Shown one piece after another: positions 1 through 64,000 of a stretch of DNA of 64,000 nt. The position numbers and the translations under genes are program-made. The stretch covers positions 336,484 to 400,483 of the forward strand of contig PBNO01000003.1 in assembly GCA_002723155.1 (NCBI GenBank), in the 5' to 3' direction. The notes below the pieces were generated by a model. It did no database searches and was not told the origin of the DNA. It saw nothing but the letters and a program-made list of their open reading frames with translations. Each line of letters starts with the position of its first letter. Within the stretch, counting starts at the first letter, position 1. Origin of the DNA: Ponticaulis sp. Lineage in GTDB: Bacteria; Pseudomonadota; Alphaproteobacteria; Caulobacterales; Hyphomonadaceae.

Positions 1-34
1 CGACGGCATGAGCATCACGCTCGCAGAAGAATAA
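1..34 (+). CDS. C-terminal end of an upstream gene, probably an RND membrane-fusion protein (partial)
   Basis: The window opens inside a reading frame that ends ...DGMSITLAEE followed by TAA at 32-34. Only about ten residues are visible, so the family cannot be read from sequence. It lies 63 bp upstream of an RND pump gene on the same strand, and periplasmic adaptor (HlyD/AcrA-type) genes usually sit directly before their pump, often with a short acidic tail after a 'DGM.V' strand. The adaptor assignment is therefore inference from position. Confidence 0.45.
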   Translation, partial: DGMSITLAEE

Positions 35-97
35 TCAGTTTAGTACCGGCTGCGATATGTCTCGCAGCCGAAATTTTCGGAAAAGCACAGGTAAGCT

Positions 98-3000
98 ATG
101 AGCACCGGAACAACCAAAGAGCATAAAGGCATAGTTGCCTGGTGGGCACAGAACTCCGTCGCAGCCAATTTGTTGATGCTCTGCGCCCTTATTTTCGGAG
201 CAATCGGGTTCTCGTCTCTTGAACGTGAAGTCTTCCCTTCAGCGGATTTTAACGGCGCGAGCGTTTCAATCTCATGGCCAGGTGCATCCCCTCAGGATAT
301 TGAGGACCAGATCGTCACCCGTCTCGAAGAAGTGTTGGCCGATCTTGATGGTCTGCGCCGCATGGAAGGCACAGCCCGCGAAGGCGTAGGCTATGTAAAC
401 CTTGAGTCCTTCCAGGACTACGACATCGACAAATTCCTCGATGAAGTCCGCATGCGCGTTGACCAGATCAATAACCTGCCGCAGGCAAGCTTCCCTCCGC
501 AAATCCAGCGTTGGCGCCAGAGCCAGATGTATTTCGGCATTGCCGTCCATGGTGACACTGACCGCCTCACGCTGAAACGCGTCGCGGATGAATTACGCGA
601 TCAGATTGCTGCGACCGTTCAGGGCGGCGAACTTGCCGAAGTCTGGGGCGTGCTGGGTGAAGAAGTCTCTATTGAAGTTTCCGAAGAACAGCTGCGCCGC
701 TATAACCTGACATTCTCCGACGTTGCGAATGCGATCCGCGGCACCTCTGTAAACTCGTCCGGCGGCCAGATCCGCACGGATGTTGGCAGCATGCGCCTTC
801 AAACGCGTAACCTTGCCGATAGCGCAGATGAGTTTGCAGATATCGTTATCCGTCAGCTCCCTACAGGCGAGACCATTCGCGTAGGAGACGTCGCGAACGT
901 CATTGACGGCTTTGTCGATGAATCGCTCAACACGACATTCGATGGCGACCCGACGGCCTTCATCATGATTATGCCGCCAGAGACTATGTATATTGATACA
1001 TACTCTAAGAATCTGATGGAATTCATCGAACGTGCCAATGAAGAGCTTCTTCCAGAAGCGATCAGCGCCGACCTTCTGTTCGACGAAGCGGACATGTATC
1101 GCGGCAATATGCAGATCATTTCCAGCTCCGCGCTCCTTGGTCTCATCCTCGTTCTGATCGTCCTCATCCTATTCCTGCGCCCGATCGTGGCTTTTTGGGT
1201 CACCGTGGGCATTATCACGGCGTTCGCAGGTGGCTTTGCAGTCCTGCCAATGTTTGGCGTGTCACTGAACTTCCTGTCCTTCTTTGCGATCCTGTTGGTG
1301 ATCGGCGTTATCGTGGATGACGCGATCGTCGTCGGCGAGAACATTCACAAAGAGGTAGAGTCCGGTCGGAATAAAGGTATTGATGCCGCCGTCATAGGTA
1401 CGCAGCTCGTGGTGAAACCGATCATTTTCGGCGTCCTCACAACCATGATCATGTTCTCACCATGGATGCTCCTGCCAGGACCAGAGCGCCAATTTACGGC
1501 ACAAGTGACTTACGTTGTTATCGCGGCTCTGTCTTTCTCCCTGATCGAGTCACTGCTCATCCTCCCGGCCCACCTTGGTCATATGAAGCCCCAATCTTTT
1601 GACGGGGCGAGTGGTGTACTGCTGCGTGTTCAGCGTTCAATTGCAGACAGCCTGATCTGGTTTGCCGACAATCTGTTCAAGCCGGTTCTCGAGATGGCAA
1701 TCCGCTTCCGCTATGCGACGGTGACTTTCTTTATCAGCCTGTTCGTGATCGCAGTGTCGATGCTTCTAAATAACATCGTCCCAGCTGCGATGATGCCAAA
1801 GGTCGAGAGCAATCTCGTCATGGCAAACATCACCATGCCTGATGGTACACCGTTTGAGCGTACGCAGCGTGTTTCTGATCAACTGCAACGCGGTGTAGAT
1901 CGGGCACGTGAGGTTCTCGCAGAACGATTCCCGGAAATTGAAGAAGACATTATCACAGATGCTTCCATCATCACCGAGGAACGCCGTATCCAATCCTTCA
2001 TTGGCACCCTGCTTCCTGAAAACCGTCCGGAAGGCCTGTCGACAGAAGACATTGCACTTGCTCTGCGTGAAGCGACCGGCCCTGTTCCGGATGCAGAAGA
2101 AATCCGCTTCGACTTCTCTATGAATGGTGGCGGTGGCGGATACCGTGTTGCACTCAGCCACCCTGATCTGGAAACACTTCAGGAAGCTGTAGACATGGTC
2201 CAGACGCAGCTCCAGACTTACAACACGACCTATGACATTGGTGACAATCTGTCGTCGGCTGCTGACGAGCTTCGTTTCACGATGAAGCCGGGAGCAGAGG
2301 CTCTGGGTGTTACCCTCCAAATGGTATCCCAACAGGTTGGTCAGGCCTATTACGGTCTTGAAGTGCAACGTCTGCCGCGTGATGGGGAAGACGTCCGCGT
2401 GATGGTTCGTTACCCGCCAGAGGCACGTCGCTCGCTCGACAGCCTTGATGATTTTCGCATCCGTACACCTGATGGCCGCGGAATCCCCCTTGATCAGGTC
2501 GCAGAGTACGAGTTTGCACCGGGCATTAACCGCATCTACAGGCGCGACCGAATTCGTTCGGCTGCAGTATTCGCTGAACTCACCTCTCCGGAAGAGCGCG
2601 GCGTAATCTCCGCTGATATGGAAGAAAACTTCTGGCCACGTTTTGAACAGCGCTTTCCTTCTGTTCAGCGCGGCAGCCTGGGCGATGCAGAAGCTGAAAT
2701 GGAGTTAGTAAACAGCCTCTTCATGCTTAATCTCGGCGCACTGTTCTGCATGTATATTCTTCTGGCTGTTGCCTTTAAGTCCTACTTCCAGCCACTGCTT
2801 CTGATGAGCGCCGTGCCGTTCGCCTTCGCAGGCGCCGTGTTCGGGCACCTCATGTTCGGCATTCCGATGGCGATGTTCTCCGTCTTCGGTATTGCTGCGG
2901 CAGCAGGCGTTGTGATCAATGATAACCTCGTCCTGATCGACAACGTCAACCGACGCAGAAACGAGCATGGCATGGGCGCCGTTCAGGCACTCGTCGAATC

Positions 3001-3322
3001 AGCGGTGTCACGCTTCCGTCCGATCCTCCTGACGTCTGTGACGACTTTTGTTGGCGTCCTGCCGATGATCGCGGAAAAATCAGTTCAGGCGCAAATGCTG
3101 AAGCCGATGGTGGTTGCACTTGGTTCAGCGGTCGCATTTGCCCTGTTCGTCAGCCTTCTCTTTGTCCCGGCACTCTACGCTGTGGGCGCAGAGATTGCCC
3201 GCCTCTTCCGTTGGTTGTGGTCGGGCCGTCCATATCAGGGCATTGGTGATACATATGACTCTTCAAAGGTTGCAGGCGTGACTGAAAGAGACGATCATAT
3301 TCACCACCAACCCGCAGAATAA
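98..3322 (+). CDS. RND-family efflux transporter permease (AcrB/MexB superfamily)
   Basis: Inner-membrane proton-driven pump subunit of 1074 aa, the usual length for HAE/CzcA-type RND permeases. The first membrane segment is at residues 20-40, followed by a large periplasmic loop, a block of membrane helices at about 335-530, a second periplasmic loop, and a final helix block after about 865. Asp407 and Asp408 in 'GVIVDDAIVVGENI' sit exactly where the proton-relay aspartates of AcrB lie, so the pump should be active. The start ATG follows an AGGTAAG ribosome site. It would work with the adaptor ending at position 34 and an outer-membrane channel not seen here. The substrate cannot be told; the sequence looks like the divergent environmental RND group rather than AcrB proper. 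Confidence 0.93.
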   Translation: MSTGTTKEHKGIVAWWAQNSVAANLLMLCALIFGAIGFSSLEREVFPSADFNGASVSISWPGASPQDIEDQIVTRLEEVLADLDGLRRMEGTAREGVGYVNLESFQDYDIDKFLDEVRMRVDQINNLPQASFPPQIQRWRQSQMYFGIAVHGDTDRLTLKRVADELRDQIAATVQGGELAEVWGVLGEEVSIEVSEEQLRRYNLTFSDVANAIRGTSVNSSGGQIRTDVGSMRLQTRNLADSADEFADIVIRQLPTGETIRVGDVANVIDGFVDESLNTTFDGDPTAFIMIMPPETMYIDTYSKNLMEFIERANEELLPEAISADLLFDEADMYRGNMQIISSSALLGLILVLIVLILFLRPIVAFWVTVGIITAFAGGFAVLPMFGVSLNFLSFFAILLVIGVIVDDAIVVGENIHKEVESGRNKGIDAAVIGTQLVVKPIIFGVLTTMIMFSPWMLLPGPERQFTAQVTYVVIAALSFSLIESLLILPAHLGHMKPQSFDGASGVLLRVQRSIADSLIWFADNLFKPVLEMAIRFRYATVTFFISLFVIAVSMLLNNIVPAAMMPKVESNLVMANITMPDGTPFERTQRVSDQLQRGVDRAREVLAERFPEIEEDIITDASIITEERRIQSFIGTLLPENRPEGLSTEDIALALREATGPVPDAEEIRFDFSMNGGGGGYRVALSHPDLETLQEAVDMVQTQLQTYNTTYDIGDNLSSAADELRFTMKPGAEALGVTLQMVSQQVGQAYYGLEVQRLPRDGEDVRVMVRYPPEARRSLDSLDDFRIRTPDGRGIPLDQVAEYEFAPGINRIYRRDRIRSAAVFAELTSPEERGVISADMEENFWPRFEQRFPSVQRGSLGDAEAEMELVNSLFMLNLGALFCMYILLAVAFKSYFQPLLLMSAVPFAFAGAVFGHLMFGIPMAMFSVFGIAAAAGVVINDNLVLIDNVNRRRNEHGMGAVQALVESAVSRFRPILLTSVTTFVGVLPMIAEKSVQAQMLKPMVVALGSAVAFALFVSLLFVPALYAVGAEIARLFRWLWSGRPYQGIGDTYDSSKVAGVTERDDHIHHQPAE

Positions 3323-3324
3323 TC

Positions 3325-3361
3325 TTGCGCAATCTAGCCAGCTGAGGGTTAGATTGCGCAA
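3325..3361. repeat. Perfect 12-bp inverted repeat between the RND gene and the M13 peptidase gene
   Basis: TTGCGCAATCTA at 3325-3336 is repeated in exact inverse at 3350-3361 with a 13-nt loop. It starts 2 nt after the RND stop codon and ends just before the GAGGA ribosome site of the peptidase gene. No T-run follows, so it does not look like a normal rho-independent terminator. It could stabilise the upstream mRNA end, modulate access to the downstream ribosome site, or bind a protein. Confidence 0.7.
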
Positions 3362-3377
3362 CTTCAAAGAGGACCAT

Positions 3378-5537
3378 ATGAAAAAGCTACTTATCGCTAC
3401 GTCATCACTGGCGCTGCTCGCAGTCGCAGGCTGTGGACAGACAGAGCCAGAACAGGAAGCTGCTACGCCAGCTGCTACCGAAACAGCAGCACCGGCAACT
3501 GATGCATCACCTGTATTCGGTACATTCGGCATCGAGCTTGCCAATATCGACGAGAGCGTTGATCCGGGCGACGACTTCAACCGTTACGTAAACGGCGTCT
3601 GGCTCGACAGCTTTGAAATCCCGTCTGACCAGTCCCGCTATGGCGTATTCAATATGCTGCGCGACGAAGCTGAAATCCACGTCCGCGAGATCATCGAAGA
3701 AGCAGCCGCTTCTGGCGAAGGCCTCGACACACTGCAGGGCAAAGTCGGCGCTTACTACAGCGCTTACATGGACGAAGAAGCGATCAACGCACGCGGTCTC
3801 GAGCCAGCTCAGCCTTACCTCGACCGCATCGCGTCTATCCAGACACGTGAAGACCTCGCTGCGATCTTCGCGGCTACAGGCTTTGCATCTCCGATTGGCG
3901 GCTGGGTCGATGTCGACGCCCGCGCTCCGGACACATACACGGTCTATATCAACCAGTCCGGCCTCGGCCTGCCTGACCGCGACTACTATCTGCGCGACAC
4001 ACCGAACAATGTAGAGCTGCGTGCAGCTTACATGGAGTATCTCGAGCAAATGCTGACCTTCGCGGGTTACGAAGATGCAGCAGCCGCAGCCCAGATGGTT
4101 TACGACCTCGAATACGCAATGGCTGAAGAGCATTGGGACCGTGCAATCGGTCGTAACCGTAACCTCACATACAACGCACTGACACGCGCTGAACTCGAAG
4201 AGCTCGCAGGCGACTTCCCTGTCGACGTCATGCTGAATGATATGGGCGTTGGCGCTCACGATCACTTCGTGGTTCGTCAGCTCACACCAACAGCTGAAGA
4301 GATCGAAGAATACGGCCTGACTGAAGAGCAGGTTTCCATGCTCGGCAATGGCGTTCAGGGCCTCTTCAACGTCGCTCAGACAGCTGATCTGGAAGCTTGG
4401 CGTGCATATCTTGCAGCTCGCTTCATCTCCGGTAGCGCGTCTGTTCTGCCGACAGAGATCAACGACGCAAACTTTGCATTCTACGGCCAGACCCTTCGCG
4501 GTCAGCCAGAGCAACGTCCACGCTGGAAGCGTGCTGTTGGCGCAACCGAAGGCGCGCTGGGTGAAGCTGTTGGCGCGATCTACGTAGAGCGTCACTTCCA
4601 GGAAGAAGCTAAAGACGCAATGGAAGAGCTGGTCGAGAACCTTCGCGCAGCAATGTCCGCCAACCTCGAAAACCTCGAGTGGATGGGCGCTGAAACACGC
4701 GTAGAAGCTCAGGACAAGCTTGCTAAGTTCCGTCCGAAAATCGGTTATCCGGAAGTCTTCGAGGAGTATGAAGGCCTCGAAATCACTGAAGGTATGGCAT
4801 TCGAGAACCGCATGGCGGTTGCTGAATGGCAGTATAACGACATGATCTCCCAACTGGGTCAGCCAATCGACCGTACAGAGTGGGGCATGTTCCCTCAGAC
4901 GGTGAACGCGTACTACTCGCCAAACCGTAACGAGATCGTCTTCCCGGCGGCTATCCTGCAGCCACCATTCTTCGACCTGAACGCTGACCCGGCTGTAAAC
5001 TACGGCGCTATCGGTGCGGTTATCGGTCACGAAATGGGTCACGGCTTCGACGACCAGGGCTCACGCTCTGACGGCGACGGTATGCTCCGCAACTGGTGGA
5101 CAGAAGAAGACCTCGAAGCCTTCCGTGAGCGTACGGATGCTCTGGTTGCTCAGTACAACGAGTTCTGCCCGATCCAGAATTCTGAAGAAGACACGGTCTG
5201 TGTAAACGGCCGCCTCACACTCGGTGAGAACATTGGTGACCTTGGTGGCCTGTCTATGGCTTACACAGCGTACCAGCTCTCTCTGAACGGTGAGGAAGCT
5301 CCTGTCATCGACGGTTACACCGGCGACCAGCGCTTCTTCATGTCCTGGGCTCAGGTCTGGCAGGCAATGTACCGTGAGGAAGCTCAGCGTACACAGCTCG
5401 CGACAGACCCGCACTCTCCGCCAATGTACCGTATCAACGGCGTCGTGCGTAACATGGACCAGTGGTATGAAGCGTTCGGCGTCACAGAAGACGACGAGCT
5501 GTATCTGCCACCGGAAGAGCGTATCACAATCTGGTAA
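3378..5537 (+). CDS. M13-family metallopeptidase (neprilysin/PepO-like), lipoprotein
   Basis: Secreted zinc endopeptidase of 719 aa. The start at 3378 gives a lipoprotein signal peptide (MKKLLIATSSLALLAVAGC) with a lipobox ending in Cys19, so the enzyme should be anchored to a membrane facing the periplasm or outside. The zinc site is HEMGH with His551, Glu552 and His555; the third ligand lies in ENIGDLGG with Glu617. The M13 substrate-binding 'NAYYSPNRNEIVFPA' stretch precedes the zinc site. An earlier in-frame ATG at 3354 would add eight residues before the signal and lacks a good ribosome site, while GAGGA lies 5 nt upstream of 3378. Codon use is strongly biased (GCT, CGT, GAA, ACA), as in highly expressed genes, and this produces a long antisense frame that is not a gene. 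Confidence 0.93.
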   Translation: MKKLLIATSSLALLAVAGCGQTEPEQEAATPAATETAAPATDASPVFGTFGIELANIDESVDPGDDFNRYVNGVWLDSFEIPSDQSRYGVFNMLRDEAEIHVREIIEEAAASGEGLDTLQGKVGAYYSAYMDEEAINARGLEPAQPYLDRIASIQTREDLAAIFAATGFASPIGGWVDVDARAPDTYTVYINQSGLGLPDRDYYLRDTPNNVELRAAYMEYLEQMLTFAGYEDAAAAAQMVYDLEYAMAEEHWDRAIGRNRNLTYNALTRAELEELAGDFPVDVMLNDMGVGAHDHFVVRQLTPTAEEIEEYGLTEEQVSMLGNGVQGLFNVAQTADLEAWRAYLAARFISGSASVLPTEINDANFAFYGQTLRGQPEQRPRWKRAVGATEGALGEAVGAIYVERHFQEEAKDAMEELVENLRAAMSANLENLEWMGAETRVEAQDKLAKFRPKIGYPEVFEEYEGLEITEGMAFENRMAVAEWQYNDMISQLGQPIDRTEWGMFPQTVNAYYSPNRNEIVFPAAILQPPFFDLNADPAVNYGAIGAVIGHEMGHGFDDQGSRSDGDGMLRNWWTEEDLEAFRERTDALVAQYNEFCPIQNSEEDTVCVNGRLTLGENIGDLGGLSMAYTAYQLSLNGEEAPVIDGYTGDQRFFMSWAQVWQAMYREEAQRTQLATDPHSPPMYRINGVVRNMDQWYEAFGVTEDDELYLPPEERITIW

Positions 5538-5563
5538 GTCCAACGGACATATCCAAATGAGAA

Positions 5564-5591
5564 AGAGGGCCCGCAAAGGCCCTCTTTTTTT
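5564..5591 (+). terminator. Rho-independent terminator after the M13 peptidase gene
   Basis: AGAGGGCC (5564-5571) pairs with GGCCCTCT (5578-5585) around a 6-nt loop and is followed by a run of T. It lies 27 bp after the stop codon of the + strand peptidase gene. The converging gene ends at 5600. Confidence 0.9.
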
Positions 5592-5599
5592 GTTTGTGG

Positions 5600-5854
5600 T
5601 TATCGGTTGTCATACTGCGACCTCACAAGTTCGAGGCCGCGTCTGGTGATCTGATAAGGACCACCATTTCGTGATGCGATGCTGCGTTTCCTTTTCAGCT
5701 TGCGAAACAGAATGAGGTCCAGATGCGGAAACTGCCACCCGTCCCGGGTAATACAGCTCACCTGTAAGTCATTGTGTTCATCACGAAATTTATCGATCCG
5801 TCCGCCCTGCGCGAGCAGGTGGAGTATGCGCTGTTCAGCGCGTGAAATATCCAT
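5600..5854 (-). CDS. YjhX-family (UPF0386) small protein
   Basis: The 84-residue protein starts MDISRAEQRILHLLAQGGRI and ends GPYQITRRGLELVRSQYDNR. This matches the pattern of E. coli YjhX (LSRQEQRTLHVLAKGGRI ... LDNR), as I recall that protein, in both motif order and length. The family resembles a small winged-helix protein, and YjhX has been proposed as a toxin paired with the acetyltransferase YjhQ. No YjhQ-like gene is next to it here, so a toxin role is not supported by context. The reading frame is open up to 5908, but the family N-terminus fits the ATG at 5854. It is probably a small nucleic-acid-binding protein of unknown role. Confidence 0.8.
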   Translation of the reverse strand: MDISRAEQRILHLLAQGGRIDKFRDEHNDLQVSCITRDGWQFPHLDLILFRKLKRKRSIASRNGGPYQITRRGLELVRSQYDNR

Positions 5855-5941
5855 TGTCCTGAGTAATTCCGGTATTCGCGGACAAAATCCGCGCACAGTC
5901 AGATGCACGCCTCATTAGGGCGCGCGGCTCCTTCTGTATTG

Positions 5942-5971
5942 GCCCCGCCTGATCCGTATCAGTCGCGGGGC
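5942..5971. repeat. Hairpin between the epimerase-like gene and the yjhX-like gene
   Basis: GCCCCGC at 5942-5948 pairs with GCGGGGC at 5965-5971, and an inner CTGAT/ATCAG pair extends the stem past a 2-nt bulge. It lies 58 bp downstream of the minus-strand epimerase gene end. It may be a transcript end or processing site; the following T-tract is weak on both strands. Confidence 0.5.
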
Positions 5972-6029
5972 TTTACCGGGTCTCTACGTTAAAAGACATC
6001 AAATCTCCTGATGCCGCTTATGTATCATC

Positions 6030-6875
6030 TCAAGCGCGCGCTGACCAGATCGCCTGAAGGCCTTCGCGGTAGTCCGCATAGATAGGCCGCCAGCCCGTGA
6101 GTGACTTTGTCCGCGCATTCGAAACGCGCTTGCACTCTGCATAAAAGCGCTTGGCCATGTCGGAAAGACCAGCCTCCTCAAACGGAATATCAGGTGGGAC
6201 GTCTGCGCCCATAATTTCTGCAGCATACTCGATCACATCCTGCGGCGGGGCAGGCTCGTCATCGCAGGCATGGAGAACCGCGCTCTTCACATCATGCTCA
6301 ATTGCCCCCATCAGGCACGCGGCGATGTCATCAACATGAACGCGGGAAAAGACCTGTCCGTCTTTAATAATCCGGCGCGCTTTGCCGTCTTCCAGTCGGT
6401 CGAAGGCAGATCGTCCCGGCCCATAAATGCCTGGCAGACGCACAAAGCTGGTATCCGGCCTCGCACCGCGCCACTGGCTTTCAGCCAGAACACGTCGTTC
6501 GCCCTGCGGGCTTTGCGGGCTTACAGGCGTCCATTCAAACGCCCATCCACCGTCCAGATCACCATAGACGCCCGTGGTCGAAAGATAAAAAATGCTGCAG
6601 GCATGCTGCGCAGCATTTTGCAGCAATTTAAAGCTCGGGCAGCCCGCCTCATCAGGCGGGGTAGAAATCAGCCAGACTGCATGTTCAGGTACTTTCTTAT
6701 CAATGCCCTCCTCGAACAGCAGAGCGTCATAGCCTTCGGCTTGAAGCTTTGCGCGCGTATCTTCAGAGCGCGTCGTCGGCATAATTACCCAGCCTTCAGC
6801 CGCCAGAATACGCGCCAAAGCCTTTGCGCTGTCGCCAAAACCTGCACAAAACAAGGTGCGTTGCTGTTTCTTCAT
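6030..6875 (-). CDS. NAD-dependent epimerase/dehydratase-like SDR protein
   Basis: Protein of 281 aa of the extended/atypical SDR group related to E. coli YeeZ. The N-terminal nucleotide-binding motif is seen as LFCAGFGDSAKALARIL, followed by 'ISTPPDEAG'. The segment STTGVYGDLDG contains the family YGD motif, and FVRLPGIYGPGRSAFDRL matches the conserved 'LRLAGIYGPGR' region. The substrate is unknown; related proteins act on nucleotide sugars or reduce small carbonyls. A TTG at 6893 is in frame upstream, but the ATG at 6875 places the Rossmann strand in the usual position. Cytoplasmic. Confidence 0.8.
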   Translation of the reverse strand: MKKQQRTLFCAGFGDSAKALARILAAEGWVIMPTTRSEDTRAKLQAEGYDALLFEEGIDKKVPEHAVWLISTPPDEAGCPSFKLLQNAAQHACSIFYLSTTGVYGDLDGGWAFEWTPVSPQSPQGERRVLAESQWRGARPDTSFVRLPGIYGPGRSAFDRLEDGKARRIIKDGQVFSRVHVDDIAACLMGAIEHDVKSAVLHACDDEPAPPQDVIEYAAEIMGADVPPDIPFEEAGLSDMAKRFYAECKRVSNARTKSLTGWRPIYADYREGLQAIWSARA

Positions 6876-6930
6876 TTGCTTTTTGTCCGCCAAGCCTGCA
6901 GGTCATTAGTCAGATTATCAGGAGTATGAC

Positions 6931-7638
6931 ATGGGCCTCAGCCTTCCTCTCGTCTATATCATCGCGCCACTTTTTCTGTCTGCACAGGTTGTTCCGGACG
7001 CGAATGTCGCCGCGACATCCGACATGTCAGAGATGCAGCGTCTGCGCGAATGTCTGGAGCTCGTAGAAACGGATCCGGAAGCCGCACACGAAATGGCTGC
7101 CACATGGACCTATATGGAAGGCAATCGCCGCATCGCGCGTGAGTGCCGCGCAGCATCCATGATCGCACTCGGCCATTACGAAGACGGCGCGCTGGAATTT
7201 GAAGCGCTTGCCAACGCGCCTGATGGCGGCTCCCTTGATGACCGTGTCGGCTATCTCGCGCGTGCCGGTGGCGCATGGCTGGAGGTTGGCTATCCGGAAG
7301 AAGCCATTGTCGCTTTCACCAACGCCCTGCGTCTGAACCAATACGCCGACGACATTCTTGCGTATCGCGGCCTCGCCCATCTTCAGCTTGAAGAATACGA
7401 ACAGGCAGAGACCGATCTGGACGAAGCGATCCGTCGTCAGCCGGGAGACTTCTACGCCTGGCTCTATCGCGCTCAGGTCCGCTTCTGGCAGCTGCGCATG
7501 GATGAAGCCATGCAGGATATTGCTCAAGCTCGTACGCTCGATCCAGCTAACACGCAGGCACTCCTTTGGCGCGGCCATATCCGTGAAGCCCAGCGGCTTC
7601 TCGCGGAAGGGCGTTCACTCGACGAGATGCCATTCTGA
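6931..7638 (+). CDS. Tetratricopeptide-repeat protein with N-terminal signal sequence
   Basis: Protein of 235 aa. Residues 1-20 are hydrophobic and look like an export signal (MGLSLPLVYIIAPLFLSAQV). The rest is helical with at least three TPR-like units, clearest at about 110-220: 'AWLEVGYPEEAIVAFTNALRLN', then 'YRGLAHLQLEEYEQAETDLDEAI', then 'YRAQVRFWQLRMDEAMQDIAQA'. An AGGAG ribosome site lies 6 nt before the ATG. TPR proteins scaffold protein-protein contacts; with a signal sequence this one should act in the periplasm. Its last 24 bp overlap the end of the converging queG gene. No specific partner can be named. Confidence 0.8.
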   Translation: MGLSLPLVYIIAPLFLSAQVVPDANVAATSDMSEMQRLRECLELVETDPEAAHEMAATWTYMEGNRRIARECRAASMIALGHYEDGALEFEALANAPDGGSLDDRVGYLARAGGAWLEVGYPEEAIVAFTNALRLNQYADDILAYRGLAHLQLEEYEQAETDLDEAIRRQPGDFYAWLYRAQVRFWQLRMDEAMQDIAQARTLDPANTQALLWRGHIREAQRLLAEGRSLDEMPF

Positions 7639-8730
7639 TAAGACATCTTCTGATGTTTCGTCCGGTGCGCGGCTGAGCTTTTCTGCCCGCGCATCATCAG
7701 GCGCCAGCTGATAGAGCGCCCAGATTGCAGCGCCGCGAATAAGCGGCTCTTCATCGCCGAGTAGCTCCTTCACGGCCGGCACCAGCGCCGCATCGCCGGA
7801 ATTGCCTGTCGCAATCAACACGTTCCGCAGAAAACGGCGGCGCTTGATACGCTTTACCGGCGAGCCAGAGAACATCGCCCGAAACGCCTGATCATCCAGC
7901 GCTAAAAGTGTCGCTAATGACGGCGCATCTGTTGCTTCTGTCAGCTGGAACTTCGTCTCTTTGGTTTCAGAAGCAAACTTGTTCCACGGGCACACCGCAA
8001 GACAATCATCACAACCATAAATCCGGTTTCCCATCGGCTTTCGCAGCTCGTGCGGAATGGGCGCGCCGTGCTCGATCGTCAGATAGGAAATACATTTGCG
8101 GGCATCGATCTGATACGGGCCAACGAATGCCTTGGTCGGGCAGATATCAAGGCACGCCCTGCACTGCCCGCAATGATCACTTGCGGCTTCATCAGGCGCA
8201 AGGTCCGCTTCGGTCAGCATCACCCCAAGAAAGAGCCATGACCCAAATTCACGGCTCACCAGATTTGTATGCTTCCCCTGCCAGCCGAGCCCTGCCTGCT
8301 GCGCCAGCGGTTTTTCCATGAGCGGCGCGGTATCAACGAAGACTTTCACTTCGCACTCATTCGCCGCCACAAAATCCCGCGCGAGCTGCTTAAGACGCTT
8401 TTTCAGAACGTCATGATAATCCTTGCCCTTGGCGTAGACAGATATCGCCGCACGGTCTTTTGAATCCAGCACCGCAAGCGGATCATGATCAGGCCCGTAA
8501 TTGACACCGACGACAATAGCCGAGCGCGCATGCGGCCACATAGCCTGCGGATGGGATCGCCGTTCAAGCGTCTCTGCCATCCAGCCCATTTCACCGTGAT
8601 AGCCAGCGTCAACAAAAGCTTTCAGCCGCGCGCCAGCCGCCCAGCCCTCTTCGACCGAGGTGATACGACAGACATCAAACCCGATAGACAGGGCGTGAGC
8701 TTTTACGTCCTCAGAAGTCCAGGTCGGCAT
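7615..8730 (-). CDS. queG: Epoxyqueuosine reductase QueG
   Basis: Cytoplasmic cobalamin- and iron-sulfur-dependent enzyme that reduces epoxyqueuosine to queuosine in tRNA, the last step of queuosine synthesis. Protein of 371 aa. The first cluster motif is C187xxC190xxC193xxxC197, an additional cysteine is at 213, and the second cluster has C240xxC243xxxC247P. The conserved 'VDTAPLMEK' holds the catalytic Asp133. The C-terminal part from about 290 is HEAT-like and binds tRNA. The start overlaps the end of fzlA by 20 bp, so the two genes are probably transcribed and translated together. Confidence 0.95.
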   Translation of the reverse strand: MPTWTSEDVKAHALSIGFDVCRITSVEEGWAAGARLKAFVDAGYHGEMGWMAETLERRSHPQAMWPHARSAIVVGVNYGPDHDPLAVLDSKDRAAISVYAKGKDYHDVLKKRLKQLARDFVAANECEVKVFVDTAPLMEKPLAQQAGLGWQGKHTNLVSREFGSWLFLGVMLTEADLAPDEAASDHCGQCRACLDICPTKAFVGPYQIDARKCISYLTIEHGAPIPHELRKPMGNRIYGCDDCLAVCPWNKFASETKETKFQLTEATDAPSLATLLALDDQAFRAMFSGSPVKRIKRRRFLRNVLIATGNSGDAALVPAVKELLGDEEPLIRGAAIWALYQLAPDDARAEKLSRAPDETSEDVLSEWHLVE

Positions 8731-9388
8731 AATGCGGAACCGGTTTTGTGCCCGTCAGATAGTCTTTCAGGACATCGCGGAAGCATGGGCGGGATTTCAC
8801 CCGCTGATACCATTCGCGAAGATCAGGCGCGTTATCCCAGGGCACATCGCCGAAATAATCGAGCGCCGAGAGATGCGCAGCGGCAGACAGGTCTGCAATG
8901 GTCAGCTGACGACCTGCCAGATATGAGGTCTGCTCGCACAGCGCGTTCAGGTAAGTCATTACACCGCGAAGCGCGTGCGCGCCGCGTCGGAGAAGCGCAC
9001 TGTCCGGCGCACTGGTCCGCTGCACAGACTGGGCAATGCGCTCGGCAAGAATAGAGCCGTTAATCTCGCTCTCAAACCTGCTTTCAATCCAGCGCCAGAG
9101 GCGGCGGGCTTCAGCGCGGTCTGGAGCTAGCATGGGCAGCACTTTTACATCGCGGTACTGCTCTTCCAGAAATTCGACGATGGCATGAGTATGATTAGCG
9201 ACCACGCGGCCATGCTGGCCCTGATCGATCAACACCGGGCCAATCGGATTGGCGTACAGGCGCGTGACCTCTTCTGCCGGCTTCCACGGCGGAGAGACAA
9301 CAGGAGTAAACTCCAGCTGTTTTTCGGCCAGAACCAGCCGGACAAGGCGGCTTGCAGGATCAAGAGGCCAGTGAAAAAGCTTACGCAT
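8711..9388 (-). CDS. fzlA: FzlA-like FtsZ-binding GST-fold protein
   Basis: Protein of 225 aa with a glutathione-S-transferase fold: a thioredoxin-like N-terminus (MRKLFHWPLDPASRLVRLVLAEK) and a helical C-terminus from about residue 85. It fits FzlA of Caulobacter in the N-terminal 'PLDPASRLVRL' motif and in the conserved acidic C-terminal tail, HYADLDF. FzlA binds FtsZ, curves its filaments and is needed for division and constriction control in Caulobacter. Placement directly upstream of queG with a 20-bp overlap also matches my recollection of that neighbourhood. A plain GST role is the alternative, but the tail argues against it. Confidence 0.8.
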   Translation of the reverse strand: MRKLFHWPLDPASRLVRLVLAEKQLEFTPVVSPPWKPAEEVTRLYANPIGPVLIDQGQHGRVVANHTHAIVEFLEEQYRDVKVLPMLAPDRAEARRLWRWIESRFESEINGSILAERIAQSVQRTSAPDSALLRRGAHALRGVMTYLNALCEQTSYLAGRQLTIADLSAAAHLSALDYFGDVPWDNAPDLREWYQRVKSRPCFRDVLKDYLTGTKPVPHYADLDF

Positions 9389-9455
9389 TGGATAAGTTCT
9401 AACGCTTAGTACGACACCATCAGGGCCTATCTAGCACGCCTTCGTGTATAAAGGG

Positions 9456-10946
9456 TTAGTCAAAAGTTAATTCGGCCTGATGGGCGAGTTTTTCAACCGG
9501 TTTCACAGGCTTGAGAGCCGTTGCTGCAAGCGCCAGCTCGGAAACAAACAATCGCTGTTCAGCCTCTGCACGCTGCGCATCCGGCAAGCGTAACAGATAG
9601 GATGGATGCACCGTCACGACGAGCTTTGTGCCGTCTACCAGTTCGTGAATTTCGCCGCGCCAGTCTTTCAACGTAATACTCTGGCCAAGGATGCCCCGCG
9701 CTGCGCTCGCCCCGAGCGCAATGATTACATCCGGCTGCACCAGACGGCGCTCTTCACTGAGCCAATGCCCGCACACATCAATCTCGCGCACAGTTGGCGA
9801 CTGGTGGATGCGGCGCTTTCCACGCGTCATGAATTTGAAATGCTTCACGGCATTCGTCACATAAGTGCGGCGCCGGTCTATCCCAGCTTTGAGAAGCGCC
9901 TCATTGAGAAGCTGCCCGGCAGGGCCGACAAATGGCCTTCCCGCAATATCCTCCTGATCACCCGGCTGTTCGCCAACGATCATCAGCCGCGCGCCGGATG
10001 GCCCGTCGCCCATCACCGTCTGGCTGGCGTCACAATAGAGCGGGCAACGTACACAATTCGAAGCAGCTGACTTCAAATCTTCAAGCGATCTGATCTCCGC
10101 GTTTTGCGGTAGTACCTCCCGCCGCGTTGCCACCACATCCGCGAGCCGGTTTGCCTCGGTAATGCTGTCCTCAACCATCTGACGCGCTCGTGTCTCAGCC
10201 TGTTCGAGGAGTTCGGGTATCAGTTCTGCCTCTGGCAAATTCTTCCAGTATTTCTTCGGCATTTCTGATGTCATGGCAGAGATTTTCACCCGCGCTGGAT
10301 TGAAAATTGACGCAAAATAAGTTTTCCAGCCTTCTTCCATCACGTCTTCAGGCGGCACATCGCGTTTTGAACCGCCTGGCCCGAAGCTAAGGGTCTTCCC
10401 ATCCCAGCGCGCTGTCTTTTCGGGCGTGACGATTGCCCAGTTCATATTGGCAAAACGACGCTTGAAAAATGGCGTGCCAATCTCCTCGATCCGGTGTGTC
10501 GGCTCAAACCATGAGACGAAATTCTCGCGCCCATCTGGAGCATCACCGGCTTTGCGAAACCGCACAAAGGCATGCATTTTATGAACGTCGCGGCGAATGG
10601 CTTTCTCGCGTGATCGTAGCCACACAATATCAGGGTCTGCCTTGCGTTCGATAAGATTTTTCTCGGTCTGCAGCCGCCATAAAATCCGGTAGAGGCGGTC
10701 AAAGCGCTCTTCATCGCGATGGCAGATCACGGCGCGCGCAATGCCCGGAAATGATTTTGGCACTGAAATCTCGCGCACAGACCCTTTCGCCGGGCCTGCC
10801 TCGCTTACGCCAGCGAAGAGATCACCGCCTTTGCCTTCCACCTGCCATGAGATCATTTCAGGAGCCACGCCCTGCCCGCAGAGCCGCCTCGCCTCAGCGC
10901 GCCAGCCGTCGAAATCTGTTTCATGCGCCAGAACAACCGTCTGCAT
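9456..10946 (-). CDS. UdgX-family uracil-DNA glycosylase fused to an N-terminal DUF4130 domain
   Basis: Two-domain protein of 496 aa. Residues 1 to about 250 match the DUF4130 type that accompanies this family. The rest is a family 4-like uracil-DNA glycosylase with iron-sulfur cysteines (CVRCPLYC), the 'GEQPGDQ' motif at 325-331, and the UdgX-specific loop KRRIHQ with His381. In mycobacterial UdgX the equivalent histidine bonds covalently to uracil in DNA, so this protein should make a stable link to abasic or uracil sites. It starts one nucleotide inside the stop codon of the radical-SAM gene (TGATG), so the two are one unit. Cytoplasmic DNA repair. Confidence 0.92.
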   Translation of the reverse strand: MQTVVLAHETDFDGWRAEARRLCGQGVAPEMISWQVEGKGGDLFAGVSEAGPAKGSVREISVPKSFPGIARAVICHRDEERFDRLYRILWRLQTEKNLIERKADPDIVWLRSREKAIRRDVHKMHAFVRFRKAGDAPDGRENFVSWFEPTHRIEEIGTPFFKRRFANMNWAIVTPEKTARWDGKTLSFGPGGSKRDVPPEDVMEEGWKTYFASIFNPARVKISAMTSEMPKKYWKNLPEAELIPELLEQAETRARQMVEDSITEANRLADVVATRREVLPQNAEIRSLEDLKSAASNCVRCPLYCDASQTVMGDGPSGARLMIVGEQPGDQEDIAGRPFVGPAGQLLNEALLKAGIDRRRTYVTNAVKHFKFMTRGKRRIHQSPTVREIDVCGHWLSEERRLVQPDVIIALGASAARGILGQSITLKDWRGEIHELVDGTKLVVTVHPSYLLRLPDAQRAEAEQRLFVSELALAATALKPVKPVEKLAHQAELTFD

Positions 10947-12208
10947 CAGAACAAAGACAGCTGTTCTGGCGGCTTCACAAACCGTGCTTTGAGATTATCC
11001 GTGTCGGTCAGCCCGCCCGGCGACCAGTCCCGCGCGGTAATGAAGGGCCGGACCTTGGACAGCGACACCCGCATACGCGCCAGATCAGCCAGCCCGATAG
11101 AGCCATGTCGCCGCGAGGACAAAATCTTCATCACCGATTTCGGCCCCAGCCCCGGCACACGCAACAGGCGCTCTTTTGGCGCGCGGTTCACATCTACCGG
11201 AAACCAGGCGCGATGTTTGAGCGCCCATGAAAGCTTCGGGTCGACATCCAGATCCAGCATACCGCCATCAGTCGCCGAGATCACATCCTCAGTGTCGTAG
11301 CCGTAAAACCGCATCATCCAGTCTGCCTGATAAAGCCGGTGCTCACGTAGCAAAGGCGGGGCGAGCGGCGGCAGGCTGGACGAGGCATCAGGGATCGGGC
11401 TGAATGCTGAATAATAGACCCGCCTCAGACCATAGCCCGCATAGAGCTTGCGGGAGGTGACGATGATATCGCTGTCGCGCGCATCATCGGCGCCGACAAT
11501 CATCTGGGTGGACTGGCCGGCCGGCGCGAACGCTTTGGGCTTTGCCTTTTTGATGATGCGGGATTTCATCGCGTCCGCGCGATCATCAATGCCGTATTTG
11601 ACATGCGCCATGGCCGAGCGGATCACCTGCCCAGACTTTTCCGGAGCCAGCGTTTTCAGCCCCGGCTCTGTCGGCAGCTCGATATTGATGGAGAGGCGGT
11701 CGGCATACACTCCTGCCAGCTTGATCAGCTCCGGATCAGCCTCAGGGATGGTTTTCAGATGGATATAACCGCGAAAGTCATGCTCTTCACGCAGCACGCG
11801 GGCCACCTCTACGATCTGCTCCATCGTGTAATCCGGCGAGCGGATAATCCCCGAGGACAGGAACAAGCCTTCAATATAATTGCGCTTGTAGAAATCCAGC
11901 GTCAGCTTGGCCAGTTCGTGGGTTTCGAACCGCGCGCGCTCTACATTCGAAGAGACACGGTTCACACAATACCGGCAGTCAAATGTGCAGAAGTTGGTCA
12001 GAAGCACCTTGAGAAGCGAAATACAGCGCCCATCAGGCGTGTAGGCATGGCAAATCCCCATCCCCTCGCTTGATCCGACACCCTTGCCGGACATTGAATT
12101 GCGTTTCGTACTGCCAGACGATGCGCAGGAGGCATCATACTTGGCCGCATCCGCCAATATGGCGAGCTTCTGAAACGTAGATTTTGATCGGGAAACTGCC
12201 TTCGACAT
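10946..12208 (-). CDS. Putative DNA modification/repair radical SAM protein (UdgX partner)
   Basis: Radical SAM protein of 420 aa. The cluster motif CxxxCxxC is at C74, C78, C81 in 'NFCTFDCRYC'. After the barrel, a helix-hairpin-helix motif near the end ('LRVPGLGPKSVMKILSSRR') is typical of DNA contact. This domain order, and position directly before a DUF4130-UdgX gene, match the family known only as 'putative DNA modification/repair radical SAM protein'. The reaction is not known. The frame is open to 12238, but the ATG at 12208 is more natural. Next to UdgX, it most likely processes damaged or modified bases, as inference. Confidence 0.9.
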   Translation of the reverse strand: MSKAVSRSKSTFQKLAILADAAKYDASCASSGSTKRNSMSGKGVGSSEGMGICHAYTPDGRCISLLKVLLTNFCTFDCRYCVNRVSSNVERARFETHELAKLTLDFYKRNYIEGLFLSSGIIRSPDYTMEQIVEVARVLREEHDFRGYIHLKTIPEADPELIKLAGVYADRLSINIELPTEPGLKTLAPEKSGQVIRSAMAHVKYGIDDRADAMKSRIIKKAKPKAFAPAGQSTQMIVGADDARDSDIIVTSRKLYAGYGLRRVYYSAFSPIPDASSSLPPLAPPLLREHRLYQADWMMRFYGYDTEDVISATDGGMLDLDVDPKLSWALKHRAWFPVDVNRAPKERLLRVPGLGPKSVMKILSSRRHGSIGLADLARMRVSLSKVRPFITARDWSPGGLTDTDNLKARFVKPPEQLSLF

Positions 12209-12343
12209 GACGAGAACAATACAGGAACAAATTGTCATTTCAAGACTGTTTCTGACAGCGACACATTGCTCGCATTGCGCTCTCTCAATGCATCAGGTTA
12301 GAAGCAGGGCTCCACACCCAGACAGGGATGATCTCTCCACGAT

Positions 12344-13579
12344 ATGAGCGCGCGCACACCGAAAACGGCTATGATTATCGGCGCTGGCGTTGTCGGCGTG
12401 ACGACAGCCTATGCGCTGGCGCGGCGCGGTGTGAATGTGACCCTGATCGACTTTCGCGACGGCGCAGCCGATGGCACATCTTTCGCCAATGGTGGCCAGC
12501 TCAGCTATCTGCATACCGATGCGCTGGCGAGCGACACGATCATCAAGGATATGCCCGGCCTCGCCATGGGGCTGAACCCGGCCTTCCGCATCAAGATCTC
12601 GCTCGACCCTGATTATGTGAACTGGCTTCTCGCCTTTCTGCGAAACTGCACGGCCAGCCGCCATGCCGAAAACACCCGCAGCGCGCTCGCCATCGGACTT
12701 GAATCCCGCGTCGAAATGCAAAAGCTTGTCCAGCGATACGACCTTGATTTCGACTATCAGGTGCCGGGCAAGATGCAGCTCATCTACACGCCGGAAATGC
12801 GCCGGAATGTCGAAGCCGACATGGCCGCAAAAGGACTTGATGCGGACGAGCAGCGCCTTCTCACCTTCGAAGAAGCGCGCACTCTGGAGCCTGCTCTTTC
12901 TGACATTGGCACCCGCCCCGAAGCGGTGATGTATGCCGCGCGAGAGGCGCTGGGCGATGCGCATAAATTCTCGGTCAATCTGCTGGCCCTGCTGAAGCGG
13001 GATTTCGGCGTCAAAACCCTGTTCGGCAATCGGGTCCAGCATGTCTCGCTCTCATCAGACCGTGCAACGCTCACCCTTGCCGACGGCGATGTGCGCGAGG
13101 CAGACCTCTGCGTGCTTTGCACAGGCGCAGACCGCCGCCTTCTGAAAGAGCTGAAGATCGATGCGCCCGTCATGCCGATGAAGGGCTATTCCATGACGGC
13201 CCCGCATGGCGAGAACGCCCCGCGTATTTCCATCACGGATTCTAAACGACGCCTGGTCGTCTCCCGTCTGGGAGATCGCATCCGCATCGCAGGCATGGCC
13301 GACCTTGGCTGGACCAATCCCGATCCGGATCAGAAACGCATCGCAACGCTCCTTCGGGAAGCCGAAGCCTCGCTGCCTAAAGCGGCCGATTTCCGGAATG
13401 TCCAGTCCGTCTGGGCGGGCCTTCGCCCGATGACACCGGATTCAAACCCACGCATAGGTCGCCCGCATGCTGCGCTCGCCTATAATCTCGGCCATGGCAT
13501 GCTCGGCTGGACGATGGGCATGGGCACTGCCGAACGCCTCGCAAAGCTGATCGGATTGCCGGAACTGGCTGAGATCTAA
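12344..13579 (+). CDS. D-amino acid dehydrogenase-like FAD-dependent oxidoreductase (DadA family)
   Basis: Protein of 411 aa. The N-terminal FAD-binding motif is 'MIIGAGVVGVTTAYALARRG' at about residues 9-28, followed by the DadA signature 'TSFANGGQLSY'. The C-terminus has 'GLRPMTPDSNPRIGR' and 'NLGHGMLGWTMGMGTAERLA', typical of the DadA/glycine oxidase group. DadA oxidises D-amino acids, chiefly D-alanine, to keto acids and passes electrons to the respiratory chain at the inner membrane face. The gene stands alone, with no alanine racemase nearby. Substrate range is inferred from family. Confidence 0.88.
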   Translation: MSARTPKTAMIIGAGVVGVTTAYALARRGVNVTLIDFRDGAADGTSFANGGQLSYLHTDALASDTIIKDMPGLAMGLNPAFRIKISLDPDYVNWLLAFLRNCTASRHAENTRSALAIGLESRVEMQKLVQRYDLDFDYQVPGKMQLIYTPEMRRNVEADMAAKGLDADEQRLLTFEEARTLEPALSDIGTRPEAVMYAAREALGDAHKFSVNLLALLKRDFGVKTLFGNRVQHVSLSSDRATLTLADGDVREADLCVLCTGADRRLLKELKIDAPVMPMKGYSMTAPHGENAPRISITDSKRRLVVSRLGDRIRIAGMADLGWTNPDPDQKRIATLLREAEASLPKAADFRNVQSVWAGLRPMTPDSNPRIGRPHAALAYNLGHGMLGWTMGMGTAERLAKLIGLPELAEI

Positions 13580-13607
13580 AGCGAGTCACCCTAAGTAGGA
13601 GAGAACA

Positions 13608-14468
13608 ATGAGCTTAAAGAAAGCACCACAACTTCTACTGGGTGCCGCCATTACCGGATACTGTGCCACAGCCATAGCGGACGCACGGCCACGCGATGCT
13701 ATCGAAACCATCCACTGCCGTGCCCTTGCTGTGCAGATGAATAACGAGGTGACCCGTTTCATTTCATCAATCGCCGACGATTCAGTTCGGTTGGCTGAGT
13801 TTGTAGGCCCAGTACGTTTGGGCGGCGGCGACATATTCGATTTCCCCGAAGTTTCTGAACGTAACATTTTGGCGGTTTACGATTTGTCGTCCAGATCCGG
13901 CGAGATTCCGTTTTATCTCGAATTGCCAAATCCATGTGACGCGCGAAGTGAACGCGCCGGCATGGCTTACAACTTCACTCAATTTGATCCCTGCTACGCC
14001 CACGTCCCAAAATACTTATTAGAGCTAACGCCAGCCTCGTCGGCAGAGGTGTCGCTCGCAGACGCATCGTTATTCGAGGATTCCGATTATAGGGACGACA
14101 GCGCGACGGGCGGATACGAAGCGGGCTATCGGACGCGAACCTTAAATCAGATCAATCAGGCGCTTGAAGCAGGTTTCGAAAAGGCTGGGATCGCTTTTGA
14201 CCTCTCTTTGGTAGAGCTTCGCTCACTCGAGGAAACGCAAGACTTTCTGCCTTATTACTTCGAAAGAGACATCGCCATAGACGATGATTATCTCATTTCC
14301 AGGTTCAGAGTCATTGATACCAGCGAAGGCTCAATACTCAGCGAGTTTACTAATGTCTTTCATCGCGACACGGGTGAACCGGTGTGCAAAGCCGAGAGCC
14401 TGGTCTTATTTGACGAAGGAAGCTTTGAGTATTTTCTCATAAACGAGCTCGCTCTTCGAACGAATTAA
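13608..14468 (+). CDS. Unrecognised exported protein
   Basis: Protein of 286 aa that I do not recognise. It has a signal peptide (MSLKKAPQLLLGAAITGYCATAIA) and is acidic, with several cysteines (CRALAVQ, NPCDAR, DPCYA, PVCKAE) that could form disulfides in the periplasm. AGGAG lies about 8 nt before the ATG. Codon use is looser and more AT-rich than in the neighbours, which suggests an accessory or more recently acquired gene. It is followed by a hairpin-rich gene-free region. No function can be given. Confidence 0.75.
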   Translation: MSLKKAPQLLLGAAITGYCATAIADARPRDAIETIHCRALAVQMNNEVTRFISSIADDSVRLAEFVGPVRLGGGDIFDFPEVSERNILAVYDLSSRSGEIPFYLELPNPCDARSERAGMAYNFTQFDPCYAHVPKYLLELTPASSAEVSLADASLFEDSDYRDDSATGGYEAGYRTRTLNQINQALEAGFEKAGIAFDLSLVELRSLEETQDFLPYYFERDIAIDDDYLISRFRVIDTSEGSILSEFTNVFHRDTGEPVCKAESLVLFDEGSFEYFLINELALRTN

Positions 14469-14593
14469 CTTGGCAGGCGTGTCAGGCAAAATGGACCCGA
14501 CTTGACGGCCAAGGCGTCGTCCGGCTCTACTGAGGGCTGGACCGGTCTACATGCTGCCTTCCTCAATTAGAAACTCCGTCATGGAAGCCCGAA

Positions 14594-14615
14594 GGTTCCC
14601 GTGCAAACGGGAACC
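14594..14615. repeat. Perfect 9-bp hairpin (GGTTCCCGT/ACGGGAACC)
   Basis: GGTTCCCGT at 14594-14602 pairs exactly with ACGGGAACC at 14607-14615 around a GCAA loop. It is the first of four palindromes in the gene-free stretch 14469-14934. This type, with a tight loop and GC-rich arms, resembles dispersed intergenic palindromes. Confidence 0.6.
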
Positions 14616-14660
14616 CATGCTTAAATCTGGAGGCATATTGAAGTGAGCTATCTAAGCGTG

Positions 14661-14718
14661 GATACCCCCTTCGCGGGTATCTGCGGCGTTAAGGGATTTT
14701 CGCTCATACCTGCGCAGG
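14661..14718. repeat. Two further palindromes in the 14.5-14.9 kb intergenic region
   Basis: GATACCC (14661-14667) pairs with GGGTATC (14675-14681), and CCTGCGCAGG at 14709-14718 is a perfect 10-bp palindrome. Together with the hairpins at 14594 and 14902 they make up much of this intergenic stretch. No convincing reading frame fits them. Confidence 0.55.
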
Positions 14719-14901
14719 CGGGAAATTGAACCAGCAACGCCAAGGCAGGAACAATTTTTCTATGCCTCACGACGCGCGGCGTCTCCGGCGAGGCGGGCTA
14801 TCGCCCAGACCGCGGTCGCGGTCTGTGAGCCCACGAGCAACACGAAGGCGCAGGCAGGTAGCGGAGGCGAGATGGCCTGTGAGATTTCCCCTCACCCCCG
14901 G

Positions 14902-14924
14902 CCCCTCTCCCAATGGGCGAGGGG
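14902..14924. repeat. GC-rich palindromic repeat of the 'LTPxPSPxGRG' intergenic type
   Basis: CCCCTCTCCC (14902-14911) pairs with GGGCGAGGGG (14915-14924) around AAT, with one G-U pair. Read as protein it gives 'LTPGPSPNGRGV', a phrase often seen in spurious frames because this repeat is scattered through many bacterial genomes. It ends 10 bp from the hslO stop codon and might also mark its transcript end. The rest of 14469-14934 holds no supportable gene. Confidence 0.7.
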
Positions 14925-14934
14925 TGGGTCAGGA

Positions 14935-15903
14935 CTAATTCGGCTTCGCCGTAATCACATCCTGAAGCGGGATTTCGAACTGGCGGTTACAGAACTGGCA
15001 ATCGGCTTCAAAGACGTCTTTGCCCGTCTCTTCGGCCAGTTCCAGAAGCTCGTTATCCGGCAGGTTCTTCATCGTCTCAACGAGGCGTTCTTCAGAACAG
15101 GTGCACTCATCACGGATCAGGCTTGGCGCTTCCATGCGCACGCCATCTTCGTGGAAGAGGCGGTAAAGCACGCGGCCAAGTGAGAGGTCAGGGTCGAGCA
15201 GCTCTGCATCCTCAACGCTCTGGAAGAGCACGCTGGCTGTATTCCACTGGTCTTCGGTGTCGCCGCGGTTTTCATCGCCCGCAACTTTCTGGATCAGCGC
15301 GCCGCCAGCCTGCCAGCTTGCGCCTTCGCCTGCCTTCTGGATTTCACCCACGGCAAGGCGCACTTTGGTTGGCACCTGCTCTGAGCGATCGAAATAATGC
15401 TCTGCGCATTCAGCCAGAGACGTCCCGTCGAGCGGCACAACACCCTGATAAGGCTGTACGAATTCATTGTCTGAAATCACTGTGATGGCGAGTGCGCCAT
15501 TGCCGAACACCTGACGCGGGTGCGGGCGGATCAGCTCGTCCTTGTTCACACGCTCCACCAAAGCCCATTTTTCTTCATCATAGCGCAGCATGCCGCGCAG
15601 GCTGCCGCGCGTGTGATATTCGGCAACCATCAGGCTGACAGGGCCACTGCCCTGCGCCTGCACGGCCACGCGGGCATCTTCTTTCAGGCTGGCACCGATC
15701 AGCACAGCAAGGGTAAGCGCCTCACCCAGAAAACGGGCGAGTTCGTGCGGATAGTCATGACGGTTCAGAATTGCGCCAATCACCTGCCCGTCCATGCGCG
15801 TAATGCGTCCGCGCACGGCCTGCTGGTCCAGCTGGAATGTTGCAACGCTGTTTGCGCCCGTGCCGAGCTCGTCGGCCAGATGGGTCAGGTTTCCAGACAC
15901 CAT
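14935..15903 (-). CDS. hslO: Hsp33 redox-regulated chaperone
   Basis: Cytoplasmic holdase chaperone switched on by oxidative stress; 322 aa. The C-terminal zinc switch is complete: CTC with C267 and C269, then CQFC with C302 and C305. Oxidation of these cysteines releases zinc and exposes the binding surface in the known family members. The N-terminal domain shows '[16 protein letters not shown]' and '[14 protein letters not shown]'. The start lies 19 bp inside the end of argF, so hslO is the last gene of the argD-argF-hslO operon, an arrangement common in alphaproteobacteria. Confidence 0.95.
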
Positions 15904-16805
15904 TTCAAAATTGCCTTCTGTGCATGAAGCCGGTTCTCAGCTTCGTCAAAAACCGCAGATTGCGGCCCGTCAATCACACTGGCTGAAACTTCTTCACCGC
16001 GGTGCGCCGGGAGACAGTGGAGGAAGATAGACCCTCCATTGGCCGCGCCCATTAGCTGGTCATCCACCATGAAGGGTGCAAGGTCTGAAAGACGTTTATC
16101 TGCATCTTTATCGCCCATGGAGACGAAAGTATCCGCCACGACGACGTCTGCGCCGGCTACGGCTTCGGCTGCGGAGGTAAAGACATCAATACGGCCCTGC
16201 TCTGCACGGGCGGCCTCGATGCGGTCTGCAGGTGCTTCATAGCCGACAGCTGTGCCAACCGCGAGCGAGAAACCGAATTTCGGCGCAGCATCGATAAAGC
16301 TCGCGCAGACATTATTGCCATCGCCCACCCAGGCGATACGCGCGCCCTTCAGGTCGAGGCCTTTTTCTTCCAGCGTCTGCAGGTCTGCCATGATCTGACA
16401 CGGGTGAGACTTATCCGTCAGGCCGTTAATGACCGGCACAGAACCTGTATTGGCAAAATCGACAACATCCTGATGGTTGTTCGCACGGATCATAACGATA
16501 TCGACAAAGCGGGACAGAACCTTTGCTGTGTCTTCAATCGTCTCGCCGCGGCCGAGCTGCATGTCTGACGAGGTCATGAACATGGTCTGCCCACCAAGCT
16601 GGCGCATGCCGACATCAAAGCTCGTGCGGGTACGCGTAGAGCTTTTCTCGAAAATCATCGCAAGAATATGGTCGGCGAGCGGCGCGCCCGCATCCACTTT
16701 GCCCTTCGGCCAGCCCTGACGCGCGGCTTTTGTCGCTTTCGCATCATCCAGAATGGCTCTCAGTTCGCTGGACGGAATGTCAGCGAGATCCAGAAAGTGC
16801 TTCAT
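15885..16805 (-). CDS. argF: Ornithine carbamoyltransferase
   Basis: Joins carbamoyl phosphate and ornithine to give citrulline in arginine synthesis; cytoplasmic, 306 aa, normal length. The carbamoyl-phosphate motif STRTRTSF is at about 55-62 and the ornithine-side motif '[12 protein letters not shown]' is near 264. The start codon follows the argD stop with no gap, and the end overlaps hslO. The three genes appear to be one transcript. Confidence 0.96.
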
Positions 16806-17993
16806 TTAGCTCTCCTGAGCTTTGGCCTCCGTCAGGCAGGCATCAAGAATGTCGATAGCTTCACGGATATCAGCATCCGTAGCGATAAGAGGCGGTGCGA
16901 GGCGCAGAACATTGTCGCCCGCAACGCCGCAAAGGAGCTTTTTGGCGCGCGCCAGCTGTTGAACCGGCTTAGGCGCAGACTTCAGCTTCAGGCCCACGAG
17001 GAGACCTTTGCCGCGCACATCTTCGACCATGTCAGGGTGACGGTCTTTGAGGCTCGCAAGACCTTGCTGTAGATTGCTGGCCGTGCGGCGAACGCCCTCA
17101 AGGAAGCCTTCGGACATCATCTCGTCGAACACGACATTGCCGACAGCCATAGCCAGCGGGTTGCCGCCATAGGTGGAGCCGTGAGAGCCAGGGCGCATAC
17201 CTTTGCCTGCTTCTTCTGTAACGAGGCACGCACCGAACGGGAAGCCGCCGCCAACGCCTTTAGCCACAGCCATAATGTCCGGATCAGCTTTGCCGTCTGC
17301 CCATTGGTGTGCAAACAGCTTGCCTGTACGGCCTGCGCCGCACTGGACTTCGTCATATATGAGAAGCGTGCCGGTTTCGTTGCAAAGCTCGCGCAGGGAA
17401 ACGAGGCAATGTTCAGGAATGCTGCGCACGCCGCCTTCGCCCTGTACCGGCTCGACCAGAACCGCACATGTGTCTTTCGTGATCGCCGCTTTCAGCGCGT
17501 CATGGTCACCGAATGGCAGCTGGGTGAAGCCCGCCATAGGCTCACCAAAGCCTTCCAGATAAGCCGGGTTACCGCCTGCATTGATCGCGGCGAAAGAGCG
17601 ACCATGGAAGGCGCCGGAGAATGTCAGGATTTCCTGACGGTGCGGCTCGCCATTCGCCCAGTGATATTTACGGGCTGTTTTCAGCGCGCACTCGATCGCT
17701 TCCGTACCGGAGTTGGTGAAGAAGACCTGATCGGCAAATGTGTTCGCGCAATATTTCTCTGCCAGCTCTTCACCAGCCGGTACGCGGAACATGTTTGATG
17801 TGTGCCAGAGCTTGTCAGCCTGATCTTTCAGAGCGGCAACCATTTTCGGGTGTGCATGACCAAGCGCGTTCACCGCGATGCCCGCGATAAAGTCGAGATA
17901 CGCCGTGCCGTCTTCAGTATACAGTCGCATGCCTTCACCTCGCACGAAGACTTCTTCTGGCGGGGCGTAAACGGGAAGCATGGCTTCGCGCAT
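16806..17993 (-). CDS. argD: Acetylornithine/succinyldiaminopimelate aminotransferase
   Basis: PLP-dependent class III aminotransferase making N-acetylornithine in arginine synthesis, and possibly acting in lysine synthesis; 395 aa. The pattern '[25 protein letters not shown]' near the N-terminus, '[16 protein letters not shown]', the PLP-contact '[14 protein letters not shown]', and the lysine in '[15 protein letters not shown]' are all present. The ATG at 17993 follows AGGAG by 8 nt; an earlier in-frame ATG at 18044 would add 17 residues without a ribosome site. First gene of the argD-argF-hslO operon. Confidence 0.95.
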
Positions 17994-18312
17994 GACATGT
18001 ACTCCTGAATGCTGAGAGGGCTCTCCTGCCCTGTTGAAAAACAAGCCGCGTCATTACCTTATTTGCGCTATTCTGGTCAATGGAACGGCCCGATTGTCAC
18101 GAAATGATCATGCTGCCCCTTCGCCCCTGTATGCTCCGCAGGTGTGGCATATGCAGCCAACCTACGAAAATGGCTTGAAACTTAAGGAATTCGGGCGAGA
18201 ATAATCGGGTCTCACCAAGTTTTTTCCGGAAGTTGAATTCTGTTCATGTTCCAGACATTTGGCACAGTGCACTAAGGTGCCACCACTGATGAAGGGTCCG
18301 AAGGGGGACATT

Positions 18313-19209
18313 ATGAAAACCACTATCGCGCTTATCGCGTCTACCGCACTTATCTGTTCAGCTGGCGTAGCAAACGCTCAGGACTTCACACTCGAGCCAG
18401 GCTTCGGCTCTGTCAGCCTCGAAAACGGCTTCACACCAGATCCGTATGAAGTTGACCTGATTTCTGGTGGCTCAATTGATGCGTCATCTGTCGGCTGTGT
18501 CGGCATGATTGCAAACGCACCTGACTTCCGTGTCGATTACATGGCTGGCGACTTCTTCCCGCTCATCCTGTCTGTAGAATCCAATTCCGACACGACGCTC
18601 GTTGTGAACATGCCGGATGGCAGCTGGGCGTGTGACGATGATAGCGCGGGTAACCTCAACCCAATGATCGAGTTCAACCAGCCAATGTCCGGCCAGTATG
18701 ATATCTGGGTCGGCGCATTCGGCGGCGGCAATGATGAAGCCACGCTTTATATCTCTGAAGTTATGGCAGGTTCGTCATACGATGGCGGCGGCAGCTCAAT
18801 GGGCGGCGGAATGCCAGACTTCTCGCTCCCGCCATCATACGGCTCGGTTGATCTTCAATCTGGCTTCGACCCTGACCCGTACAATGTGCAGGTCACTTCC
18901 GGCGGCAGCCTTGACGCTGAAGTTGTCGGCTGTGCAGGCATGATCGCGACAGCACCTGACTTCCGCCTGAATTACGTCGCTGGCGATGTCTTCCCGCTTA
19001 TCATCTCTACAATGTCTTCCGACGACACCACTCTGGTGATCAACCAGCCGGACGGCAGCTGGATTTGCGACGATGACTCCGGTGAGAACTTCAACGCGTC
19101 TGTCACGATGGAAACACCAATGACCGGCCAGTACGACATCTGGGTTGGCAGCTTCTTCGGCGACAATCAGCCAGCAACGCTCTCTATCTCCGAGCTTTAC
19201 AGCAACTAA
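18313..19209 (+). CDS. Secreted protein made of two tandem repeats (pre-peptidase C-terminal-like domains)
   Basis: Protein of 298 aa with a signal peptide cut after 'AGVANA'. The mature part is two copies of a roughly 125-residue unit, joined by a Gly/Ser linker (DGGGSSMGGG). Each unit runs from 'DF.L.P..GSV.L..GF.PDPY' through 'VGC.GMIA.APDFR' and 'PDGSW.CDDDS' to 'M.GQYDIWVG.F'. The beta-rich acidic pattern with DDDS and 'YDIWVG' resembles PPC domains of secreted peptidases, but no catalytic domain is present. Two cysteines per unit could form a disulfide. Role unknown; perhaps surface binding or calcium-linked folding. Confidence 0.8.
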   Translation: MKTTIALIASTALICSAGVANAQDFTLEPGFGSVSLENGFTPDPYEVDLISGGSIDASSVGCVGMIANAPDFRVDYMAGDFFPLILSVESNSDTTLVVNMPDGSWACDDDSAGNLNPMIEFNQPMSGQYDIWVGAFGGGNDEATLYISEVMAGSSYDGGGSSMGGGMPDFSLPPSYGSVDLQSGFDPDPYNVQVTSGGSLDAEVVGCAGMIATAPDFRLNYVAGDVFPLIISTMSSDDTTLVINQPDGSWICDDDSGENFNASVTMETPMTGQYDIWVGSFFGDNQPATLSISELYSN

Positions 19210-19233
19210 GCTGATCGCATGACGAAACAGGAG

Positions 19234-19260
19234 ACCGGCTCACACAAGTGGGCCGGTTTT
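19234..19260 (+). terminator. Rho-independent terminator after the two-repeat protein gene
   Basis: ACCGGCTCAC (19234-19243) pairs with GTGGGCCGGT (19248-19257) around ACAA, with one G-U pair, followed by TTTTCT. It lies 25 bp after the stop codon. Confidence 0.85.
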
Positions 19261-19372
19261 CTATTGCCTGCGTTCGATAAAAATTCGCGCTTGCCAGACA
19301 CGCCAACTCCATGTTCAGAATTCAACCTGACCGGTAAGGCAGCAGGGGGCTGCTTTCCACAGGGGGAATCTC

Positions 19373-19777
19373 ATGGATTTTGGTACAGCGGTTGGTCGCT
19401 ATTTCTCAAACTATTTCAACTTTCAGGATCGCGCGCGCCGCGCCGAGTATTGGTGGCCGGTCTTCATGCAGCTTATCGCCTATCTGGCGATGCTCGCACT
19501 TAGCAGCCTCTTCGCCATGCTTGGCGATATTGGAGTGATGCTGATCTGGATCCCGATCGTTTTATATTGGCTGTTTGGTCTTGCCTGCTTCATTCCTTCA
19601 CTCGCTGTCGCCGTTCGTCGACTGCACGATAAAGATATGAGTGGCTGGTGGATCCTCATCGGCCTAGTTCCGCTGATTGGCGCATTGTTGCTTCTCTTCT
19701 TCTTCGTCACCGAAGGCACACCAGGCCCCAATAAATACGGCCCGAACCCGAAAAGCCCGACGCCTGACGTCTTCTAA
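19373..19777 (+). CDS. DUF805 membrane protein
   Basis: Inner-membrane protein of 134 aa of the DUF805 (YhaH-like) family. The family N-terminus is clear: 'YFNFQDRARRAEYWWPVF'. Three hydrophobic segments follow, at about 30-50, 55-80 and 95-115, with 'VAVRRLHDKDMSGWW' between the last two, and 'GPNKYGPNP' at the end. GGGGGAA precedes the ATG. Function of the family is not established. Confidence 0.9.
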   Translation: MDFGTAVGRYFSNYFNFQDRARRAEYWWPVFMQLIAYLAMLALSSLFAMLGDIGVMLIWIPIVLYWLFGLACFIPSLAVAVRRLHDKDMSGWWILIGLVPLIGALLLLFFFVTEGTPGPNKYGPNPKSPTPDVF

Positions 19778-19864
19778 GTCAGGCCTCACCCAACGGCATG
19801 GCTTGCCAAACGGCGCCCCGGGTCTAGTCTTCGCCAAAACGAAGATCAGCCTCGGGGAAACGCC

Positions 19865-20689
19865 ATGAGCGAGCAGCGCATCACCTACACAATCGAGAAC
19901 GGCATTGCGGACGTTAAAATGGTCCGCACGGATAAGATGAATGCGCTCGACGATGCGATGATCAACGCGCTCATCGACACAGCAGCCGAGCTGGAAAACC
20001 ACCCGGAAGTGCGCGTCGTTGTGCTGTCCGGCGACGGCCGCGCCTTCTGCGCGGGCCTCGACACCAGCAATTTCAAACGTACTGCAGAAGGCAATGGCGG
20101 CTCGGCCACTGTGAAGCATGGCGGCGGTCTTGCCGACCGCACGCATGGCATTGCCAACCGCGCCCAGCAGATCGTCTGGGGCTGGCGCAATCTGCACGCA
20201 CCCGTCATCGCCGCGGTTCACGGCATCGCCTTTGGCGGCGGCTTTCAGCTGACACTCGGCGCGGATATCCGGTTTGTGCATCCGGAAACCAAGCTCTCCA
20301 TTATGGAAGCCAAATGGGGCCTCATTCCAGATATGGGCGGCACGCCGGTCATGCGCGCTATCGCGTCCGAAGATATCCTGAGAGAGCTATCCTACACCGC
20401 GCGCATTTTCTCCGGCGAGCAGGCCAAAGAATACGGCTTTGCAACCCATGTTTCTGAAAGCCCATACGAAGATGCAATGGTTCTGGCACGCGAGATCGCA
20501 GAACGCTCCCCGTCGTCTGTGAAACGCTCAAAGAAGATGTTCAACGCCCTGTTCGATGCGACCGACGCCGAAGCCCTTCTGACAGAATCTGTTCTGCAGG
20601 ATGAGATCATCGGCAAGCCAAATCAGGTCGAAGCGGTGAAAGCAGGCATGGAAAAACGCGTCGGAAACTTCTCCGATACGTCAGACTAA
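19865..20689 (+). CDS. Enoyl-CoA hydratase/isomerase (crotonase family)
   Basis: Protein of 274 aa. The oxyanion-hole segments are 'SGDGRAFCAGLDTSNF' at about residues 55-70 and 'HGIAFGGGFQLTLGADIRFV' at about 119-138, followed by 'KWGLIPDMGGT'. These are the normal crotonase signatures, and the enzyme should act on acyl-CoA thioesters in the cytoplasm. The glutamates used by hydratases cannot be assigned with certainty, so hydratase or isomerase activity stays open. Single gene without other beta-oxidation genes around. Confidence 0.9.
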   Translation: MSEQRITYTIENGIADVKMVRTDKMNALDDAMINALIDTAAELENHPEVRVVVLSGDGRAFCAGLDTSNFKRTAEGNGGSATVKHGGGLADRTHGIANRAQQIVWGWRNLHAPVIAAVHGIAFGGGFQLTLGADIRFVHPETKLSIMEAKWGLIPDMGGTPVMRAIASEDILRELSYTARIFSGEQAKEYGFATHVSESPYEDAMVLAREIAERSPSSVKRSKKMFNALFDATDAEALLTESVLQDEIIGKPNQVEAVKAGMEKRVGNFSDTSD

Positions 20690-20722
20690 GCTTCTGTAAT
20701 TTTTATACATAACTGACAATCT

Positions 20723-20753
20723 GTAACGTTACACTGCGTTACGTTACCGTTAT
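20723..20753. promoter_or_regulatory. Cluster of GTTAC repeats upstream of a TonB receptor (possible operator)
   Basis: The stretch holds a perfect palindrome GTAACGTTAC at 20723-20732 and further GTTAC copies at 20738-20742 and 20743-20747, then GTTA at 20749. It sits about 90 bp before the receptor start codon, in an otherwise plain intergenic region. Such packing suggests a regulator binding site, perhaps a metal- or nutrient-sensing repressor, but I cannot assign the factor. Confidence 0.45.
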
Positions 20754-20840
20754 TTACTGCACTTCGATGTAGTGAACCCCGTATCAAATCCCTTCCGGCC
20801 CGCGGCATTGCTTCGGGCCGCCAGATCAAGGGATGGAAGA

Positions 20841-22889
20841 ATGATACGAACAAGCGCCATTGCGCTGCTGGCTGGCCTCACCTCTGTTTCGGCCTATGCT
20901 CAAACCGCAGACCTGACAGACGAAGAAAACCGCCTCTCCACGGTAGAGGTTCATGGCCGCGGTCTTGAGCTGATTGGCGAAGCGCAGGCCGCTTCGCAGG
21001 GCGTCGTCGGCTATGCTGACTTCGAAGACCGGCCTCTTTCCCGCGCTGGCGAGCTTGTTGAAGTCATTCCTGGCGTCATTGCTACCCAGCACTCAGGTGA
21101 AGGCAAAGCCAACCAGTTCTTCCTGCGCGGTTTCAACCTTGATCATGGCTCGGACTTTTCAGCCGTCGTAGATGGCGTGCCGCTCTCCATGCGCTCGCAC
21201 GGTCATGGTCAGGGCTATCTCGACCTTAATCCGATTATCCCCGAACTCGTTGAGCGCGTAGACTATCAAAAAGGTCCTTATTTCGCTGATACGGGTGATT
21301 TCTCCGTAGCGGGCGCTGGCACATACACGCTCTATTCCGAACTCGCTGAGAATTTCGTTGAACTGAAAGTGGGTGAGGACGGGTATCTGCGCACGGTGGG
21401 CGGCTATTCAACGCAGTTGTCAGAGACAACCACTCTCCTTCTTGCAGGTGAATTCCAGAACTATGACGGCCCATGGGAGAACGCGCAGGAGGTCGACAAG
21501 ATCAGCGGCCTGGCGCGCCTGTCCGGCGACTATAGCACATGGAATTACACCCTCACCGCGACCGCTTATGACAATAACTGGGTCTCCAGCGAGCAAATTC
21601 CCCTTCGCGCCATTCAATCCGGCCAGATCAGCCGGTTCGGGTCTCTCGATGATGATCTGGGCGGAGATGTCTCACGCTATAGCCTGTCGGGCCAGCTCGG
21701 CTTCAATCACGGCGATGGTGCGTCCACCGAGATTTCGGCCTTCTATGTCGACTCCTCTTTCAGCCTGACGTCCAATTTCACCTATTTCCTTGCCGATCCG
21801 GTAAATGGCGACGAATTTCACCAGTTTGACGAGCGCACGATTATGGGCGGCTCAATCCGCCATGAACGGGAATTGAGTGACCGCCTCGAGATTCATACGG
21901 GCGCACAACTGCGCTATGACGATGTCTCGGATGTTGGTTTGGAACTAACGGCAGGCCCGACTGTGTTGCAAACGGTCAATCGCGGCTCGGTTGAGGAATT
22001 CAGCCTCGGCGTATGGGGTGAGGCCGAATATCATTTCACGCCAACCCTGCGTGGCTCATTCGGCCTTCGCGCAGACTATTATGATGGTGAAGTCATCGCC
22101 GATATCGTGCCGCAAAACTCCGGCTCGATCGACGATACGCTGGTGACGCCTAACGCATCTCTGGCATGGCGCGCGAGTGATCACGTCGAGCTTTATGCGA
22201 GCTATGGCCGTGGCTTCCACACGAATGACATTCGCGGCACCGTGATCCAGATCGATCCGGCAACAGGTCAGCCAGCCACTCAGGCCCCGCTCTTTTCTGA
22301 AGGCGAAGGCTATGAGCTGGGTGCGCGCTTCGAACGCGGCGACTTCAACCTGTCAGCGGCCCTGTTCACGCTAGAACTCGACTCTGAACTGATCTTTGTC
22401 GGCGACGCTGGCACGACCGAAATCAATGACGCCACCACACGCACAGGCGTTGAGCTGACCAGCTTCTGGCGCCCGAATGACTGGCTCACCCTTGATGCCA
22501 GTGCGGCTTTCACGGACGCTGAGTTCAATGTGTCTGGCCCTGACACCGCCATTCCGAATGCAGTTGAAACCGTGTTTGGCGGCGGCATGCATCTCGATTT
22601 CGAACCATGGGTATTCACCGCGCGTCTACGCTATCTGGGTGAAGCTCCGCTGATCGAAGACAGCTCGGTCACCACCGATCCGACGACCATTCTGAACCTT
22701 GGTGCCAGCTACACCTGGAACACTCTCGACTTCGGTCTTGAGGTTCTGAACGCCCTCGACGCGGAAGATAACGACATCAGCTATTTCTACGAAAGCCAGC
22801 TTCAGGGCGAAGCCAATCCGATCGAGGATATTCACTTCAAACCCGTCGAGCCCCGTCAGGTCCGTTTCAGAGTGCGGTATAACTTCTGA
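20841..22889 (+). CDS. TonB-dependent outer-membrane receptor
   Basis: Outer-membrane gated porin of 682 aa. The start at 20841 gives a signal peptide (MIRTSAIALLAGLTSVSAYA). The plug domain is at about 30-160, with 'GVVGYADFEDRPLSRAGELVEVIPGVIATQHSGEGKANQFFLRGFNLDHG'-type content read in short pieces, followed by 'VDGVPLSM' and a His-rich 'RSHGHGQGY'. The rest is a beta-barrel ending in the terminal aromatic 'RVRYNF'. The ligand is unknown; the HGHG segment hints at metal but does not prove it. An earlier in-frame ATG at 20772 would put 23 residues before the signal. The GTTAC cluster upstream may control it. Confidence 0.92.
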   Translation: MIRTSAIALLAGLTSVSAYAQTADLTDEENRLSTVEVHGRGLELIGEAQAASQGVVGYADFEDRPLSRAGELVEVIPGVIATQHSGEGKANQFFLRGFNLDHGSDFSAVVDGVPLSMRSHGHGQGYLDLNPIIPELVERVDYQKGPYFADTGDFSVAGAGTYTLYSELAENFVELKVGEDGYLRTVGGYSTQLSETTTLLLAGEFQNYDGPWENAQEVDKISGLARLSGDYSTWNYTLTATAYDNNWVSSEQIPLRAIQSGQISRFGSLDDDLGGDVSRYSLSGQLGFNHGDGASTEISAFYVDSSFSLTSNFTYFLADPVNGDEFHQFDERTIMGGSIRHERELSDRLEIHTGAQLRYDDVSDVGLELTAGPTVLQTVNRGSVEEFSLGVWGEAEYHFTPTLRGSFGLRADYYDGEVIADIVPQNSGSIDDTLVTPNASLAWRASDHVELYASYGRGFHTNDIRGTVIQIDPATGQPATQAPLFSEGEGYELGARFERGDFNLSAALFTLELDSELIFVGDAGTTEINDATTRTGVELTSFWRPNDWLTLDASAAFTDAEFNVSGPDTAIPNAVETVFGGGMHLDFEPWVFTARLRYLGEAPLIEDSSVTTDPTTILNLGASYTWNTLDFGLEVLNALDAEDNDISYFYESQLQGEANPIEDIHFKPVEPRQVRFRVRYNF

Positions 22890-22907
22890 GGCTTGCCTGA
22901 CGCCCCT

Positions 22908-22939
22908 GCCGGCTTCGGGCTGCCTTCCCCGGAGCCGGC
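22908..22939 (+). terminator. GC-rich hairpin after the TonB receptor gene
   Basis: GCCGGCT (22908-22914) pairs with AGCCGGC (22933-22939) with partial inner pairing. It lies 18 bp after the stop codon. Only a short CCTCTT tract follows, so termination strength is uncertain. Confidence 0.55.
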
Positions 22940-23064
22940 CCTCTTCAATTAATTGCGTTTATTTAATTATATTAGTGTAGCTAACTATCGACAAAAGCAA
23001 GGCACGACGATATGACTAGCGCTTAGCCACCACTTTCCTCCTGAGCTCGTGCATGGGAAGACTC

Positions 23065-23101
23065 AAAGGACCAGCCCTTCGCAGGACTGGTCCCTTTTTT
23101 T
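23065..23101 (+). terminator. Strong rho-independent terminator (+ strand), well past the TonB gene
   Basis: GGACCAG (23068-23074) pairs with CTGGTCC (23087-23093), flanked by AAA and a long T-run to 23101. It is 176 bp beyond the receptor stop and 21 bp before the end of the converging permease gene. The distance leaves room for a short non-coding transcript between 22945 and 23101, but no clear promoter is visible. It could serve both strands weakly. Confidence 0.85.
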
Positions 23102-23121
23102 GTTCGCTTATTGGGCGTCGA

Positions 23122-23931
23122 TCAGGCTTTGAGTTTGTAGCCGATCTTGAACAGCCACCAGACGAATGCGCAGGTGACAAAGGCAAGGCCGCCGGTCACG
23201 AAGACACCCGTCATGATGTTGGAGTTCGCCACGCCGAGGAAGCCATAGCGGAAACCGTCAATCAGATAGAAGAACGGGTCCCAGTGAGCGAGCGTCTGGA
23301 ACGGCTCTGCAAGAACCTTCACATCGTAGAATGTACCGGACAGGAAGGTCAGAGGCACGATCACAAAATTGGTCACCGCCGCGAGGTGGTCGAATTTATC
23401 AGCCCAGATGCCGCCTGCAGCGCCAATCGCGCCGAGAATAATGCTCGCCATCATGGAGAACCAGATGACCGCCCAGATATGGGCGATAGACAGAGAGGCA
23501 AGGCCGAGGATCTGGATCGCAATACCTGTAACGAGGCCAACCATAATCCCGCGCGTGGCCGCACCGGCGACAAAGCCCAGCGTCAGCTCGAGCGCAGACA
23601 GCGGCGGCATGAGGAAGTCGACAGATGTGCCCTGCACTTTTGAGATCGTCAGAGAGCTCGCCGTATTCTGGAAGGCGTTCTGCAGGATGGACATGATGAT
23701 CAGGCCCGGCGCCAGGAAGTTCTGATAGGCAATGCCGTCAAAATCTCCGGTGAGTTCACCGCGATTGCCAAAGGCAAGCTTGAACACTGTCATCAGAAGA
23801 AGAGTAGAGACGGCAGGTGCAAACAGGGTCTGCATCGCCACTTTGATAAAACGCCCGACTTCGCGCTTATACAGCGTGAACATTCCGAGCCAGTTCCAAC
23901 CGGCAAATCGGCGAGGTTCAGCGTAGCTCAT
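23122..23931 (-). CDS. ABC-2 type transporter permease
   Basis: Integral membrane protein of 269 aa with six hydrophobic segments, of the ABC-2 export permease family. The N-terminus 'FAGWNWLGMFTLYKREVGRF' and the 'LAPGLIIMSILQNAFQNTASSL' region are typical. Usually the ATPase gene lies next to it; none is seen on either side here, so its ATPase must be elsewhere. The frame is open to 23970, but the ATG at 23931 fits the family N-terminus. Substrate unknown (polysaccharide, drug or lipid are all possible). Confidence 0.88.
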   Translation of the reverse strand: MSYAEPRRFAGWNWLGMFTLYKREVGRFIKVAMQTLFAPAVSTLLLMTVFKLAFGNRGELTGDFDGIAYQNFLAPGLIIMSILQNAFQNTASSLTISKVQGTSVDFLMPPLSALELTLGFVAGAATRGIMVGLVTGIAIQILGLASLSIAHIWAVIWFSMMASIILGAIGAAGGIWADKFDHLAAVTNFVIVPLTFLSGTFYDVKVLAEPFQTLAHWDPFFYLIDGFRYGFLGVANSNIMTGVFVTGGLAFVTCAFVWWLFKIGYKLKA

Positions 23932-24053
23932 GGTGTCAGCCCCTTGGTTTCCGTCAATCAGGTCCAACACATAAGGCTTTCGGACGAGAATGGAATGGCC
24001 AGAACACCCTGCACATATGAGTTCGCGTTAATTGACCAGATAGGTTTCCTCGG

Positions 24054-24161
24054 TTTTCCACATGCAATTAGTTAATTTTGCCTACTAGATGTGGATTAAT
24101 CATGTTCTCCACAGATCATGATATTGTGTCCGCCGCTTCAACCTATACGATATGTGGGGAA
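24054..24161. promoter_or_regulatory. Four DnaA-box-like sites upstream of gcrA
   Basis: Against the TTATCCACA box, TTTTCCACA (24054-24062, +) and TTCTCCACA (24105-24113, +) have one mismatch, TAATCCACA (24090-24098, -) has one, and TTCCCCACA (24153-24161, -) has two. All lie within 108 bp upstream of the gcrA start. In Caulobacter, DnaA activates gcrA transcription, so this is probably the gcrA control region. A replication origin is a less likely reading because the usual origin neighbours are missing. Confidence 0.6.
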
Positions 24162-24230
24162 GGCTAAGGTTAACAAAGTCTCAACGCTACTACATATTGA
24201 TTAACAAAACTGACTTTCAGGAGGCGGATG

Positions 24231-24752
24231 ATGAGTTGGACAGAAGAGCGGGTGGAACAGCTCAAGAAACTCTGGACCGAGGGCCATAGCGCCAGCCAGA
24301 TTGCCAACCAGCTTGGCGGTGTCACACGCAATGCCGTCATCGGCAAAGTCCACCGGCTGGGCCTCTCTGGCCGCGCGACGCCGTCACGTCCGGTGAAGCG
24401 CCCACCACGTCTGGCAAGGCCAAAACCAGCGCCGCAGCGTGTCGAGCGCCCAGTCGCACCGACACCAGAGGTCGCTGCACCACAACAGCAGCAGCCGTCA
24501 ACGCTGCCAGCTGTCGCAAAATCTACAGAACCGCTTGATCCGGTAAAACTGGCGAATGGCGACTTCGCAAGCGTTCTGAACATTCGCGAGTCCATGTGCA
24601 AATGGCCAATCGGCGATCCGATGGACAAGGATTTTGCATTCTGTGGTCGCGCAGCCTCCGGCGGCCCTTACTGCGCAGAACACGCAAAAGTCGCGTTCCA
24701 GCCGAAAAAGTCGCGCACACGACGCGAAGACGGTCAACGCGCCGCTGGCTAG
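24231..24752 (+). CDS. gcrA: GcrA cell-cycle regulator
   Basis: Transcription cofactor of 173 aa that binds the housekeeping sigma factor and methylated GANTC promoters and drives S-phase genes in Caulobacter. The N-terminal helix-turn-helix is unmistakable: 'MSWTEERVEQLKKLW' and 'QIANQLGGVTRNAVIGKVHR'. A Pro-rich linker follows, then the C-terminal sigma-binding part with 'CKWPIGDP', 'FCGR' and 'YCAEHAKVAF'. Two ATGs stand in tandem; 24231 is favoured because AGGAGG lies 6 nt before it. Presence of this gene restricts the host to alphaproteobacteria of the Caulobacter/Rhizobium branch. Confidence 0.96.
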   Translation: MSWTEERVEQLKKLWTEGHSASQIANQLGGVTRNAVIGKVHRLGLSGRATPSRPVKRPPRLARPKPAPQRVERPVAPTPEVAAPQQQQPSTLPAVAKSTEPLDPVKLANGDFASVLNIRESMCKWPIGDPMDKDFAFCGRAASGGPYCAEHAKVAFQPKKSRTRREDGQRAAG

Positions 24753-24784
24753 CGAAAAATCGGGAAGACCAGATCCCAAACCAA

Positions 24785-24817
24785 AAACACCGCGCCAGAA
24801 CGACGCGGTGTTTTTTT
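24785..24817 (+). terminator. Rho-independent terminator after gcrA
   Basis: AAACACCGCG (24785-24794) pairs with CGCGGTGTTT (24804-24813), followed by T to 24817. It lies between the converging gcrA and secA genes; A-rich sequence before the stem lets it work for secA also. Confidence 0.9.
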
Positions 24818-24841
24818 ATGTTTTATTTTCCAGTCTGAGGA

Positions 24842-27541
24842 TCAGACCTGTTGAGGTGCTGGCGCCGGGCGCTGTTGCGGCGGTGGTCCCTGCTGAATCT
24901 GGAAGTTCATCAGCGTGCCGGTCACTGTTTTACGCAATGAAGACAGAAGCTCTGAGAAGAGCGCAAACGCTTCAGATTTGAACTCGTTGAGCGGATCACG
25001 CTGGCCATAACTGCGCAGGTGAATAACAGAACGGAGCTGATCAAGCTGCTGCAGGTGTTCGCGCCATTCTTTGTCCAGAAGCTGGAGAAGAATTTGCTTC
25101 TCGAACCAGCGCATACGCTCCGGACCCATTTCAGCTGCACGCGCAAGGAAGGCTTCATCAGCAGCGGCTGACAGACGCTCGATGATTTCCTCGTTCGCCA
25201 CACCCTCTTCGGACGCCCACTCGCGGATAGGCGGTGTGATGCCGAAGATTTTGTGTGTTTCTTCGATCAGACCATCAATGTCCCACTGCTCGGCGTAGGT
25301 TTTAGGCGGCATAGCCTCATTGACGATGTCCTCAACCACATCACGGCGCATTTCCGTGATGGTGTCGCTCACGTCTTCAGCCGTCATGAATTCGATACGC
25401 TGTTCGAAGATCGCTTTACGCTGATCGTTCGTCACGTTGTCGTATTTCAGAAGGTTCTTACGAATTTCGAAGTTGCGCTGCTCGACCTTTTTCTGAGAGG
25501 TCTCGAGCGCCTTGTTCATCCATGGGTGAACAATGGCTTCGTCTTCCTTGATACCGAGGCGACGCATAATGGTGTCGAGACGTTCGGCTGCGAAGATGCG
25601 CAGAAGATCGTCTTCGATAGACACGTAGAATTTAGAACGGCCCGGGTCACCCTGACGGCCTGTACGACCACGAAGCTGGTTATCGATACGGCGGCTCTCG
25701 TGACGCTCTGTACCCAGAACGAACAGACCACCGGCATCCAGTGCTTTCTTCTTCGCTGCTGCAATCTCGTCTTTCAGACGGGTTTTCAGCTGCTCGTGCT
25801 TACCATCTTCAATTTCCTGACGGATCTGCTCGAGCACTTTATGCTCAACGCGCTTCACCACCTGATCGCGCAGTTCAGGCGGAACATTTCGCATGATCTG
25901 GTCACGGCTTGCCGCCAACGCTGGTGTCTTTTCAATAATGCGGCCGACTTCTTCCTGAAGCTCGGTCTGGAACTCAGCCTGCAGCTGGTCCTGACGACCC
26001 GCCAGAAGCTCGGTCTCCATGCGCATTTCAAGGTTACCGCCAAGCTGGATGTCCGTACCACGGCCAGCCATGTTCGTTGCAACCGTGATCGCGCCCGGCA
26101 TACCGGCTTGCGCGATGATCAGAGCCTCACGCTCGTGGTGACGGGCGTTCAGAACCTGGTGCGGAATTTTCGCCTGAGCGAGCAGTGTAGAGAGAAGCTC
26201 GGACTTCTCGATAGACGCTGTACCGAGCAGAACCGGCTGACCACGCTGATGGCAGTCACGCAGCTCTTCGATGATCGCTTTGTATTTCTCTTTCGCGGTC
26301 CGGTAGACGACATCATCGTCATCGATACGCTGGATCGGGCGGTTCGTTGGAATGTCGAACACGCGCAGACCATACGTGTCCATGAACTCGTCGGCTTCTG
26401 TGTCAGCCGTACCGGTCATGCCCGCGAGTTTCTCATAGAGGCGGAAATAGTTCTGGTAGGTGATGGACGCGAGCGTCTGGTTTTCCGGCTGGATCGTGAC
26501 GCCTTCTTTGGCTTCGATCGCCTGGTGCAGACCTTCTGAAAGGCGGCGGCCTTCCATCATACGGCCTGTGAACTCGTCAATCAGCATGACCTGCTTGTCT
26601 TTGACGATATAGTCTTTGTCGCGCGTAAACAGCTTGTGCGCACGCAGCGCCTGGTTAGCGTGGTGAACAATGGTGATGTTCTGCGGGTCATACATAGACC
26701 CTTCCATGAGGCCAGCCTGTGTCAGCAGGTCCTCAATGTGCTCGTTACCTTCTTCGGTGAAGACGATAGAGCGCTGTTTCTCGTCGAGGTCATAATCCTC
26801 GTCGACCAGCTGAGGAATGATCGCATCAATCTGACGGTAAAGGTCGGAGCGGTCATCTGTCGGGCCGGAAATGATCAGAGGCGTACGCGCCTCATCGATC
26901 AGAATGGAGTCGACTTCGTCCACGATACAATAATTGTGACCGCGCTGAACCATGTCGTTCAGAGCGTATTTCATATTGTCGCGAAGATAGTCGAAACCAA
27001 ATTCGTTGTTTGTGCCGTATGTGATGTCGCAGGCATAAGCTTCACGGCGCTGGCGGTCATCAAGACCGTGAACGATCGTACCGGTTTTCAAGCCAAGGAA
27101 GCTGTAAACCTGGTTCATCCACTCTGCGTCACGGCTGGCGAGGTAGTCATTCACCGTGATGACGTGAACGCCCTTGCCTTCGAGCGCATTCAGATAGGCC
27201 GGAAGCGTTGCGACAAGGGTTTTACCCTCACCTGTACGCATTTCTGCGATATTACCGGAATGGAGAACCATGCCGCCAATGAGCTGTACGTCGAAATGTC
27301 GCATACCCATGGCACGCTTCGACGCCTCACGCACAACGGCGAACGCTTCTTCCAGAATGTCGTCCAGCGTCGCGCCATTGGCCAGTTTTTGTTTGAATTC
27401 GGCGGTTTTACCCCGGAGCGCACTATCAGAAAGCGCTTCAATTACGGGCTCCATCGCATTGATCCGCTGAACGCGCGCCCGGTAAGGCTTAATCTGACGC
27501 TCGTTCGAGGATCCGAATAATTTCTTTGCAAGTTGAAGCAT
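24842..27541 (-). CDS. secA: Preprotein translocase ATPase SecA
   Basis: Motor ATPase that pushes unfolded proteins through SecYEG at the inner membrane; 899 aa. Walker A is in '[20 protein letters not shown]', the helicase-like Walker B in '[15 protein letters not shown]', with '[12 protein letters not shown]' and '[12 protein letters not shown]' motifs downstream. The protein ends '...[17 protein letters not shown]' without the usual C-terminal CxC...CH zinc motif that binds SecB and phospholipids. No such motif is found in the sequence just after the stop codon. It is divergent from the parvulin gene at 27707. Confidence 0.97.
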
Positions 27542-27706
27542 AAATCAAAACCAGTTCGTCGCACTTTCAGCTTGGATAGCACGCACATCTTTACATACTC
27601 TGCACACGAGCGGGGATTTGACCTCGACCCTGCGATGAGCATGACTTAAGTAGCCTATAAATTGGTGTCAATGTAGATGACCTGCAAGCAGGAAAGACAG
27701 ACGCGC

Positions 27707-28696
27707 ATGCAACGTACGATTTTCGCCGCTTTATTCGGCAGCCTGCTGCTCACAACAGCCGCATGTGAACAGAACAGCTCCGAACCGGCAGGTGTCCCGA
27801 TCCGTGTCAGCGCTGCCGTCGCCGCCGTTGTTAATGGTGAACCTATCTATGCCACTGATGTCGAACTGGAAGCCGTTGCACAGGGCCGGGTTGATGTCGG
27901 CACACGTCTGGAAACCACTGATCCCGTTTTCGCCGATATTCTGAAACAATTGATCGACCAGAAACTGCTCGCGCAGGAAGCCCTCTCACGTGGCCTGCAT
28001 CTGGAAGAAAACGCTCAGCACCGTCTGCAGGCTGCCCGCGAACGTATTCTCGGCAACATCCTGATCGAGAACCTCGTTTCTGCTGAAGTCGACGATGCGG
28101 CCATTCTGGAAATGTACGAAGCCCAGACGGCCCTTCAGCAGCTTGGTGAGGAAGTTCTCATCCGGCACATTCTGGTGGAAACAGAAGAAGAAGCAGACGA
28201 GCTTTATCAGGAGCTGCGCGGCGGAGCGGAATTTGCCGAAGTGGCCTTCACCCACTCCATCGACAGAAGCTCAAGCGCAGAGGGCGGCCTGCTCGGTTAT
28301 TTCCTGCCTGAAGAATTCTCCGCGCCATTCCCATCCATCATCAACCGCACAGCAGTCGGTGCTATCTCATCTCCGTTCGAGAGCGATCTTGGCTGGCACA
28401 TCATCAAGATTGATGACCGCCGCACAGAAGCGCCGCCGACATTCGACGAAACCCGACCGATGATTGTCGAGTTTCTGACGCTAAGCGAGATCAGCACTGT
28501 TCTGGAGCGCCTGCACAACCGCGCCAGTATCGAAACGGTTATCGAAGATCCTGAGATTGGTGTTCGAAACTTCAGCGATGCACCGGAATCGCTCGATGAC
28601 CTGATGATCGAGGATGAAATGCCGTCTGGCCTTCCGCTGGCAGACGAATCTGAAACTACTGACGACACAGCTCCAACCACTGAGGCGACTGAGTGA
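27707..28696 (+). CDS. Parvulin-type peptidyl-prolyl isomerase, probable lipoprotein
   Basis: Exported folding factor of 329 aa in the PpiC/SurA/PrsA class. The start at 27707 gives a signal (MQRTIFAALFGSLLLTTAAC) with Cys20 as likely lipid site. A SurA_N-like helical part precedes the rotamase domain, seen as 'IRHILVETEEEADELYQEL', 'GGAEFAEVAFTHSIDRS', 'GGLLGYF' and 'GWHIIKIDDRR'. The tail is acidic. The stop overlaps the argJ start by 4 nt (GTGA), so argJ is translationally coupled to it. Lying opposite secA, it fits a role in maturing exported proteins. Confidence 0.9.
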   Translation: MQRTIFAALFGSLLLTTAACEQNSSEPAGVPIRVSAAVAAVVNGEPIYATDVELEAVAQGRVDVGTRLETTDPVFADILKQLIDQKLLAQEALSRGLHLEENAQHRLQAARERILGNILIENLVSAEVDDAAILEMYEAQTALQQLGEEVLIRHILVETEEEADELYQELRGGAEFAEVAFTHSIDRSSSAEGGLLGYFLPEEFSAPFPSIINRTAVGAISSPFESDLGWHIIKIDDRRTEAPPTFDETRPMIVEFLTLSEISTVLERLHNRASIETVIEDPEIGVRNFSDAPESLDDLMIEDEMPSGLPLADESETTDDTAPTTEATE

Positions 28697-29928
28697 AACT
28701 GACACGCTCTCCGCTGGCTCCGGAACGGTTTCCGGACCTGCCTGACATTGATGGCGTACACGCCGCGACCTTCTCGCTTGGCATGTACAAATATCAACGC
28801 GACGATCTTCTGGTCGTTCACTTTCCGGAAATCGCCTCTTGCGGCGGGGCCTTCACCCGCTCGCTGACCCGATCATGTGACGTGGACTGGTGCCGTGAAG
28901 CGCTGGAAAAGACCGGCGGCAAAGCGTCTGCGCTCATCGTCAACGCAGGCAATTCCAACGCCTTCACGTTTGAAAAGGGCGTCGCAAAAAACGAAGCGAC
29001 GCTGGACGCGTATGAAGCCCTCACCGGCATGCCGCGCCATGAATGCTATATCGCGGCGACAGGCGTTATCGGCGAGCCGGTCCGCCCGGACCTGATCGCG
29101 CAGCACCTGCCAACACTCTGGCCAACCCTTCAACCGGGCAAGCCATGGCTGGAACTGGCTAAAGCCTTCTCCACGACGGATACCTTCCCGAAAGGCGCAG
29201 GCAAGCAGATCGAAGTCGCGGGCCGCACGATTTCCATCGCGGGCATCGCGAAAGGGTCCGGCATGATCGCGCCGAATATGGCGACCATGCTGGCCTACAT
29301 TTTCACAGATGCACCGCTAACGCCGGAACAATGCCAGCAGATCACCTCGCGCCACACAAATGCGAGCTTTAACTGCATCACGGTTGATGGCGACACCTCG
29401 ACCTCGGACACCGTCATGCTGTTTGCGACAGGCGCTGCACCGATCAGCCAGGCCGCATCTGACGAAGCCTTCGAGCAGATTTCAGACGCCATCGGAGAGG
29501 TCTTCATGGACCTTGCCCACCAGATCGTTCGCGACGGTGAAGGCGCATCCAAATTCATCGGCATCGAAGTCACCGGCGCCGTGAACGACAATTCCGCAAA
29601 AACCATTGCCTGCGCGATCGCCAACTCCCCACTCGTTAAGACGGCCCTCGCGGCAAGCGATGCGAACTGGGGCCGGATCGTAATGGCGGTCGGCAAATCG
29701 CTGGAACCTGTTAACAGGGATAAACTCATTATCGAGATTGGCGGGGTGCGCGTTGCCGAAGGCGGCGGACGTGCGGCGAGCTATGATGAAGCCCGCGCCA
29801 CAGCCGCTGTTTCCGGTGAAAACATAGAGATTACGGTGGATGTCGCCATGGGTGACGGACGCGCCAAAGTCTGGACCTGCGACCTCACTCACGGTTACGT
29901 AGAAATTAACGGCGCGTACCGAACTTGA
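28693..29928 (+). CDS. argJ: Bifunctional glutamate N-acetyltransferase / ornithine acetyltransferase
   Basis: Transfers acetyl between ornithine and glutamate in the cyclic arginine pathway and can also use acetyl-CoA; cytoplasmic, 411 aa. The self-cleavage site is in 'KGSGMIAPNMATMLAY', with cleavage before the Thr in family members; 'NAGNSNAFT' and 'DGDTSTSDTV' are also present. The start is GTG at 28693, 4 nt inside the parvulin gene. With argJ the cell recycles acetyl groups, in line with argD and argF elsewhere in the window. Confidence 0.95.
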   Translation: MKLTRSPLAPERFPDLPDIDGVHAATFSLGMYKYQRDDLLVVHFPEIASCGGAFTRSLTRSCDVDWCREALEKTGGKASALIVNAGNSNAFTFEKGVAKNEATLDAYEALTGMPRHECYIAATGVIGEPVRPDLIAQHLPTLWPTLQPGKPWLELAKAFSTTDTFPKGAGKQIEVAGRTISIAGIAKGSGMIAPNMATMLAYIFTDAPLTPEQCQQITSRHTNASFNCITVDGDTSTSDTVMLFATGAAPISQAASDEAFEQISDAIGEVFMDLAHQIVRDGEGASKFIGIEVTGAVNDNSAKTIACAIANSPLVKTALAASDANWGRIVMAVGKSLEPVNRDKLIIEIGGVRVAEGGGRAASYDEARATAAVSGENIEITVDVAMGDGRAKVWTCDLTHGYVEINGAYRT

Positions 29929-29969
29929 AAAGATTAACGCAACCCCCCTTTACGATTTACTGTTAGAAA

Positions 29970-30395
29970 ATGCCTGAGAGAAAAATTCTCTACGTCTCTG
30001 CGGCAGTGCTCATGCGCCCGGATCAGACCCTACTTCTGGCTCAACGCCCGGAAGGAAAGTCGATGGCGGGGCTATGGGAACTCCCTGGCGGCAAGATAGA
30101 GCCCGGCGAAACGCCGGAAACAGCGTTGATACGCGAATTGAGGGAGGAGTTGGCCGTGCAGACCCATGCAAGCGCAGTGCGACCGCTTACTTTTGCCTCC
30201 CACGCTTATGACAATTTCCACCTTGTGATGCCTGTCTTCCTCATTCGCGAATGGGATGGTGAGCCGGTTGCACAGGAAGGTCAGACGCTTGAATTCGTCG
30301 CGCCATCCGATCTGAAAGCCTATCCTGCGCCAGAGGCGGACATTCCGCTTTTCAGCTTCATTGAAGATTATGCCTCAAAAGGAGGTTTCGCATGA
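29970..30395 (+). CDS. mutT: MutT-type Nudix hydrolase (8-oxo-dGTP diphosphatase)
   Basis: Nudix protein of 141 aa. The Nudix box is complete: 'GGKIEPGETPETALIRELREEL', read in pieces, giving G-x5-E-x7-R-E-x-x-E-E. MutT removes oxidised dGTP from the nucleotide pool and so prevents mutations. The substrate is inferred from the box, length and gene order (argJ-mutT is a common alphaproteobacterial pair). The stop overlaps the next start by 4 nt. Confidence 0.9.
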   Translation: MPERKILYVSAAVLMRPDQTLLLAQRPEGKSMAGLWELPGGKIEPGETPETALIRELREELAVQTHASAVRPLTFASHAYDNFHLVMPVFLIREWDGEPVAQEGQTLEFVAPSDLKAYPAPEADIPLFSFIEDYASKGGFA

Positions 30396-30577
30396 GCGCC
30401 CGACGCAAGATTACCTCCTTCAGCAAAGCTAAAGGCGGCGCAACGTCTATCGAGTACGGCCTGATCGTCGCGCTCATCGTCATTGGCCTCATTGCGGCGA
30501 TTACTTCATGGGGTAATTCTGCGACCGACATGTATGAAGGCCTCGACGCAGACTGGGATGCCGCTCAGGGCGGTTGA
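30392..30577 (+). CDS. Flp-family type IVb pilin
   Basis: Prepilin of 61 aa. After a basic leader ending in GG, the mature start ATSIEYGL carries the invariant Glu at position 5 typical of Flp pilins, followed by a 20-residue hydrophobic stretch. The prepilin peptidase TadV/CpaA should cut after the second Gly. The gene overlaps mutT by 4 nt, which is an odd place for a pilin; main tad/cpa genes are not adjacent, though tadE/F/G-like genes lie at 49.2-51.5 kb. Confidence 0.88.
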   Translation: MSARRKITSFSKAKGGATSIEYGLIVALIVIGLIAAITSWGNSATDMYEGLDADWDAAQGG

Positions 30578-31471
30578 TTACCGCCCCGCTTTATCACCCG
30601 CTGGCAGCTCTTTTGCGCCTACCGCTTCAGCCATAGACACTTTCGCAGAGCCCGGACGCTTCGGCTTTGGCTGCGAGGCATGCGGCGCCCAGCCCGTCAC
30701 CCAGATCAGATCCACCGTTACGCGCAGGCGACCATCCGCGTCCGCAAACTCGCTTGCATAGATTTGCGCAGCGCGCATCAGCACATCGCGGCGCAGCGGA
30801 CGCCCAAGCCCCTGAGCGGGCGCATGCGTCTCGCCCAGCGCCTGAAGGTCACGCATCACGTCGAAAATCGTATCATAGCGGATGGTGAGCCGATCTCGGT
30901 CGCTCACCGGAAGCGCGAGCCCTGCCCTCTGCAGAAGCGCGGACATATCGGCCGCATCCGCAAACGGAGAAACGCGCATTTCCGCCCCGCCTGTCAGCTC
31001 ACTCTCTGCGCGCAGGAGAGACTGACGAAGCTCAGTAAAGCTTGCCCCTCCTGCCAGTACGCCAACGAAGAACCCATCCGGTTTCATGGCGCGGTTGATC
31101 TGGATCAGCGAGCCCGGAAGATCATTCACCCAGTGAAGCGCAAGCGGGCTCACTACCAGATCAAAGCTTTCATCCTTGAAAGGCAGCCATTCCTCATCCG
31201 CGACCACGCCGCCTTCACCGACGCGCCCTTGGGCAAAATCGGTCTCGATCAGGTCACCACAGAACGGGCCGAGTATCTCTTTCGTCTGCGTGCTATACCC
31301 GCCAAGGCAGAGCGCACGTTCGAAAGTGCGCCCCGTAGAGGCGAGCCTGTCGGAAATATCTTCAAGCACACGCTTTTTCAGGAAGTCTGCCTGATGATAG
31401 CCTGCACTGGCACGCTCACGGCGGCGGCGCACTTGGGCGCGATTAAAGACTTCGGAGGTCGGGTTCTGCAT
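30578..31471 (-). CDS. SAM-dependent methyltransferase, NDUFAF5/BioC-like
   Basis: Class I methyltransferase of 297 aa. The N-terminus 'VFNRAQVRRRRERAS' is typical of the NDUFAF5 (C20orf7) family; mitochondrial NDUFAF5 is a complex I assembly factor that hydroxylates an arginine. The SAM-binding segment is 'ERALCLGGYSTQT', somewhat degenerate, and 'LPFKDESFDLVVSPLALHWVNDL' fits the post-motif region. The start overlaps that of comF: its ATG pair at 31474/31471 reads across the comF ATG at 31473. The stop abuts the pilin stop, so the two genes converge without a gap. Confidence 0.82.
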   Translation of the reverse strand: MQNPTSEVFNRAQVRRRRERASAGYHQADFLKKRVLEDISDRLASTGRTFERALCLGGYSTQTKEILGPFCGDLIETDFAQGRVGEGGVVADEEWLPFKDESFDLVVSPLALHWVNDLPGSLIQINRAMKPDGFFVGVLAGGASFTELRQSLLRAESELTGGAEMRVSPFADAADMSALLQRAGLALPVSDRDRLTIRYDTIFDVMRDLQALGETHAPAQGLGRPLRRDVLMRAAQIYASEFADADGRLRVTVDLIWVTGWAPHASQPKPKRPGSAKVSMAEAVGAKELPAGDKAGR

Positions 31472-31472
31472 C

Positions 31473-32261
31473 ATGGCTGGAGATATGGACCGATCAGTGC
31501 CATCCGCCAAGGTGTTAGGCGTAGACCGGGAACGCCTTCGCAGTCTTTTCGGCTGGCTGAACCCCGGCCAGTCTCTTGTGAGCGGGGATTCCCTTGCTGG
31601 TAACGCTCGCCTTTCGCCGGAAGAATTCGCGCAGCTGAACTTTATCTGCCAGCCATTTTGCGACAGCTGCGCCCTGCCCTTTGAGCGCGGCGAGGAGCAC
31701 GGGCTGATCTGTGCCGCCTGCGCGGCGCATCCGCCCGTCTGGCATCAGGCCCGCTCTGCGCTTGTCTATGATGATATCACCAGCCGGCTGATCCTGTCTC
31801 TCAAACGCCGTGGCAATAGGAATGGATTATCAGTCTTTGCAGAGTTTCTGACGTCTGCAGCAGGCGATGTGCTCACCACCGCAGACCTTGTTATCCCTGT
31901 GCCGATCCATTCGCGCCGCCTTGCCATGCGCGGCTTCAATCAGGCGGGATGGCTGGCAGCGGCCCTGAAAGACAAACTATCCCTGCCCTATGACGAGTTC
32001 TGCATCCGCCGCGTGAAGGCGACGCCCAGTCAGGGTCACCTTAATGCCCGTCAACGCCGCGCCAATGTGGCAGGGGCTTTCAAGCTGACGACACGCGGAG
32101 CGGAACGCATTACCGGAAAGCGCATTATTCTGCTGGATGATGTTTACACAACGGGCGCCACACTCACGGCCTGCGCACGAACACTTCAACGGGCGCGCCC
32201 GGCCAATCTGGACGTCGTGACATTTGCCCGCGTTGTAGCGCCCGCAAATCCGACTATATAG
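31473..32261 (+). CDS. ComF-family phosphoribosyltransferase-like protein
   Basis: Protein of 262 aa. The N-terminal zinc-finger-like part has CQPFCDSC and CAACAAHPP; the C-terminal PRTase motif is 'RIILLDDVYTTGATL'. ComF acts in natural competence in some bacteria, yet the family is widespread without competence, so its task here is not known. Another ATG lies at 31485. The gene is divergent from the NDUFAF5-like methyltransferase and heads the comF-grxC-DUF1178 cluster. Confidence 0.88.
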   Translation: MAGDMDRSVPSAKVLGVDRERLRSLFGWLNPGQSLVSGDSLAGNARLSPEEFAQLNFICQPFCDSCALPFERGEEHGLICAACAAHPPVWHQARSALVYDDITSRLILSLKRRGNRNGLSVFAEFLTSAAGDVLTTADLVIPVPIHSRRLAMRGFNQAGWLAAALKDKLSLPYDEFCIRRVKATPSQGHLNARQRRANVAGAFKLTTRGAERITGKRIILLDDVYTTGATLTACARTLQRARPANLDVVTFARVVAPANPTI

Positions 32262-32285
32262 GTCCGCGATCGGAGAATTATTGTT

Positions 32286-32546
32286 ATGGCCAAGGTTGAA
32301 ATCTATACGCGTCAGTTCTGCCCGTACTGCACACGCGCCCTCTCACTGCTCGACAAGAAAGGCGTGAAGTACACGCATGTCGACGCTGGTATGGACCCGC
32401 AAAAGCGTCAGGAAATGATCCAGCGCGCAAATGGAGGCAGCACATACCCGCAAATCTTCATCAATGACGACCATATTGGCGGCTGCGATGAGATGTTTGC
32501 GCTCGAACGCGCCGGCAAGCTGGACCCGCTTCTGTCACAAGCTTAA
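32286..32546 (+). CDS. grxC: Glutaredoxin 3
   Basis: Thiol-disulfide oxidoreductase of 86 aa working with glutathione in the cytoplasm. The active site is CPYC at about residues 12-15, and 'GSTYPQIFINDDHIGGCDEM' provides the cis-Pro and GSH-binding GGCD. It lies 24 bp after comF, with the DUF1178 gene 11 bp further on. Confidence 0.95.
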   Translation: MAKVEIYTRQFCPYCTRALSLLDKKGVKYTHVDAGMDPQKRQEMIQRANGGSTYPQIFINDDHIGGCDEMFALERAGKLDPLLSQA

Positions 32547-32557
32547 ACGACACCGCC

Positions 32558-33010
32558 ATGGTCAAATACGCCCTTCAATGTCTGTCCTGTCAGTCCCCGT
32601 TCGAAGCCTGGTTTTCAGGCTCGGATGCGTTTGACCAGCAGAAGGAGAAGGGCCTCATCACCTGCCCCGAATGTGGCAGCTCTGATGTGAAGAAGCAGAT
32701 CATGGCACCATCGGTGAGCGGCACCAAAAAGCGCGGTGATACCGTGCCAGCCGCTTCCACGCCGGACCAGAAAATGGCCGAGATGATGCGCGCCGTGCGC
32801 GACCATATCGCCTCCACACACGAATATGTCGGCTCGGATTTTGCCAAAACGGCCCGCGCTATGCATGAGGGTGAGGCAGAGGCCAAACCCGTCTGGGGTG
32901 AGACCACGCTCGAAGAAGCCAAAGAGCTAATTGAAGACGGCGTATCTGCTGTCCGTCTGCCGGAAGCGGCAACACCGGCAAAACCGGTCGATCAGAAAAA
33001 ACTCAACTAA
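32558..33010 (+). CDS. DUF1178 protein
   Basis: Protein of 150 aa. The N-terminal pattern 'MVKYALQCLSCQSPFEAWFSGSDAFDQQ' followed by CPECGSSDVKKQIMAPSVS is the DUF1178 signature, with four cysteines likely to bind zinc. The C-terminal half has 'DFAKTARAMHEGEAE' and 'PVWGETTLEEAKELIEDG'. Function unknown. In many alphaproteobacteria a nitrilase-like gene lies between grxC and this gene; here it is missing. Confidence 0.9.
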   Translation: MVKYALQCLSCQSPFEAWFSGSDAFDQQKEKGLITCPECGSSDVKKQIMAPSVSGTKKRGDTVPAASTPDQKMAEMMRAVRDHIASTHEYVGSDFAKTARAMHEGEAEAKPVWGETTLEEAKELIEDGVSAVRLPEAATPAKPVDQKKLN

Positions 33011-33090
33011 AACACGCTTCGGTGCGGAACCTTCATTCCGCAAGCGCATTTCTTCTCCATCAACTGATCCGCTCAGCACTGGAGAAAGAC

Positions 33091-33219
33091 ATGAAGAATT
33101 ATCTGAAGATTGCCAGCATGTGCATTTTCGCCCTCGCCCTGACAGCGTGCAACACAATTGATGGTGCCGGTCAGGATGTCGAAGAAGCAGGCGAAACCAT
33201 TCAGGACGCTGCTAACTAA
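33091..33219 (+). CDS. Entericidin-like small lipoprotein (copy 1)
   Basis: Protein of 42 aa: signal peptide with lipobox LTAC (Cys20) and a short tail 'NTIDGAGQDVEEAGETIQDA'. That tail, with 'G.G.D....G..I..A', is characteristic of the entericidin A/B family. GGAG precedes the ATG at 33091. The E. coli pair is described as antidote/toxin peptides in stationary phase, but the role in alphaproteobacteria is unproven. A paralogue follows at 33349. Confidence 0.9.
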   Translation: MKNYLKIASMCIFALALTACNTIDGAGQDVEEAGETIQDAAN

Positions 33220-33255
33220 ACCCCTCTACGGAATTTCCCGTTCCTTCCAAACTGC

Positions 33256-33289
33256 ACGCGCTTGTCATCCCCATGGCAGGCGCGTTTTT
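33256..33289 (+). terminator. Rho-independent terminator between the two entericidin-like genes
   Basis: ACGCGCTTG (33256-33264) pairs with CAGGCGCGT (33277-33285) with one wobble, then T to 33289. It separates the first small lipoprotein gene from the second. Confidence 0.75.
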
Positions 33290-33348
33290 CTATTGCCAGC
33301 CGCCGCGCACGCGCCAATATATCCAGCGTATCTGTATCGGAGAGACGC

Positions 33349-33489
33349 ATGAAAAACTGGATGAAGCTCGCAGCCCTCACACTCATCACACTGACGATTG
33401 CAGCATGCAACACGGTTGAAGGCATTGGCCGCGATCTCGGCGAAGCGGGCGATACCATCGAAGACGCCGCGCGCAACAACCGTAACTGA
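33349..33489 (+). CDS. Entericidin-like small lipoprotein (copy 2)
   Basis: Protein of 46 aa, signal peptide with lipobox IAAC and tail 'NTVEGIGRDLGEAGDTIEDAAR'. It is a clear paralogue of the gene at 33091; both keep the spacing of Gly and Asp after the lipid cysteine, but the tail here is more basic (RNNRN at the end). GAGA lies just before the ATG. The tandem pair recalls ecnA/ecnB in E. coli. Confidence 0.9.
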   Translation: MKNWMKLAALTLITLTIAACNTVEGIGRDLGEAGDTIEDAARNNRN

Positions 33490-33556
33490 TACAACGCCAT
33501 TCTTGCCCAATCGCGGTTAAGCATGCACACTTCCCTTTCATTCATGAGAGGGACGC

Positions 33557-34111
33557 ATGAAACATTCTATTTTTTCCGCAGCACTCATTGGTGCAACACT
33601 TCTGATGCCTGCTGCCCACGCAGCGGGCTATCTCCACATTGAAGACATTCCGGGCGAATCCCGGGCGCCGGGGCATGAGGACTGGATTGATATCCTGACC
33701 ATGTCTGAAAGCGTGGCCATGCCGGACAATTCGGGCGCGGGACGCCGCACAGGCGCTGCTCAGTCATCCGGCATCACCATCACACGCCAGATGGACATCT
33801 CCAGCCCATACCTGATGAATGCGGTCGTACGCGGCACACGCTTTGACGAGGTCACAATCGATTTCACAGGGCGGACACCGTCTGGCGCTGTTGAGCCGTA
33901 TTATTCAGTCGAACTGCGCAATGCAGTTATCACCTCAGTCAGCACAAACATCGCTGAAGACAGTTTCGAAGAAGAACTGACGCTCCAGTATGAGAACATC
34001 ACCTGGACGGTGCATGAGCCGCGCGGTGAAGATCACTCAACAGAGTGGAACCGGTCTCAGAACACATCCACAGCTCCGCGCGTCAGACCACTTCCAACAC
34101 GGGCACAGTAA
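33557..34111 (+). CDS. Hcp-like (type VI tube protein fold) protein with an N-terminal signal peptide
   Basis: Protein of 184 aa. Residues 1-22 form a Sec signal ending AAHA; the mature part starts 'AGYLHIEDIPGESRAPGHEDWIDIL', the Hcp pattern (Y-L-x-I-x-x-I-x-G-E-S). Further Hcp marks are 'SGITITRQMDISSPYLMNAVVRGTRF' with 'VTIDF' and 'YYSVELRNAVITSVSTN'. Cytosolic Hcp forms the tube of type VI secretion systems and has no signal peptide. No other T6SS gene is in this window. It is coupled to the VanX-like gene by a TAATG overlap. Possibly a periplasmic protein that reuses the Hcp fold. Confidence 0.82.
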   Translation: MKHSIFSAALIGATLLMPAAHAAGYLHIEDIPGESRAPGHEDWIDILTMSESVAMPDNSGAGRRTGAAQSSGITITRQMDISSPYLMNAVVRGTRFDEVTIDFTGRTPSGAVEPYYSVELRNAVITSVSTNIAEDSFEEELTLQYENITWTVHEPRGEDHSTEWNRSQNTSTAPRVRPLPTRAQ

Positions 34112-34800
34112 TGAAGACACTCCTGCGAACCGGAACCCTATTTGCGGCAGGCCTAGCGCTTGCTGCCTGCTCCAGCGCGCAGGAGCCGCCCCGCCCTGAC
34201 GGTTTTGTCTCCATCACAGATTCCGTGCCCGGCATCGCGACGGAAATCCGCTATTTCACCGATGAGAATTTCGTCGGTCGCCCGATCAACGGCTATGAGG
34301 CCCCGCTTTGTATTCTCTCGGTTGAGGCGGCAGAGGCTGTCGCTTCGGTTCAGGAAACGCTGTCCGGCTTCGGCCTCGGCCTGAAAGTCTTTGACTGCTA
34401 TCGCCCGCAGCGCGCCGTCTCTGATTTTGCGGCATGGGCCGCAGATCCAGAAGATGTCGCGCGGCAGGCAGACTACTATCCGAATGTACCCAAGGATGAA
34501 CTGTTCGAACGCGGCTATATCGCCGAACGCTCCGGCCATTCACGCGGCAGCGCGATAGACCTCACACTGATAGACCTTTCCACCAACGAAGAACTCGACA
34601 TGGGTTCAGGCTATGACCTGTTCGATACCCTCTCCCACCCGTCAGACCCGCGCCCGTCCGCCGAAGCGCGCGCCAATCGCATGCTGTTACAGCGCCTGAT
34701 GGTAGAGGCAGGCTTTAATGCGCTTGAAGAAGAATGGTGGCACTTCTGGCTCGCCGATGAGCCCTATCCGGACACGTATTTCGACTTCGTGGTGGAGTAG
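34111..34800 (+). CDS. D-Ala-D-Ala dipeptidase (VanX/DdpX family, peptidase M15D), lipoprotein
   Basis: Protein of 229 aa with a lipoprotein signal (lipobox LAAC). Zinc-site motifs of M15D are present: 'RSGHSRGSAIDLTL' with His and Asp ligands, and 'EEEWWHFWL' with the catalytic Glu and the last His ligand. The family splits D-Ala-D-Ala; cytosolic VanX gives vancomycin resistance, while exported members are used for cell-wall recycling or feeding. As a lipoprotein it should act in the periplasm. The start overlaps the stop of the Hcp-like gene by one nucleotide. Confidence 0.92.
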   Translation: MKTLLRTGTLFAAGLALAACSSAQEPPRPDGFVSITDSVPGIATEIRYFTDENFVGRPINGYEAPLCILSVEAAEAVASVQETLSGFGLGLKVFDCYRPQRAVSDFAAWAADPEDVARQADYYPNVPKDELFERGYIAERSGHSRGSAIDLTLIDLSTNEELDMGSGYDLFDTLSHPSDPRPSAEARANRMLLQRLMVEAGFNALEEEWWHFWLADEPYPDTYFDFVVE

Positions 34801-34806
34801 CCCACC

Positions 34807-34894
34807 TGTCATCCCGGAATGCGAAACGCATATCCGGGACCCAGCAACAGCGTCGCGCCATTTGCTAGGTCCCGGGTCTTCGCCCGGGATGACA
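34807..34894. repeat. 88-bp palindromic dispersed repeat, copy 1
   Basis: The unit begins TGTCATCCCGG and ends with its exact inverse CCGGGATGACA (11-bp terminal inverted repeats). Each half can also fold alone: ATGCG/CGCAT extended by TCCCGGA/TCCGGGA on the left, TCCCGGG/CCCGGGA on the right. It is the same length as copy 2 at 35482 and about 84% identical by hand count (14 differences). It lies 7 bp after the stop of the dipeptidase gene. It is of the REP/MITE-like class. Confidence 0.88.
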
Positions 34895-35017
34895 ATGCTA
34901 GCGTGTTCTAACTGGCGTACGTTGTTCATCAGTACACCTTCCAGACTACGCTAATACCTGCAACTTGAACGCGTTAGACAGTCTGGTAAACTCGCAGCGC
35001 TGCCACGGGGGATGCTC

Positions 35018-35413
35018 ATGAAGATGTACGCGAAAAGCGTTATGGTCGACGACCAGACGAAAGCACTTGCCTTCTACACCGAAAAGCTGGGCTTTATCGT
35101 CAAGCATAATATCCCGATGGGGGAGCACAGTTGGATCACTCTCGTCTCGCCCGAAGAACCCGACGGAGTGGAATTGCTTCTGGAACCGAATGCGCATCCC
35201 GCTGGAAAAACATTTCAGGACGCCATGAAGAAGGACAACATTCCATTCACAGCCTTCAGCGTCGAAAACCTGAACAACGAAGTGGATCGGCTAAAATCCC
35301 TCGGCGTTACGATCACACAGCCCCCTACAAATGTCGGGTCAGCGTCGATCGCTGCGTTTGATGATACGTGCGGCAATCTCATCCAATTGATCGAATTTCA
35401 CGCTGAAGCGTGA
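35018..35413 (+). CDS. VOC-family protein (glyoxalase/bleomycin-resistance fold)
   Basis: Protein of 131 aa: 'KSVMVDDQTKALAFYTEKLGF' at the start, 'GVELLLEPNAHPAGK' in the middle and 'DDTCGNLIQLIEF' at the end. These are marks of a metal-binding VOC single-domain protein close to PhnB/lyase types. GGGGG lies 6 nt before the ATG at 35018, so this start is preferred over the ATG at 35012. Substrate unknown. It stands between two copies of the 88-bp repeat. Confidence 0.88.
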   Translation: MKMYAKSVMVDDQTKALAFYTEKLGFIVKHNIPMGEHSWITLVSPEEPDGVELLLEPNAHPAGKTFQDAMKKDNIPFTAFSVENLNNEVDRLKSLGVTITQPPTNVGSASIAAFDDTCGNLIQLIEFHAEA

Positions 35414-35481
35414 TCCATTGATCAACAGATAAGCCTTGCAAATGGAGCCGCCCGGGCAATTGCTTCCTGCGCGATCAACAC

Positions 35482-35569
35482 TGTCACCCCGGAATGCGGA
35501 ACGCATATCCGGGACCCAGTAATATCATCACGCCAATGTCTGGGTCCCGGGTCTTCGCCGCGGAAGACA
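35482..35569. repeat. 88-bp palindromic dispersed repeat, copy 2
   Basis: Same orientation and length as copy 1. The left half is nearly the same (CCGGAATGCG-GAA-CGCATATCCGGGACCCAG read in short pieces), the centre differs most, and the right terminal repeat is partly decayed (GCGGAAGACA in place of CCGGGATGACA). It lies in the convergent gap between the VOC gene and the nuclease-like gene. The rest of 35414-35593 has no gene. Confidence 0.88.
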
Positions 35570-35593
35570 ATACTGGCCGGAGCGCTTCCCCAA

Positions 35594-36202
35594 CTAGGCG
35601 GATAGGTACTTCCAGATAACGGAGTGCTGTTCACAAAGTGCCTGAGACGCAGAAATCGCACGCGAGGTCATCCGCTCTGAAGCGATCGGTGCTGTATCAA
35701 TCACCATCATTACGGGGACAAAGTCAGCACCACGGTGTTGCGCTTCTTCACGGTGAGCACACAACTTCAATATATCTTTCGAAATCTCCGAGGGAGACAA
35801 GCGCCCTCCTTCACGCTCTGACGCCTTCACTTCAATCGCTACCAACATGTGTTCCAGCGTTTTTTCCCGGTTACGTCGGCGCCAGTCGCCCTCGATCTCC
35901 GGCGAAAAAATTACGATGTCAGGAATAGGCTCAAACCCGCCCCTGTAATTCTCATGCTTCGAAAGATCGAGTTCTCGAAAAAGCTTTGAAACAGGGTCGG
36001 TAATCCACTGCTTAACGTTCATTCCAAGCTGACCGCGAGGTACACCGCCCGCCGCTCTCAGCGCATGGTAAATCATCGCCTGATAGTGAAGTTCTGATCC
36101 CAGAACGGCGCTGCATTCCTCCACAATCATAGGCCAGGCTTTTTCAATTGCCGACCACGCTGCTTGTTTCGTTTCGATCATGGCTGCGCCGGACACACCC
36201 AT
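35594..36202 (-). CDS. Putative PD-(D/E)XK nuclease-like protein
   Basis: Protein of 202 aa that I do not recognise by name. Residues about 90-135 show 'PDIVIFSPEI' and then 'HMLVAIEVKASE', giving the PD ... ExK arrangement of restriction-endonuclease-like folds. An N-terminal helical segment with 'ELHYQAMIYHALRA' resembles that found in restriction-related proteins. The ATG at 36202 overlaps the hydrolase stop by 1 nt (TGATG), so expression is coupled. No methylase partner or DNA-binding domain is seen. Base composition is slightly more AT-rich than neighbours. The nuclease fold is an inference from motif spacing. Confidence 0.6.
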   Translation of the reverse strand: MGVSGAAMIETKQAAWSAIEKAWPMIVEECSAVLGSELHYQAMIYHALRAAGGVPRGQLGMNVKQWITDPVSKLFRELDLSKHENYRGGFEPIPDIVIFSPEIEGDWRRRNREKTLEHMLVAIEVKASEREGGRLSPSEISKDILKLCAHREEAQHRGADFVPVMMVIDTAPIASERMTSRAISASQALCEQHSVIWKYLSA

Positions 36203-36951
36203 CACCCAACTTTCCGGACCAGACGTTTCACCTCCATCATGAGGCGCTGGATATCCTGATCCCGTGAGAGGCGGTGTTCGCCGTCTTTAATCAGGATGAA
36301 CTCCACATCGGCCGAGGCGAGCGCGTCCTGCACTTTCAGCGCGTGAGTCCATGGCACATCCGGATCGACCTTGCCCTGAAGAATGGTGACCGGCACGGAG
36401 AGGTCAATCGGATCATCGAGAACCGACCATTGCGCCCCATCCACGATCAGCGAGCGGGTAATCGGGTATGGCTCGCCATAAGGGGTCGGGCGCATCCACA
36501 TGCCTTTTTCCATAATCTCTTTACGCGCGCTTTCCGGCAGATCATGCCACATCAGCTTGGAGGTAAAATCCGGCGCTGGCGCGATGAGCACCATGCCGAC
36601 AACGCGCTCTTTTCGGGCCTTGGCCGTAAGCAGAGACATCCACCCGCCCATGGACGAGCCAATCAGGATGAGCGGGCCTTCGGAAAGTTCATCAATCGCG
36701 GTGAGGCAATCCTCCCGCCAGCGCGAAATCGTGCCCTTGGCAAAGTCGCCAGAGCTCTCGCCATGGCCGAAATAGTCAAACGCCAGATAGCCAAGCCCTT
36801 CAGCCTCCGCGAGCTCTTTTACGGCGATGGCTTTGGAGCCTGCCATGTCGGAGTTGAAGCCGGAGAGCCAGACAAGCGTTGGTGAGTTGGCAGAGCGCTC
36901 AATCTTCGTGTAGGCAAGTGTTTCACCATCGGCGCGTGTCAGTGTCGGCAT
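36202..36951 (-). CDS. Alpha/beta-hydrolase
   Basis: Protein of 249 aa. The nucleophile elbow is 'LIGSSMGGW' with the Ser, preceded by 'FDYFGHGESSGDF', and the catalytic Asp and His fit 'KVDPDVPW' and 'DGEHRLS' near the end. This pattern is close to the BEM46/ABHD10-like serine hydrolases; substrate unknown. The ATG at 36951 has AGG at good distance; another in-frame ATG at 36990 would extend the protein by 13 residues and leave only 3 bp to the divergent glycosyltransferase gene. Confidence 0.87.
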   Translation of the reverse strand: MPTLTRADGETLAYTKIERSANSPTLVWLSGFNSDMAGSKAIAVKELAEAEGLGYLAFDYFGHGESSGDFAKGTISRWREDCLTAIDELSEGPLILIGSSMGGWMSLLTAKARKERVVGMVLIAPAPDFTSKLMWHDLPESARKEIMEKGMWMRPTPYGEPYPITRSLIVDGAQWSVLDDPIDLSVPVTILQGKVDPDVPWTHALKVQDALASADVEFILIKDGEHRLSRDQDIQRLMMEVKRLVRKVG

Positions 36952-36993
36952 ATCAGGCCTCATTTCAGGTCGTGTCTTTAGGGTCTTCATATC

Positions 36994-38148
36994 TTGGTTA
37001 AGCCTGGCCTCACCGTCCTGCAAGTCATTCCCGAGCTTGATGCAGGCGGCGCAGAGCGAACAACACTTGAGATTACGCAAGCGCTGGTGAAAGCAGGCTG
37101 CCGGTCCATCGTCGTCAGTCAGGGCGGGCGTATGGAAGCCGAACTCGCCGAACTGGGCGGTGAGCTGATCAGGCTTCCGGTGAAATCGAAATCGCCGGCA
37201 AAGCTCTGGGCAAACCGCAAGGCGCTGATTGATATTATCCGGCGCGAGAAGGTCGATATTGTCCATGCCCGCTCACGTGCACCGGCATGGAGCGCGCTCT
37301 GGGCCGCGCGGGCAACCGGCGCGCACTATGTCACCACTTATCATGGCGCGTATGGCGGCACATCTGCGCCCAAGACGCTCTATAATTCGGTGATGGCACG
37401 CGGCGAGATCGTGATCGCCAATTCCTATTATATTGCAGAACATGTGAAGGCTGTGCACGGCGTGCCGGACGAAAAGCTTGTCGTCATCCAGCGCGGCGTA
37501 GCCCTTGAAAGCTTTGATCCAGCTGTGATCGACAGCGCCAAAGTATCTGCCCTTCGCGCCGAGCACGCCCCTGACGGCCAGCGCCTTGCCATTCTGCCGG
37601 GCCGGCTGACCGACTGGAAGGGCCAGAAAGTGCTGATTGAGGCGCTATCTCTCCTGCCGCGAGAGGCGCTGGTCGGCACACGGTTTGTAATGTTTGGCGA
37701 TGCGCAGGGCCGCGATGAGTATGTTGCAGATCTCAAAAATGCGATTGGTAACTCAAATATTGACGAATTCGTTAGAATTTCAGGTCATTACACGGATATG
37801 CCTGCTCTTTATGCTGCGTCAGACATGGTGCTTGCGCCTTCCAAACGTCCAGAAGCCTTCGGCCGCGTCGCCGTAGAGGCTCAGGCTATGGGTAAGCCGG
37901 TGATTGCATCAGACCATGGCGGACAGCGCGAAACGGTGATTCCAGGCGAGACCGGCTGGCTCGTTCAGCCCGATGATGCAGCGTCCCTTTCCGATGCCAT
38001 CCGGCAATGGCTTGAAATGTCAGCAGAAGACCTGTCTGGTCTTTCGTCAGCGGCGCAAAAATGGGCACGGAACAATTTTTCAACGGCGCTGCTTCAGGAA
38101 AAAACACTCGCTGTGTATGACAGGGTGATGCAAGAGGGGCCGAACTGA
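36994..38148 (+). CDS. Glycosyltransferase family 4
   Basis: GT-B fold protein of 384 aa, cytoplasmic face of the inner membrane. The N-terminus 'VLQVIPELDAGGAERTTLE' and the donor-site 'PSKRPEAFGRVAVEAQAMGKPVIA' with paired glutamates are typical of GT4. No ATG lies upstream of the conserved start and a stop codon sits at 36979, so the start is taken as TTG at 36994. The stop overlaps the following heptosyltransferase-like gene by one nucleotide (TGATG), so both probably build the same cell-surface glycan, likely LPS core. Confidence 0.9.
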   Translation: MVKPGLTVLQVIPELDAGGAERTTLEITQALVKAGCRSIVVSQGGRMEAELAELGGELIRLPVKSKSPAKLWANRKALIDIIRREKVDIVHARSRAPAWSALWAARATGAHYVTTYHGAYGGTSAPKTLYNSVMARGEIVIANSYYIAEHVKAVHGVPDEKLVVIQRGVALESFDPAVIDSAKVSALRAEHAPDGQRLAILPGRLTDWKGQKVLIEALSLLPREALVGTRFVMFGDAQGRDEYVADLKNAIGNSNIDEFVRISGHYTDMPALYAASDMVLAPSKRPEAFGRVAVEAQAMGKPVIASDHGGQRETVIPGETGWLVQPDDAASLSDAIRQWLEMSAEDLSGLSSAAQKWARNNFSTALLQEKTLAVYDRVMQEGPN

Positions 38149-39161
38149 TGGCGAAGGTCATCGAAAATCCGGGTGAGAGCGCGACGAAAGTGCTGATTAT
38201 CAAGCTAAGTGCGCTTGGTGATTTCGTGCTGGCGATGGGCGCAATGCGCGCGATCCGCGAACACCACCCGTCTGCCCAGATCACCCTACTCACCACTCCG
38301 CCTTTCGAACAGTTCGCCAAGGCGTGTCCGTATTTCGACCGCATCGAGACGGATGGCCGCCCGAAGGATACCTCCAGCACGACACGCATGCTGCGCCGTC
38401 TTCGCGCCGAGAAGTATGACATTGTCTACGATCTGCAGAATTCCGGCCGCACCAGCAATTATTATCAGGCCATGCGCCCACGCCCGCCGCTCTGGTCAGG
38501 TATTTCCAAGGGCTGCCAGTTCCCGCACAACACGCCTTACCGCAATGAGATGCACTCGATCGAGCGTCTGGCCGAGCAGATCTCAATTGCGGGTGTCGGG
38601 CCTGCGGGCGGGTATGAGTTCGGCGATGTGCCGATGGAAGACTTTGAGTGGCTGGAGTCGACGCTGGGTAATCCGCCGCGTCTGCAGCCGGCTTATTTCT
38701 CGCTGCGCGGGCCATATGCCCTGCTTATTCCGGGCTCGTCTGCGCACCGCGTCGCCAAACGCTGGCCGGAAGAGAACTATCTCGAAATCGCCAGATGGCT
38801 GTCTGAGGCAGGCATTACGCCCGTCGTGATTGGCGGTAAGGCCGAAAGCGAGATCGGCAATATGGTGGCGCGCGGTGTGCCTGGCGCCAAGTCTCTTTGC
38901 ACTCGGACCGACCTCTTCCAGGTGGCAGCCCTCGGGCGTCATGCAGCGCTGGCCATCGGCAATGACACCGGGCCGATGCATATGGTCACTCTGGCGGGCT
39001 CGCCGGGGGTCGCTCTATTCGCGACAAGCGAGTCGAGTCCGGACCTTGCACGCCCGCGCGGCAGCAATGTCATCGTGGTAGAATCCGATATTCTGGAAAA
39101 TGTAAGCGTGAACGACGTGAAACAGGCTATTTTAGGCCTTGACGTTCTGCCGAAAACTTGA
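38148..39161 (+). CDS. Glycosyltransferase family 9 (heptosyltransferase-like)
   Basis: GT-B protein of 337 aa of the ADP-heptose:LPS transferase family. Motifs: '[25 protein letters not shown]' at the N-terminus, '[19 protein letters not shown]' in the donor domain and '[10 protein letters not shown]' near the end. It should transfer a sugar to LPS core at the inner membrane. Coupled to the GT4 gene before it. Actual donor sugar not known, as the family is broad in alphaproteobacteria. Confidence 0.92.
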
Positions 39162-39219
39162 ATTTTCCGCCAGATCGGTCATATTCTTTCCAGCAGTAAC
39201 AACATTAGGAGCATCTGCC

Positions 39220-39759
39220 ATAGCACGTCGACCAATGCCGGCTAAGCCGCCGCAAAAATCCGGACCGCGTATCAATGAGGACATTCGAGTCTCACGCGTC
39301 CTGCTGATTGATGAAAACGGAGACAAACAAGGGGAAATGCCAATCGCTGCCGCGCTCGAAGCTGCGTCGGAAGCTGGCTTGGACCTTGTTGAAGTGTCGC
39401 CAAATCAGGAAGTTCCGGTTTGCAAAATTCTCGACTACGGCAAGCTCCGGTTTAACGAGCAAAAGAAAAAAGCTGAAGCTCGTAAGAAACAACGCACCGC
39501 AGACCTCAAAGAAATCAAAATGCGTCCGAATATCGACACGCATGACTATGAGGTCAAAACCAAAGCCATGAACCGCTTCTTTGAAAGCGGAGACAAAGTC
39601 AAAATCACGCTCCGCTTCCGTGGCCGTGAAATGGCGCACCAGCACCTCGGCATGGAACTGATGCAGAAGGTGAAAACAGACTTTGACGAAGTCGCCAAAG
39701 TCGAGCTCGAGCCAAAGCTCGAAGGTCGTCAGATGATCATGGTCATGGCACCGCGCTGA
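39220..39759 (+). CDS. infC: Translation initiation factor IF-3 (probable AUA start codon)
   Basis: Protein of about 179 aa that binds the 30S subunit and checks start-codon pairing. '[20 protein letters not shown]', '[26 protein letters not shown]' and '[14 protein letters not shown]' are IF-3 hallmarks. No ATG lies at the natural start: AGGAGC at 39207-39212 is followed 7 nt later by ATA at 39220, giving [13 protein letters not shown]-3 genes often use rare start codons (AUU in E. coli) for self-control, because IF-3 rejects them. The first later ATG (39235) has no ribosome site. The frame is open upstream to 39139. Confidence 0.93.
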
Positions 39760-39792
39760 CAGAGCGCTCGATTTAAGGCCAAATTTCAGAAG

Positions 39793-39817
39793 CGCGCGAA
39801 GAAATTCGCGCGTTTTT
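39793..39817 (+). terminator. Rho-independent terminator after infC
   Basis: CGCGCGAA (39793-39800) pairs with TTCGCGCG (39805-39812) around GAAA, followed by five T. It lies 33 bp after the stop codon. Confidence 0.9.
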
Positions 39818-39918
39818 GCATTACAGGACTACTTTAAGTCGCATATACAAGCCGGGCACTTTTCGATTGATAGAAAGCCTCTGGGTGAAATGCTATCAAT
39901 CTGCGCACGGAGGGTGTG

Positions 39919-40647
39919 ATGCTCGAGGGACGTTTCTGGGACCTGATCGACGAAGGCGCGAGCTATGATGAAGTGGAAAACGCACTTCTCGAGCTGGCGA
40001 CACCCTATGGTGTTGAAGTCGTGTCCTGCCTCGAACTGCGCGCCCCGACAAATGACAGCTCTCCTTTCATCGGCCGCATGTTCGGCAAGCGAGACGGCGA
40101 ATACCTCACACGGTATCGCAAGCTGAACCTCGCTGAACACGATGTCGTCGTTCAGCATGTTCCGCGCACCGAAGCAGGATTTTACTGGGGCGACGTGAAG
40201 CATAAGGCCGTGACGCGCGAACAGCAGGACGTGTTTTCCATCGCAGCCGAACACAACATGAAGGACGGGCTGGTTTCGCCCTTCTATGGCATGAACGGCA
40301 GGATCGGCTTTACCGGCTTCTGGGGCGTCGAGCTCTGCAAGGATCCACGCACGCGCAGGCTTCTCGATGCTGCCGGACACGAGCTCTATCGATACGCCTA
40401 CAGAAAAGCCGCTGAAGATGGTGAAGCAGCAGAAGTCCGCGACACGGTAGACCTGACAGACCGTCAGCTGGAGGTTCTTTACTGGGCTTCAAAAGGCAAA
40501 ACGGACTGGGAGATGGCGCAGCTCCTGAAGATCGCAGAGCCTACCGTGAACCGTCACGTGGAAATGGCAAAGAAGCGTATTGGCGTCCGGTCCCGTACTG
40601 AAGCGGTACATTACGCACTGATGCACAGGCTTATTCGTCCGTTCTGA
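39919..40647 (+). CDS. LuxR-family transcriptional regulator (autoinducer-binding type, solo)
   Basis: Protein of 242 aa. The N-terminal half resembles the autoinducer-binding domain of quorum-sensing LuxR proteins, with Trp/Tyr-rich 'EAGFYWGDVKHKAVTREQQDVF' and 'GLVSPFYGMNGRIGFTGFWG'. The C-terminal HTH is 'LTDRQLEVLYWASKGKTDWEMAQLL' plus 'TVNRHVEMAKKRIGVRSRTEAV'. No LuxI synthase gene lies nearby, so it is a solo. GGAGG lies 5 nt before the ATG at 39919. It would control genes in response to acyl-homoserine lactones or another ligand; target unknown. Confidence 0.9.
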   Translation: MLEGRFWDLIDEGASYDEVENALLELATPYGVEVVSCLELRAPTNDSSPFIGRMFGKRDGEYLTRYRKLNLAEHDVVVQHVPRTEAGFYWGDVKHKAVTREQQDVFSIAAEHNMKDGLVSPFYGMNGRIGFTGFWGVELCKDPRTRRLLDAAGHELYRYAYRKAAEDGEAAEVRDTVDLTDRQLEVLYWASKGKTDWEMAQLLKIAEPTVNRHVEMAKKRIGVRSRTEAVHYALMHRLIRPF

Positions 40648-40729
40648 TCCAAATTATTACCACTTGTGTTTTAGGGTGCAGCACCTCACTTTCAGAGGCA
40701 GACATTTCGTCCGTTTGTGAGAGATACCC

Positions 40730-41719
40730 ATGCCTATCGATCCGACCCTGCAGGCTTTTCTGAACTCCTTCAAACTGCCTGATCTGTTCAAACCGGACTT
40801 CACACTGACGGATTTTTCCAAAGCGGACTGGAAAGAAACGACAGACCGCCTGCGGCAGAGCTTTTATCGCAGCACACGCTCTGTCGAGAGCGATGCGCCC
40901 CAGCTTGCACAGACAGACAATATCATCGTCGATGGCGCTGAAGGACCGCTGAAAGCGCGCGTCTACACGCCATTAGCGGCTGGAATTGGCCAGCAACCGG
41001 CCATTCTTTTCTTCCATGGCGGCGGCTTTGTTGTGGGCGATCTCGACAGTCATGAAATGATCTGTATCCGGCTGGCACATGCTTCGCGGTGCCGCGTGAT
41101 CTCTATCGATTACCGTCTTGCGCCCGAGCATAAATTCCCGTGCGCGCATGACGATGCTATTGCGGCCTATGACTGGCTATTGCGCCGCGCCAAGGACTTC
41201 TCCATCGACCCCGACCGTGTTGCCGTTGCTGGAGACAGCGCGGGCGGAAACCTTGCCGCATTCGTGAGCCAGGAAATGGTCCGCCGCGGCGGAAACGAGC
41301 CAGCTTTCCAGCTTCTGCTCTATCCACTCGTCCAGTTCGTAGACATTAAATCGCGCGGCCTGACCTTTCAGGAAGGCTTCTTCATCTCGCCCGGCCTGTT
41401 TGACTTCTTCAAGACAAGCTATGTCGGCGAAGGTGAGGATGCCAACGCGATGGACATTCGCGTCTCTCCTCTGTTCGCGCCGGAGGCCGATTTCAAAGGC
41501 CTGCCGCCCGCGCATGTCGTTCTGTGCGGCTGGGACCCGCTGAATGCGGAAGGTCGCGCCTATGCCGATAAGCTGGCAGCCGCAGGTGTGCCTGTGACGG
41601 TGAAAGAACACCCTGGCATGGTGCACGGCTTCATGAATTTAACGGCTGTCTCTGTACCGGCCCGCGACGCTATCGCAAACGCTGGCGAAATTGTCGGCAA
41701 AGCGCTCGGTTCGCTCTGA
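40730..41719 (+). CDS. Alpha/beta-hydrolase, hormone-sensitive lipase family
   Basis: Protein of 329 aa. The oxyanion motif HGGGF ('FFHGGGFVVGDLDSH') at about residue 100 and the nucleophile motif GDSAGG at about 167 define the HSL/bacterial family IV esterases. 'CGWDPLNAEG' and 'HPGMVHGFMN' carry the catalytic Asp and His. It should cleave short-chain esters in the cytoplasm; no signal peptide. It stands alone between the LuxR solo and the TonB receptor. Confidence 0.92.
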   Translation: MPIDPTLQAFLNSFKLPDLFKPDFTLTDFSKADWKETTDRLRQSFYRSTRSVESDAPQLAQTDNIIVDGAEGPLKARVYTPLAAGIGQQPAILFFHGGGFVVGDLDSHEMICIRLAHASRCRVISIDYRLAPEHKFPCAHDDAIAAYDWLLRRAKDFSIDPDRVAVAGDSAGGNLAAFVSQEMVRRGGNEPAFQLLLYPLVQFVDIKSRGLTFQEGFFISPGLFDFFKTSYVGEGEDANAMDIRVSPLFAPEADFKGLPPAHVVLCGWDPLNAEGRAYADKLAAAGVPVTVKEHPGMVHGFMNLTAVSVPARDAIANAGEIVGKALGSL

Positions 41720-41729
41720 TCCGGACATG

Positions 41730-41756
41730 AAAAAAGGCACTCCCGAAGGAGTGCCT
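41730..41756 (-). terminator. Rho-independent terminator for the large TonB receptor gene (minus strand)
   Basis: On the minus strand GGCACTCC pairs with GGAGTGCC around TTCG (41736-41743 with 41748-41755) and is followed by a T-run (the A-run at 41730-41735). It lies 72 bp downstream of the receptor stop and 11 bp past the converging lipase gene. Confidence 0.88.
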
Positions 41757-41827
41757 GAGTCATATCTTAACATGGAGAATTTGGTTCACCCGCGCCTTTC
41801 GGAGCGGATGAACCGGATGTCGATCAA

Positions 41828-44695
41828 TTAGAAGCGAGCACCGAAGCTTACTTTAACCGTACGACCGAATGGGTTGTGCGTGTACGGATCATAAGCAAGG
41901 TCGAACTGCGCTGATGGTGGGTCTTCGTCGAAGACGTTCACAACAGACAGGCCGAAGTTCAGGTTTTCACCAACTTCAGTCGTGTAGAACAGATCAACAG
42001 TCGTCTGAGAGTCGATCTCAGAATCGTCCTGACCGTTCAGCGGAGTAATGTCGCCGCGCTCGTCGTCATAAGAGTCTACGTGACGCAGAACTGCACGAAC
42101 GTTGTTATTACCCCACGGTGCTTCGAAGTTGTAGTTCGCGAACAGGTTCGCTTTCCACTGCGGAAGCGAGCGGAGGAAGTTCGAACGGTTGAACTGGCCA
42201 ACCACATCGCCGCCGGTGATCGTACGGTCCTCTACGAGGAAGTCGCCAACCTCATAATTGAAGACGTAAGTTGCTTCACCACCGAGTGTGAACTCACCAC
42301 CGTTCGGCATACCGAACCATGTGTTTTCGACACGGAAGTCGATACCAGATGTTTCGATGTCCGGACCGTTGATGATGTTCGTCTCGATACGAGAGATCGT
42401 AGATGCAGATGGCGCATTCGGATCGTTGAACTGGATCCGGCTCAGGATCGCGTCATCATCCGTTGTCGCTGTTGCCAGAGCCTGTACAGCCGCATTCACG
42501 ATCGGGTTGTGATCTTCCACAATGACCGGATCAGAAAAGTCGAAGCTGTAGATATCAGCAGACGCATAGAAGCCACCTTCTTCGAAGATCGCACCAATGT
42601 TGTAGCTGAATGCAGATTCAGGGTTCAGGTTCGGGTTACCGAATGTATCAACCGCTTTAAACGCGGATGTCGGCGCAATGAACTGAAGCGTCGTTGCACG
42701 ACCAGACAGCTGGTTCAGAGACGGACCACGGAAAGAGGTCTGAGCCGAACCACGTACTGTAATCTGATCAGTTGCCTGCCAGCGCGCTGCGAATTTCGGG
42801 TCGAAAGTCGAACCGACTTCACCGCCGTAATCTTCATAACGCATAGCCAGCTGAACATCGAGGTCTTCGAACAGAGGAACCTGAAGTTCGCCGAACAGAG
42901 CATAAATAGTCTGGCTCTCGTCGAACGCGTTTGTACCTGCGAGGAACGAGAACGGACCGTTGCCGGATGGGCCCGGAGTCAGCGCAAGGTCTGTGATCGG
43001 GAATGGATCAACCTTGTAAGACTCACGACGGATCTGCATGCCTGCAGCCCAACCGACAGAACCGCCAGCGGCCTGAACATTACTTGTACCAGACAGAACT
43101 GCATCAAATGTCAGAAGGCTTGTTTCTGCTTCAATGCCATTGCCGTCCACCAGCCAGTCAGCAAGTGTCGCCGAGTTCGCAACCGCAGCGTTATAGCCCG
43201 GGTTTGCTACGCCGGTCACACCGTTTGCCGGGATCGCGTTAGAGAACGGGTTGTAGTATTCACACGCACCAGCGCCCGCAGTCAGAGACCCTGTATAGCC
43301 CGCTGCATATGGCTGCGTGCCGGTTGCAGGGTCAAAGCCGGTTACAGGGTCAGTACAGACACCGAAGCCACGCAGAGCGGCTGTCAGGCCTTCAATGTAC
43401 GCGTCAGGGCTCGCACGTTCAGCTGTTGTCTGCGAGTAGCCAAGACCAACATCCCAGGAGATGCCGTTCTCGAATTCACCAGTGAGGTCACCAGCAAGGC
43501 GCAGCGTGTCATAGTCACGATAGCCTTCACCAGCACCGCTGGCTGTACCAGGGTTGCCGCCCCAGCCGAATATACGACCGATGAAGAGCGCACCAATGCC
43601 CGCATCAAGCGGCGTGCCAGGGTTTGCAGCGATATACGCCTGATAGCCCGGGTGGCTTGCTGGAACAAACTGGTTTGTCAGAACCTGTGGCGGGTAAGAC
43701 GGAGACGTCTTATAGCTTGGAACTTCAGTCGATGCGTAAAGCGCTTCAAGGTGAAGATCGATACCGCTCGCAAGTGTTGTGTTGAATTCGGAGAAGATGT
43801 TCAGACGCTCTTCTTCTTCAACGAGGTTGCCGAACTGAGTGAACTGGAAGCGGCAGTCACCGATTGTCGGGTGAAGCTGACCACCCACATCAAGACAGCC
43901 ATTATCGACATGTGTGCCGATTGGCGTACCAGTTGCACCGATAACAACATAACGGCCCGGGTTAGACAGAGACGAATAGCCAGCAACGTCGTTTTCAGTG
44001 ATCAGTGGTGTACCAAGCGTGTCGACGTTCGAAGCTTCTGAACGGAAGTCATAGCTGACTGTTGTGACCCAGCTCGCATTCTCGCCCTGCCAGCCATAAG
44101 ACGCAGACAGATTATAGTCGCCGTCAGAGCCATCAAATGTCTGATAGCTGCCATTTACGGCGAAACCATCAAGGCTGTCGTTTGTGATGAAGTTCACAAC
44201 GCCTGCAATCGCGTCAGAACCGTAAAGAGCGGCCGCGCCGTCTTTCAGGACTTCCACACGAGCAATCGCTGCAGATGGAATGTTGTTTGTATCAACGAAG
44301 AGCTGTGCCTGCTCACCGATACCAAACGGAGAATATGTCTGACGACGACCGTTGATCAGCACGAGTGTACGAGCAGGACCAAGACCACGCAGGTTGATGT
44401 TTGATGTACCTTCGATACCGTTAGAACCAAACTGGTTCGTTTGACCGTCAACACCGGAGGATACGCCCAAGTTACGGATCAGCTCGTCGATACGCGGATT
44501 ACCTTCAAGCTGAAGGTCTTCAGCAGAAAGTACGTCTACAGGCAGCGCCGCATCTTCCGGCGTACCCGCGATGAAGGAACCCGTAACAACGACAGTTGTC
44601 TGACGTGCTTCTTCGTCCTGTGCAAAGGCCTGCGGGCTGCCGAAAAGCAACGCTGCTGCAGATGCACCAAGCAAAAGTTTAGAAAAGTCTCGCAT
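41828..44695 (-). CDS. Large TonB-dependent receptor (955 aa)
   Basis: Outer-membrane receptor. The start at 44695 gives a signal (LLLGASAAALLFGSPQAFA) and has GAGGGAGAG as ribosome site; upstream in-frame sequence to 44815 is not part of the protein. The plug has 'TTVVVTGSFIAG', 'NPRIDELIRNLGVSSG', 'STNINLRGLGPARTLVLINGRR' read in pieces, and 'DGAAALYGSDAIAGVVNF'. The barrel ends '...TVKVSFGARF' with terminal Phe. This is the 'omc/Caulobacter-type' receptor class, commonly for oligosaccharides or peptides; the ligand is unknown. Codon bias is strong, indicating high expression, and creates a 653-codon antisense frame with no support. Confidence 0.94.
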   Translation of the reverse strand: MRDFSKLLLGASAAALLFGSPQAFAQDEEARQTTVVVTGSFIAGTPEDAALPVDVLSAEDLQLEGNPRIDELIRNLGVSSGVDGQTNQFGSNGIEGTSNINLRGLGPARTLVLINGRRQTYSPFGIGEQAQLFVDTNNIPSAAIARVEVLKDGAAALYGSDAIAGVVNFITNDSLDGFAVNGSYQTFDGSDGDYNLSASYGWQGENASWVTTVSYDFRSEASNVDTLGTPLITENDVAGYSSLSNPGRYVVIGATGTPIGTHVDNGCLDVGGQLHPTIGDCRFQFTQFGNLVEEEERLNIFSEFNTTLASGIDLHLEALYASTEVPSYKTSPSYPPQVLTNQFVPASHPGYQAYIAANPGTPLDAGIGALFIGRIFGWGGNPGTASGAGEGYRDYDTLRLAGDLTGEFENGISWDVGLGYSQTTAERASPDAYIEGLTAALRGFGVCTDPVTGFDPATGTQPYAAGYTGSLTAGAGACEYYNPFSNAIPANGVTGVANPGYNAAVANSATLADWLVDGNGIEAETSLLTFDAVLSGTSNVQAAGGSVGWAAGMQIRRESYKVDPFPITDLALTPGPSGNGPFSFLAGTNAFDESQTIYALFGELQVPLFEDLDVQLAMRYEDYGGEVGSTFDPKFAARWQATDQITVRGSAQTSFRGPSLNQLSGRATTLQFIAPTSAFKAVDTFGNPNLNPESAFSYNIGAIFEEGGFYASADIYSFDFSDPVIVEDHNPIVNAAVQALATATTDDDAILSRIQFNDPNAPSASTISRIETNIINGPDIETSGIDFRVENTWFGMPNGGEFTLGGEATYVFNYEVGDFLVEDRTITGGDVVGQFNRSNFLRSLPQWKANLFANYNFEAPWGNNNVRAVLRHVDSYDDERGDITPLNGQDDSEIDSQTTVDLFYTTEVGENLNFGLSVVNVFDEDPPSAQFDLAYDPYTHNPFGRTVKVSFGARF

Positions 44696-44715
44696 TTCTC
44701 TCCCTCGTAATTCTT

Positions 44716-44728
44716 GAGTATAATACTC
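44716..44728. promoter_or_regulatory. Palindrome in the leader of the large TonB receptor gene
   Basis: GAGTAT and ATACTC flank a single A, a perfect 13-bp symmetric element 20 bp upstream of the receptor start codon. It contains a TATAAT on the + strand and TATTAT on the minus strand. It may be an operator or part of the promoter. Confidence 0.4.
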
Positions 44729-44823
44729 TGATATCGCCCACTTTTCGGGACGTTCGAGGATGGAGAGTATGCCGGGATTAAAACTTGGAAAGGCCGAATA
44801 TGTTTTGCACCGCACAACTCAAA

Positions 44824-44903
44824 TTGGAATTTTGTTCCAAAATATGAAACTTATTATTCTTCTTGAGAATAACCAGAATATTTTTTCAAGTATAATTGAA
44901 AAA
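44824..44903. promoter_or_regulatory. Three successive inverted repeats in the divergent TonB receptor / selO region
   Basis: TTGGAA/TTCCAA (44824-44840), TTATTCT/AGAATAA (44854-44872) and TTTTTCAA/TTGAAAAA (44882-44903) follow each other in an AT-rich stretch. The third contains a perfect TATAAT at 44891-44896, 29 bp before the selO start. They probably mark promoter and regulator binding for one or both genes. Confidence 0.5.
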
Positions 44904-44925
44904 CCCGTGGGAAATACAGTTTAAA

Positions 44926-46323
44926 ATGAAGTCAAATACTCCCTTTACTGCACTTGGAAATGATTTCGCAGATGCAGTAGAGCCTGCGAATTTTCCAGAA
45001 CTAGTGTTGCGATATCGCAACAATCGCGTACTGAATAATACTATTCTACATAGACTTTCGACCGAAAGCTGGCTGAATCACTTTGGTAGATTTGCGCCCT
45101 TGCCGGAAAATCAGCCCAAACCGCTCGCCATACGGTATCACGGCCATCAGTTTCGTTCGTACAATCCGCAAATCGGTGACGGGCGTGGCTTCCTCTATGC
45201 GCAGCTGCATGATGAACATGATCAACTTTATGATTTAGGCACTAAAGGTAGCGGCCAGACGCCGTATTCACGCAGCGGAGACGGGCGTCTCACACTAAAG
45301 GGCGGTGTTCGTGAAGTACTTGCAACAGAAATGCTTGAAGCAAGTCATGTACCTACATCAAAGACTTTGAGCCTCATCGAGACGGGCGAAGAGCTCTACA
45401 GAAACGATGAACCAAGCCCTGCCAGGTCCTCTGTTCTGGTGCGCGTTCAAAGAACACACGTTCGATTTGGGATATTCCAGCGCCTCGCCTTTTACAAAGA
45501 TGCGGCCAATATGGAGACATTGCTGGACTACTGCAGAACCCACTTCTTTGCCGAGATCGATCCAGCCCCTGCAGCAGAGCTCGCGCCTTTGCTTCTGACC
45601 GAAATCACGAAGCGGACGGCGAACATGGTCGCAAGCTGGATGGCCGCAGGATTCGTCCACGGGGTTATGAATACCGACAATATGGTCGTGACGGGTGAAA
45701 CCTTCGACTTCGGCCCTTACCGCTTCTTGCCCGTTTCCGACCCGAAATTCACGGCAGCTTATTTTGACGAATGGGGGCTCTATGCGTTTGGCCGTCAGCC
45801 TCAGGCTGCGATATGGAATCTGCAACAACTGGCTGGCGCGCTGACGCTGGTCGCGGAAGCTGAGGACCTTTCCGAAAGCCTTGGCGCCTTCGAGCTAGCC
45901 TACCAGACAGCGCTGCGGGACCACACCTTCTTCCAACTGGGGCTTCTGCCGGAACATCTGGAGACCGATCTCAACTTCCTGACCGAACTGTTTGGCTGGA
46001 TGACGGAAAGTCAGGTTCCATGGCACCAGTTCTTCTTTGACTGGTTCTGCGGTGAGATGAGTGAAACGCGCGCCGGCAACAGTCCGTCAGCCGGGCTCTA
46101 TACCCGCGAGGACTTCGGAACGGTGCGCGAATATCTGCGTCACTACAAAGCGGATCGTCCCGAGCGACTGGCACATCCATACTTCCAGCGTCCTTCACCG
46201 GAAACGCTCCTTATCGATGAGATTGAAACCCTCTGGTCTGCCATCGCAGACGATGATGACTGGTCTCTGTTCGAGGCTAAACTGGCAGGTATCGCAGAAA
46301 AAAGAAAAGCCCTGCTGGGATAG
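44926..46323 (+). CDS. selO: SelO/YdiU-family protein adenylyltransferase (pseudokinase fold)
   Basis: Protein of 465 aa. The start region 'PFTALGNDFADAVEPANFP' and 'LAIRYHGHQFRSYNPQIGDGRG' are clear SelO marks, followed by 'DLGTKGSGQTPYSRSGDGRLTLKGG'-type glycine-rich content and 'GFVHGVMNTDNM' plus 'DFGPYRFL' in place of usual kinase motifs. E. coli SelO uses an inverted ATP to attach AMP to Ser/Thr/Tyr in redox-related proteins. The C-terminal cysteine/selenocysteine found in mitochondrial SelO is lacking. TTG at 44896 is an alternative start, but the ATG at 44926 fits the family. Confidence 0.92.
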   Translation: MKSNTPFTALGNDFADAVEPANFPELVLRYRNNRVLNNTILHRLSTESWLNHFGRFAPLPENQPKPLAIRYHGHQFRSYNPQIGDGRGFLYAQLHDEHDQLYDLGTKGSGQTPYSRSGDGRLTLKGGVREVLATEMLEASHVPTSKTLSLIETGEELYRNDEPSPARSSVLVRVQRTHVRFGIFQRLAFYKDAANMETLLDYCRTHFFAEIDPAPAAELAPLLLTEITKRTANMVASWMAAGFVHGVMNTDNMVVTGETFDFGPYRFLPVSDPKFTAAYFDEWGLYAFGRQPQAAIWNLQQLAGALTLVAEAEDLSESLGAFELAYQTALRDHTFFQLGLLPEHLETDLNFLTELFGWMTESQVPWHQFFFDWFCGEMSETRAGNSPSAGLYTREDFGTVREYLRHYKADRPERLAHPYFQRPSPETLLIDEIETLWSAIADDDDWSLFEAKLAGIAEKRKALLG

Positions 46324-46330
46324 CAGGGCT
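46295..46330 (-). terminator. Minus-strand terminator of the desaturase gene, overlapping the selO 3' end
   Basis: AGCCCTGCT (46308-46316) pairs with AGCAGGGCT (46322-46330). Read on the minus strand, the stem is followed by a T-rich run (complement of 46296-46308). It lies 30 bp downstream of the desaturase stop and includes the last codons of selO. Confidence 0.8.
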
Positions 46331-46359
46331 CGTCTTGAATAACATGTGGTCCGAGAGGA

Positions 46360-47286
46360 TCAGGCTTTTGCCTTCACCGTCGCAAACTGAGGCGCGATGG
46401 TGAAGTTACGCGCCAGTCTCAGCTTCTCCATAACAAGGAAGAACGTACCGTTATAATCGAAGATACGGTTCCAGAAGCCCCGGCGCGGCAGGTGCAGAAT
46501 AGACACCGGCTGATCATGGTGGTGATCATGGAAGGCTTCACCGCCCGTCAGCAGAGCGAGGAAATAGGTGAACCATTTCGGCATTTCAAAGTGTCCGAAC
46601 ACGTTGATGCCGAGAACCGTTGCGTGGAACTGGATCGCACGGCCGATTACAACAGATGCGTGGATCAGAAGCGTGATGATGAGGTCGCCGCCCGCCATCC
46701 AGACAATGCCGTAAATGATCGCCGGAAGCAGGAAGTGAACAACGGCAGCCAGCAGGTTGTAGTTCTTGTCACATACGCGAATGATCACGTTGTTCTTCAA
46801 CCAGAGCGGCATAGGGCGCTTCAGATCTTTCTCGTCGCGGAACAGGATCCAGCCGACCCATGCCCAACGCTTGCTTTCAAACGGGTTATGCGGGTCGCCC
46901 GGCTGGTCTGCAAAGCGGTGATGCTGTGAGTGATAGTTGATCCAGTCTTTGATAGAGCCCTGCATCGCGATCAGCACGTTGATCATGACGATCAGCTGCG
47001 CCGGAGCTTTCAGCTCGCCGGCTTTGTGCTGCCAGACGCGGTGAAGACCGCCGATACCAATGTTACAGATGAACACTGTCAGCGCGATCACGCCAACAAC
47101 GATAGGCGCGTAATACCAATGGAGCTGAACGCTTTCCATCAGAAGGCCTGAAATGATTGCTGCTGTCATGCCAATGATGCCGAGTGCCGGATACAAAAAG
47201 GCTGAGAACAGGCTGCCGAAATCAAAGTTCTTGAATGATTTCGGGATAGCGAGGGAGCGCGGCAAAATCTGTCGCTGTTCTGACAT
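46360..47286 (-). CDS. Acyl-CoA/acyl-lipid delta-9-type fatty acid desaturase
   Basis: Membrane di-iron enzyme of 308 aa that puts a double bond in fatty acyl chains. The His boxes are HRVWQH at about residue 84, HSQHH at about 122 and HDHHHD at about 262, as in class I delta-9 desaturases. Four hydrophobic segments lie around them. An in-frame start at 47307 would add seven residues; the ATG at 47286 follows GAGAGAG by about 8 nt. Probably controls membrane fluidity, perhaps in cold response. It converges on selO. Confidence 0.93.
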   Translation of the reverse strand: MSEQRQILPRSLAIPKSFKNFDFGSLFSAFLYPALGIIGMTAAIISGLLMESVQLHWYYAPIVVGVIALTVFICNIGIGGLHRVWQHKAGELKAPAQLIVMINVLIAMQGSIKDWINYHSQHHRFADQPGDPHNPFESKRWAWVGWILFRDEKDLKRPMPLWLKNNVIIRVCDKNYNLLAAVVHFLLPAIIYGIVWMAGGDLIITLLIHASVVIGRAIQFHATVLGINVFGHFEMPKWFTYFLALLTGGEAFHDHHHDQPVSILHLPRRGFWNRIFDYNGTFFLVMEKLRLARNFTIAPQFATVKAKA

Positions 47287-47681
47287 TATAAATATCTCTC
47301 TCTTCATCGAATTTGGTTGGAACTTCAGAAAATCAGACCTCCCCGATCCGTAATTCTGAAAACCGTTCTCAATGCCAAAATGCCGAAATTTGACGCATGT
47401 GTCATCTTTAATTTTCGTTCATGCGGCGATTTTTAGCGCTTCCAGACCATAGCTGCGGCGCAAGTTCAACTGCCCCGCGCAGCTTGTTCAAACGCACGTC
47501 ATCGCACCCCTTGAATCTTCTCATAAAAGCGCGAGCTTAGACCAGCAGTTACACATTTCCTGATTATAGAACCCATCCATTAAGCAATTGTTCGATCTTG
47601 CAGCCCTCCTATGCGAGCCGACAGCTTTACTTCTGCCCGGAAGTTTCATTTGGTCAGAGTAGAAAACCGAAAGGATTAAAC
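47287..47681. other. Intergenic region without a recognised gene
   Basis: This 395-bp divergent gap between the desaturase and pgi genes must hold both promoters. I see no supportable reading frame, RNA gene, or strong hairpin in it. Confidence 0.6.
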
Positions 47682-49220
47682 TTGGTTTCCGAGCTTCACT
47701 CTCACGCTGCGCGACTTGACGGTCTGGACTTGACCACACTGGCCGCTGCGCGTTCCGGCGAAACGCTGGATGCTTGCGGATGGCACATTGATCTGGCGCG
47801 CCAGAAGCTGGATGCCGAAGCAGATGCTGCGCTTCTGGAGTTTGCAGCAGAGCGCAAAATCTCTGACGGCATTTCCCGCATGTTTAGCGGCGCGCATGTG
47901 AATGTGTCCGAAGACCGAGCTGTCATGCACTGGGCGCTGCGCGTTCCGTCGGAGAAAGCGATAGGACCGGCTGAGGACATTCAGGCCTCTCTTGAACCTG
48001 TCATGGCCTTCGCCGAGAAGGTCCGCGACGGCAAGGTGCTTCGCGGTATCGAGACCGTTCTGCATATCGGCATTGGCGGGTCCGACCTCGGTCCACGCCT
48101 GCTTTATGATGCGTTCTCTCAAACTCATCTGGGCGCAATTGACGTGCGTTTTGCCTCCAACATCGATCCGATGGATCTGGAGCGCGCACTGGACGGCATT
48201 GATCCGGCCACAACGCTGGTGATCGGCATTTCCAAGTCCTTCTCTACTGAAGAAACTAAATACAATCTCGATCGCGCGCGTGACTGGTTGAAGAAAAGCC
48301 TCGGCGATAAATGGTCATCTCATCTGGCCATCGTCACAGCCAATCCTGACAAGGCGAATGAATGGCTCGGCATTCAATCGGACCAGCTGTTCGGCATGGC
48401 AGACAGCATTGGTGGACGCTTCTCTTTATGGTCGGCCGGTTCGCTCAGCTGTGTCATCGCGTTCGGATCCGACTGGTTCAAAGCGCTCCTCTCAGGCGCC
48501 CATGCCATGGACGAGCATTTCCGAACAGAAGGCCTCAAGACGAATATTCCGGTGCGCCTTGCGCTGATTGACTATTGGAACATGACGCTGCGCGGCGTGG
48601 AGTCAGAGATGGTTCTAGCCTATTCCAACGCGCTGCGTCTTCTGCCGTCCTATCTGCAGCAATTGCTTCTGGAATCGAATGGCAAACAGGTCTCGCCAGA
48701 CGGAACGGCCATCCCTGCCCGCTCCATCGTGGCCCATTGGGGCGGCGAAGGCTCTATCGGCCAGCACTCCTTCCACCAATGGCTTCACCAGGGCACGAGC
48801 AATCTGGCCGCAGAGTTCATTATCGCGACGATTAAAGGCTCCGAACCAAAAGGTACGGCATCCCTGATTGCGCATGCGCTCGCCCAGTCCGAAGTCCTGG
48901 CGAACGGCTATCGCGATGATGACATTGCTAAGGAAGAACCGGGCCTGACACCGGAAATAGCAAAACAGAAGGTTTTGCCAGGCGGCAAACCATCCATGAT
49001 TTTTGCCTGCCGTGATTTCACGCCGGAAACCTTTGGCGCACTCATCGCAATGTATGAACACCGCGTTTTTGTCGGCGGCATGCTTTGGGGCGTAAACAGC
49101 TTCGACCAATGGGGCGTGGAACGCGGAAAAAAGCAGGCCGGAGAAATCAGAGAAGCTTTGGTAGAAGGCAAGCCATGCGCTGATCCGATCACGCAGGGAC
49201 TTGTCACTTACTTCAGCTGA
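47682..49220 (+). CDS. pgi: Glucose-6-phosphate isomerase
   Basis: Cytoplasmic enzyme interconverting glucose-6-P and fructose-6-P; about 512 aa. Motifs: 'VLHIGIGGSDLGPRLLYDAF', 'GISKSFSTEETKYN', and the signature 'GGRFSLWSAGSL' plus 'QLLLESNGKQVSPDG' and 'HWGGEGSIGQHSFHQWLHQGT'. The active-site Glu, His and Lys lie in these. The likely start is TTG at 47682, which has AAGGA 6 nt upstream; an ATG at 47598 would add 28 residues unlike the family. Confidence 0.95.
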   Translation: MVSELHSHAARLDGLDLTTLAAARSGETLDACGWHIDLARQKLDAEADAALLEFAAERKISDGISRMFSGAHVNVSEDRAVMHWALRVPSEKAIGPAEDIQASLEPVMAFAEKVRDGKVLRGIETVLHIGIGGSDLGPRLLYDAFSQTHLGAIDVRFASNIDPMDLERALDGIDPATTLVIGISKSFSTEETKYNLDRARDWLKKSLGDKWSSHLAIVTANPDKANEWLGIQSDQLFGMADSIGGRFSLWSAGSLSCVIAFGSDWFKALLSGAHAMDEHFRTEGLKTNIPVRLALIDYWNMTLRGVESEMVLAYSNALRLLPSYLQQLLLESNGKQVSPDGTAIPARSIVAHWGGEGSIGQHSFHQWLHQGTSNLAAEFIIATIKGSEPKGTASLIAHALAQSEVLANGYRDDDIAKEEPGLTPEIAKQKVLPGGKPSMIFACRDFTPETFGALIAMYEHRVFVGGMLWGVNSFDQWGVERGKKQAGEIREALVEGKPCADPITQGLVTYFS

Positions 49221-49245
49221 TCTCTACCGGCCAGTTATCGAGATA

Positions 49246-49674
49246 CTAGGGTATGTCACGGATCAGAACTTCCGAAGACGCTGTAAAAACATAGCTAACC
49301 TCCGGAAGTAGAGGGATGGTGGGCTGGTATGCGTAATCGATGCTGATATCCGCATAGGTCTCACCGTATTTCTCAATGAGCTGGACCGTTGGCGTGAAGG
49401 TTCCCGCCAGTGTTGTCCCCAAATTGCTGGCTACGAGAGCCTGAATGTCGTTCGCTGTCGGATTGTCCATTGTATAGGCGATCCGCGCGACACGCTCGGT
49501 CGTATTCTGCGCCTGCTGCAGGCCAAAAAAGCCCACACCAATGTAGAATACCGTCAGCACGAAGCCGACAATGACCGGAAAGACAAACGCAAACTCCACT
49601 GCGGAGACACCGCGCTTGTCCTTTGTGAAGCGGAATACTTGGGTCTTCAGAAGACCATAAGCTGAGGAACTCAT
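49246..49674 (-). CDS. TadE-like pilus assembly protein
   Basis: Pseudopilin-like protein of 142 aa. The N-terminal 'DKRGVSAVEFAFVFPVIVGFVLTVFYIGVGF' region, read in pieces, is the TadE signature: a Gly-Val-Ser cleavage region, a Glu five residues on, and a hydrophobic stretch. It should be processed by the TadV peptidase and act in the Flp/Tad pilus machine at the inner membrane. Its ATG overlaps the stop of the gene before it by 4 nt. Last of a three-gene tadG-F-E-like operon. Confidence 0.88.
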   Translation of the reverse strand: MSSSAYGLLKTQVFRFTKDKRGVSAVEFAFVFPVIVGFVLTVFYIGVGFFGLQQAQNTTERVARIAYTMDNPTANDIQALVASNLGTTLAGTFTPTVQLIEKYGETYADISIDYAYQPTIPLLPEVSYVFTASSEVLIRDIP

Positions 49675-50237
49675 CTCAATCTCATGACGATCTGCTTTTC
49701 GAGGGTATATTCCTGCCCCAGAAAATCATTGGAAGTTGACGTGACATCGATTTCTGCGAGTACACGCGCCCTGCTCCGGTCAGGGCATGTCATAGAACAG
49801 AGGGGCGCCTCATCCGCCGCTTCAGCTGTGAAACGGGTAAAGAATGGCTGATCCGTCTGAACGTCTCCTCCAGAGTAATTTTGCGGACACCCGCAAAAAA
49901 CGTCGAGTTCTGTGACCGTAAGCGTCGCACTGGACCGATAAGCGTCCGAAAGAACAAAGCGCGCCGTCTGCACGAACTGGCCAGGTGTAAATTCATAAGT
50001 GCCATCGACCATTTCACGGGTCGGCTGGAATCCACTCATGTCGCCATCCAGAACTTTGTCGGCAAGATAGTATGCGGACGCCGTCACCGCCGCATCGAGA
50101 CGCTGGCGGTCGAGCAGTTTGAAGGAATACGATATCGCAGACATCGCAATAGCGATGGCGATCGGAGATATCAGTGCAAACTCGGTTGCCGATATCCCGC
50201 TACGATCCTTGAAGAAAGCCTTCAGGCCTGTCCACAT
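49671..50237 (-). CDS. TadE/TadF-like pilus assembly protein
   Basis: Protein of 188 aa. The N-terminus 'FKDRSGISATEFALISPIAIAIAMSAISYSF' has the same TadE-like leader with Glu in ATEFAL. The C-terminal part has several cysteines (FCGCPQ, PLCSMTCP) that may form disulfides in the periplasm. It is the middle gene of the three-gene unit, 5 bp after tadG and overlapping the next gene by 4 nt. TadF is the likely equivalent. Confidence 0.85.
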   Translation of the reverse strand: MWTGLKAFFKDRSGISATEFALISPIAIAIAMSAISYSFKLLDRQRLDAAVTASAYYLADKVLDGDMSGFQPTREMVDGTYEFTPGQFVQTARFVLSDAYRSSATLTVTELDVFCGCPQNYSGGDVQTDQPFFTRFTAEAADEAPLCSMTCPDRSRARVLAEIDVTSTSNDFLGQEYTLEKQIVMRLR

Positions 50238-50242
50238 CGTAA

Positions 50243-51505
50243 CTAACTAGCCGATAACAATACACCGGAGCGACCCAGAATTTCACGCACACCCAACGCC
50301 GAACACTGGGCGTTGGTAAAACTTGAATTGCCTGTCAGATTGACCTGGCGCGCAACAAGGTGAGTACACCCGCTATCGCTGCTCGAGCCTCCGACATAGT
50401 TGACTGTCTGATTTGGAAAATAGAGCGCGCCTTCAAGCCGCGTATCGGCCTGTCCGTTAAGCTGTACATTCAGATCAGTTGGCTGAGTATCGCGGTCAGC
50501 GAACATGATGAGACCGGAATACTCGCCTGCTGTTTTAGCTGTCAGATCGACAAACCCTCCGTTCGGAAGAACGATGGTGCCTCCATTGACGAAGAAAATC
50601 GTGACGTTTTCACCGACGAGCGACGCATTGGCAGATCGCAGACGTAGCGTGACCCCGTCAATTATAAAGGTACCGCCAGATTCGAGCGTCAGATCTCCAT
50701 TGCTGCTAATGTCGGAGCAATACCGGCCGGACGCCATTGTCATAGACCTGCGCGGCCCATGCCCCGGTGTCTCGCAAGGCATCTGGTCAATACCAGAAGG
50801 AACGTCCAGGTCATCATAAGGGTCAGACGCACGGCGCCAGCCGGTTTTCACCGCCGGGCAGCTATTGAGCGTGATATTCGCTTCGCCATAAACGCCGCCG
50901 GACACATAGGCGCACGAAGAGGTCAGCGTGCTGGACCCATTCAGTTCGAGACCATTTTCTGCGATAGAATTGGATTGCACTGCACAGTCAGGAATAGCGA
51001 CATCAGCAGTACCCGTAACATTTAGCGCAGCCGGTTCAGTTGGATCGAGCGCCAAAATGCAAAGCGGCTCTGTCGGTTCAATAATGAGCGCCGTCGCCTC
51101 ACGCGTCAGATCGACATCACCACCCATGAGGAGAGATGAGAAGAAGTGGCTCTGTCGTTGGGTAACGCTGACCTGCACGCCTTCTTTGCCTGCATGATTT
51201 CCGGAAGCGACAGGTGTGTTGATGGTGATGGTCGCATCCGCAATGTCGAGGCCGTTCTCATGGAGCATGCCCATCGCGGCAAACTGCAGCGCGCCAACAT
51301 CATCTGTAAGATAGGTTTCGTGCGCAGCCGCAACCGCCGCGGCATCTGCCGCAAGCTGAAGGCGCTGACCGCTCATCCGCCACATTCCGAAATCGGTTGC
51401 GAGGGCGAGCCCGCCGACAATCATGGGAAGAAGGAGTGCAAAAACGATTGCAGAGTTCCCGGCGTTGTCCGCCCGGAGCTCACGCAGACGCACTGCGCCT
51501 GTCAT
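50243..51505 (-). CDS. TadG-like pilus assembly protein
   Basis: Protein of 420 aa. The N-terminal 'NAGNSAIVFALLLPMIVGGLALATDFGMW' and 'QLAADAAAVAAAHET' are typical of TadG (TadE-like leader and DUF2134-like part). The remainder is Ser/Gly/Thr-rich and likely exposed in the periplasm. The ATG at 51505 follows AGAGG; a GTG at 51529 is an alternative. First gene of the operon. The other Tad genes (CpaA-F) are not in the window, though one Flp pilin is at 30.4 kb. Confidence 0.88.
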   Translation of the reverse strand: MTGAVRLRELRADNAGNSAIVFALLLPMIVGGLALATDFGMWRMSGQRLQLAADAAAVAAAHETYLTDDVGALQFAAMGMLHENGLDIADATITINTPVASGNHAGKEGVQVSVTQRQSHFFSSLLMGGDVDLTREATALIIEPTEPLCILALDPTEPAALNVTGTADVAIPDCAVQSNSIAENGLELNGSSTLTSSCAYVSGGVYGEANITLNSCPAVKTGWRRASDPYDDLDVPSGIDQMPCETPGHGPRRSMTMASGRYCSDISSNGDLTLESGGTFIIDGVTLRLRSANASLVGENVTIFFVNGGTIVLPNGGFVDLTAKTAGEYSGLIMFADRDTQPTDLNVQLNGQADTRLEGALYFPNQTVNYVGGSSSDSGCTHLVARQVNLTGNSSFTNAQCSALGVREILGRSGVLLSAS

Positions 51506-51761
51506 CGTTTTGGCCTCTGGTCTGCCCACTTTAATGTCTCACCGCTTATCTGTTCTCGGTTGAACGAGCATTTTGGCAGCGCGGATTTAAATCATTGCTT
51601 TCGAAGAAACATGAATTTTAACCTTCGATATAAACCCGCGTTAAACATAATTTCGCGGCAGAGGCATTCAGCATGCCCCACAAGCCGCTGTTGGATCATG
51701 TCATCTCATGACGCTATATCCGTCTTAAGCAGTACCATCGTCACAGGAACGCATTCGCGAT

Positions 51762-52616
51762 ATGAAAATCACTTATCTGGGCCTCGGCGCTATGGGCGCG
51801 CGAATGGCAGAAAACCTTATTAAAGCAGGCCATGAACTGACTGTCTGGAACCGGACGCCAACGGCCGCTGAACCGCTTGTATCCATGGGCGCAGCGCGCG
51901 TAGACTCGCCGAAAGATGCTGTCAGCGGCGCAGAGATTGTTGTCTCCTGCGTGCGCGATGATGAAGCGTCAAAAGCGGTCTGGCTGGACGACGCAAACGG
52001 CGCCATTCACGGCATGCCGGCAGACGCAATTGCCATTGAAAGCTCAACACTAACCATTGAATGGGTTAAGGCGCTCGGCGGCGCATTCTCTGAAAAGTCA
52101 TTGGCATTTCTCGATGCGCCAGTGCTCGGCTCGCGTCCTCAAGCGGAGGGCAAACAGCTCATCCACGTGGTTGGCGGCGAAGAAAATGTTTTCACAAAAG
52201 CGCGAGCCGTTCTCGCCGATATGGGCGGTGCCCAGCATCTGATGGGGCCGGTCGGGACAGGCGCAGCAATGAAGCTCATGGTCAATTCCATGATGGGCGT
52301 TCAGGTGACTGCGCTCGCCGAGCTTCTGGCCGCCACAGAGAAAGGCGGCATTTCGAAAGCCCGCGCAGCCGAAGTGTTCGGGTCGACAATTGTCTGCTCA
52401 CCACAAATGAAAATCGTCTCCGGCCTTATGGCGCAGGGCACGCACAGCCCGCTCTTTCCTGTCGAGCTAATCGAGAAGGATCTCGGCTATGCGGTGAAAG
52501 AAGCAGGCGGCGCAGACGCCTTGCCCGTAACCAGCGCTGCGCGTGACGTTTTCACCAAAGCGCTGGAAGCCGGTGATGGCGACCTCAATATGAGTGCTGT
52601 CGAAAAGCTTTACTAA
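51762..52616 (+). CDS. NAD(P)-dependent beta-hydroxyacid dehydrogenase family protein
   Basis: Protein of 284 aa. The N-terminal Rossmann motif is 'ITYLGLGAMGARMAENLIKAGHELTVWNRT', read in pieces; the substrate motif 'FLDAPVLGSRPQAEGKQLIHVVGG' and the catalytic-Lys helix 'GTGAAMKLMVNSMMG' follow. The family covers 3-hydroxyisobutyrate dehydrogenase, tartronate semialdehyde reductase and glyoxylate/succinic semialdehyde reductase; the last fits the length and motif spacing as well as any. Substrate undecided. Confidence 0.9.
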   Translation: MKITYLGLGAMGARMAENLIKAGHELTVWNRTPTAAEPLVSMGAARVDSPKDAVSGAEIVVSCVRDDEASKAVWLDDANGAIHGMPADAIAIESSTLTIEWVKALGGAFSEKSLAFLDAPVLGSRPQAEGKQLIHVVGGEENVFTKARAVLADMGGAQHLMGPVGTGAAMKLMVNSMMGVQVTALAELLAATEKGGISKARAAEVFGSTIVCSPQMKIVSGLMAQGTHSPLFPVELIEKDLGYAVKEAGGADALPVTSAARDVFTKALEAGDGDLNMSAVEKLY

Positions 52617-52629
52617 CGATCATTCAGTT

Positions 52630-52656
52630 CCCCGCTGGCTTTGCTGGCGGGGTTTC
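52630..52656 (+). terminator. Rho-independent terminator after the dehydrogenase gene
   Basis: CCCCGC (52630-52635) pairs with GCGGGG (52647-52652), followed by TTTCT. It lies 13 bp after the stop codon and isolates the TetR-SDR operon. Confidence 0.75.
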
Positions 52657-52721
52657 TGCTTACAAACTGAACTCCCACACGAAGCCGTGAACCAAACGTG
52701 ACGGCTGCCCCACTTTTAATT

Positions 52722-52743
52722 AATAAACGACTGGTCTATTATT
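52722..52743. promoter_or_regulatory. 22-bp near-palindrome just before the TetR gene (likely self-operator)
   Basis: AATAA at 52722-52726 mirrors TTATT at 52739-52743, with an inner GAC-TG-GTC core at 52729-52736; only two positions per arm break symmetry. It ends 5 bp before the TetR start codon. TetR-family repressors commonly bind such sites over their own promoter. Confidence 0.6.
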
Positions 52744-52748
52744 TATTT

Positions 52749-53342
52749 ATGGCACGCACACGAAACGATAAAACCTACACCGCATCTTATGACCGGCTCA
52801 TCGAGACAGGCCTTACCCTGTTTCGCCGGAACGGCTTTGATGCGACGGGCATTGGCGAGATCCTCGAAACGAGCGGTCTGCCAAAGGGATCATTCTATCA
52901 CTACTTCCGCTCCAAAGAGGCTTTCGGCCTCGCCGTGGCTGATGTCTATCACCAGAACCAGATGCGGTTTGCCCGCTCGATCCTCAGCCGCAAGGATGCG
53001 CCGGAACTCGACCGGCTGCGCGAGTTCTTCAGCGAAGCCCATCTCATCTTCGAATCCATGAATTTCTCGGAAGGCTGCCTGATGTGCAATCTTTCGAACG
53101 AACTCGGCAGCCAGAATGATGCCTTTCAGACTGCGCTCTCCCAATACTGGAAAGAACTGTCCGCCGAGATCGAAACCTGCCTGACGCCAGAGGTTCTGAG
53201 AGAACTCGGCCTTACCCGCCTCACGCCGACAGAAGCCGCAGACGCCCTTCTGAACGGTTGGAGCGGTGCGCTCACACGCATGAAAGCAGAGCGTACCGAA
53301 GCCCCCCTAACCCTCTTCAAGAAAACCATGTTGAAGGACTAA
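52749..53342 (+). CDS. TetR/AcrR-family transcriptional regulator
   Basis: Repressor-type protein of 197 aa. The HTH is 'GFDATGIGEILETSGLPKGSFYHYFRSKEAFGLAV', read in pieces, the standard TetR pattern. The C-terminal ligand domain has 'EGCLMCNLSNELGS', a phrase seen in the group that senses electrophiles or quinones. The start at 52749 fits the family; the frame is open to 52698. It is followed 8 bp later by an SDR gene that it probably controls together with itself. Confidence 0.9.
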   Translation: MARTRNDKTYTASYDRLIETGLTLFRRNGFDATGIGEILETSGLPKGSFYHYFRSKEAFGLAVADVYHQNQMRFARSILSRKDAPELDRLREFFSEAHLIFESMNFSEGCLMCNLSNELGSQNDAFQTALSQYWKELSAEIETCLTPEVLRELGLTRLTPTEAADALLNGWSGALTRMKAERTEAPLTLFKKTMLKD

Positions 53343-53350
53343 CTCCCCCC

Positions 53351-54238
53351 ATGACTTCCCAGGTCTCCTCCCCAAAAACTGTACTTATCACCGGCGCCAG
53401 CCGCGGCATTGGCCTTCTGACGGCCAAGTCTCTCCTCGCAGAAGGCTATCATGTGTTTGCAGGCATGCGCGCACCTGACACCCGCAACCGGAAAGCCGCA
53501 TCAGAGCTGCAAGAACTGGCGAATACCAATCGCGGCAAGCTCACAATTCTCGATCTTGATGTTGCAAGCGATGAGAGCGTCGAGCGCGCCGTGGCAACGG
53601 CCCTCGCTTATGGCCCGCTTGATGCGCTGGTAAATAACGCAGGCGTTATGCCGGTCGGCATCACCGAAGCTTTCACCATGACGCAGATCAAGGATCTGTT
53701 CGAAGTGAATGTGTATGGCGTTGCCCGCACTGCCCGAGCGGTTCTGCCAGCCATGCGCCAGAACGGTTCCGGCATCATCATCAATCTCAGTTCAGCGGCC
53801 GGGCGTCTGTCGCTTCCATTCTTCGGCATTTATTGTTCCAGCAAATGGGCGATGGAAAGCTATGTCGAGACGCTGAATATCGAGCTGGAAGGCTCCGGCG
53901 TTGAGGCCGTGATCGTTCAACCAAGCGCGCACCGTACTGACCTTGTCGCGACCTCGCCTGCTCCGAACGATACCGACAGAGCGACAGCCTATGGCACGAT
54001 GTCAGAAGGCGGCGACCGCATGCTCGGCATGTTCCAGTCTGCGTTCGACCAGAATGCCGAGATCAACGACGCACAGAACGTTGCGGACGCCATTAAGCAC
54101 CTGATCGAACAGGACGGCCCTCGCCCGGTGCGCACGGTGGTTGGTGAGGATATGGGGGTCGATGGCATTAATCAGGCCGTCGCGCCGTTCCAGAACGGCC
54201 TTATCGACCAGCTGAAAACGGTCTACGCGCCGGCTTAG
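53351..54238 (+). CDS. Short-chain dehydrogenase/reductase
   Basis: Classical SDR of 295 aa. Cofactor motif 'TGASRGIGLL' at about residues 14-23, 'NNAG' at about 93, catalytic Ser in 'INLSSAAGR' and YxxxK as Y-C-S-S-K. Substrate unknown. As the second gene of a TetR operon, it likely reduces a reactive carbonyl sensed by the regulator (inference). A longer frame to 53258 lies within the TetR gene and is not used. Confidence 0.9.
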   Translation: MTSQVSSPKTVLITGASRGIGLLTAKSLLAEGYHVFAGMRAPDTRNRKAASELQELANTNRGKLTILDLDVASDESVERAVATALAYGPLDALVNNAGVMPVGITEAFTMTQIKDLFEVNVYGVARTARAVLPAMRQNGSGIIINLSSAAGRLSLPFFGIYCSSKWAMESYVETLNIELEGSGVEAVIVQPSAHRTDLVATSPAPNDTDRATAYGTMSEGGDRMLGMFQSAFDQNAEINDAQNVADAIKHLIEQDGPRPVRTVVGEDMGVDGINQAVAPFQNGLIDQLKTVYAPA

Positions 54239-54251
54239 GCATCGGTGCCAG

Positions 54252-54281
54252 AAAAAAGCCATCCCGCGAGGGATGGCTTTT
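54252..54281. terminator. Bidirectional terminator between the SDR gene and lysK
   Basis: AGCCATCCC (54257-54265) pairs with GGGATGGCT (54270-54278) around GCGA. TTTT follows on the + strand and a longer T-run (complement of 54252-54257) on the minus strand, so it can end both converging transcripts. Confidence 0.9.
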
Positions 54282-54288
54282 ACTTTTC

Positions 54289-55884
54289 CTACAAAAACTC
54301 GCCCTTGAGCGCGTCTTCGATCAGATCGGCTGTCGCCTCGACGCCATAGATCGCGATAAAGCCACCAAACCGCGGCCCCTGAGACTGACCGAGGCAGACC
54401 TCGTAAATCGCCTTGAACCAGTCGCGCAGATTCTCAAAGTTCTGGGACTTACCGGCCGTGAAGGTCAGCGTTTGCAGGTCTTCACCCGTCACCGGACCAT
54501 CATAGCTGCGCAGGAGAGAGACTAGTTCTGTCAGAGCCGCACGTTCCTGATCAGTCGGCGCACGATAAACCTTCGCAGGCTTCACGAAGTCCTCATAGTA
54601 AGCGAGCGCATAGCCGACCAGATGGTCAAGGAATGGCGCGTTCTCCGGCGTTGCGTCCGGCGCATACTTAGTGATGAAGCCCCAGATCAGCTCTTTGGAG
54701 TTCGCATTCGCTGCCGACACGAGGTTCAGGAGAAGCGCAAAGCTCACCGGCACGTTCAGCTGCGGCGGCTTGCCACCATGAATGTGCCAGACAGGGTTTT
54801 CCAACTGCTTGGCAGGCTCTTCAGAATGATACTTCTCAACGAAGGTGAGATACTCATCCACCGCCTTCGGGATCACATCGAAATAGAGCTTTTTCGCGGC
54901 GCGCGGCTTCTGCCACATGAAGAGCGCAAGGCTCTCCTGCGGGGCATATTTCAGCCATTGCTCGACCGAGATGCCATTGCCTTTCGACTTGGAGATTTTC
55001 TCGCCTTTTTCGTCGAGGAACAGCTCGTAGACATATTGCTCTGGCGGGCGCTGACCGAGGATACGGCAGATCTTGGAATAGATCGGCGCATTCGCCTGGT
55101 GGTCCTTACCGAACATCTCAAAGTCGACGCCGAGCGCAGCCCAGCGCATGCCGAAGTCCGGCTTCCACTGCAGCTTTGCATTGCCGCCCGTAACGGAGAT
55201 GGTGACGTCTGAACCGTCTTCATCTTCGAATGTGATCTCGCCTTTGGCTGCATCGACATTCTTCATTGGCACGTAGAGCACGCGGCCAGATTTCGGAGAG
55301 ATTGGCAGGAATGGCGAATAAGTTGCGCGGCGCTCCTCACCGAGAGTCGGCAGCATCACACCCATGATCTCGTCATACTTTTCCGCAGCGCGCAGAAGCA
55401 TCGGATCATAAGTACCGTTCTTGTAGAGCTCAGTCGCAGACGCGAACTCATACTCGAAGCCGAAACTGTCGAGGAAGGCACGCAGGCGCGAATTCATGTG
55501 CGCACCATAGCTGTCATGCGTGCCGAACGGGTCTGGCACATCTGTCAGCGGCTTCTGCAGATATTCTTCAAGGCTCTCAGGGTTTGGAACCGTTGGCGGC
55601 ACCTTGCGCATACCGTCCATATCGTCTGACACACAGATCAGGCGGGTCGGGATTTTTCCTTCCGTCAGCGTTTCAAACGCGACGCGCACCATAGTCGTGC
55701 GGACGACTTCACCAAACGTGCCGATATGCGGCAGACCGGATGGGCCATAGCCTGTCTCGAACGTGACCGGGCGTGTGAGCGGTTTGCCCTGTTTTTCCAT
55801 CTGCTCGACGCGCTGTTTAAGCTTCTGCGCCAGCTCGAAAGGCCAGGCTTTAGCATTCGCTGCGAGAGTGGAAATGTCGGTCAT
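54289..55884 (-). CDS. lysK: Lysyl-tRNA synthetase, class I
   Basis: Charges tRNA-Lys with lysine; 531 aa, cytoplasmic. It is the class I (archaeal-type) enzyme, not class II LysS: the HIGH-like motif is PHIG in '[16 protein letters not shown]' and the KMSKS-like motif is KISKSKG. Class I LysRS is normal in alphaproteobacteria. The C-terminal helical part ends '[18 protein letters not shown]'. It shares a terminator with the converging SDR gene. Confidence 0.96.
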
Positions 55885-56146
55885 TTTTTGGGTTTGCCTT
55901 TAGTGATTAAACCAAGCGCGGGAGTTAGGCCTGATGGGTCTTTGGGTCAAGGTTTTACGGGGAGTTGACGCACTTGTCATGACGGCACGCGACTTGTTCT
56001 GTCTCTGACCGTCCCCGCACATAGTCCGCTGCATGATAGCACAGCCACATCTTAACGCTCGCACCACCTGCATTAACCAGTTTTGATACAGTGTAAAACG
56101 CGGGGCGTCCGAAAGAAATTTACTTTCAACTCAGAGGACTAAAACT
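55885..56146. other. Gene-free part of the region upstream of the chemoreceptor gene
   Basis: This divergent gap holds the lysK promoter and that of the chemoreceptor gene. No RNA gene or strong hairpin was found. A TTAACCAG motif near 56072 resembles a CtrA half-site, but no second half follows at the required distance. Confidence 0.5.
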
Positions 56147-56230
56147 ATGCAGTGTATAAAATGTGCACGATTGAAATCCCGCTTTATTAACCTTTCCCGA
56201 CCAGTACTGCCCGCCTCTTTGGAGGGGTAG
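56147..56230 (+). CDS. Possible 27-codon leader ORF upstream of the chemoreceptor gene
   Basis: ATG at 56147 has CAGAGGA about 8 nt upstream and reads [20 protein letters not shown]... to TAG at 56228-56230, 11 bp before the chemoreceptor ATG. The peptide carries CxxC and is basic. It may be a leader peptide or chance; no family is recognised. Confidence 0.3.
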
Positions 56231-56241
56231 GAAAACCAAGA

Positions 56242-57639
56242 ATGATAAGCACTCTACTTGCAAGAAAACAAAAAGTTGACACCGGTATCCAGCTGAATGA
56301 ACAAAGTTCGAACGAGACGGCTACGTCCACCGAGCTCGTCAAATGTCTCGAACACTTCATCGATCACAATGTCGCTGACATGGCGGGCATCTCCGCTCGC
56401 GAACGCGCGCTTCTGGAGAAGCTTTGCGAGCGCCTTAAAGCCTCGGATAACACTGCCCTTCGCGGCGCGGTCAACGCATCCATGACGGCGAGCAAGGTTC
56501 AGGCCGGTCTCGCAAATGCCTTTTCCGACATTTCCGATGTGCGCCAGCACAGCCAGATCATGGCAGGCGCGATTCAGGAGCTGGACTCCTCGATTTCGCA
56601 AATTTCCATCTCAGCGCAATCTATCGACCAGGGCCTTCAGTCATCTGCTGACGAGACGCGCCTGTCTGCCGAAGAAGTCGATCAGGCCACCGCGTCTGTC
56701 CGCAACACAACAGCCAGCCTTGAGCACATTGTCGGCAATATGCAGGAGCTGGAAAATGCGGCGACGCAAATCCGCGGCATGTCAAAAACGATTGAAGACA
56801 TTGCAGGGCAGACCAATCTACTCGCGCTGAACGCCACAATTGAGGCGGCCCGTGCAGGCGATGCCGGCCGAGGGTTTGCGGTTGTCGCCTCTGAAGTGAA
56901 ATCCCTTTCCGACCAGACCGCCAAAACCACCGAACAGATCGCCGAGCGCATCCAAAATCTGGAAAGCGCGATTGAGATGATCGTCGGCGCGGTGACAAGC
57001 GCGCAGACCTCTGCCCGCGACGCTGAAGAGATCACCAACTCGGCAAACCATCGCGTTCAGAACACAACGCAAAGCATTCTGAACAATGCCGACGCGGTTT
57101 CTGCCCTGGCCAATGTGATCAATGATCAGAAAGCCGCGACAGCAGAACTGGCGCACGGCGTCGATCAGGTCGCTCAACAAAGCCAGAGCGCGCAAAGCAA
57201 GCTGCAGGCGACAACGAAAGTCGCGTCTGAATCGGAAAACCAGATTACGGCCCAGTTCGACGAGCTGGAAAAGCGTAAAGTCGCCAATTACGTGCTTTAT
57301 CGTGCCAAGTCCGATCATATGATCTGGAAGAAACGCCTCGCTGCGCTCCTTTCCGGCCTGTCCGAACTCAGTGAACATGAGCTGGCTGATCACCATTCCT
57401 GCCGCCTTGGCGAATGGTGGGATGGCGAGATCGGAAACGAGATTTCAAGCCTCGCATCCTTCAAGGCGATTGAAGCGCCGCACCGCGCGGTTCATGCGAG
57501 CGGTCGCCGCGCAGCGGAGCTCTACAATCGCGGCGACAAGGCGGGCGCTCAACAAGCCTATCTTGAAATGGAGCGGGCTTCAGAAGAGGTGATCCAGCGT
57601 CTCGACGAGCTGATCTCCAAGCTTGAAGCGAAAGCCTGA
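56242..57639 (+). CDS. Soluble methyl-accepting chemotaxis protein with C-terminal zinc-binding CZB domain
   Basis: Cytoplasmic chemoreceptor of 465 aa: no hydrophobic segment. The signalling hairpin tip lies at about 184-225 ('[20 protein letters not shown]' and '[18 protein letters not shown]'). The C-terminal CZB domain has His359, Cys387 in 'HSCRLGEWW', His414 and His418 in 'HRAVH', the full 3His-1Cys zinc site. CZB receptors sense zinc or oxidants such as hypochlorite through this cysteine. No cheA/cheW genes are nearby. Its stop abuts the converging methyltransferase gene. Confidence 0.95.
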
Positions 57640-58470
57640 TCAGGCTTTCTCTGCCTCAACCTTCCAGATGGCAGCGGTGAACCGGACCATTCCGCCGGAT
57701 ACATACTCTGCCATCGCTTCAGCTATAGCCTGCATAGCCGCCTTGCGCGGCTCTGCCTCCAGTTCGGACACGATACGCCCGACCGGCCCCATCCGCTCCA
57801 TCCAGAAAGAGAGCGCGGCTTCCGGAAACGCACAGTCAATGTCGAGCGGCGCGATACTGACATTCCGCCAGCCCGCCTCGGCCAGCATGTGACGCACATA
57901 GTCGGCGTCTGCCCAGCCGAACTGCCCCGTCCGGCCCGGCGGCGGGAAGGCATCTTCCGGCAGCCAAGGGTCTGCCGCTTGTTTCGGCGCACGCATGAAA
58001 GGGTTGTCCTTCGGACTGCGCCAGGCGAGCAGCGTCATCGCCGCGCCATTCGCGCTCGCGCGATGAATGTTGGTGAAAGCGGCCACAGGGTCTTCAAAGA
58101 ACATCACCCCGAAGCGCGAGACGATGTGATCGAAACTGCCAGCGTCAAACGGATAATCCTGCGCATCGGCGCGAATAAAGCTGGCAGTCTTACAGCCTTC
58201 CGTCGCGCGTTCCTTTGCCCGTGAGAGCATAGGCTCGGAGATATCTACGCCGGTGACTTGCATACCCCGCATCTCCGCCAGAGCGAGGCTGACTGCGCCC
58301 GTGCCGCAGCCAATATCGAGCAGACGCTTTGCGCCGCTCGCCTCCACTGCCGCTGTCAGTACCGGCACGCAGCCTGAAAACGCTTCATCCAGAAAGGGCT
58401 GGCCCTCAACCCATGTGAGGCCGGATTGGCCATTCCAGAACGCGCTCTGCGGATTAGTTTCTTCTGACAT
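57640..58470 (-). CDS. SAM-dependent methyltransferase (UbiE/class I)
   Basis: Protein of 276 aa. The SAM motif is 'LLDIGCGTGAVSLALAE' at about 46-62, followed by 'VTGVDISEPMLSRAKER', 'IRADAQDYPFDAGSFDHIVSRFGVMF' and 'MTLLAWRSPKDNPFM'. This resembles the group annotated as methyltransferase-domain protein near UbiE/ArsM; substrate unknown. Cytoplasmic. The start is the ATG at 58470; the stop codon is adjacent to that of the chemoreceptor gene. Confidence 0.88.
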   Translation of the reverse strand: MSEETNPQSAFWNGQSGLTWVEGQPFLDEAFSGCVPVLTAAVEASGAKRLLDIGCGTGAVSLALAEMRGMQVTGVDISEPMLSRAKERATEGCKTASFIRADAQDYPFDAGSFDHIVSRFGVMFFEDPVAAFTNIHRASANGAAMTLLAWRSPKDNPFMRAPKQAADPWLPEDAFPPPGRTGQFGWADADYVRHMLAEAGWRNVSIAPLDIDCAFPEAALSFWMERMGPVGRIVSELEAEPRKAAMQAIAEAMAEYVSGGMVRFTAAIWKVEAEKA

Positions 58471-58591
58471 GGCTCATCCTCCCGTTTTGAACGGAGCTTA
58501 TCTGCCGCGCGCCAGCACGGGCAAGACTTTATGCCGCTTCCACTTATCCGCGAAGCTGTGTCACACTCAGCGGAATGCGGAGGGGAACGCG

Positions 58592-59373
58592 ATGAGTGCT
58601 GACAGCGAAAAGCCGGGCCATGTCTGGTGGAAAGTTCTGAGCAGGTTGCTCGGTATTTTTGCAATCCTGTTGCTCGCTGCGATCGGGCTCTTCCTGCTCT
58701 CGCGTGTGCTTGGCGTCGATGAAGACGGTGTTCTGCCTGTCTCTCTTTTTGTGCTGCTCGGCATGCCGTATATTATTGGCGCGCTGGCTGCCTTTCTGAT
58801 CGACCCGAACGCGAAACGCACTCAGGAAAAAAGCTATCTGGCCGTTCTGATCTTCATGGCGTCTGTTCTGGTGCTTGGCGGGCTCCTCTTTCAGGAGGGT
58901 GTGATCTGCCTGCTGATGGCGGGCGTGATCTGGACGCCGATGGCGTTGCTTGGTGCGAGGGCCGCTTCACCTTTGCGCAGAGCATTGCGCAAATCCCGCG
59001 TCCGCGTTCGGCTGTCGTCGCCGGTGAAGGCGTGGGCTCTGTGCGTCATGCCCAATGGGGCGAAAACATAACCTTTGAGGAACACATCACCGACTGGCAG
59101 GAAAACGAGGCGTTAAGCTGGGAGTTTGTGTTCCCGAATGACTCCATCAGCCGCTACACAGATCAACATATCTCACCTGAAGGACGTCACCTGCGCATTC
59201 AGGAAGGCGGCTACCGGCTGGAGCCGCTTTCAGATGGCCGCACGCGCCTCACCCTCTACACAGATTATGAAGCGCAAACGCCGATGAACACTTATGCCGC
59301 AATCTGGGGCGAAATTTTTCTTGGCGGCATTCAGGCCAATATTCTGGAGATTATTGAGGGTCGTTTGGCTTAG
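58592..59373 (+). pseudogene. Broken membrane/SRPBCC-domain gene (frameshift with probable internal deletion)
   Basis: The 5' frame from 58592 (ribosome site GGAGGGGAA) encodes a membrane region, 'GHVWWKVLSRLLGIFAILLLAA' and further helices, up to about 58955. From there the coding sense moves to another frame, which reads 'EGRFTFAQSIAQIPRPRSAV', 'VRHAQWGENITFEEHITDW' and 'RLTLYTDYEAQTPMNTYAAIWGE' to the stop at 59373. The second part looks like the C-terminal half of an SRPBCC/polyketide-cyclase-like protein. Intact relatives that I recall have a longer linker and complete SRPBCC start between these parts, so an internal deletion with frameshift is likely. Alternatively the 113-codon frame at 59032 is translated alone from GTG. 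Confidence 0.65.
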
Positions 59374-59509
59374 CAGCGAGTTCGGCTTTCTTCGCCTCTG
59401 ATTGGCGGATCAGACGTCGGAACACCATCATAATGACGACATGACCGACGACCGTCAGCACAGTCAGGCCAATGGCAATCGCCAGAATGGTCATCATGGT
59501 TGAGGACAT
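59351..59509 (-). CDS. Small membrane protein, 52 aa
   Basis: A minus-strand frame too short for most tracks encodes MSSTMMTILAIAIGLTVLTV, then VGHVVIMMVFRRLIRQSEAK and an Ala/Lys-rich tail ending NDPQ. One hydrophobic helix of about 25 residues is followed by a basic cytosolic segment, a layout shared by small inner-membrane proteins. Codon choice (CTG, GTC, GCG, CGC) fits the host. It overlaps the end of the SRPBCC pseudogene by 23 bp. No strong ribosome site is visible. No family recognised. Confidence 0.55.
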   Translation of the reverse strand: MSSTMMTILAIAIGLTVLTVVGHVVIMMVFRRLIRQSEAKKAELAAKPNDPQ

Positions 59510-59738
59510 GGCCACAATTGGCGGTCTACAGCTCTATCGGTCAATGCGACACTCCTGCATGCGCTGCCCTATTTTAGCGCACGCATTGGGCGTTCTCTTT
59601 CTCGCCTTCCATGCCGCTTGCCACCCAATAGCGATTATACTACTCGTTCTTGCGTCGGTTAATGGCAGCAGATCTCTGTTTGGGGATGGACAATCCGCGC
59701 CGGACCGACCGGATAGCTGTGTGTAGGGGGCGGCTTAG

Positions 59739-61151
59739 ATGGTATTTTCATCAGTAGAGTTTCTGTTTCTCTTTCTGCCAGTTTTCCTGATATTTTACAT
59801 TGCCTTACCGGCATTGCGGAACATCACCCTGCTCGCTTTCAGCCTGCTGTTTTACTTCGTGGGCGAAGGCTATTTCCTCGCCGTCATGCTCGCCAGCATC
59901 GCGATCAACTATGTGAGCGGATTGTTCGTTGCGCCGGGCGTTAAAGGGCGCGGCCCCGCCCTTGCCATAGGTCTGACGCTCAATGTCGTCATGCTGGTCT
60001 ATTACAAATATATCGGCTTTCTGGCGCAGGATGTGTTCCAGCTGCCTGAGAATGACTGGACGACCGATGTGCACCTGCCAATCGGTATTTCCTTTTTCAC
60101 CTTCCAGGGCATGTCCTATCTGATTGACGTCTATCGCGGGAATGCCCGCAAAGAGATGTCACCCTTCCGGCTGGCGGCTTACATTTCCATGTTCCCGCAG
60201 CTGATTGCCGGCCCGATTGTACGCTTCTCGACCGTCGCGAACGATTTGCGCCGCCGCGTCATCCGCCTGAAGCACGTTTATTATGGTCTTCTGTTTTTCG
60301 CTGTCGGGCTCGCTGAAAAAGTCATTCTGGCCGACACAATGGCAAAGGTCGCAGACGCGATTTACGGACGCGCGCCGGACGAGCTGCAGGCTTCCACAGC
60401 CTTTCTGGGCGGCCTCACTTATTCCTTCCAGATCTTCTTTGATTTCTCGGGCTATTCAGCCATGGCGATCGGGCTTGGTCTGATCCTTGGCTTCAAGTTT
60501 CCGCGGAACTTCAACTTCCCTTACATCTCCCAGAGCATCACCGAGTTCTGGCGGCGCTGGCATTTGTCGCTCTCCACATGGTTCCGCGATTACTGCTACA
60601 TTCCGCTTGGCGGAAACCGGCTCGGACCGAGCAAAACCTACCGCAACCTGTTCCTGATTTTCCTGCTGACCGGCGTCTGGCACGGCGCGTCATGGAACTT
60701 CATTGTATGGGGTCTTTGGCACGGCTTCTTCATTATCATCGAGCGTTTCGGCTTTTCGAAAGTGCTGGAGAAAATGTGGATCGGCCTGCGCGTCGCATAC
60801 ACGCTGATCATTGCGTATATCGGCTGGATTTTCTTCCGCGCCGAGGACCTGACGCATGGCCTGCAAATGCTTGCCCGACATTTTGCCTTTGGCGAAGGCG
60901 GTGCCAGCGTCTGGGAGTTTCTCGATAACGAGACCCTGATCGTACTGGCCATGAGCTCTGTATTGTCGACGCCGGTTGTGCTGTGGGCGAGCCGTGGCTT
61001 CATCGCACCGCCTGCCTATGGCGCATGGATGAAGCGCAATCCGATGTGGAAATATGGTCTGGGTGTCGCGCTCGCTGCGATCCTGATCATCGTATCCAGC
61101 GTCAAAATTCTCGCTGGCACGTACAGCCCGTTCATTTACTTCCGGTTCTAG
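59739..61151 (+). CDS. MBOAT-family O-acyltransferase (AlgI-like)
   Basis: Polytopic inner-membrane protein of 470 aa. The invariant His region is 'TGVWHGASWNFIVWGLWHG' and 'FFDFSGYSAMAIGLGLILGF' and 'SITEFWRRWHLSLSTWFRDY' are AlgI marks. AlgI passes acetyl groups from the cytoplasm to the periplasm for acetylation of alginate or other polysaccharides. The following AlgJ/AlgX-like gene 9 bp downstream is the probable periplasmic partner. No alginate genes are seen, so the glycan is unknown. Confidence 0.93.
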   Translation: MVFSSVEFLFLFLPVFLIFYIALPALRNITLLAFSLLFYFVGEGYFLAVMLASIAINYVSGLFVAPGVKGRGPALAIGLTLNVVMLVYYKYIGFLAQDVFQLPENDWTTDVHLPIGISFFTFQGMSYLIDVYRGNARKEMSPFRLAAYISMFPQLIAGPIVRFSTVANDLRRRVIRLKHVYYGLLFFAVGLAEKVILADTMAKVADAIYGRAPDELQASTAFLGGLTYSFQIFFDFSGYSAMAIGLGLILGFKFPRNFNFPYISQSITEFWRRWHLSLSTWFRDYCYIPLGGNRLGPSKTYRNLFLIFLLTGVWHGASWNFIVWGLWHGFFIIIERFGFSKVLEKMWIGLRVAYTLIIAYIGWIFFRAEDLTHGLQMLARHFAFGEGGASVWEFLDNETLIVLAMSSVLSTPVVLWASRGFIAPPAYGAWMKRNPMWKYGLGVALAAILIIVSSVKILAGTYSPFIYFRF

Positions 61152-61160
61152 GAGACAGAC

Positions 61161-62807
61161 ATGAAGATTGAACGCGTCCGTTTCGAACCTCTCTCCTTTG
61201 TCGCCATTGTTGCGCTTGGCGTATTATTCGCCATTCCTCTGCTCGGTCTGTTTCAGGATGAGGAAGACCTCGCCCGCAGGCAGAACCGGGCGCTGAATGA
61301 AGCGCCTGAATGGTCTACACTCGTTTCTGAACCTTCCCGTTTCTTTGCCGAGGGACGCGCCTGGCTTTCAGACCGCGCCCTGTTCAGCGTGGATGCCTCT
61401 GTGAACTACCGCAAATTCAAATATTACGCGCTGGGGGACTCGCCCGCTGCGAACGTTGCACGCGAAGGCGATCTGGTTCTGCCTATCGCGACTGACGCCG
61501 CCAATATCGACTATGTTTCGGTAACGGGCAGTTGTCCTGCTGAAAACGACTGGGATCAGATGACCCAGTCACTCACCAATGGCTGGGCCGAGATCAACCG
61601 CGCAGCGGAACTGGCCGGGCTTTCGACATTCGGCGTGATCGTACCAAGCAAGCCCGTGCTTTACGCAGACCGTTTGCCGCGCTCCATCCCTTCTGAAATT
61701 CGCGCCCAATGCGTCTATACAGCGGAAAACGAGTCGCCTGCCGTGCGCATTGCGAATTCCTTCCCCGATACGCTGACCTATCCGTTGGCAGACTTCATGG
61801 CCGAACGCGATGTTGACCATTTCTATCCGCTGGAAAACTTCCACGCTGATGGCATGGCTGCATCACGCGCGGCGCAAAGCCTGATCTATCTGAGCTCTCT
61901 GGAGCCGTTCCGCGAGCCCGAATTCACCGTCCGTGAAGGCAATGCCGACATGGAACCTGCGCTGGGATTTGCGCGACGCGTCAACTTCCAGAGACCAGAC
62001 TATACATCGGCCGCAGACCGCTCCAACACTCTCGATCGTGAAGTCCAGCAGGGTGCCCGTCTGCGCGGCAACCAGATTTCAGCTTTCTTCAATGCAAACG
62101 CCGCCGATCCTCGCCGTGTTGCCATCATCGCAAACTCGTTCGGCGCACGCATCGCGCCAGACGTCGCCAGCCATTATGCAGAGACCGTTCAGATCAACAC
62201 GAATGGTATGAACCGGCAGACCCTGATCCGAATGTTCCGCTATCTGATGGATGGCAGCTTTGATCAGATTTTGTTCGTGATGCACGAACCAGGATATTAT
62301 AATCGGGTACGCCTGTTCGCAGATGCCATGCTTGAGGCGACCAGCCTCGAACCCGACGAAAATGCCGGCGCCCGCGTTGCTGACGTATCATTTGCCCCGG
62401 TGTCATTCTCCGAGTTTGATGCACGCGGCTGGCTACCACCTGGCCAAAATACGGAGCTGCGCTGGAGCAAAGGCGGTCGCCCTGCCTTTATCGACATTCC
62501 ACGCTCTCTCTTCGGTGAAGGCAATTCGATCCAGATGCGTGTCCGACTGTTTGGTCCGGAGGTGTCTGACGAGCGTTGGGCAAGAATTCTGGTCTGCGGA
62601 CAAGAAGACGCCGATATCACAGACCGGCTGAATTCATCGCTTGAACCGCAGATCCTGGAGATCGAGTATGACGCAGAGTGCGGAAGCCGGATGACGATTG
62701 AGTTTCAATCCAGCGAGCAGCCATCAGGCGCGGACCTTGGCCTGACCCAGGATCGTCGCCAGCTTGGTATCCGCGTCGACGAAATTCAGCGCGTCTCCCG
62801 CCGTTAA
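61161..62807 (+). CDS. AlgJ/AlgX-like SGNH-fold acetyltransferase partner
   Basis: Protein of 548 aa with one N-terminal membrane anchor (residues 9-30). 'QNRALNEAPEW' and 'FAEGRAWLSDRALF' are the typical AlgJ/AlgX opening. The nucleophile region is 'VAIIANSFGARIAP', with Ser in NSF rather than the common GTS or GDS. The Asp-His motif seen as DTHW in AlgJ/AlgX appears as ENFH in 'FYPLENFHADGMA', so the usual Asp may be replaced. A beta-rich C-terminal part of about 150 residues may bind the glycan. It should act in the periplasm with the MBOAT protein. Confidence 0.85.
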   Translation: MKIERVRFEPLSFVAIVALGVLFAIPLLGLFQDEEDLARRQNRALNEAPEWSTLVSEPSRFFAEGRAWLSDRALFSVDASVNYRKFKYYALGDSPAANVAREGDLVLPIATDAANIDYVSVTGSCPAENDWDQMTQSLTNGWAEINRAAELAGLSTFGVIVPSKPVLYADRLPRSIPSEIRAQCVYTAENESPAVRIANSFPDTLTYPLADFMAERDVDHFYPLENFHADGMAASRAAQSLIYLSSLEPFREPEFTVREGNADMEPALGFARRVNFQRPDYTSAADRSNTLDREVQQGARLRGNQISAFFNANAADPRRVAIIANSFGARIAPDVASHYAETVQINTNGMNRQTLIRMFRYLMDGSFDQILFVMHEPGYYNRVRLFADAMLEATSLEPDENAGARVADVSFAPVSFSEFDARGWLPPGQNTELRWSKGGRPAFIDIPRSLFGEGNSIQMRVRLFGPEVSDERWARILVCGQEDADITDRLNSSLEPQILEIEYDAECGSRMTIEFQSSEQPSGADLGLTQDRRQLGIRVDEIQRVSRR

Positions 62808-62840
62808 ACCAAATTCACTACAGTGACTGCATTCCAAAAT

Positions 62841-62858
62841 ACCCCTGAATTCAGGGGT
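62841..62858. terminator. Perfect 18-bp palindrome after the O-acetylation operon
   Basis: ACCCCTGAATTCAGGGGT is its own exact reverse complement, 33 bp after the AlgJ-like stop. It can form a hairpin with a small loop followed by AT-rich sequence (no clean T-run), or bind a dimeric protein. It stands at the left border of the AT-richer segment. Confidence 0.5.
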
Positions 62859-62948
62859 GTATAAAATATTGGGCATTATATATTTGACAAACCAAGCGCA
62901 AATCGGTCGAAGGTGAAGGAAAGATTCTAACGTATTGGCGATTCGCGG

Positions 62949-62954
62949 TATAAT
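62949..62954 (+). promoter_or_regulatory. Possible -10 element of the BstA-like gene
   Basis: A perfect TATAAT at 62949-62954 lies 49 bp before the start codon. No good -35 box is at the right distance; a TTGACA at 62884 is 59 bp away and does not pair with it. A regulator-dependent promoter is possible. Confidence 0.35.
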
Positions 62955-62987
62955 TGAAACGAATCAGTTTTCATGATAAAAGTGCGC

Positions 62988-63057
62988 CAGAGGAAATCAA
63001 TAAATGACAAAAGAAATCAAGAGGTTACCCGTAAAAAAAGGTGCAGAGGAAATCAAT
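62988..63057. repeat. Direct repeats spanning the start of the BstA-like gene
   Basis: CAGAGGAAATCAAT occurs at 62988-63001 and again at 63044-63057, both 14/14 identical, 56 bp apart. The core GAAATCAA has a third copy at 63013-63020. The first copy holds the ribosome site (AGAGGAAA), the second is in codons 14-18. In phage BTP1 a short DNA element in the 5' region of bstA gives self-immunity; these repeats sit in the matching place, but the sequence relation is untested. Confidence 0.65.
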
Positions 63058-63897
63058 CAAGGAAACCTCTTTGTTGATAAGGAGACTGAGATTCAAGGTA
63101 TAGGAATGGGAGTCCTAAATGATGGAACTCCATTCTTACATCAGCGCGGGCTTGCTGCGCTTTGTGGCGTTGAGAACGCTCATATCGGCACAATCAGCTC
63201 TCAATGGAATGAAGAGATACAGAAACCACGTGTATCAGCAGTTAAGTCGCTGCTCGCGAAGCGTGGGATCACTGTCAATAATCCACACATTGAATGCAAA
63301 CATGGGGGACGGACTATCTTCGCCTACCCGGACCATGTGTGCCTCGCGATACTGGAATATTATGCTTTTGAAGCAGGTGCCAATGTCAAACAGGAAGCAA
63401 TCCAGAATTTTAGAACGCTTGCAGGACAGGCGCTTCGGGACTTTATTTACCGGCAAGTTGGATATGACCCAACCGGCAACGATCGTTTCGCCAAATGGCA
63501 TGAGCGAATAGAGCTGAACCATCAATCAGCGCCACACGGATATTTCAGCGTTTTCAATGAGGCACATACAGTCATCTATGAACTGATTATGGCTGGCGCA
63601 GAAATAAACGAGAAAATGGTGCCAGATATTTCTATCGGTATTGCTTGGAGCAAATACTGGAACGACAATGGCTTGGATGCAAATTATGGAAAGCGGGACA
63701 AATTTCCTCATCAATATCCAGATGATCACCCTCAATCTAAATCAAATCCGCAGATAGCGAATTGCTATCCGATTGAAGCATTAGGCGCTTATCGTCTATG
63801 GCTTCAGGAAGAGTATATCGAGGGCGGGAAGTTCGCCAACTATCTTAAGACGAAAACTAAAGACGGTCTTCCACCATCAGTCTGGTCTGCTCCCTGA
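63004..63897 (+). CDS. BstA-like phage-defence candidate (KilA-N-like N-terminal domain)
   Basis: Protein of 297 aa, close to the 307 aa I recall for BstA of Salmonella phage BTP1. The N-terminal part, 'GIGMGVLNDGTPFLHQRGLAALCGV' in pieces up to about residue 140, fits a KilA-N/Bro-like DNA-binding module. The C-terminal part has 'FIYRQVGYDPTGN', 'GYFSVFNEAHTVIYELI', 'VPDISIGIAWSKYW' and 'YGKRDKFPHQYPDDHPQSKSNPQ', which I associate with BstA relatives. BstA proteins stop phage replication at the cost of the cell. Base use is AT-richer than the rest of the window. The last residues may come from the IS3-type element whose end contains the stop codon. Family call is from memory. Confidence 0.6.
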   Translation: MTKEIKRLPVKKGAEEINQGNLFVDKETEIQGIGMGVLNDGTPFLHQRGLAALCGVENAHIGTISSQWNEEIQKPRVSAVKSLLAKRGITVNNPHIECKHGGRTIFAYPDHVCLAILEYYAFEAGANVKQEAIQNFRTLAGQALRDFIYRQVGYDPTGNDRFAKWHERIELNHQSAPHGYFSVFNEAHTVIYELIMAGAEINEKMVPDISIGIAWSKYWNDNGLDANYGKRDKFPHQYPDDHPQSKSNPQIANCYPIEALGAYRLWLQEEYIEGGKFANYLKTKTKDGLPPSVWSAP

Positions 63898-64000
63898 AAA
63901 GTGGTCCATTATTTGAGTTAGTTCCGGCTTCAGATATGGAGCTGAGACATGGGCAAGAGATCTACGCCTGAAGAGATTATTGCGAAGCTGCGGGAGGTGG
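63895..64000 (+). mobile_element. Left end of an IS3-family insertion sequence (partial)
   Basis: The element appears to start near 63895 with TGAAAAGTGGTCC, a TG-initiated end as in IS3-family terminal repeats, 54 bp before the transposase OrfA start. Its first three bases form the stop codon of the BstA-like gene. The other end and target duplication are outside the window, so the exact border is inferred. Confidence 0.6.
63949..64000 (+). CDS. IS3-family transposase OrfA (partial, N-terminus only)
   Basis: The frame ATGGGCAAGAGATC... reads MGKRSTPEEIIAKLREV before the window ends. 'TPEEIIAKLRE' is the well-known N-terminal helix of IS3-type OrfA (HTH_Tnp_1-like), which binds the element ends; the catalytic OrfB would follow by frameshift. 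Only 17 residues are visible. Confidence 0.75.
   Translation, partial: MGKRSTPEEIIAKLREV

Follow-up and report, generated by a model that had tools for sequence, protein, structure and literature searches.

At the right-hand end of the 64,000-nucleotide stretch of Ponticaulis sp. DNA analysed here (the window), an AT-rich segment holds an open reading frame (ORF) that resembles a phage-defence gene. The locus raises three linked questions: what the gene is, how it came to lie beside core chromosomal genes, and what the DNA around its start codon does. The features on which the answers rest are collected in Table 1.

Table 1. Positions in the window, or locus labels, of the features discussed (last five rows, phage loci)
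Feature	Position or locus	Strand	Basis
Target-site duplication, left copy, 8 bp, AAAATATT	62863..62870	.	Comparison with empty site
Left terminal inverted repeat, 23 nt, GGGCATTATATATTTGACAAACC	62871..62893	+	Inverted match at far end
Direct repeat copy 1, 20 nt, CAGAGGAAATCAATAAATGA, candidate aba half-site	62988..63007	+	Direct-repeat search
bstA ORF, 297 aa	63004-63897	+	ORF call
bstA native part, 293 codons	63004..63882	+	BstA profiles and IS boundary at 63883
Direct repeat copy 2, CAGAGGAAATCAATCAAGGA, candidate aba half-site, inside coding sequence	63044..63063	+	Direct-repeat search
KilA-N-like winged-helix region, residues 24-125	63073..63378	+	AlphaFold2 secondary structure
Predicted recognition helix, residues 58-66	63175-63201	+	AlphaFold2 and column analysis
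Insertion sequence (IS), left end; clips bstA 3' end, runs off contig	63883..64000	+	Repeated matches
bstA-free elements in DNA helicase genes	L410 (copy L429), L411		PHROG
bstA-free element in DNA primase gene, another frame	L404		PHROG
bstA-free element in O-like initiator gene	L394		PHROG
bstA-free element in head-morphogenesis gene	L409		PHROG
bstA-free element in RNA-ligase-like gene	L403		PHROG

The bstA gene and its clipped 3' end

The assignment of the gene to the BstA family is well supported by sequence comparison. The PADLOC profile PDLC02356 matches the ORF with an E-value of 5e-115, a full-length likeness covering profile positions 8-273 of 292, and PHROG 6287, 'BstA abortive infection system', matches with an E-value of 2.9e-90; Pfam and NCBIfam gave no match at E 1. 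A sequence-only reading of this DNA had called the product a BstA-type protein of about 300 aa with a conserved C-terminal stretch. The family call is borne out, the length holds with 293 of the 297 residues native, and the stretch in question, 'VPDIS.G..W', is conserved across the family. Conserved columns lie in the N-terminal and C-terminal parts alike, which is the two-part BstA layout. BTP1 BstA, the experimentally tested protein, is 47.6% identical to the window protein over residues 19-286, and a copy encoded near phage-type genes on an Azospirillum plasmid is 60.1% identical. Abortion of infection by blocking phage DNA replication is the function of the BstA family and, by analogy, a putative one for the window copy.

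The gene is rare. Relatives were found in 12 of 50,697 phage records and 8 of 72,556 plasmid records (some partial), a sample of 385 genomes from the class contained 5 with any match, and within the genus the window's own genome is the only one of seven with a match. Viral-contig scans with the window protein alone and with L061 returned no matches. One plasmid homologue, L005 on the 19.5-kb mobilizable Sagittula plasmid p8, adjoins a recombinase-family gene and has an MvaI/BcnI-type restriction gene ~5 kb away.

The AlphaFold2 model of the window protein (73 sequences; mean pLDDT 91.4) places two helices, 47-54 and 58-66, in an N-terminal part that resembles a winged helix, and we read the predicted helix 58-66 as the recognition helix. 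BstA has been called KilA-N-like (PMC8585504), as the sequence-only reading also had it, with Foldseek proposed as a check. Foldseek returned no match to the model below E 0.001, and among its weak viral matches are many proteins of the KilA-N, Bro-N, repressor and antirepressor kinds. Thus what stands of that claim is a weak fold resemblance to the KilA-N and Bro-N phage DNA-binding domains, from which the window protein differs in having neither a Pfam match nor a Foldseek match below that threshold. A fold search of the PDB likewise gave no match at E<=0.001. The best PDB match of the model (63004-63894) was DdrC, a Deinococcus DNA-binding damage-response protein that is of interest for a protein acting on replicating DNA; at E 0.18 it is too weak to be used as a fold relative.

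The 3' end of bstA is interrupted at 63883 by an insertion sequence that we take to be IS3-type. It has seven matches in its own genome, the window's included, and four of the others lie at contig ends; the same IS breaks the assembly at several contig ends (own contigs C3, C5, C6, C11 and C14). The copy on C5 encodes HTH_Tnp_1, HTH_21, rve and rve_3 domains, and in copies with other flanks the boundary falls at the base corresponding to 63883, give or take 1-2 bases of chance identity. The last four codons and the stop of the ORF (W S A P *) are IS sequence, and because the IS supplies the ORF end, the ~20 tail residues seen in relatives are gone. An intact C-terminal tail is therefore missing; the sections of PMC8585504 consulted do not name the tail as defining. 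Without those residues the window BstA may be inactive, and the clipped tail together with a cut transposase (below) suggests that this bstA copy is decaying.

The IS1595-type element around bstA

Ten ORFs in the left 18 kb resemble core chromosome, SelO, PGI, class I lysyl-tRNA synthetase and MBOAT among them. Five of the ten match PHROG families, and in every case the Pfam name of the family points to a host-type enzyme or to chemotaxis. No phage genes surround the locus on this side, and as the contig ends at window base 64000, their absence, asserted earlier for the locus at large, is judged on the left 18 kb only. The AT-rich pocket described from the letters is real: GC is 0.43-0.46 over 62750-64000, compared with 0.50-0.63 in windows from 55000 to 62749.

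The gene lies within a transposon. A congener, G387, has an uninterrupted chromosome at this position (locus L196) that represents the empty site, and window similarity to it stops at 62870. The sequence GGGCATTATATATTTGACAAACC recurs in inverted orientation at the far end of the element, on own contig C10, and at both ends of an element in another congener, G385. The far junction on C10 carries the identical 8 bp AAAATATT, on L196 the two flanks share exactly 8 nt (974-981), and C10 beyond the element continues the G387 chromosome with 93.2% identity over 6,466 nt. A target duplication of 8 bp is a trait of the IS1595 family. Inside the right end on C10 lies a transposase remnant of 176 codons (528 nt), 96.6% identical to the G385 copy in DNA and 98.9% in protein, which another IS cuts at the contig end. 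The full G385 transposase contains Pfam DDE_Tnp_IS1595 (E 4e-32) and Zn_ribbon_IS1595. Terminal inverted repeats, 8-bp duplication and, by way of the G385 copy, transposase domains are thus all those of IS1595, and the conclusion that the window bstA is a passenger of an IS1595-type transposon is well supported at the sequence level. The assembly breaks at an IS between contigs C3 (the one that ends with the window) and C10. A simple IS insertion joining bstA and the transposase fragment was considered and rejected, as on our reading the bases beside the two IS ends mismatch.

The sequence-only reading had left a choice between a stand-alone gene and a prophage remnant, and neither describes a gene that has a core flank, transposon ends and an 8-bp duplication and whose site is empty in a congener. 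A prophage remnant would fit the family at large, in which 79% of 72 described BstA homologues are prophage-linked (PMC8585504). However, the transposon ends, target duplication and core flank speak against it here and the G387 empty site contradicts it, leaving this origin scarcely conceivable. BTP1 and other phage bstA copies lie downstream of a CI-type repressor, whereas the window gene has no neighbouring repressor.

The G385 element occupies the same site as the window's but holds other passengers, so cargo exchange may take place at the site or in the element. The G385 element (L195 5324-8490) and one in a further congener, G390 (L202 2864-6132), are the same IS1595-type element with unknown passengers, and share ORFs of 118 aa and 92 aa (69% and 62% identity).

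bstA transposons recur elsewhere. The locus set comprised at least 337 fetched loci with a match (window copies included), of which 333 were usable; these gave 205 distinct start regions and 169 non-redundant loci. Several of the relative searches feeding the set contributed the best 80 of 142-253 relatives each, and loci found by a later search were left out of all counts. In 17 loci, of which 16 are distinct, bstA has an IS1595-type transposase no more than 4 kb away. With a complete element defined by terminal repeats matching at >=19 of 24 nt and an exact 8-bp duplication around bstA, 11 of the 205 distinct loci are complete (repeats 19-24 of 24, all with transposase), compared with 0 of 155 in a mismatched-flank control. 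A twelfth complete element, L039, has the start region of another locus. The terminal sequences of these transposons fall into several types. In genome G026, four copies (L023-L026) of one protein fit the BstA profile in its C-terminal half alone, and each of the four short stretches also has an IS1595-type transposase; this is possibly a BstA-like passenger with another N-terminal half.

The window's element shares transposase domains, terminal inverted repeats, 8-bp duplication and the carriage of passenger genes with IS1595-family transposons at large. It differs from those with passengers in that its cargo, a gene for phage defence, comes with immunity-type DNA of its own and that another IS has cut its transposase. 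No paper combining BstA and IS1595 was found in an open-access literature search, and the main text of PMC8585504, searched by term, makes no mention of transposons with bstA.

A direct repeat across the start codon

The feature that we regard as the most informative, and that the earlier reading missed, is a direct repeat whose two copies, 90% identical, lie 56 nt apart across the ATG, with copy 1 overlapping the ribosome-binding region and start codon. Its score was reached by 0 of 1000 dinucleotide shuffles at any spacing of 20-150. Against a 77-column profile of 23 other loci the window element scores 21.3; the maximum in 80 reversed 6.2-kb controls is -1.3. The own genome contains seven AGGAAATCAAT sites, two of which are the window pair.

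This layout, in which direct repeats end a stretch of DNA that crosses the bstA start, is that of aba, the anti-BstA DNA element, which the sections consulted of Owen et al. 2021 (PMC8585504) map in BTP1 only. BTP1 aba is 63 bp (-29 to +34) with terminal CCCGCC repeats, each needed; it is DNA-based and cognate, and many-copy aba DNA suppresses the cognate BstA (PMC8585504). By our count the CCCGCC repeats in the printed BTP1 aba (PMC8585504) are 56 nt apart, and the BTP1-type loci L133 and L134 have CCCGCCA repeats at 56 nt. By analogy we infer that the start-codon repeat of the window is an aba-type element, attached to a protein of the same family. The half-site is AGGAAATCAAT in the window and CCCGCC in BTP1 and, unlike its BTP1 counterpart, the window gene is transposon cargo with its last residues replaced by IS sequence.

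The spacing extends across the family. In an unconstrained search for the strongest direct repeat between -200 and +30 relative to the conserved MG motif, with ties counted fractionally, a spacing of 57 was best in 43.4 and 56 in 23.2 of the 169 non-redundant loci (together 66.6), the next spacing reaching 6.2. When copy 1 was restricted to the expected stretch, 56/57 accounted for 93.6 of 169 and every other spacing for <=3; in an earlier set of 117 loci the count was 51.5, compared with 0-2.5 in three shuffle rounds. A 56/57-nt repeat has rank p<=0.05 in 109 of the 169 loci (hereafter well-supported loci), and 40 have no good one (rank p above 0.1). These counts make a 56/57-nt spacing rule across the bstA family well supported, while the repeat sequences themselves differ by clade (AGGAAATCACC, CCCGCCA, CCGCGCACCC, CGATCACC, GAGCACCACC, GGTCACCA and others).

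The two copies also belong together. A locus's own copies score 7.06, compared with 4.96 when copy 2 comes from its five closest relatives, on average 72% identical; own exceeded swap in 136 loci and the reverse held in 32 (p 1e-19), and a more generous swap gave 121 and 45 (p 2e-11). None of nine control spacings had an own-over-swap excess, and three leaned slightly the other way. The comparison demonstrates, for the loci compared, that the two copies agree beyond relatedness. Concerted base changes in 165 close pairs showed no clear excess, the share being 0.158 at 56 nt, 0.062 at 57 nt and 0.04-0.18 at other spacings from 40 to 74. Extra repeat copies elsewhere in the same loci numbered 3, against 2 in the reversed control (37 loci). 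In a rhizobial group (L286-L301, L326), copy 1 sits inside nested inverted repeats just before the start codon (CTAGCC...GTTGAG...CTCAAC...GGCTAG in several), possibly a hairpin or an extra operator.

Could the pairs at 57 nt merely reflect the peptide (KEIT...KEIT, at an interval of 19 residues) or a duplication of the ribosome-binding/start signal? The alphaproteobacterial-type copies do contain AAGGA and read KEI in frame, and most of the bstA-free elements (below) situated within ORFs are open in that frame. However, 41 of the 109 well-supported loci have the repeat at 56 nt, out of frame; in 28 of 109 copy 1 is wholly outside the BstA frame, and 53 of 109 offer no start codon in frame ahead of copy 1. 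Other clades (CCCGCCA, CGATCACC, GAGCACC) lack a ribosome-binding sequence, L404 carries its element in another frame of a primase gene, and TTAG occurs in 9 of 27 although long open frames use TTA for only 1.9% of their Leu codons. We consider this explanation very improbable.

Which residues accompany the half-site was analysed over 235 alignment columns in 106 of the 109 well-supported loci, with the effect of overall identity removed. Columns 58, 63, 60 and 62 were the best predictors of half-site similarity (ranks 1-4 of 235); C-terminal columns 288, 274 and 291 followed at ranks 5, 6 and 8, and the same three were among the eight best of the first analysis. In pairs under 55% identity the same four columns ranked 2, 1, 9 and 5, and for three control stretches (25 nt up- and downstream, 80 nt downstream) they ranked 65-201. 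Taken overall, half-site similarity had a partial association of 0.27 with C-terminal identity, compared with 0.18 with N-terminal identity. Among the 35 loci with CAYCACC half-sites, His58 was paired with C in copy 1 in 22 of 23, and loci with another residue had T in 10 of 12 (p 3.7e-6 with descent ignored); in copy 2, 12 of the 35 rows carry a base other than C or T, and the link is seen in 12 of 13 and 8 of 10 of the rest. A tree built from residue 75 on gave ~7 independent contrasts, 4.8 in the same direction and 0 opposite (sign test p 0.0625). L295 and L296, close to each other after the helix (branches 0.039 and 0), differ in the helix and in that base in both copies. The alignments show that half-site sequence tracks residues 58, 60, 62 and 63 of one predicted helix.

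Elements without bstA and the possible reach of the proposed immunity DNA

The pattern AGGAAATCA-N47/48-AGGAAATCA, scanned over viral contigs, gave 65 matches in 63 stretches, 62 at 57 nt and 3 at 56. Low-complexity coding repeats make up 16 of these. The remaining 49 include 32 that fit the 47-nt inner profile built from the 23 bstA-linked loci at p<=0.05, and 30 that do so at p<=0.01 (judged by shuffles keeping base composition), compared with 0 of the 16 low-complexity matches and 0 of 17 host-genome pairs. Four matches have bstA just downstream, one of the genes broken (L414). Removing them leaves 28 bstA-free candidates, two of which share one sequence, 17 with a positive profile score and one, L392, marginal (inner-profile p 0.044). 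BstA was found in the whole viral records of 0 of the 28, compared with 4 of 4 with the adjacent gene, although the records may be fragments. Among the matches listed from two scans, distinct non-low-complexity pairs numbered 41 at 57 nt, 4 at 56 and 0-7 at 58-72.

A 16-base pair at 57 nt also occurs in 13 of the 385 class genomes (17 matches, four in one tandem repeat), with spacings 53 and 54 together in 11. As none of the 17 chromosomal pairs fits the inner profile, any chromosomal excess is not aba-like, and the aba-like excess lies in viral contigs. The complete Bradyrhizobium phage ppBeUSDA76-2 (OP596614) carries an element between annotated genes, with a profile score of 49.6 (at most -1.3 in 80 control stretches) and no BstA; it was located through an ORF spanning the element, so the find is not independent of the pattern. 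A second Bradyrhizobium phage stretch, L561, has no element. BTP1-type aba was not seen outside bstA phages, to which 8 of 8 phage matches belong, and E. coli gave no match.

Of the 18 element-holding ORFs compared with PHROG, six have clear matches, two weak ones and ten none (Table 1). That some pairs lie in replication genes, namely those for helicase (L410, L429, L411), primase (L404) and the O-like initiator (L394), could mean that they are BstA target sites or replication-origin repeats, in keeping with the block that BstA places on phage DNA replication (PMC8585504). Yet other elements lie in head-morphogenesis, RNA-ligase-like or family-less genes, the inner sequence matches that of bstA-linked elements, and the BTP1 element protects the DNA that carries it while BstA acts on unrelated phages, with lambda, phi80, P1 and T7 reported as blocked (PMC8585504). 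We judge target or origin sites unlikely, and infer from the sequences that the bstA-free elements in phages are a candidate DNA counter-defence.

The full explanation that we consider probable is that bstA is abortive-infection cargo of an IS1595-type transposon equipped with its own aba-type element. BstA, probably a dimer or larger assembly, would use helix 58-66 to bind the two half-sites. One chromosomal copy would act as an operator-like site and leave BstA active. When an element with the cognate repeat replicates to many copies, BstA would be held there, unable to block replication of that DNA; incoming phage DNA without the repeat would be blocked and the infection would abort. Clade-specific half-sites would render the immunity private.

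The repeat might instead be mainly an autoregulatory operator of bstA, with immunity a side effect of BstA titration, a possibility that we place slightly short of even. It predicts that the repeat is kept outside prophages, and the repeat is indeed kept (rank p<=0.05) in 14 of 16 non-redundant transposase-adjacent loci, in 61 of 94 viral-contig loci without transposase and in 34 of 59 others, the window among these; it also overlaps the ribosome-binding region and start codon. Against it, phage elements without bstA need another function, and a single chromosomal aba does not suppress BstA, with no transcription needed (PMC8585504), although this non-suppression fits titration and says nothing of expression. 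The retention in transposon-adjacent copies suggests that the repeat also helps to control expression or to spare the host replicon.

Beyond the window, a broader proposal seems to us evenly balanced between right and wrong: BstA immunity would be a portable DNA tag, made of clade-specific half-sites 56/57 bp apart that one helix reads, which rides on prophages and IS1595-type transposons and which bstA-free phages use as counter-defence. If so, ~28 viral contigs and ppBeUSDA76-2 carry the tag, several inside their own genes, and BstA would spare them. How aba DNA suppresses BstA is left open in the discussion section of PMC8585504; the 56/57-nt architecture, a readable half-site and four candidate residues make suppression and the privacy of the pairs directly testable. 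That the repeat is kept on transposons suggests a role beyond prophage induction. The bstA-free elements, if the proposal is true, would be a DNA-only counter-defence, invisible to searches for anti-defence proteins.
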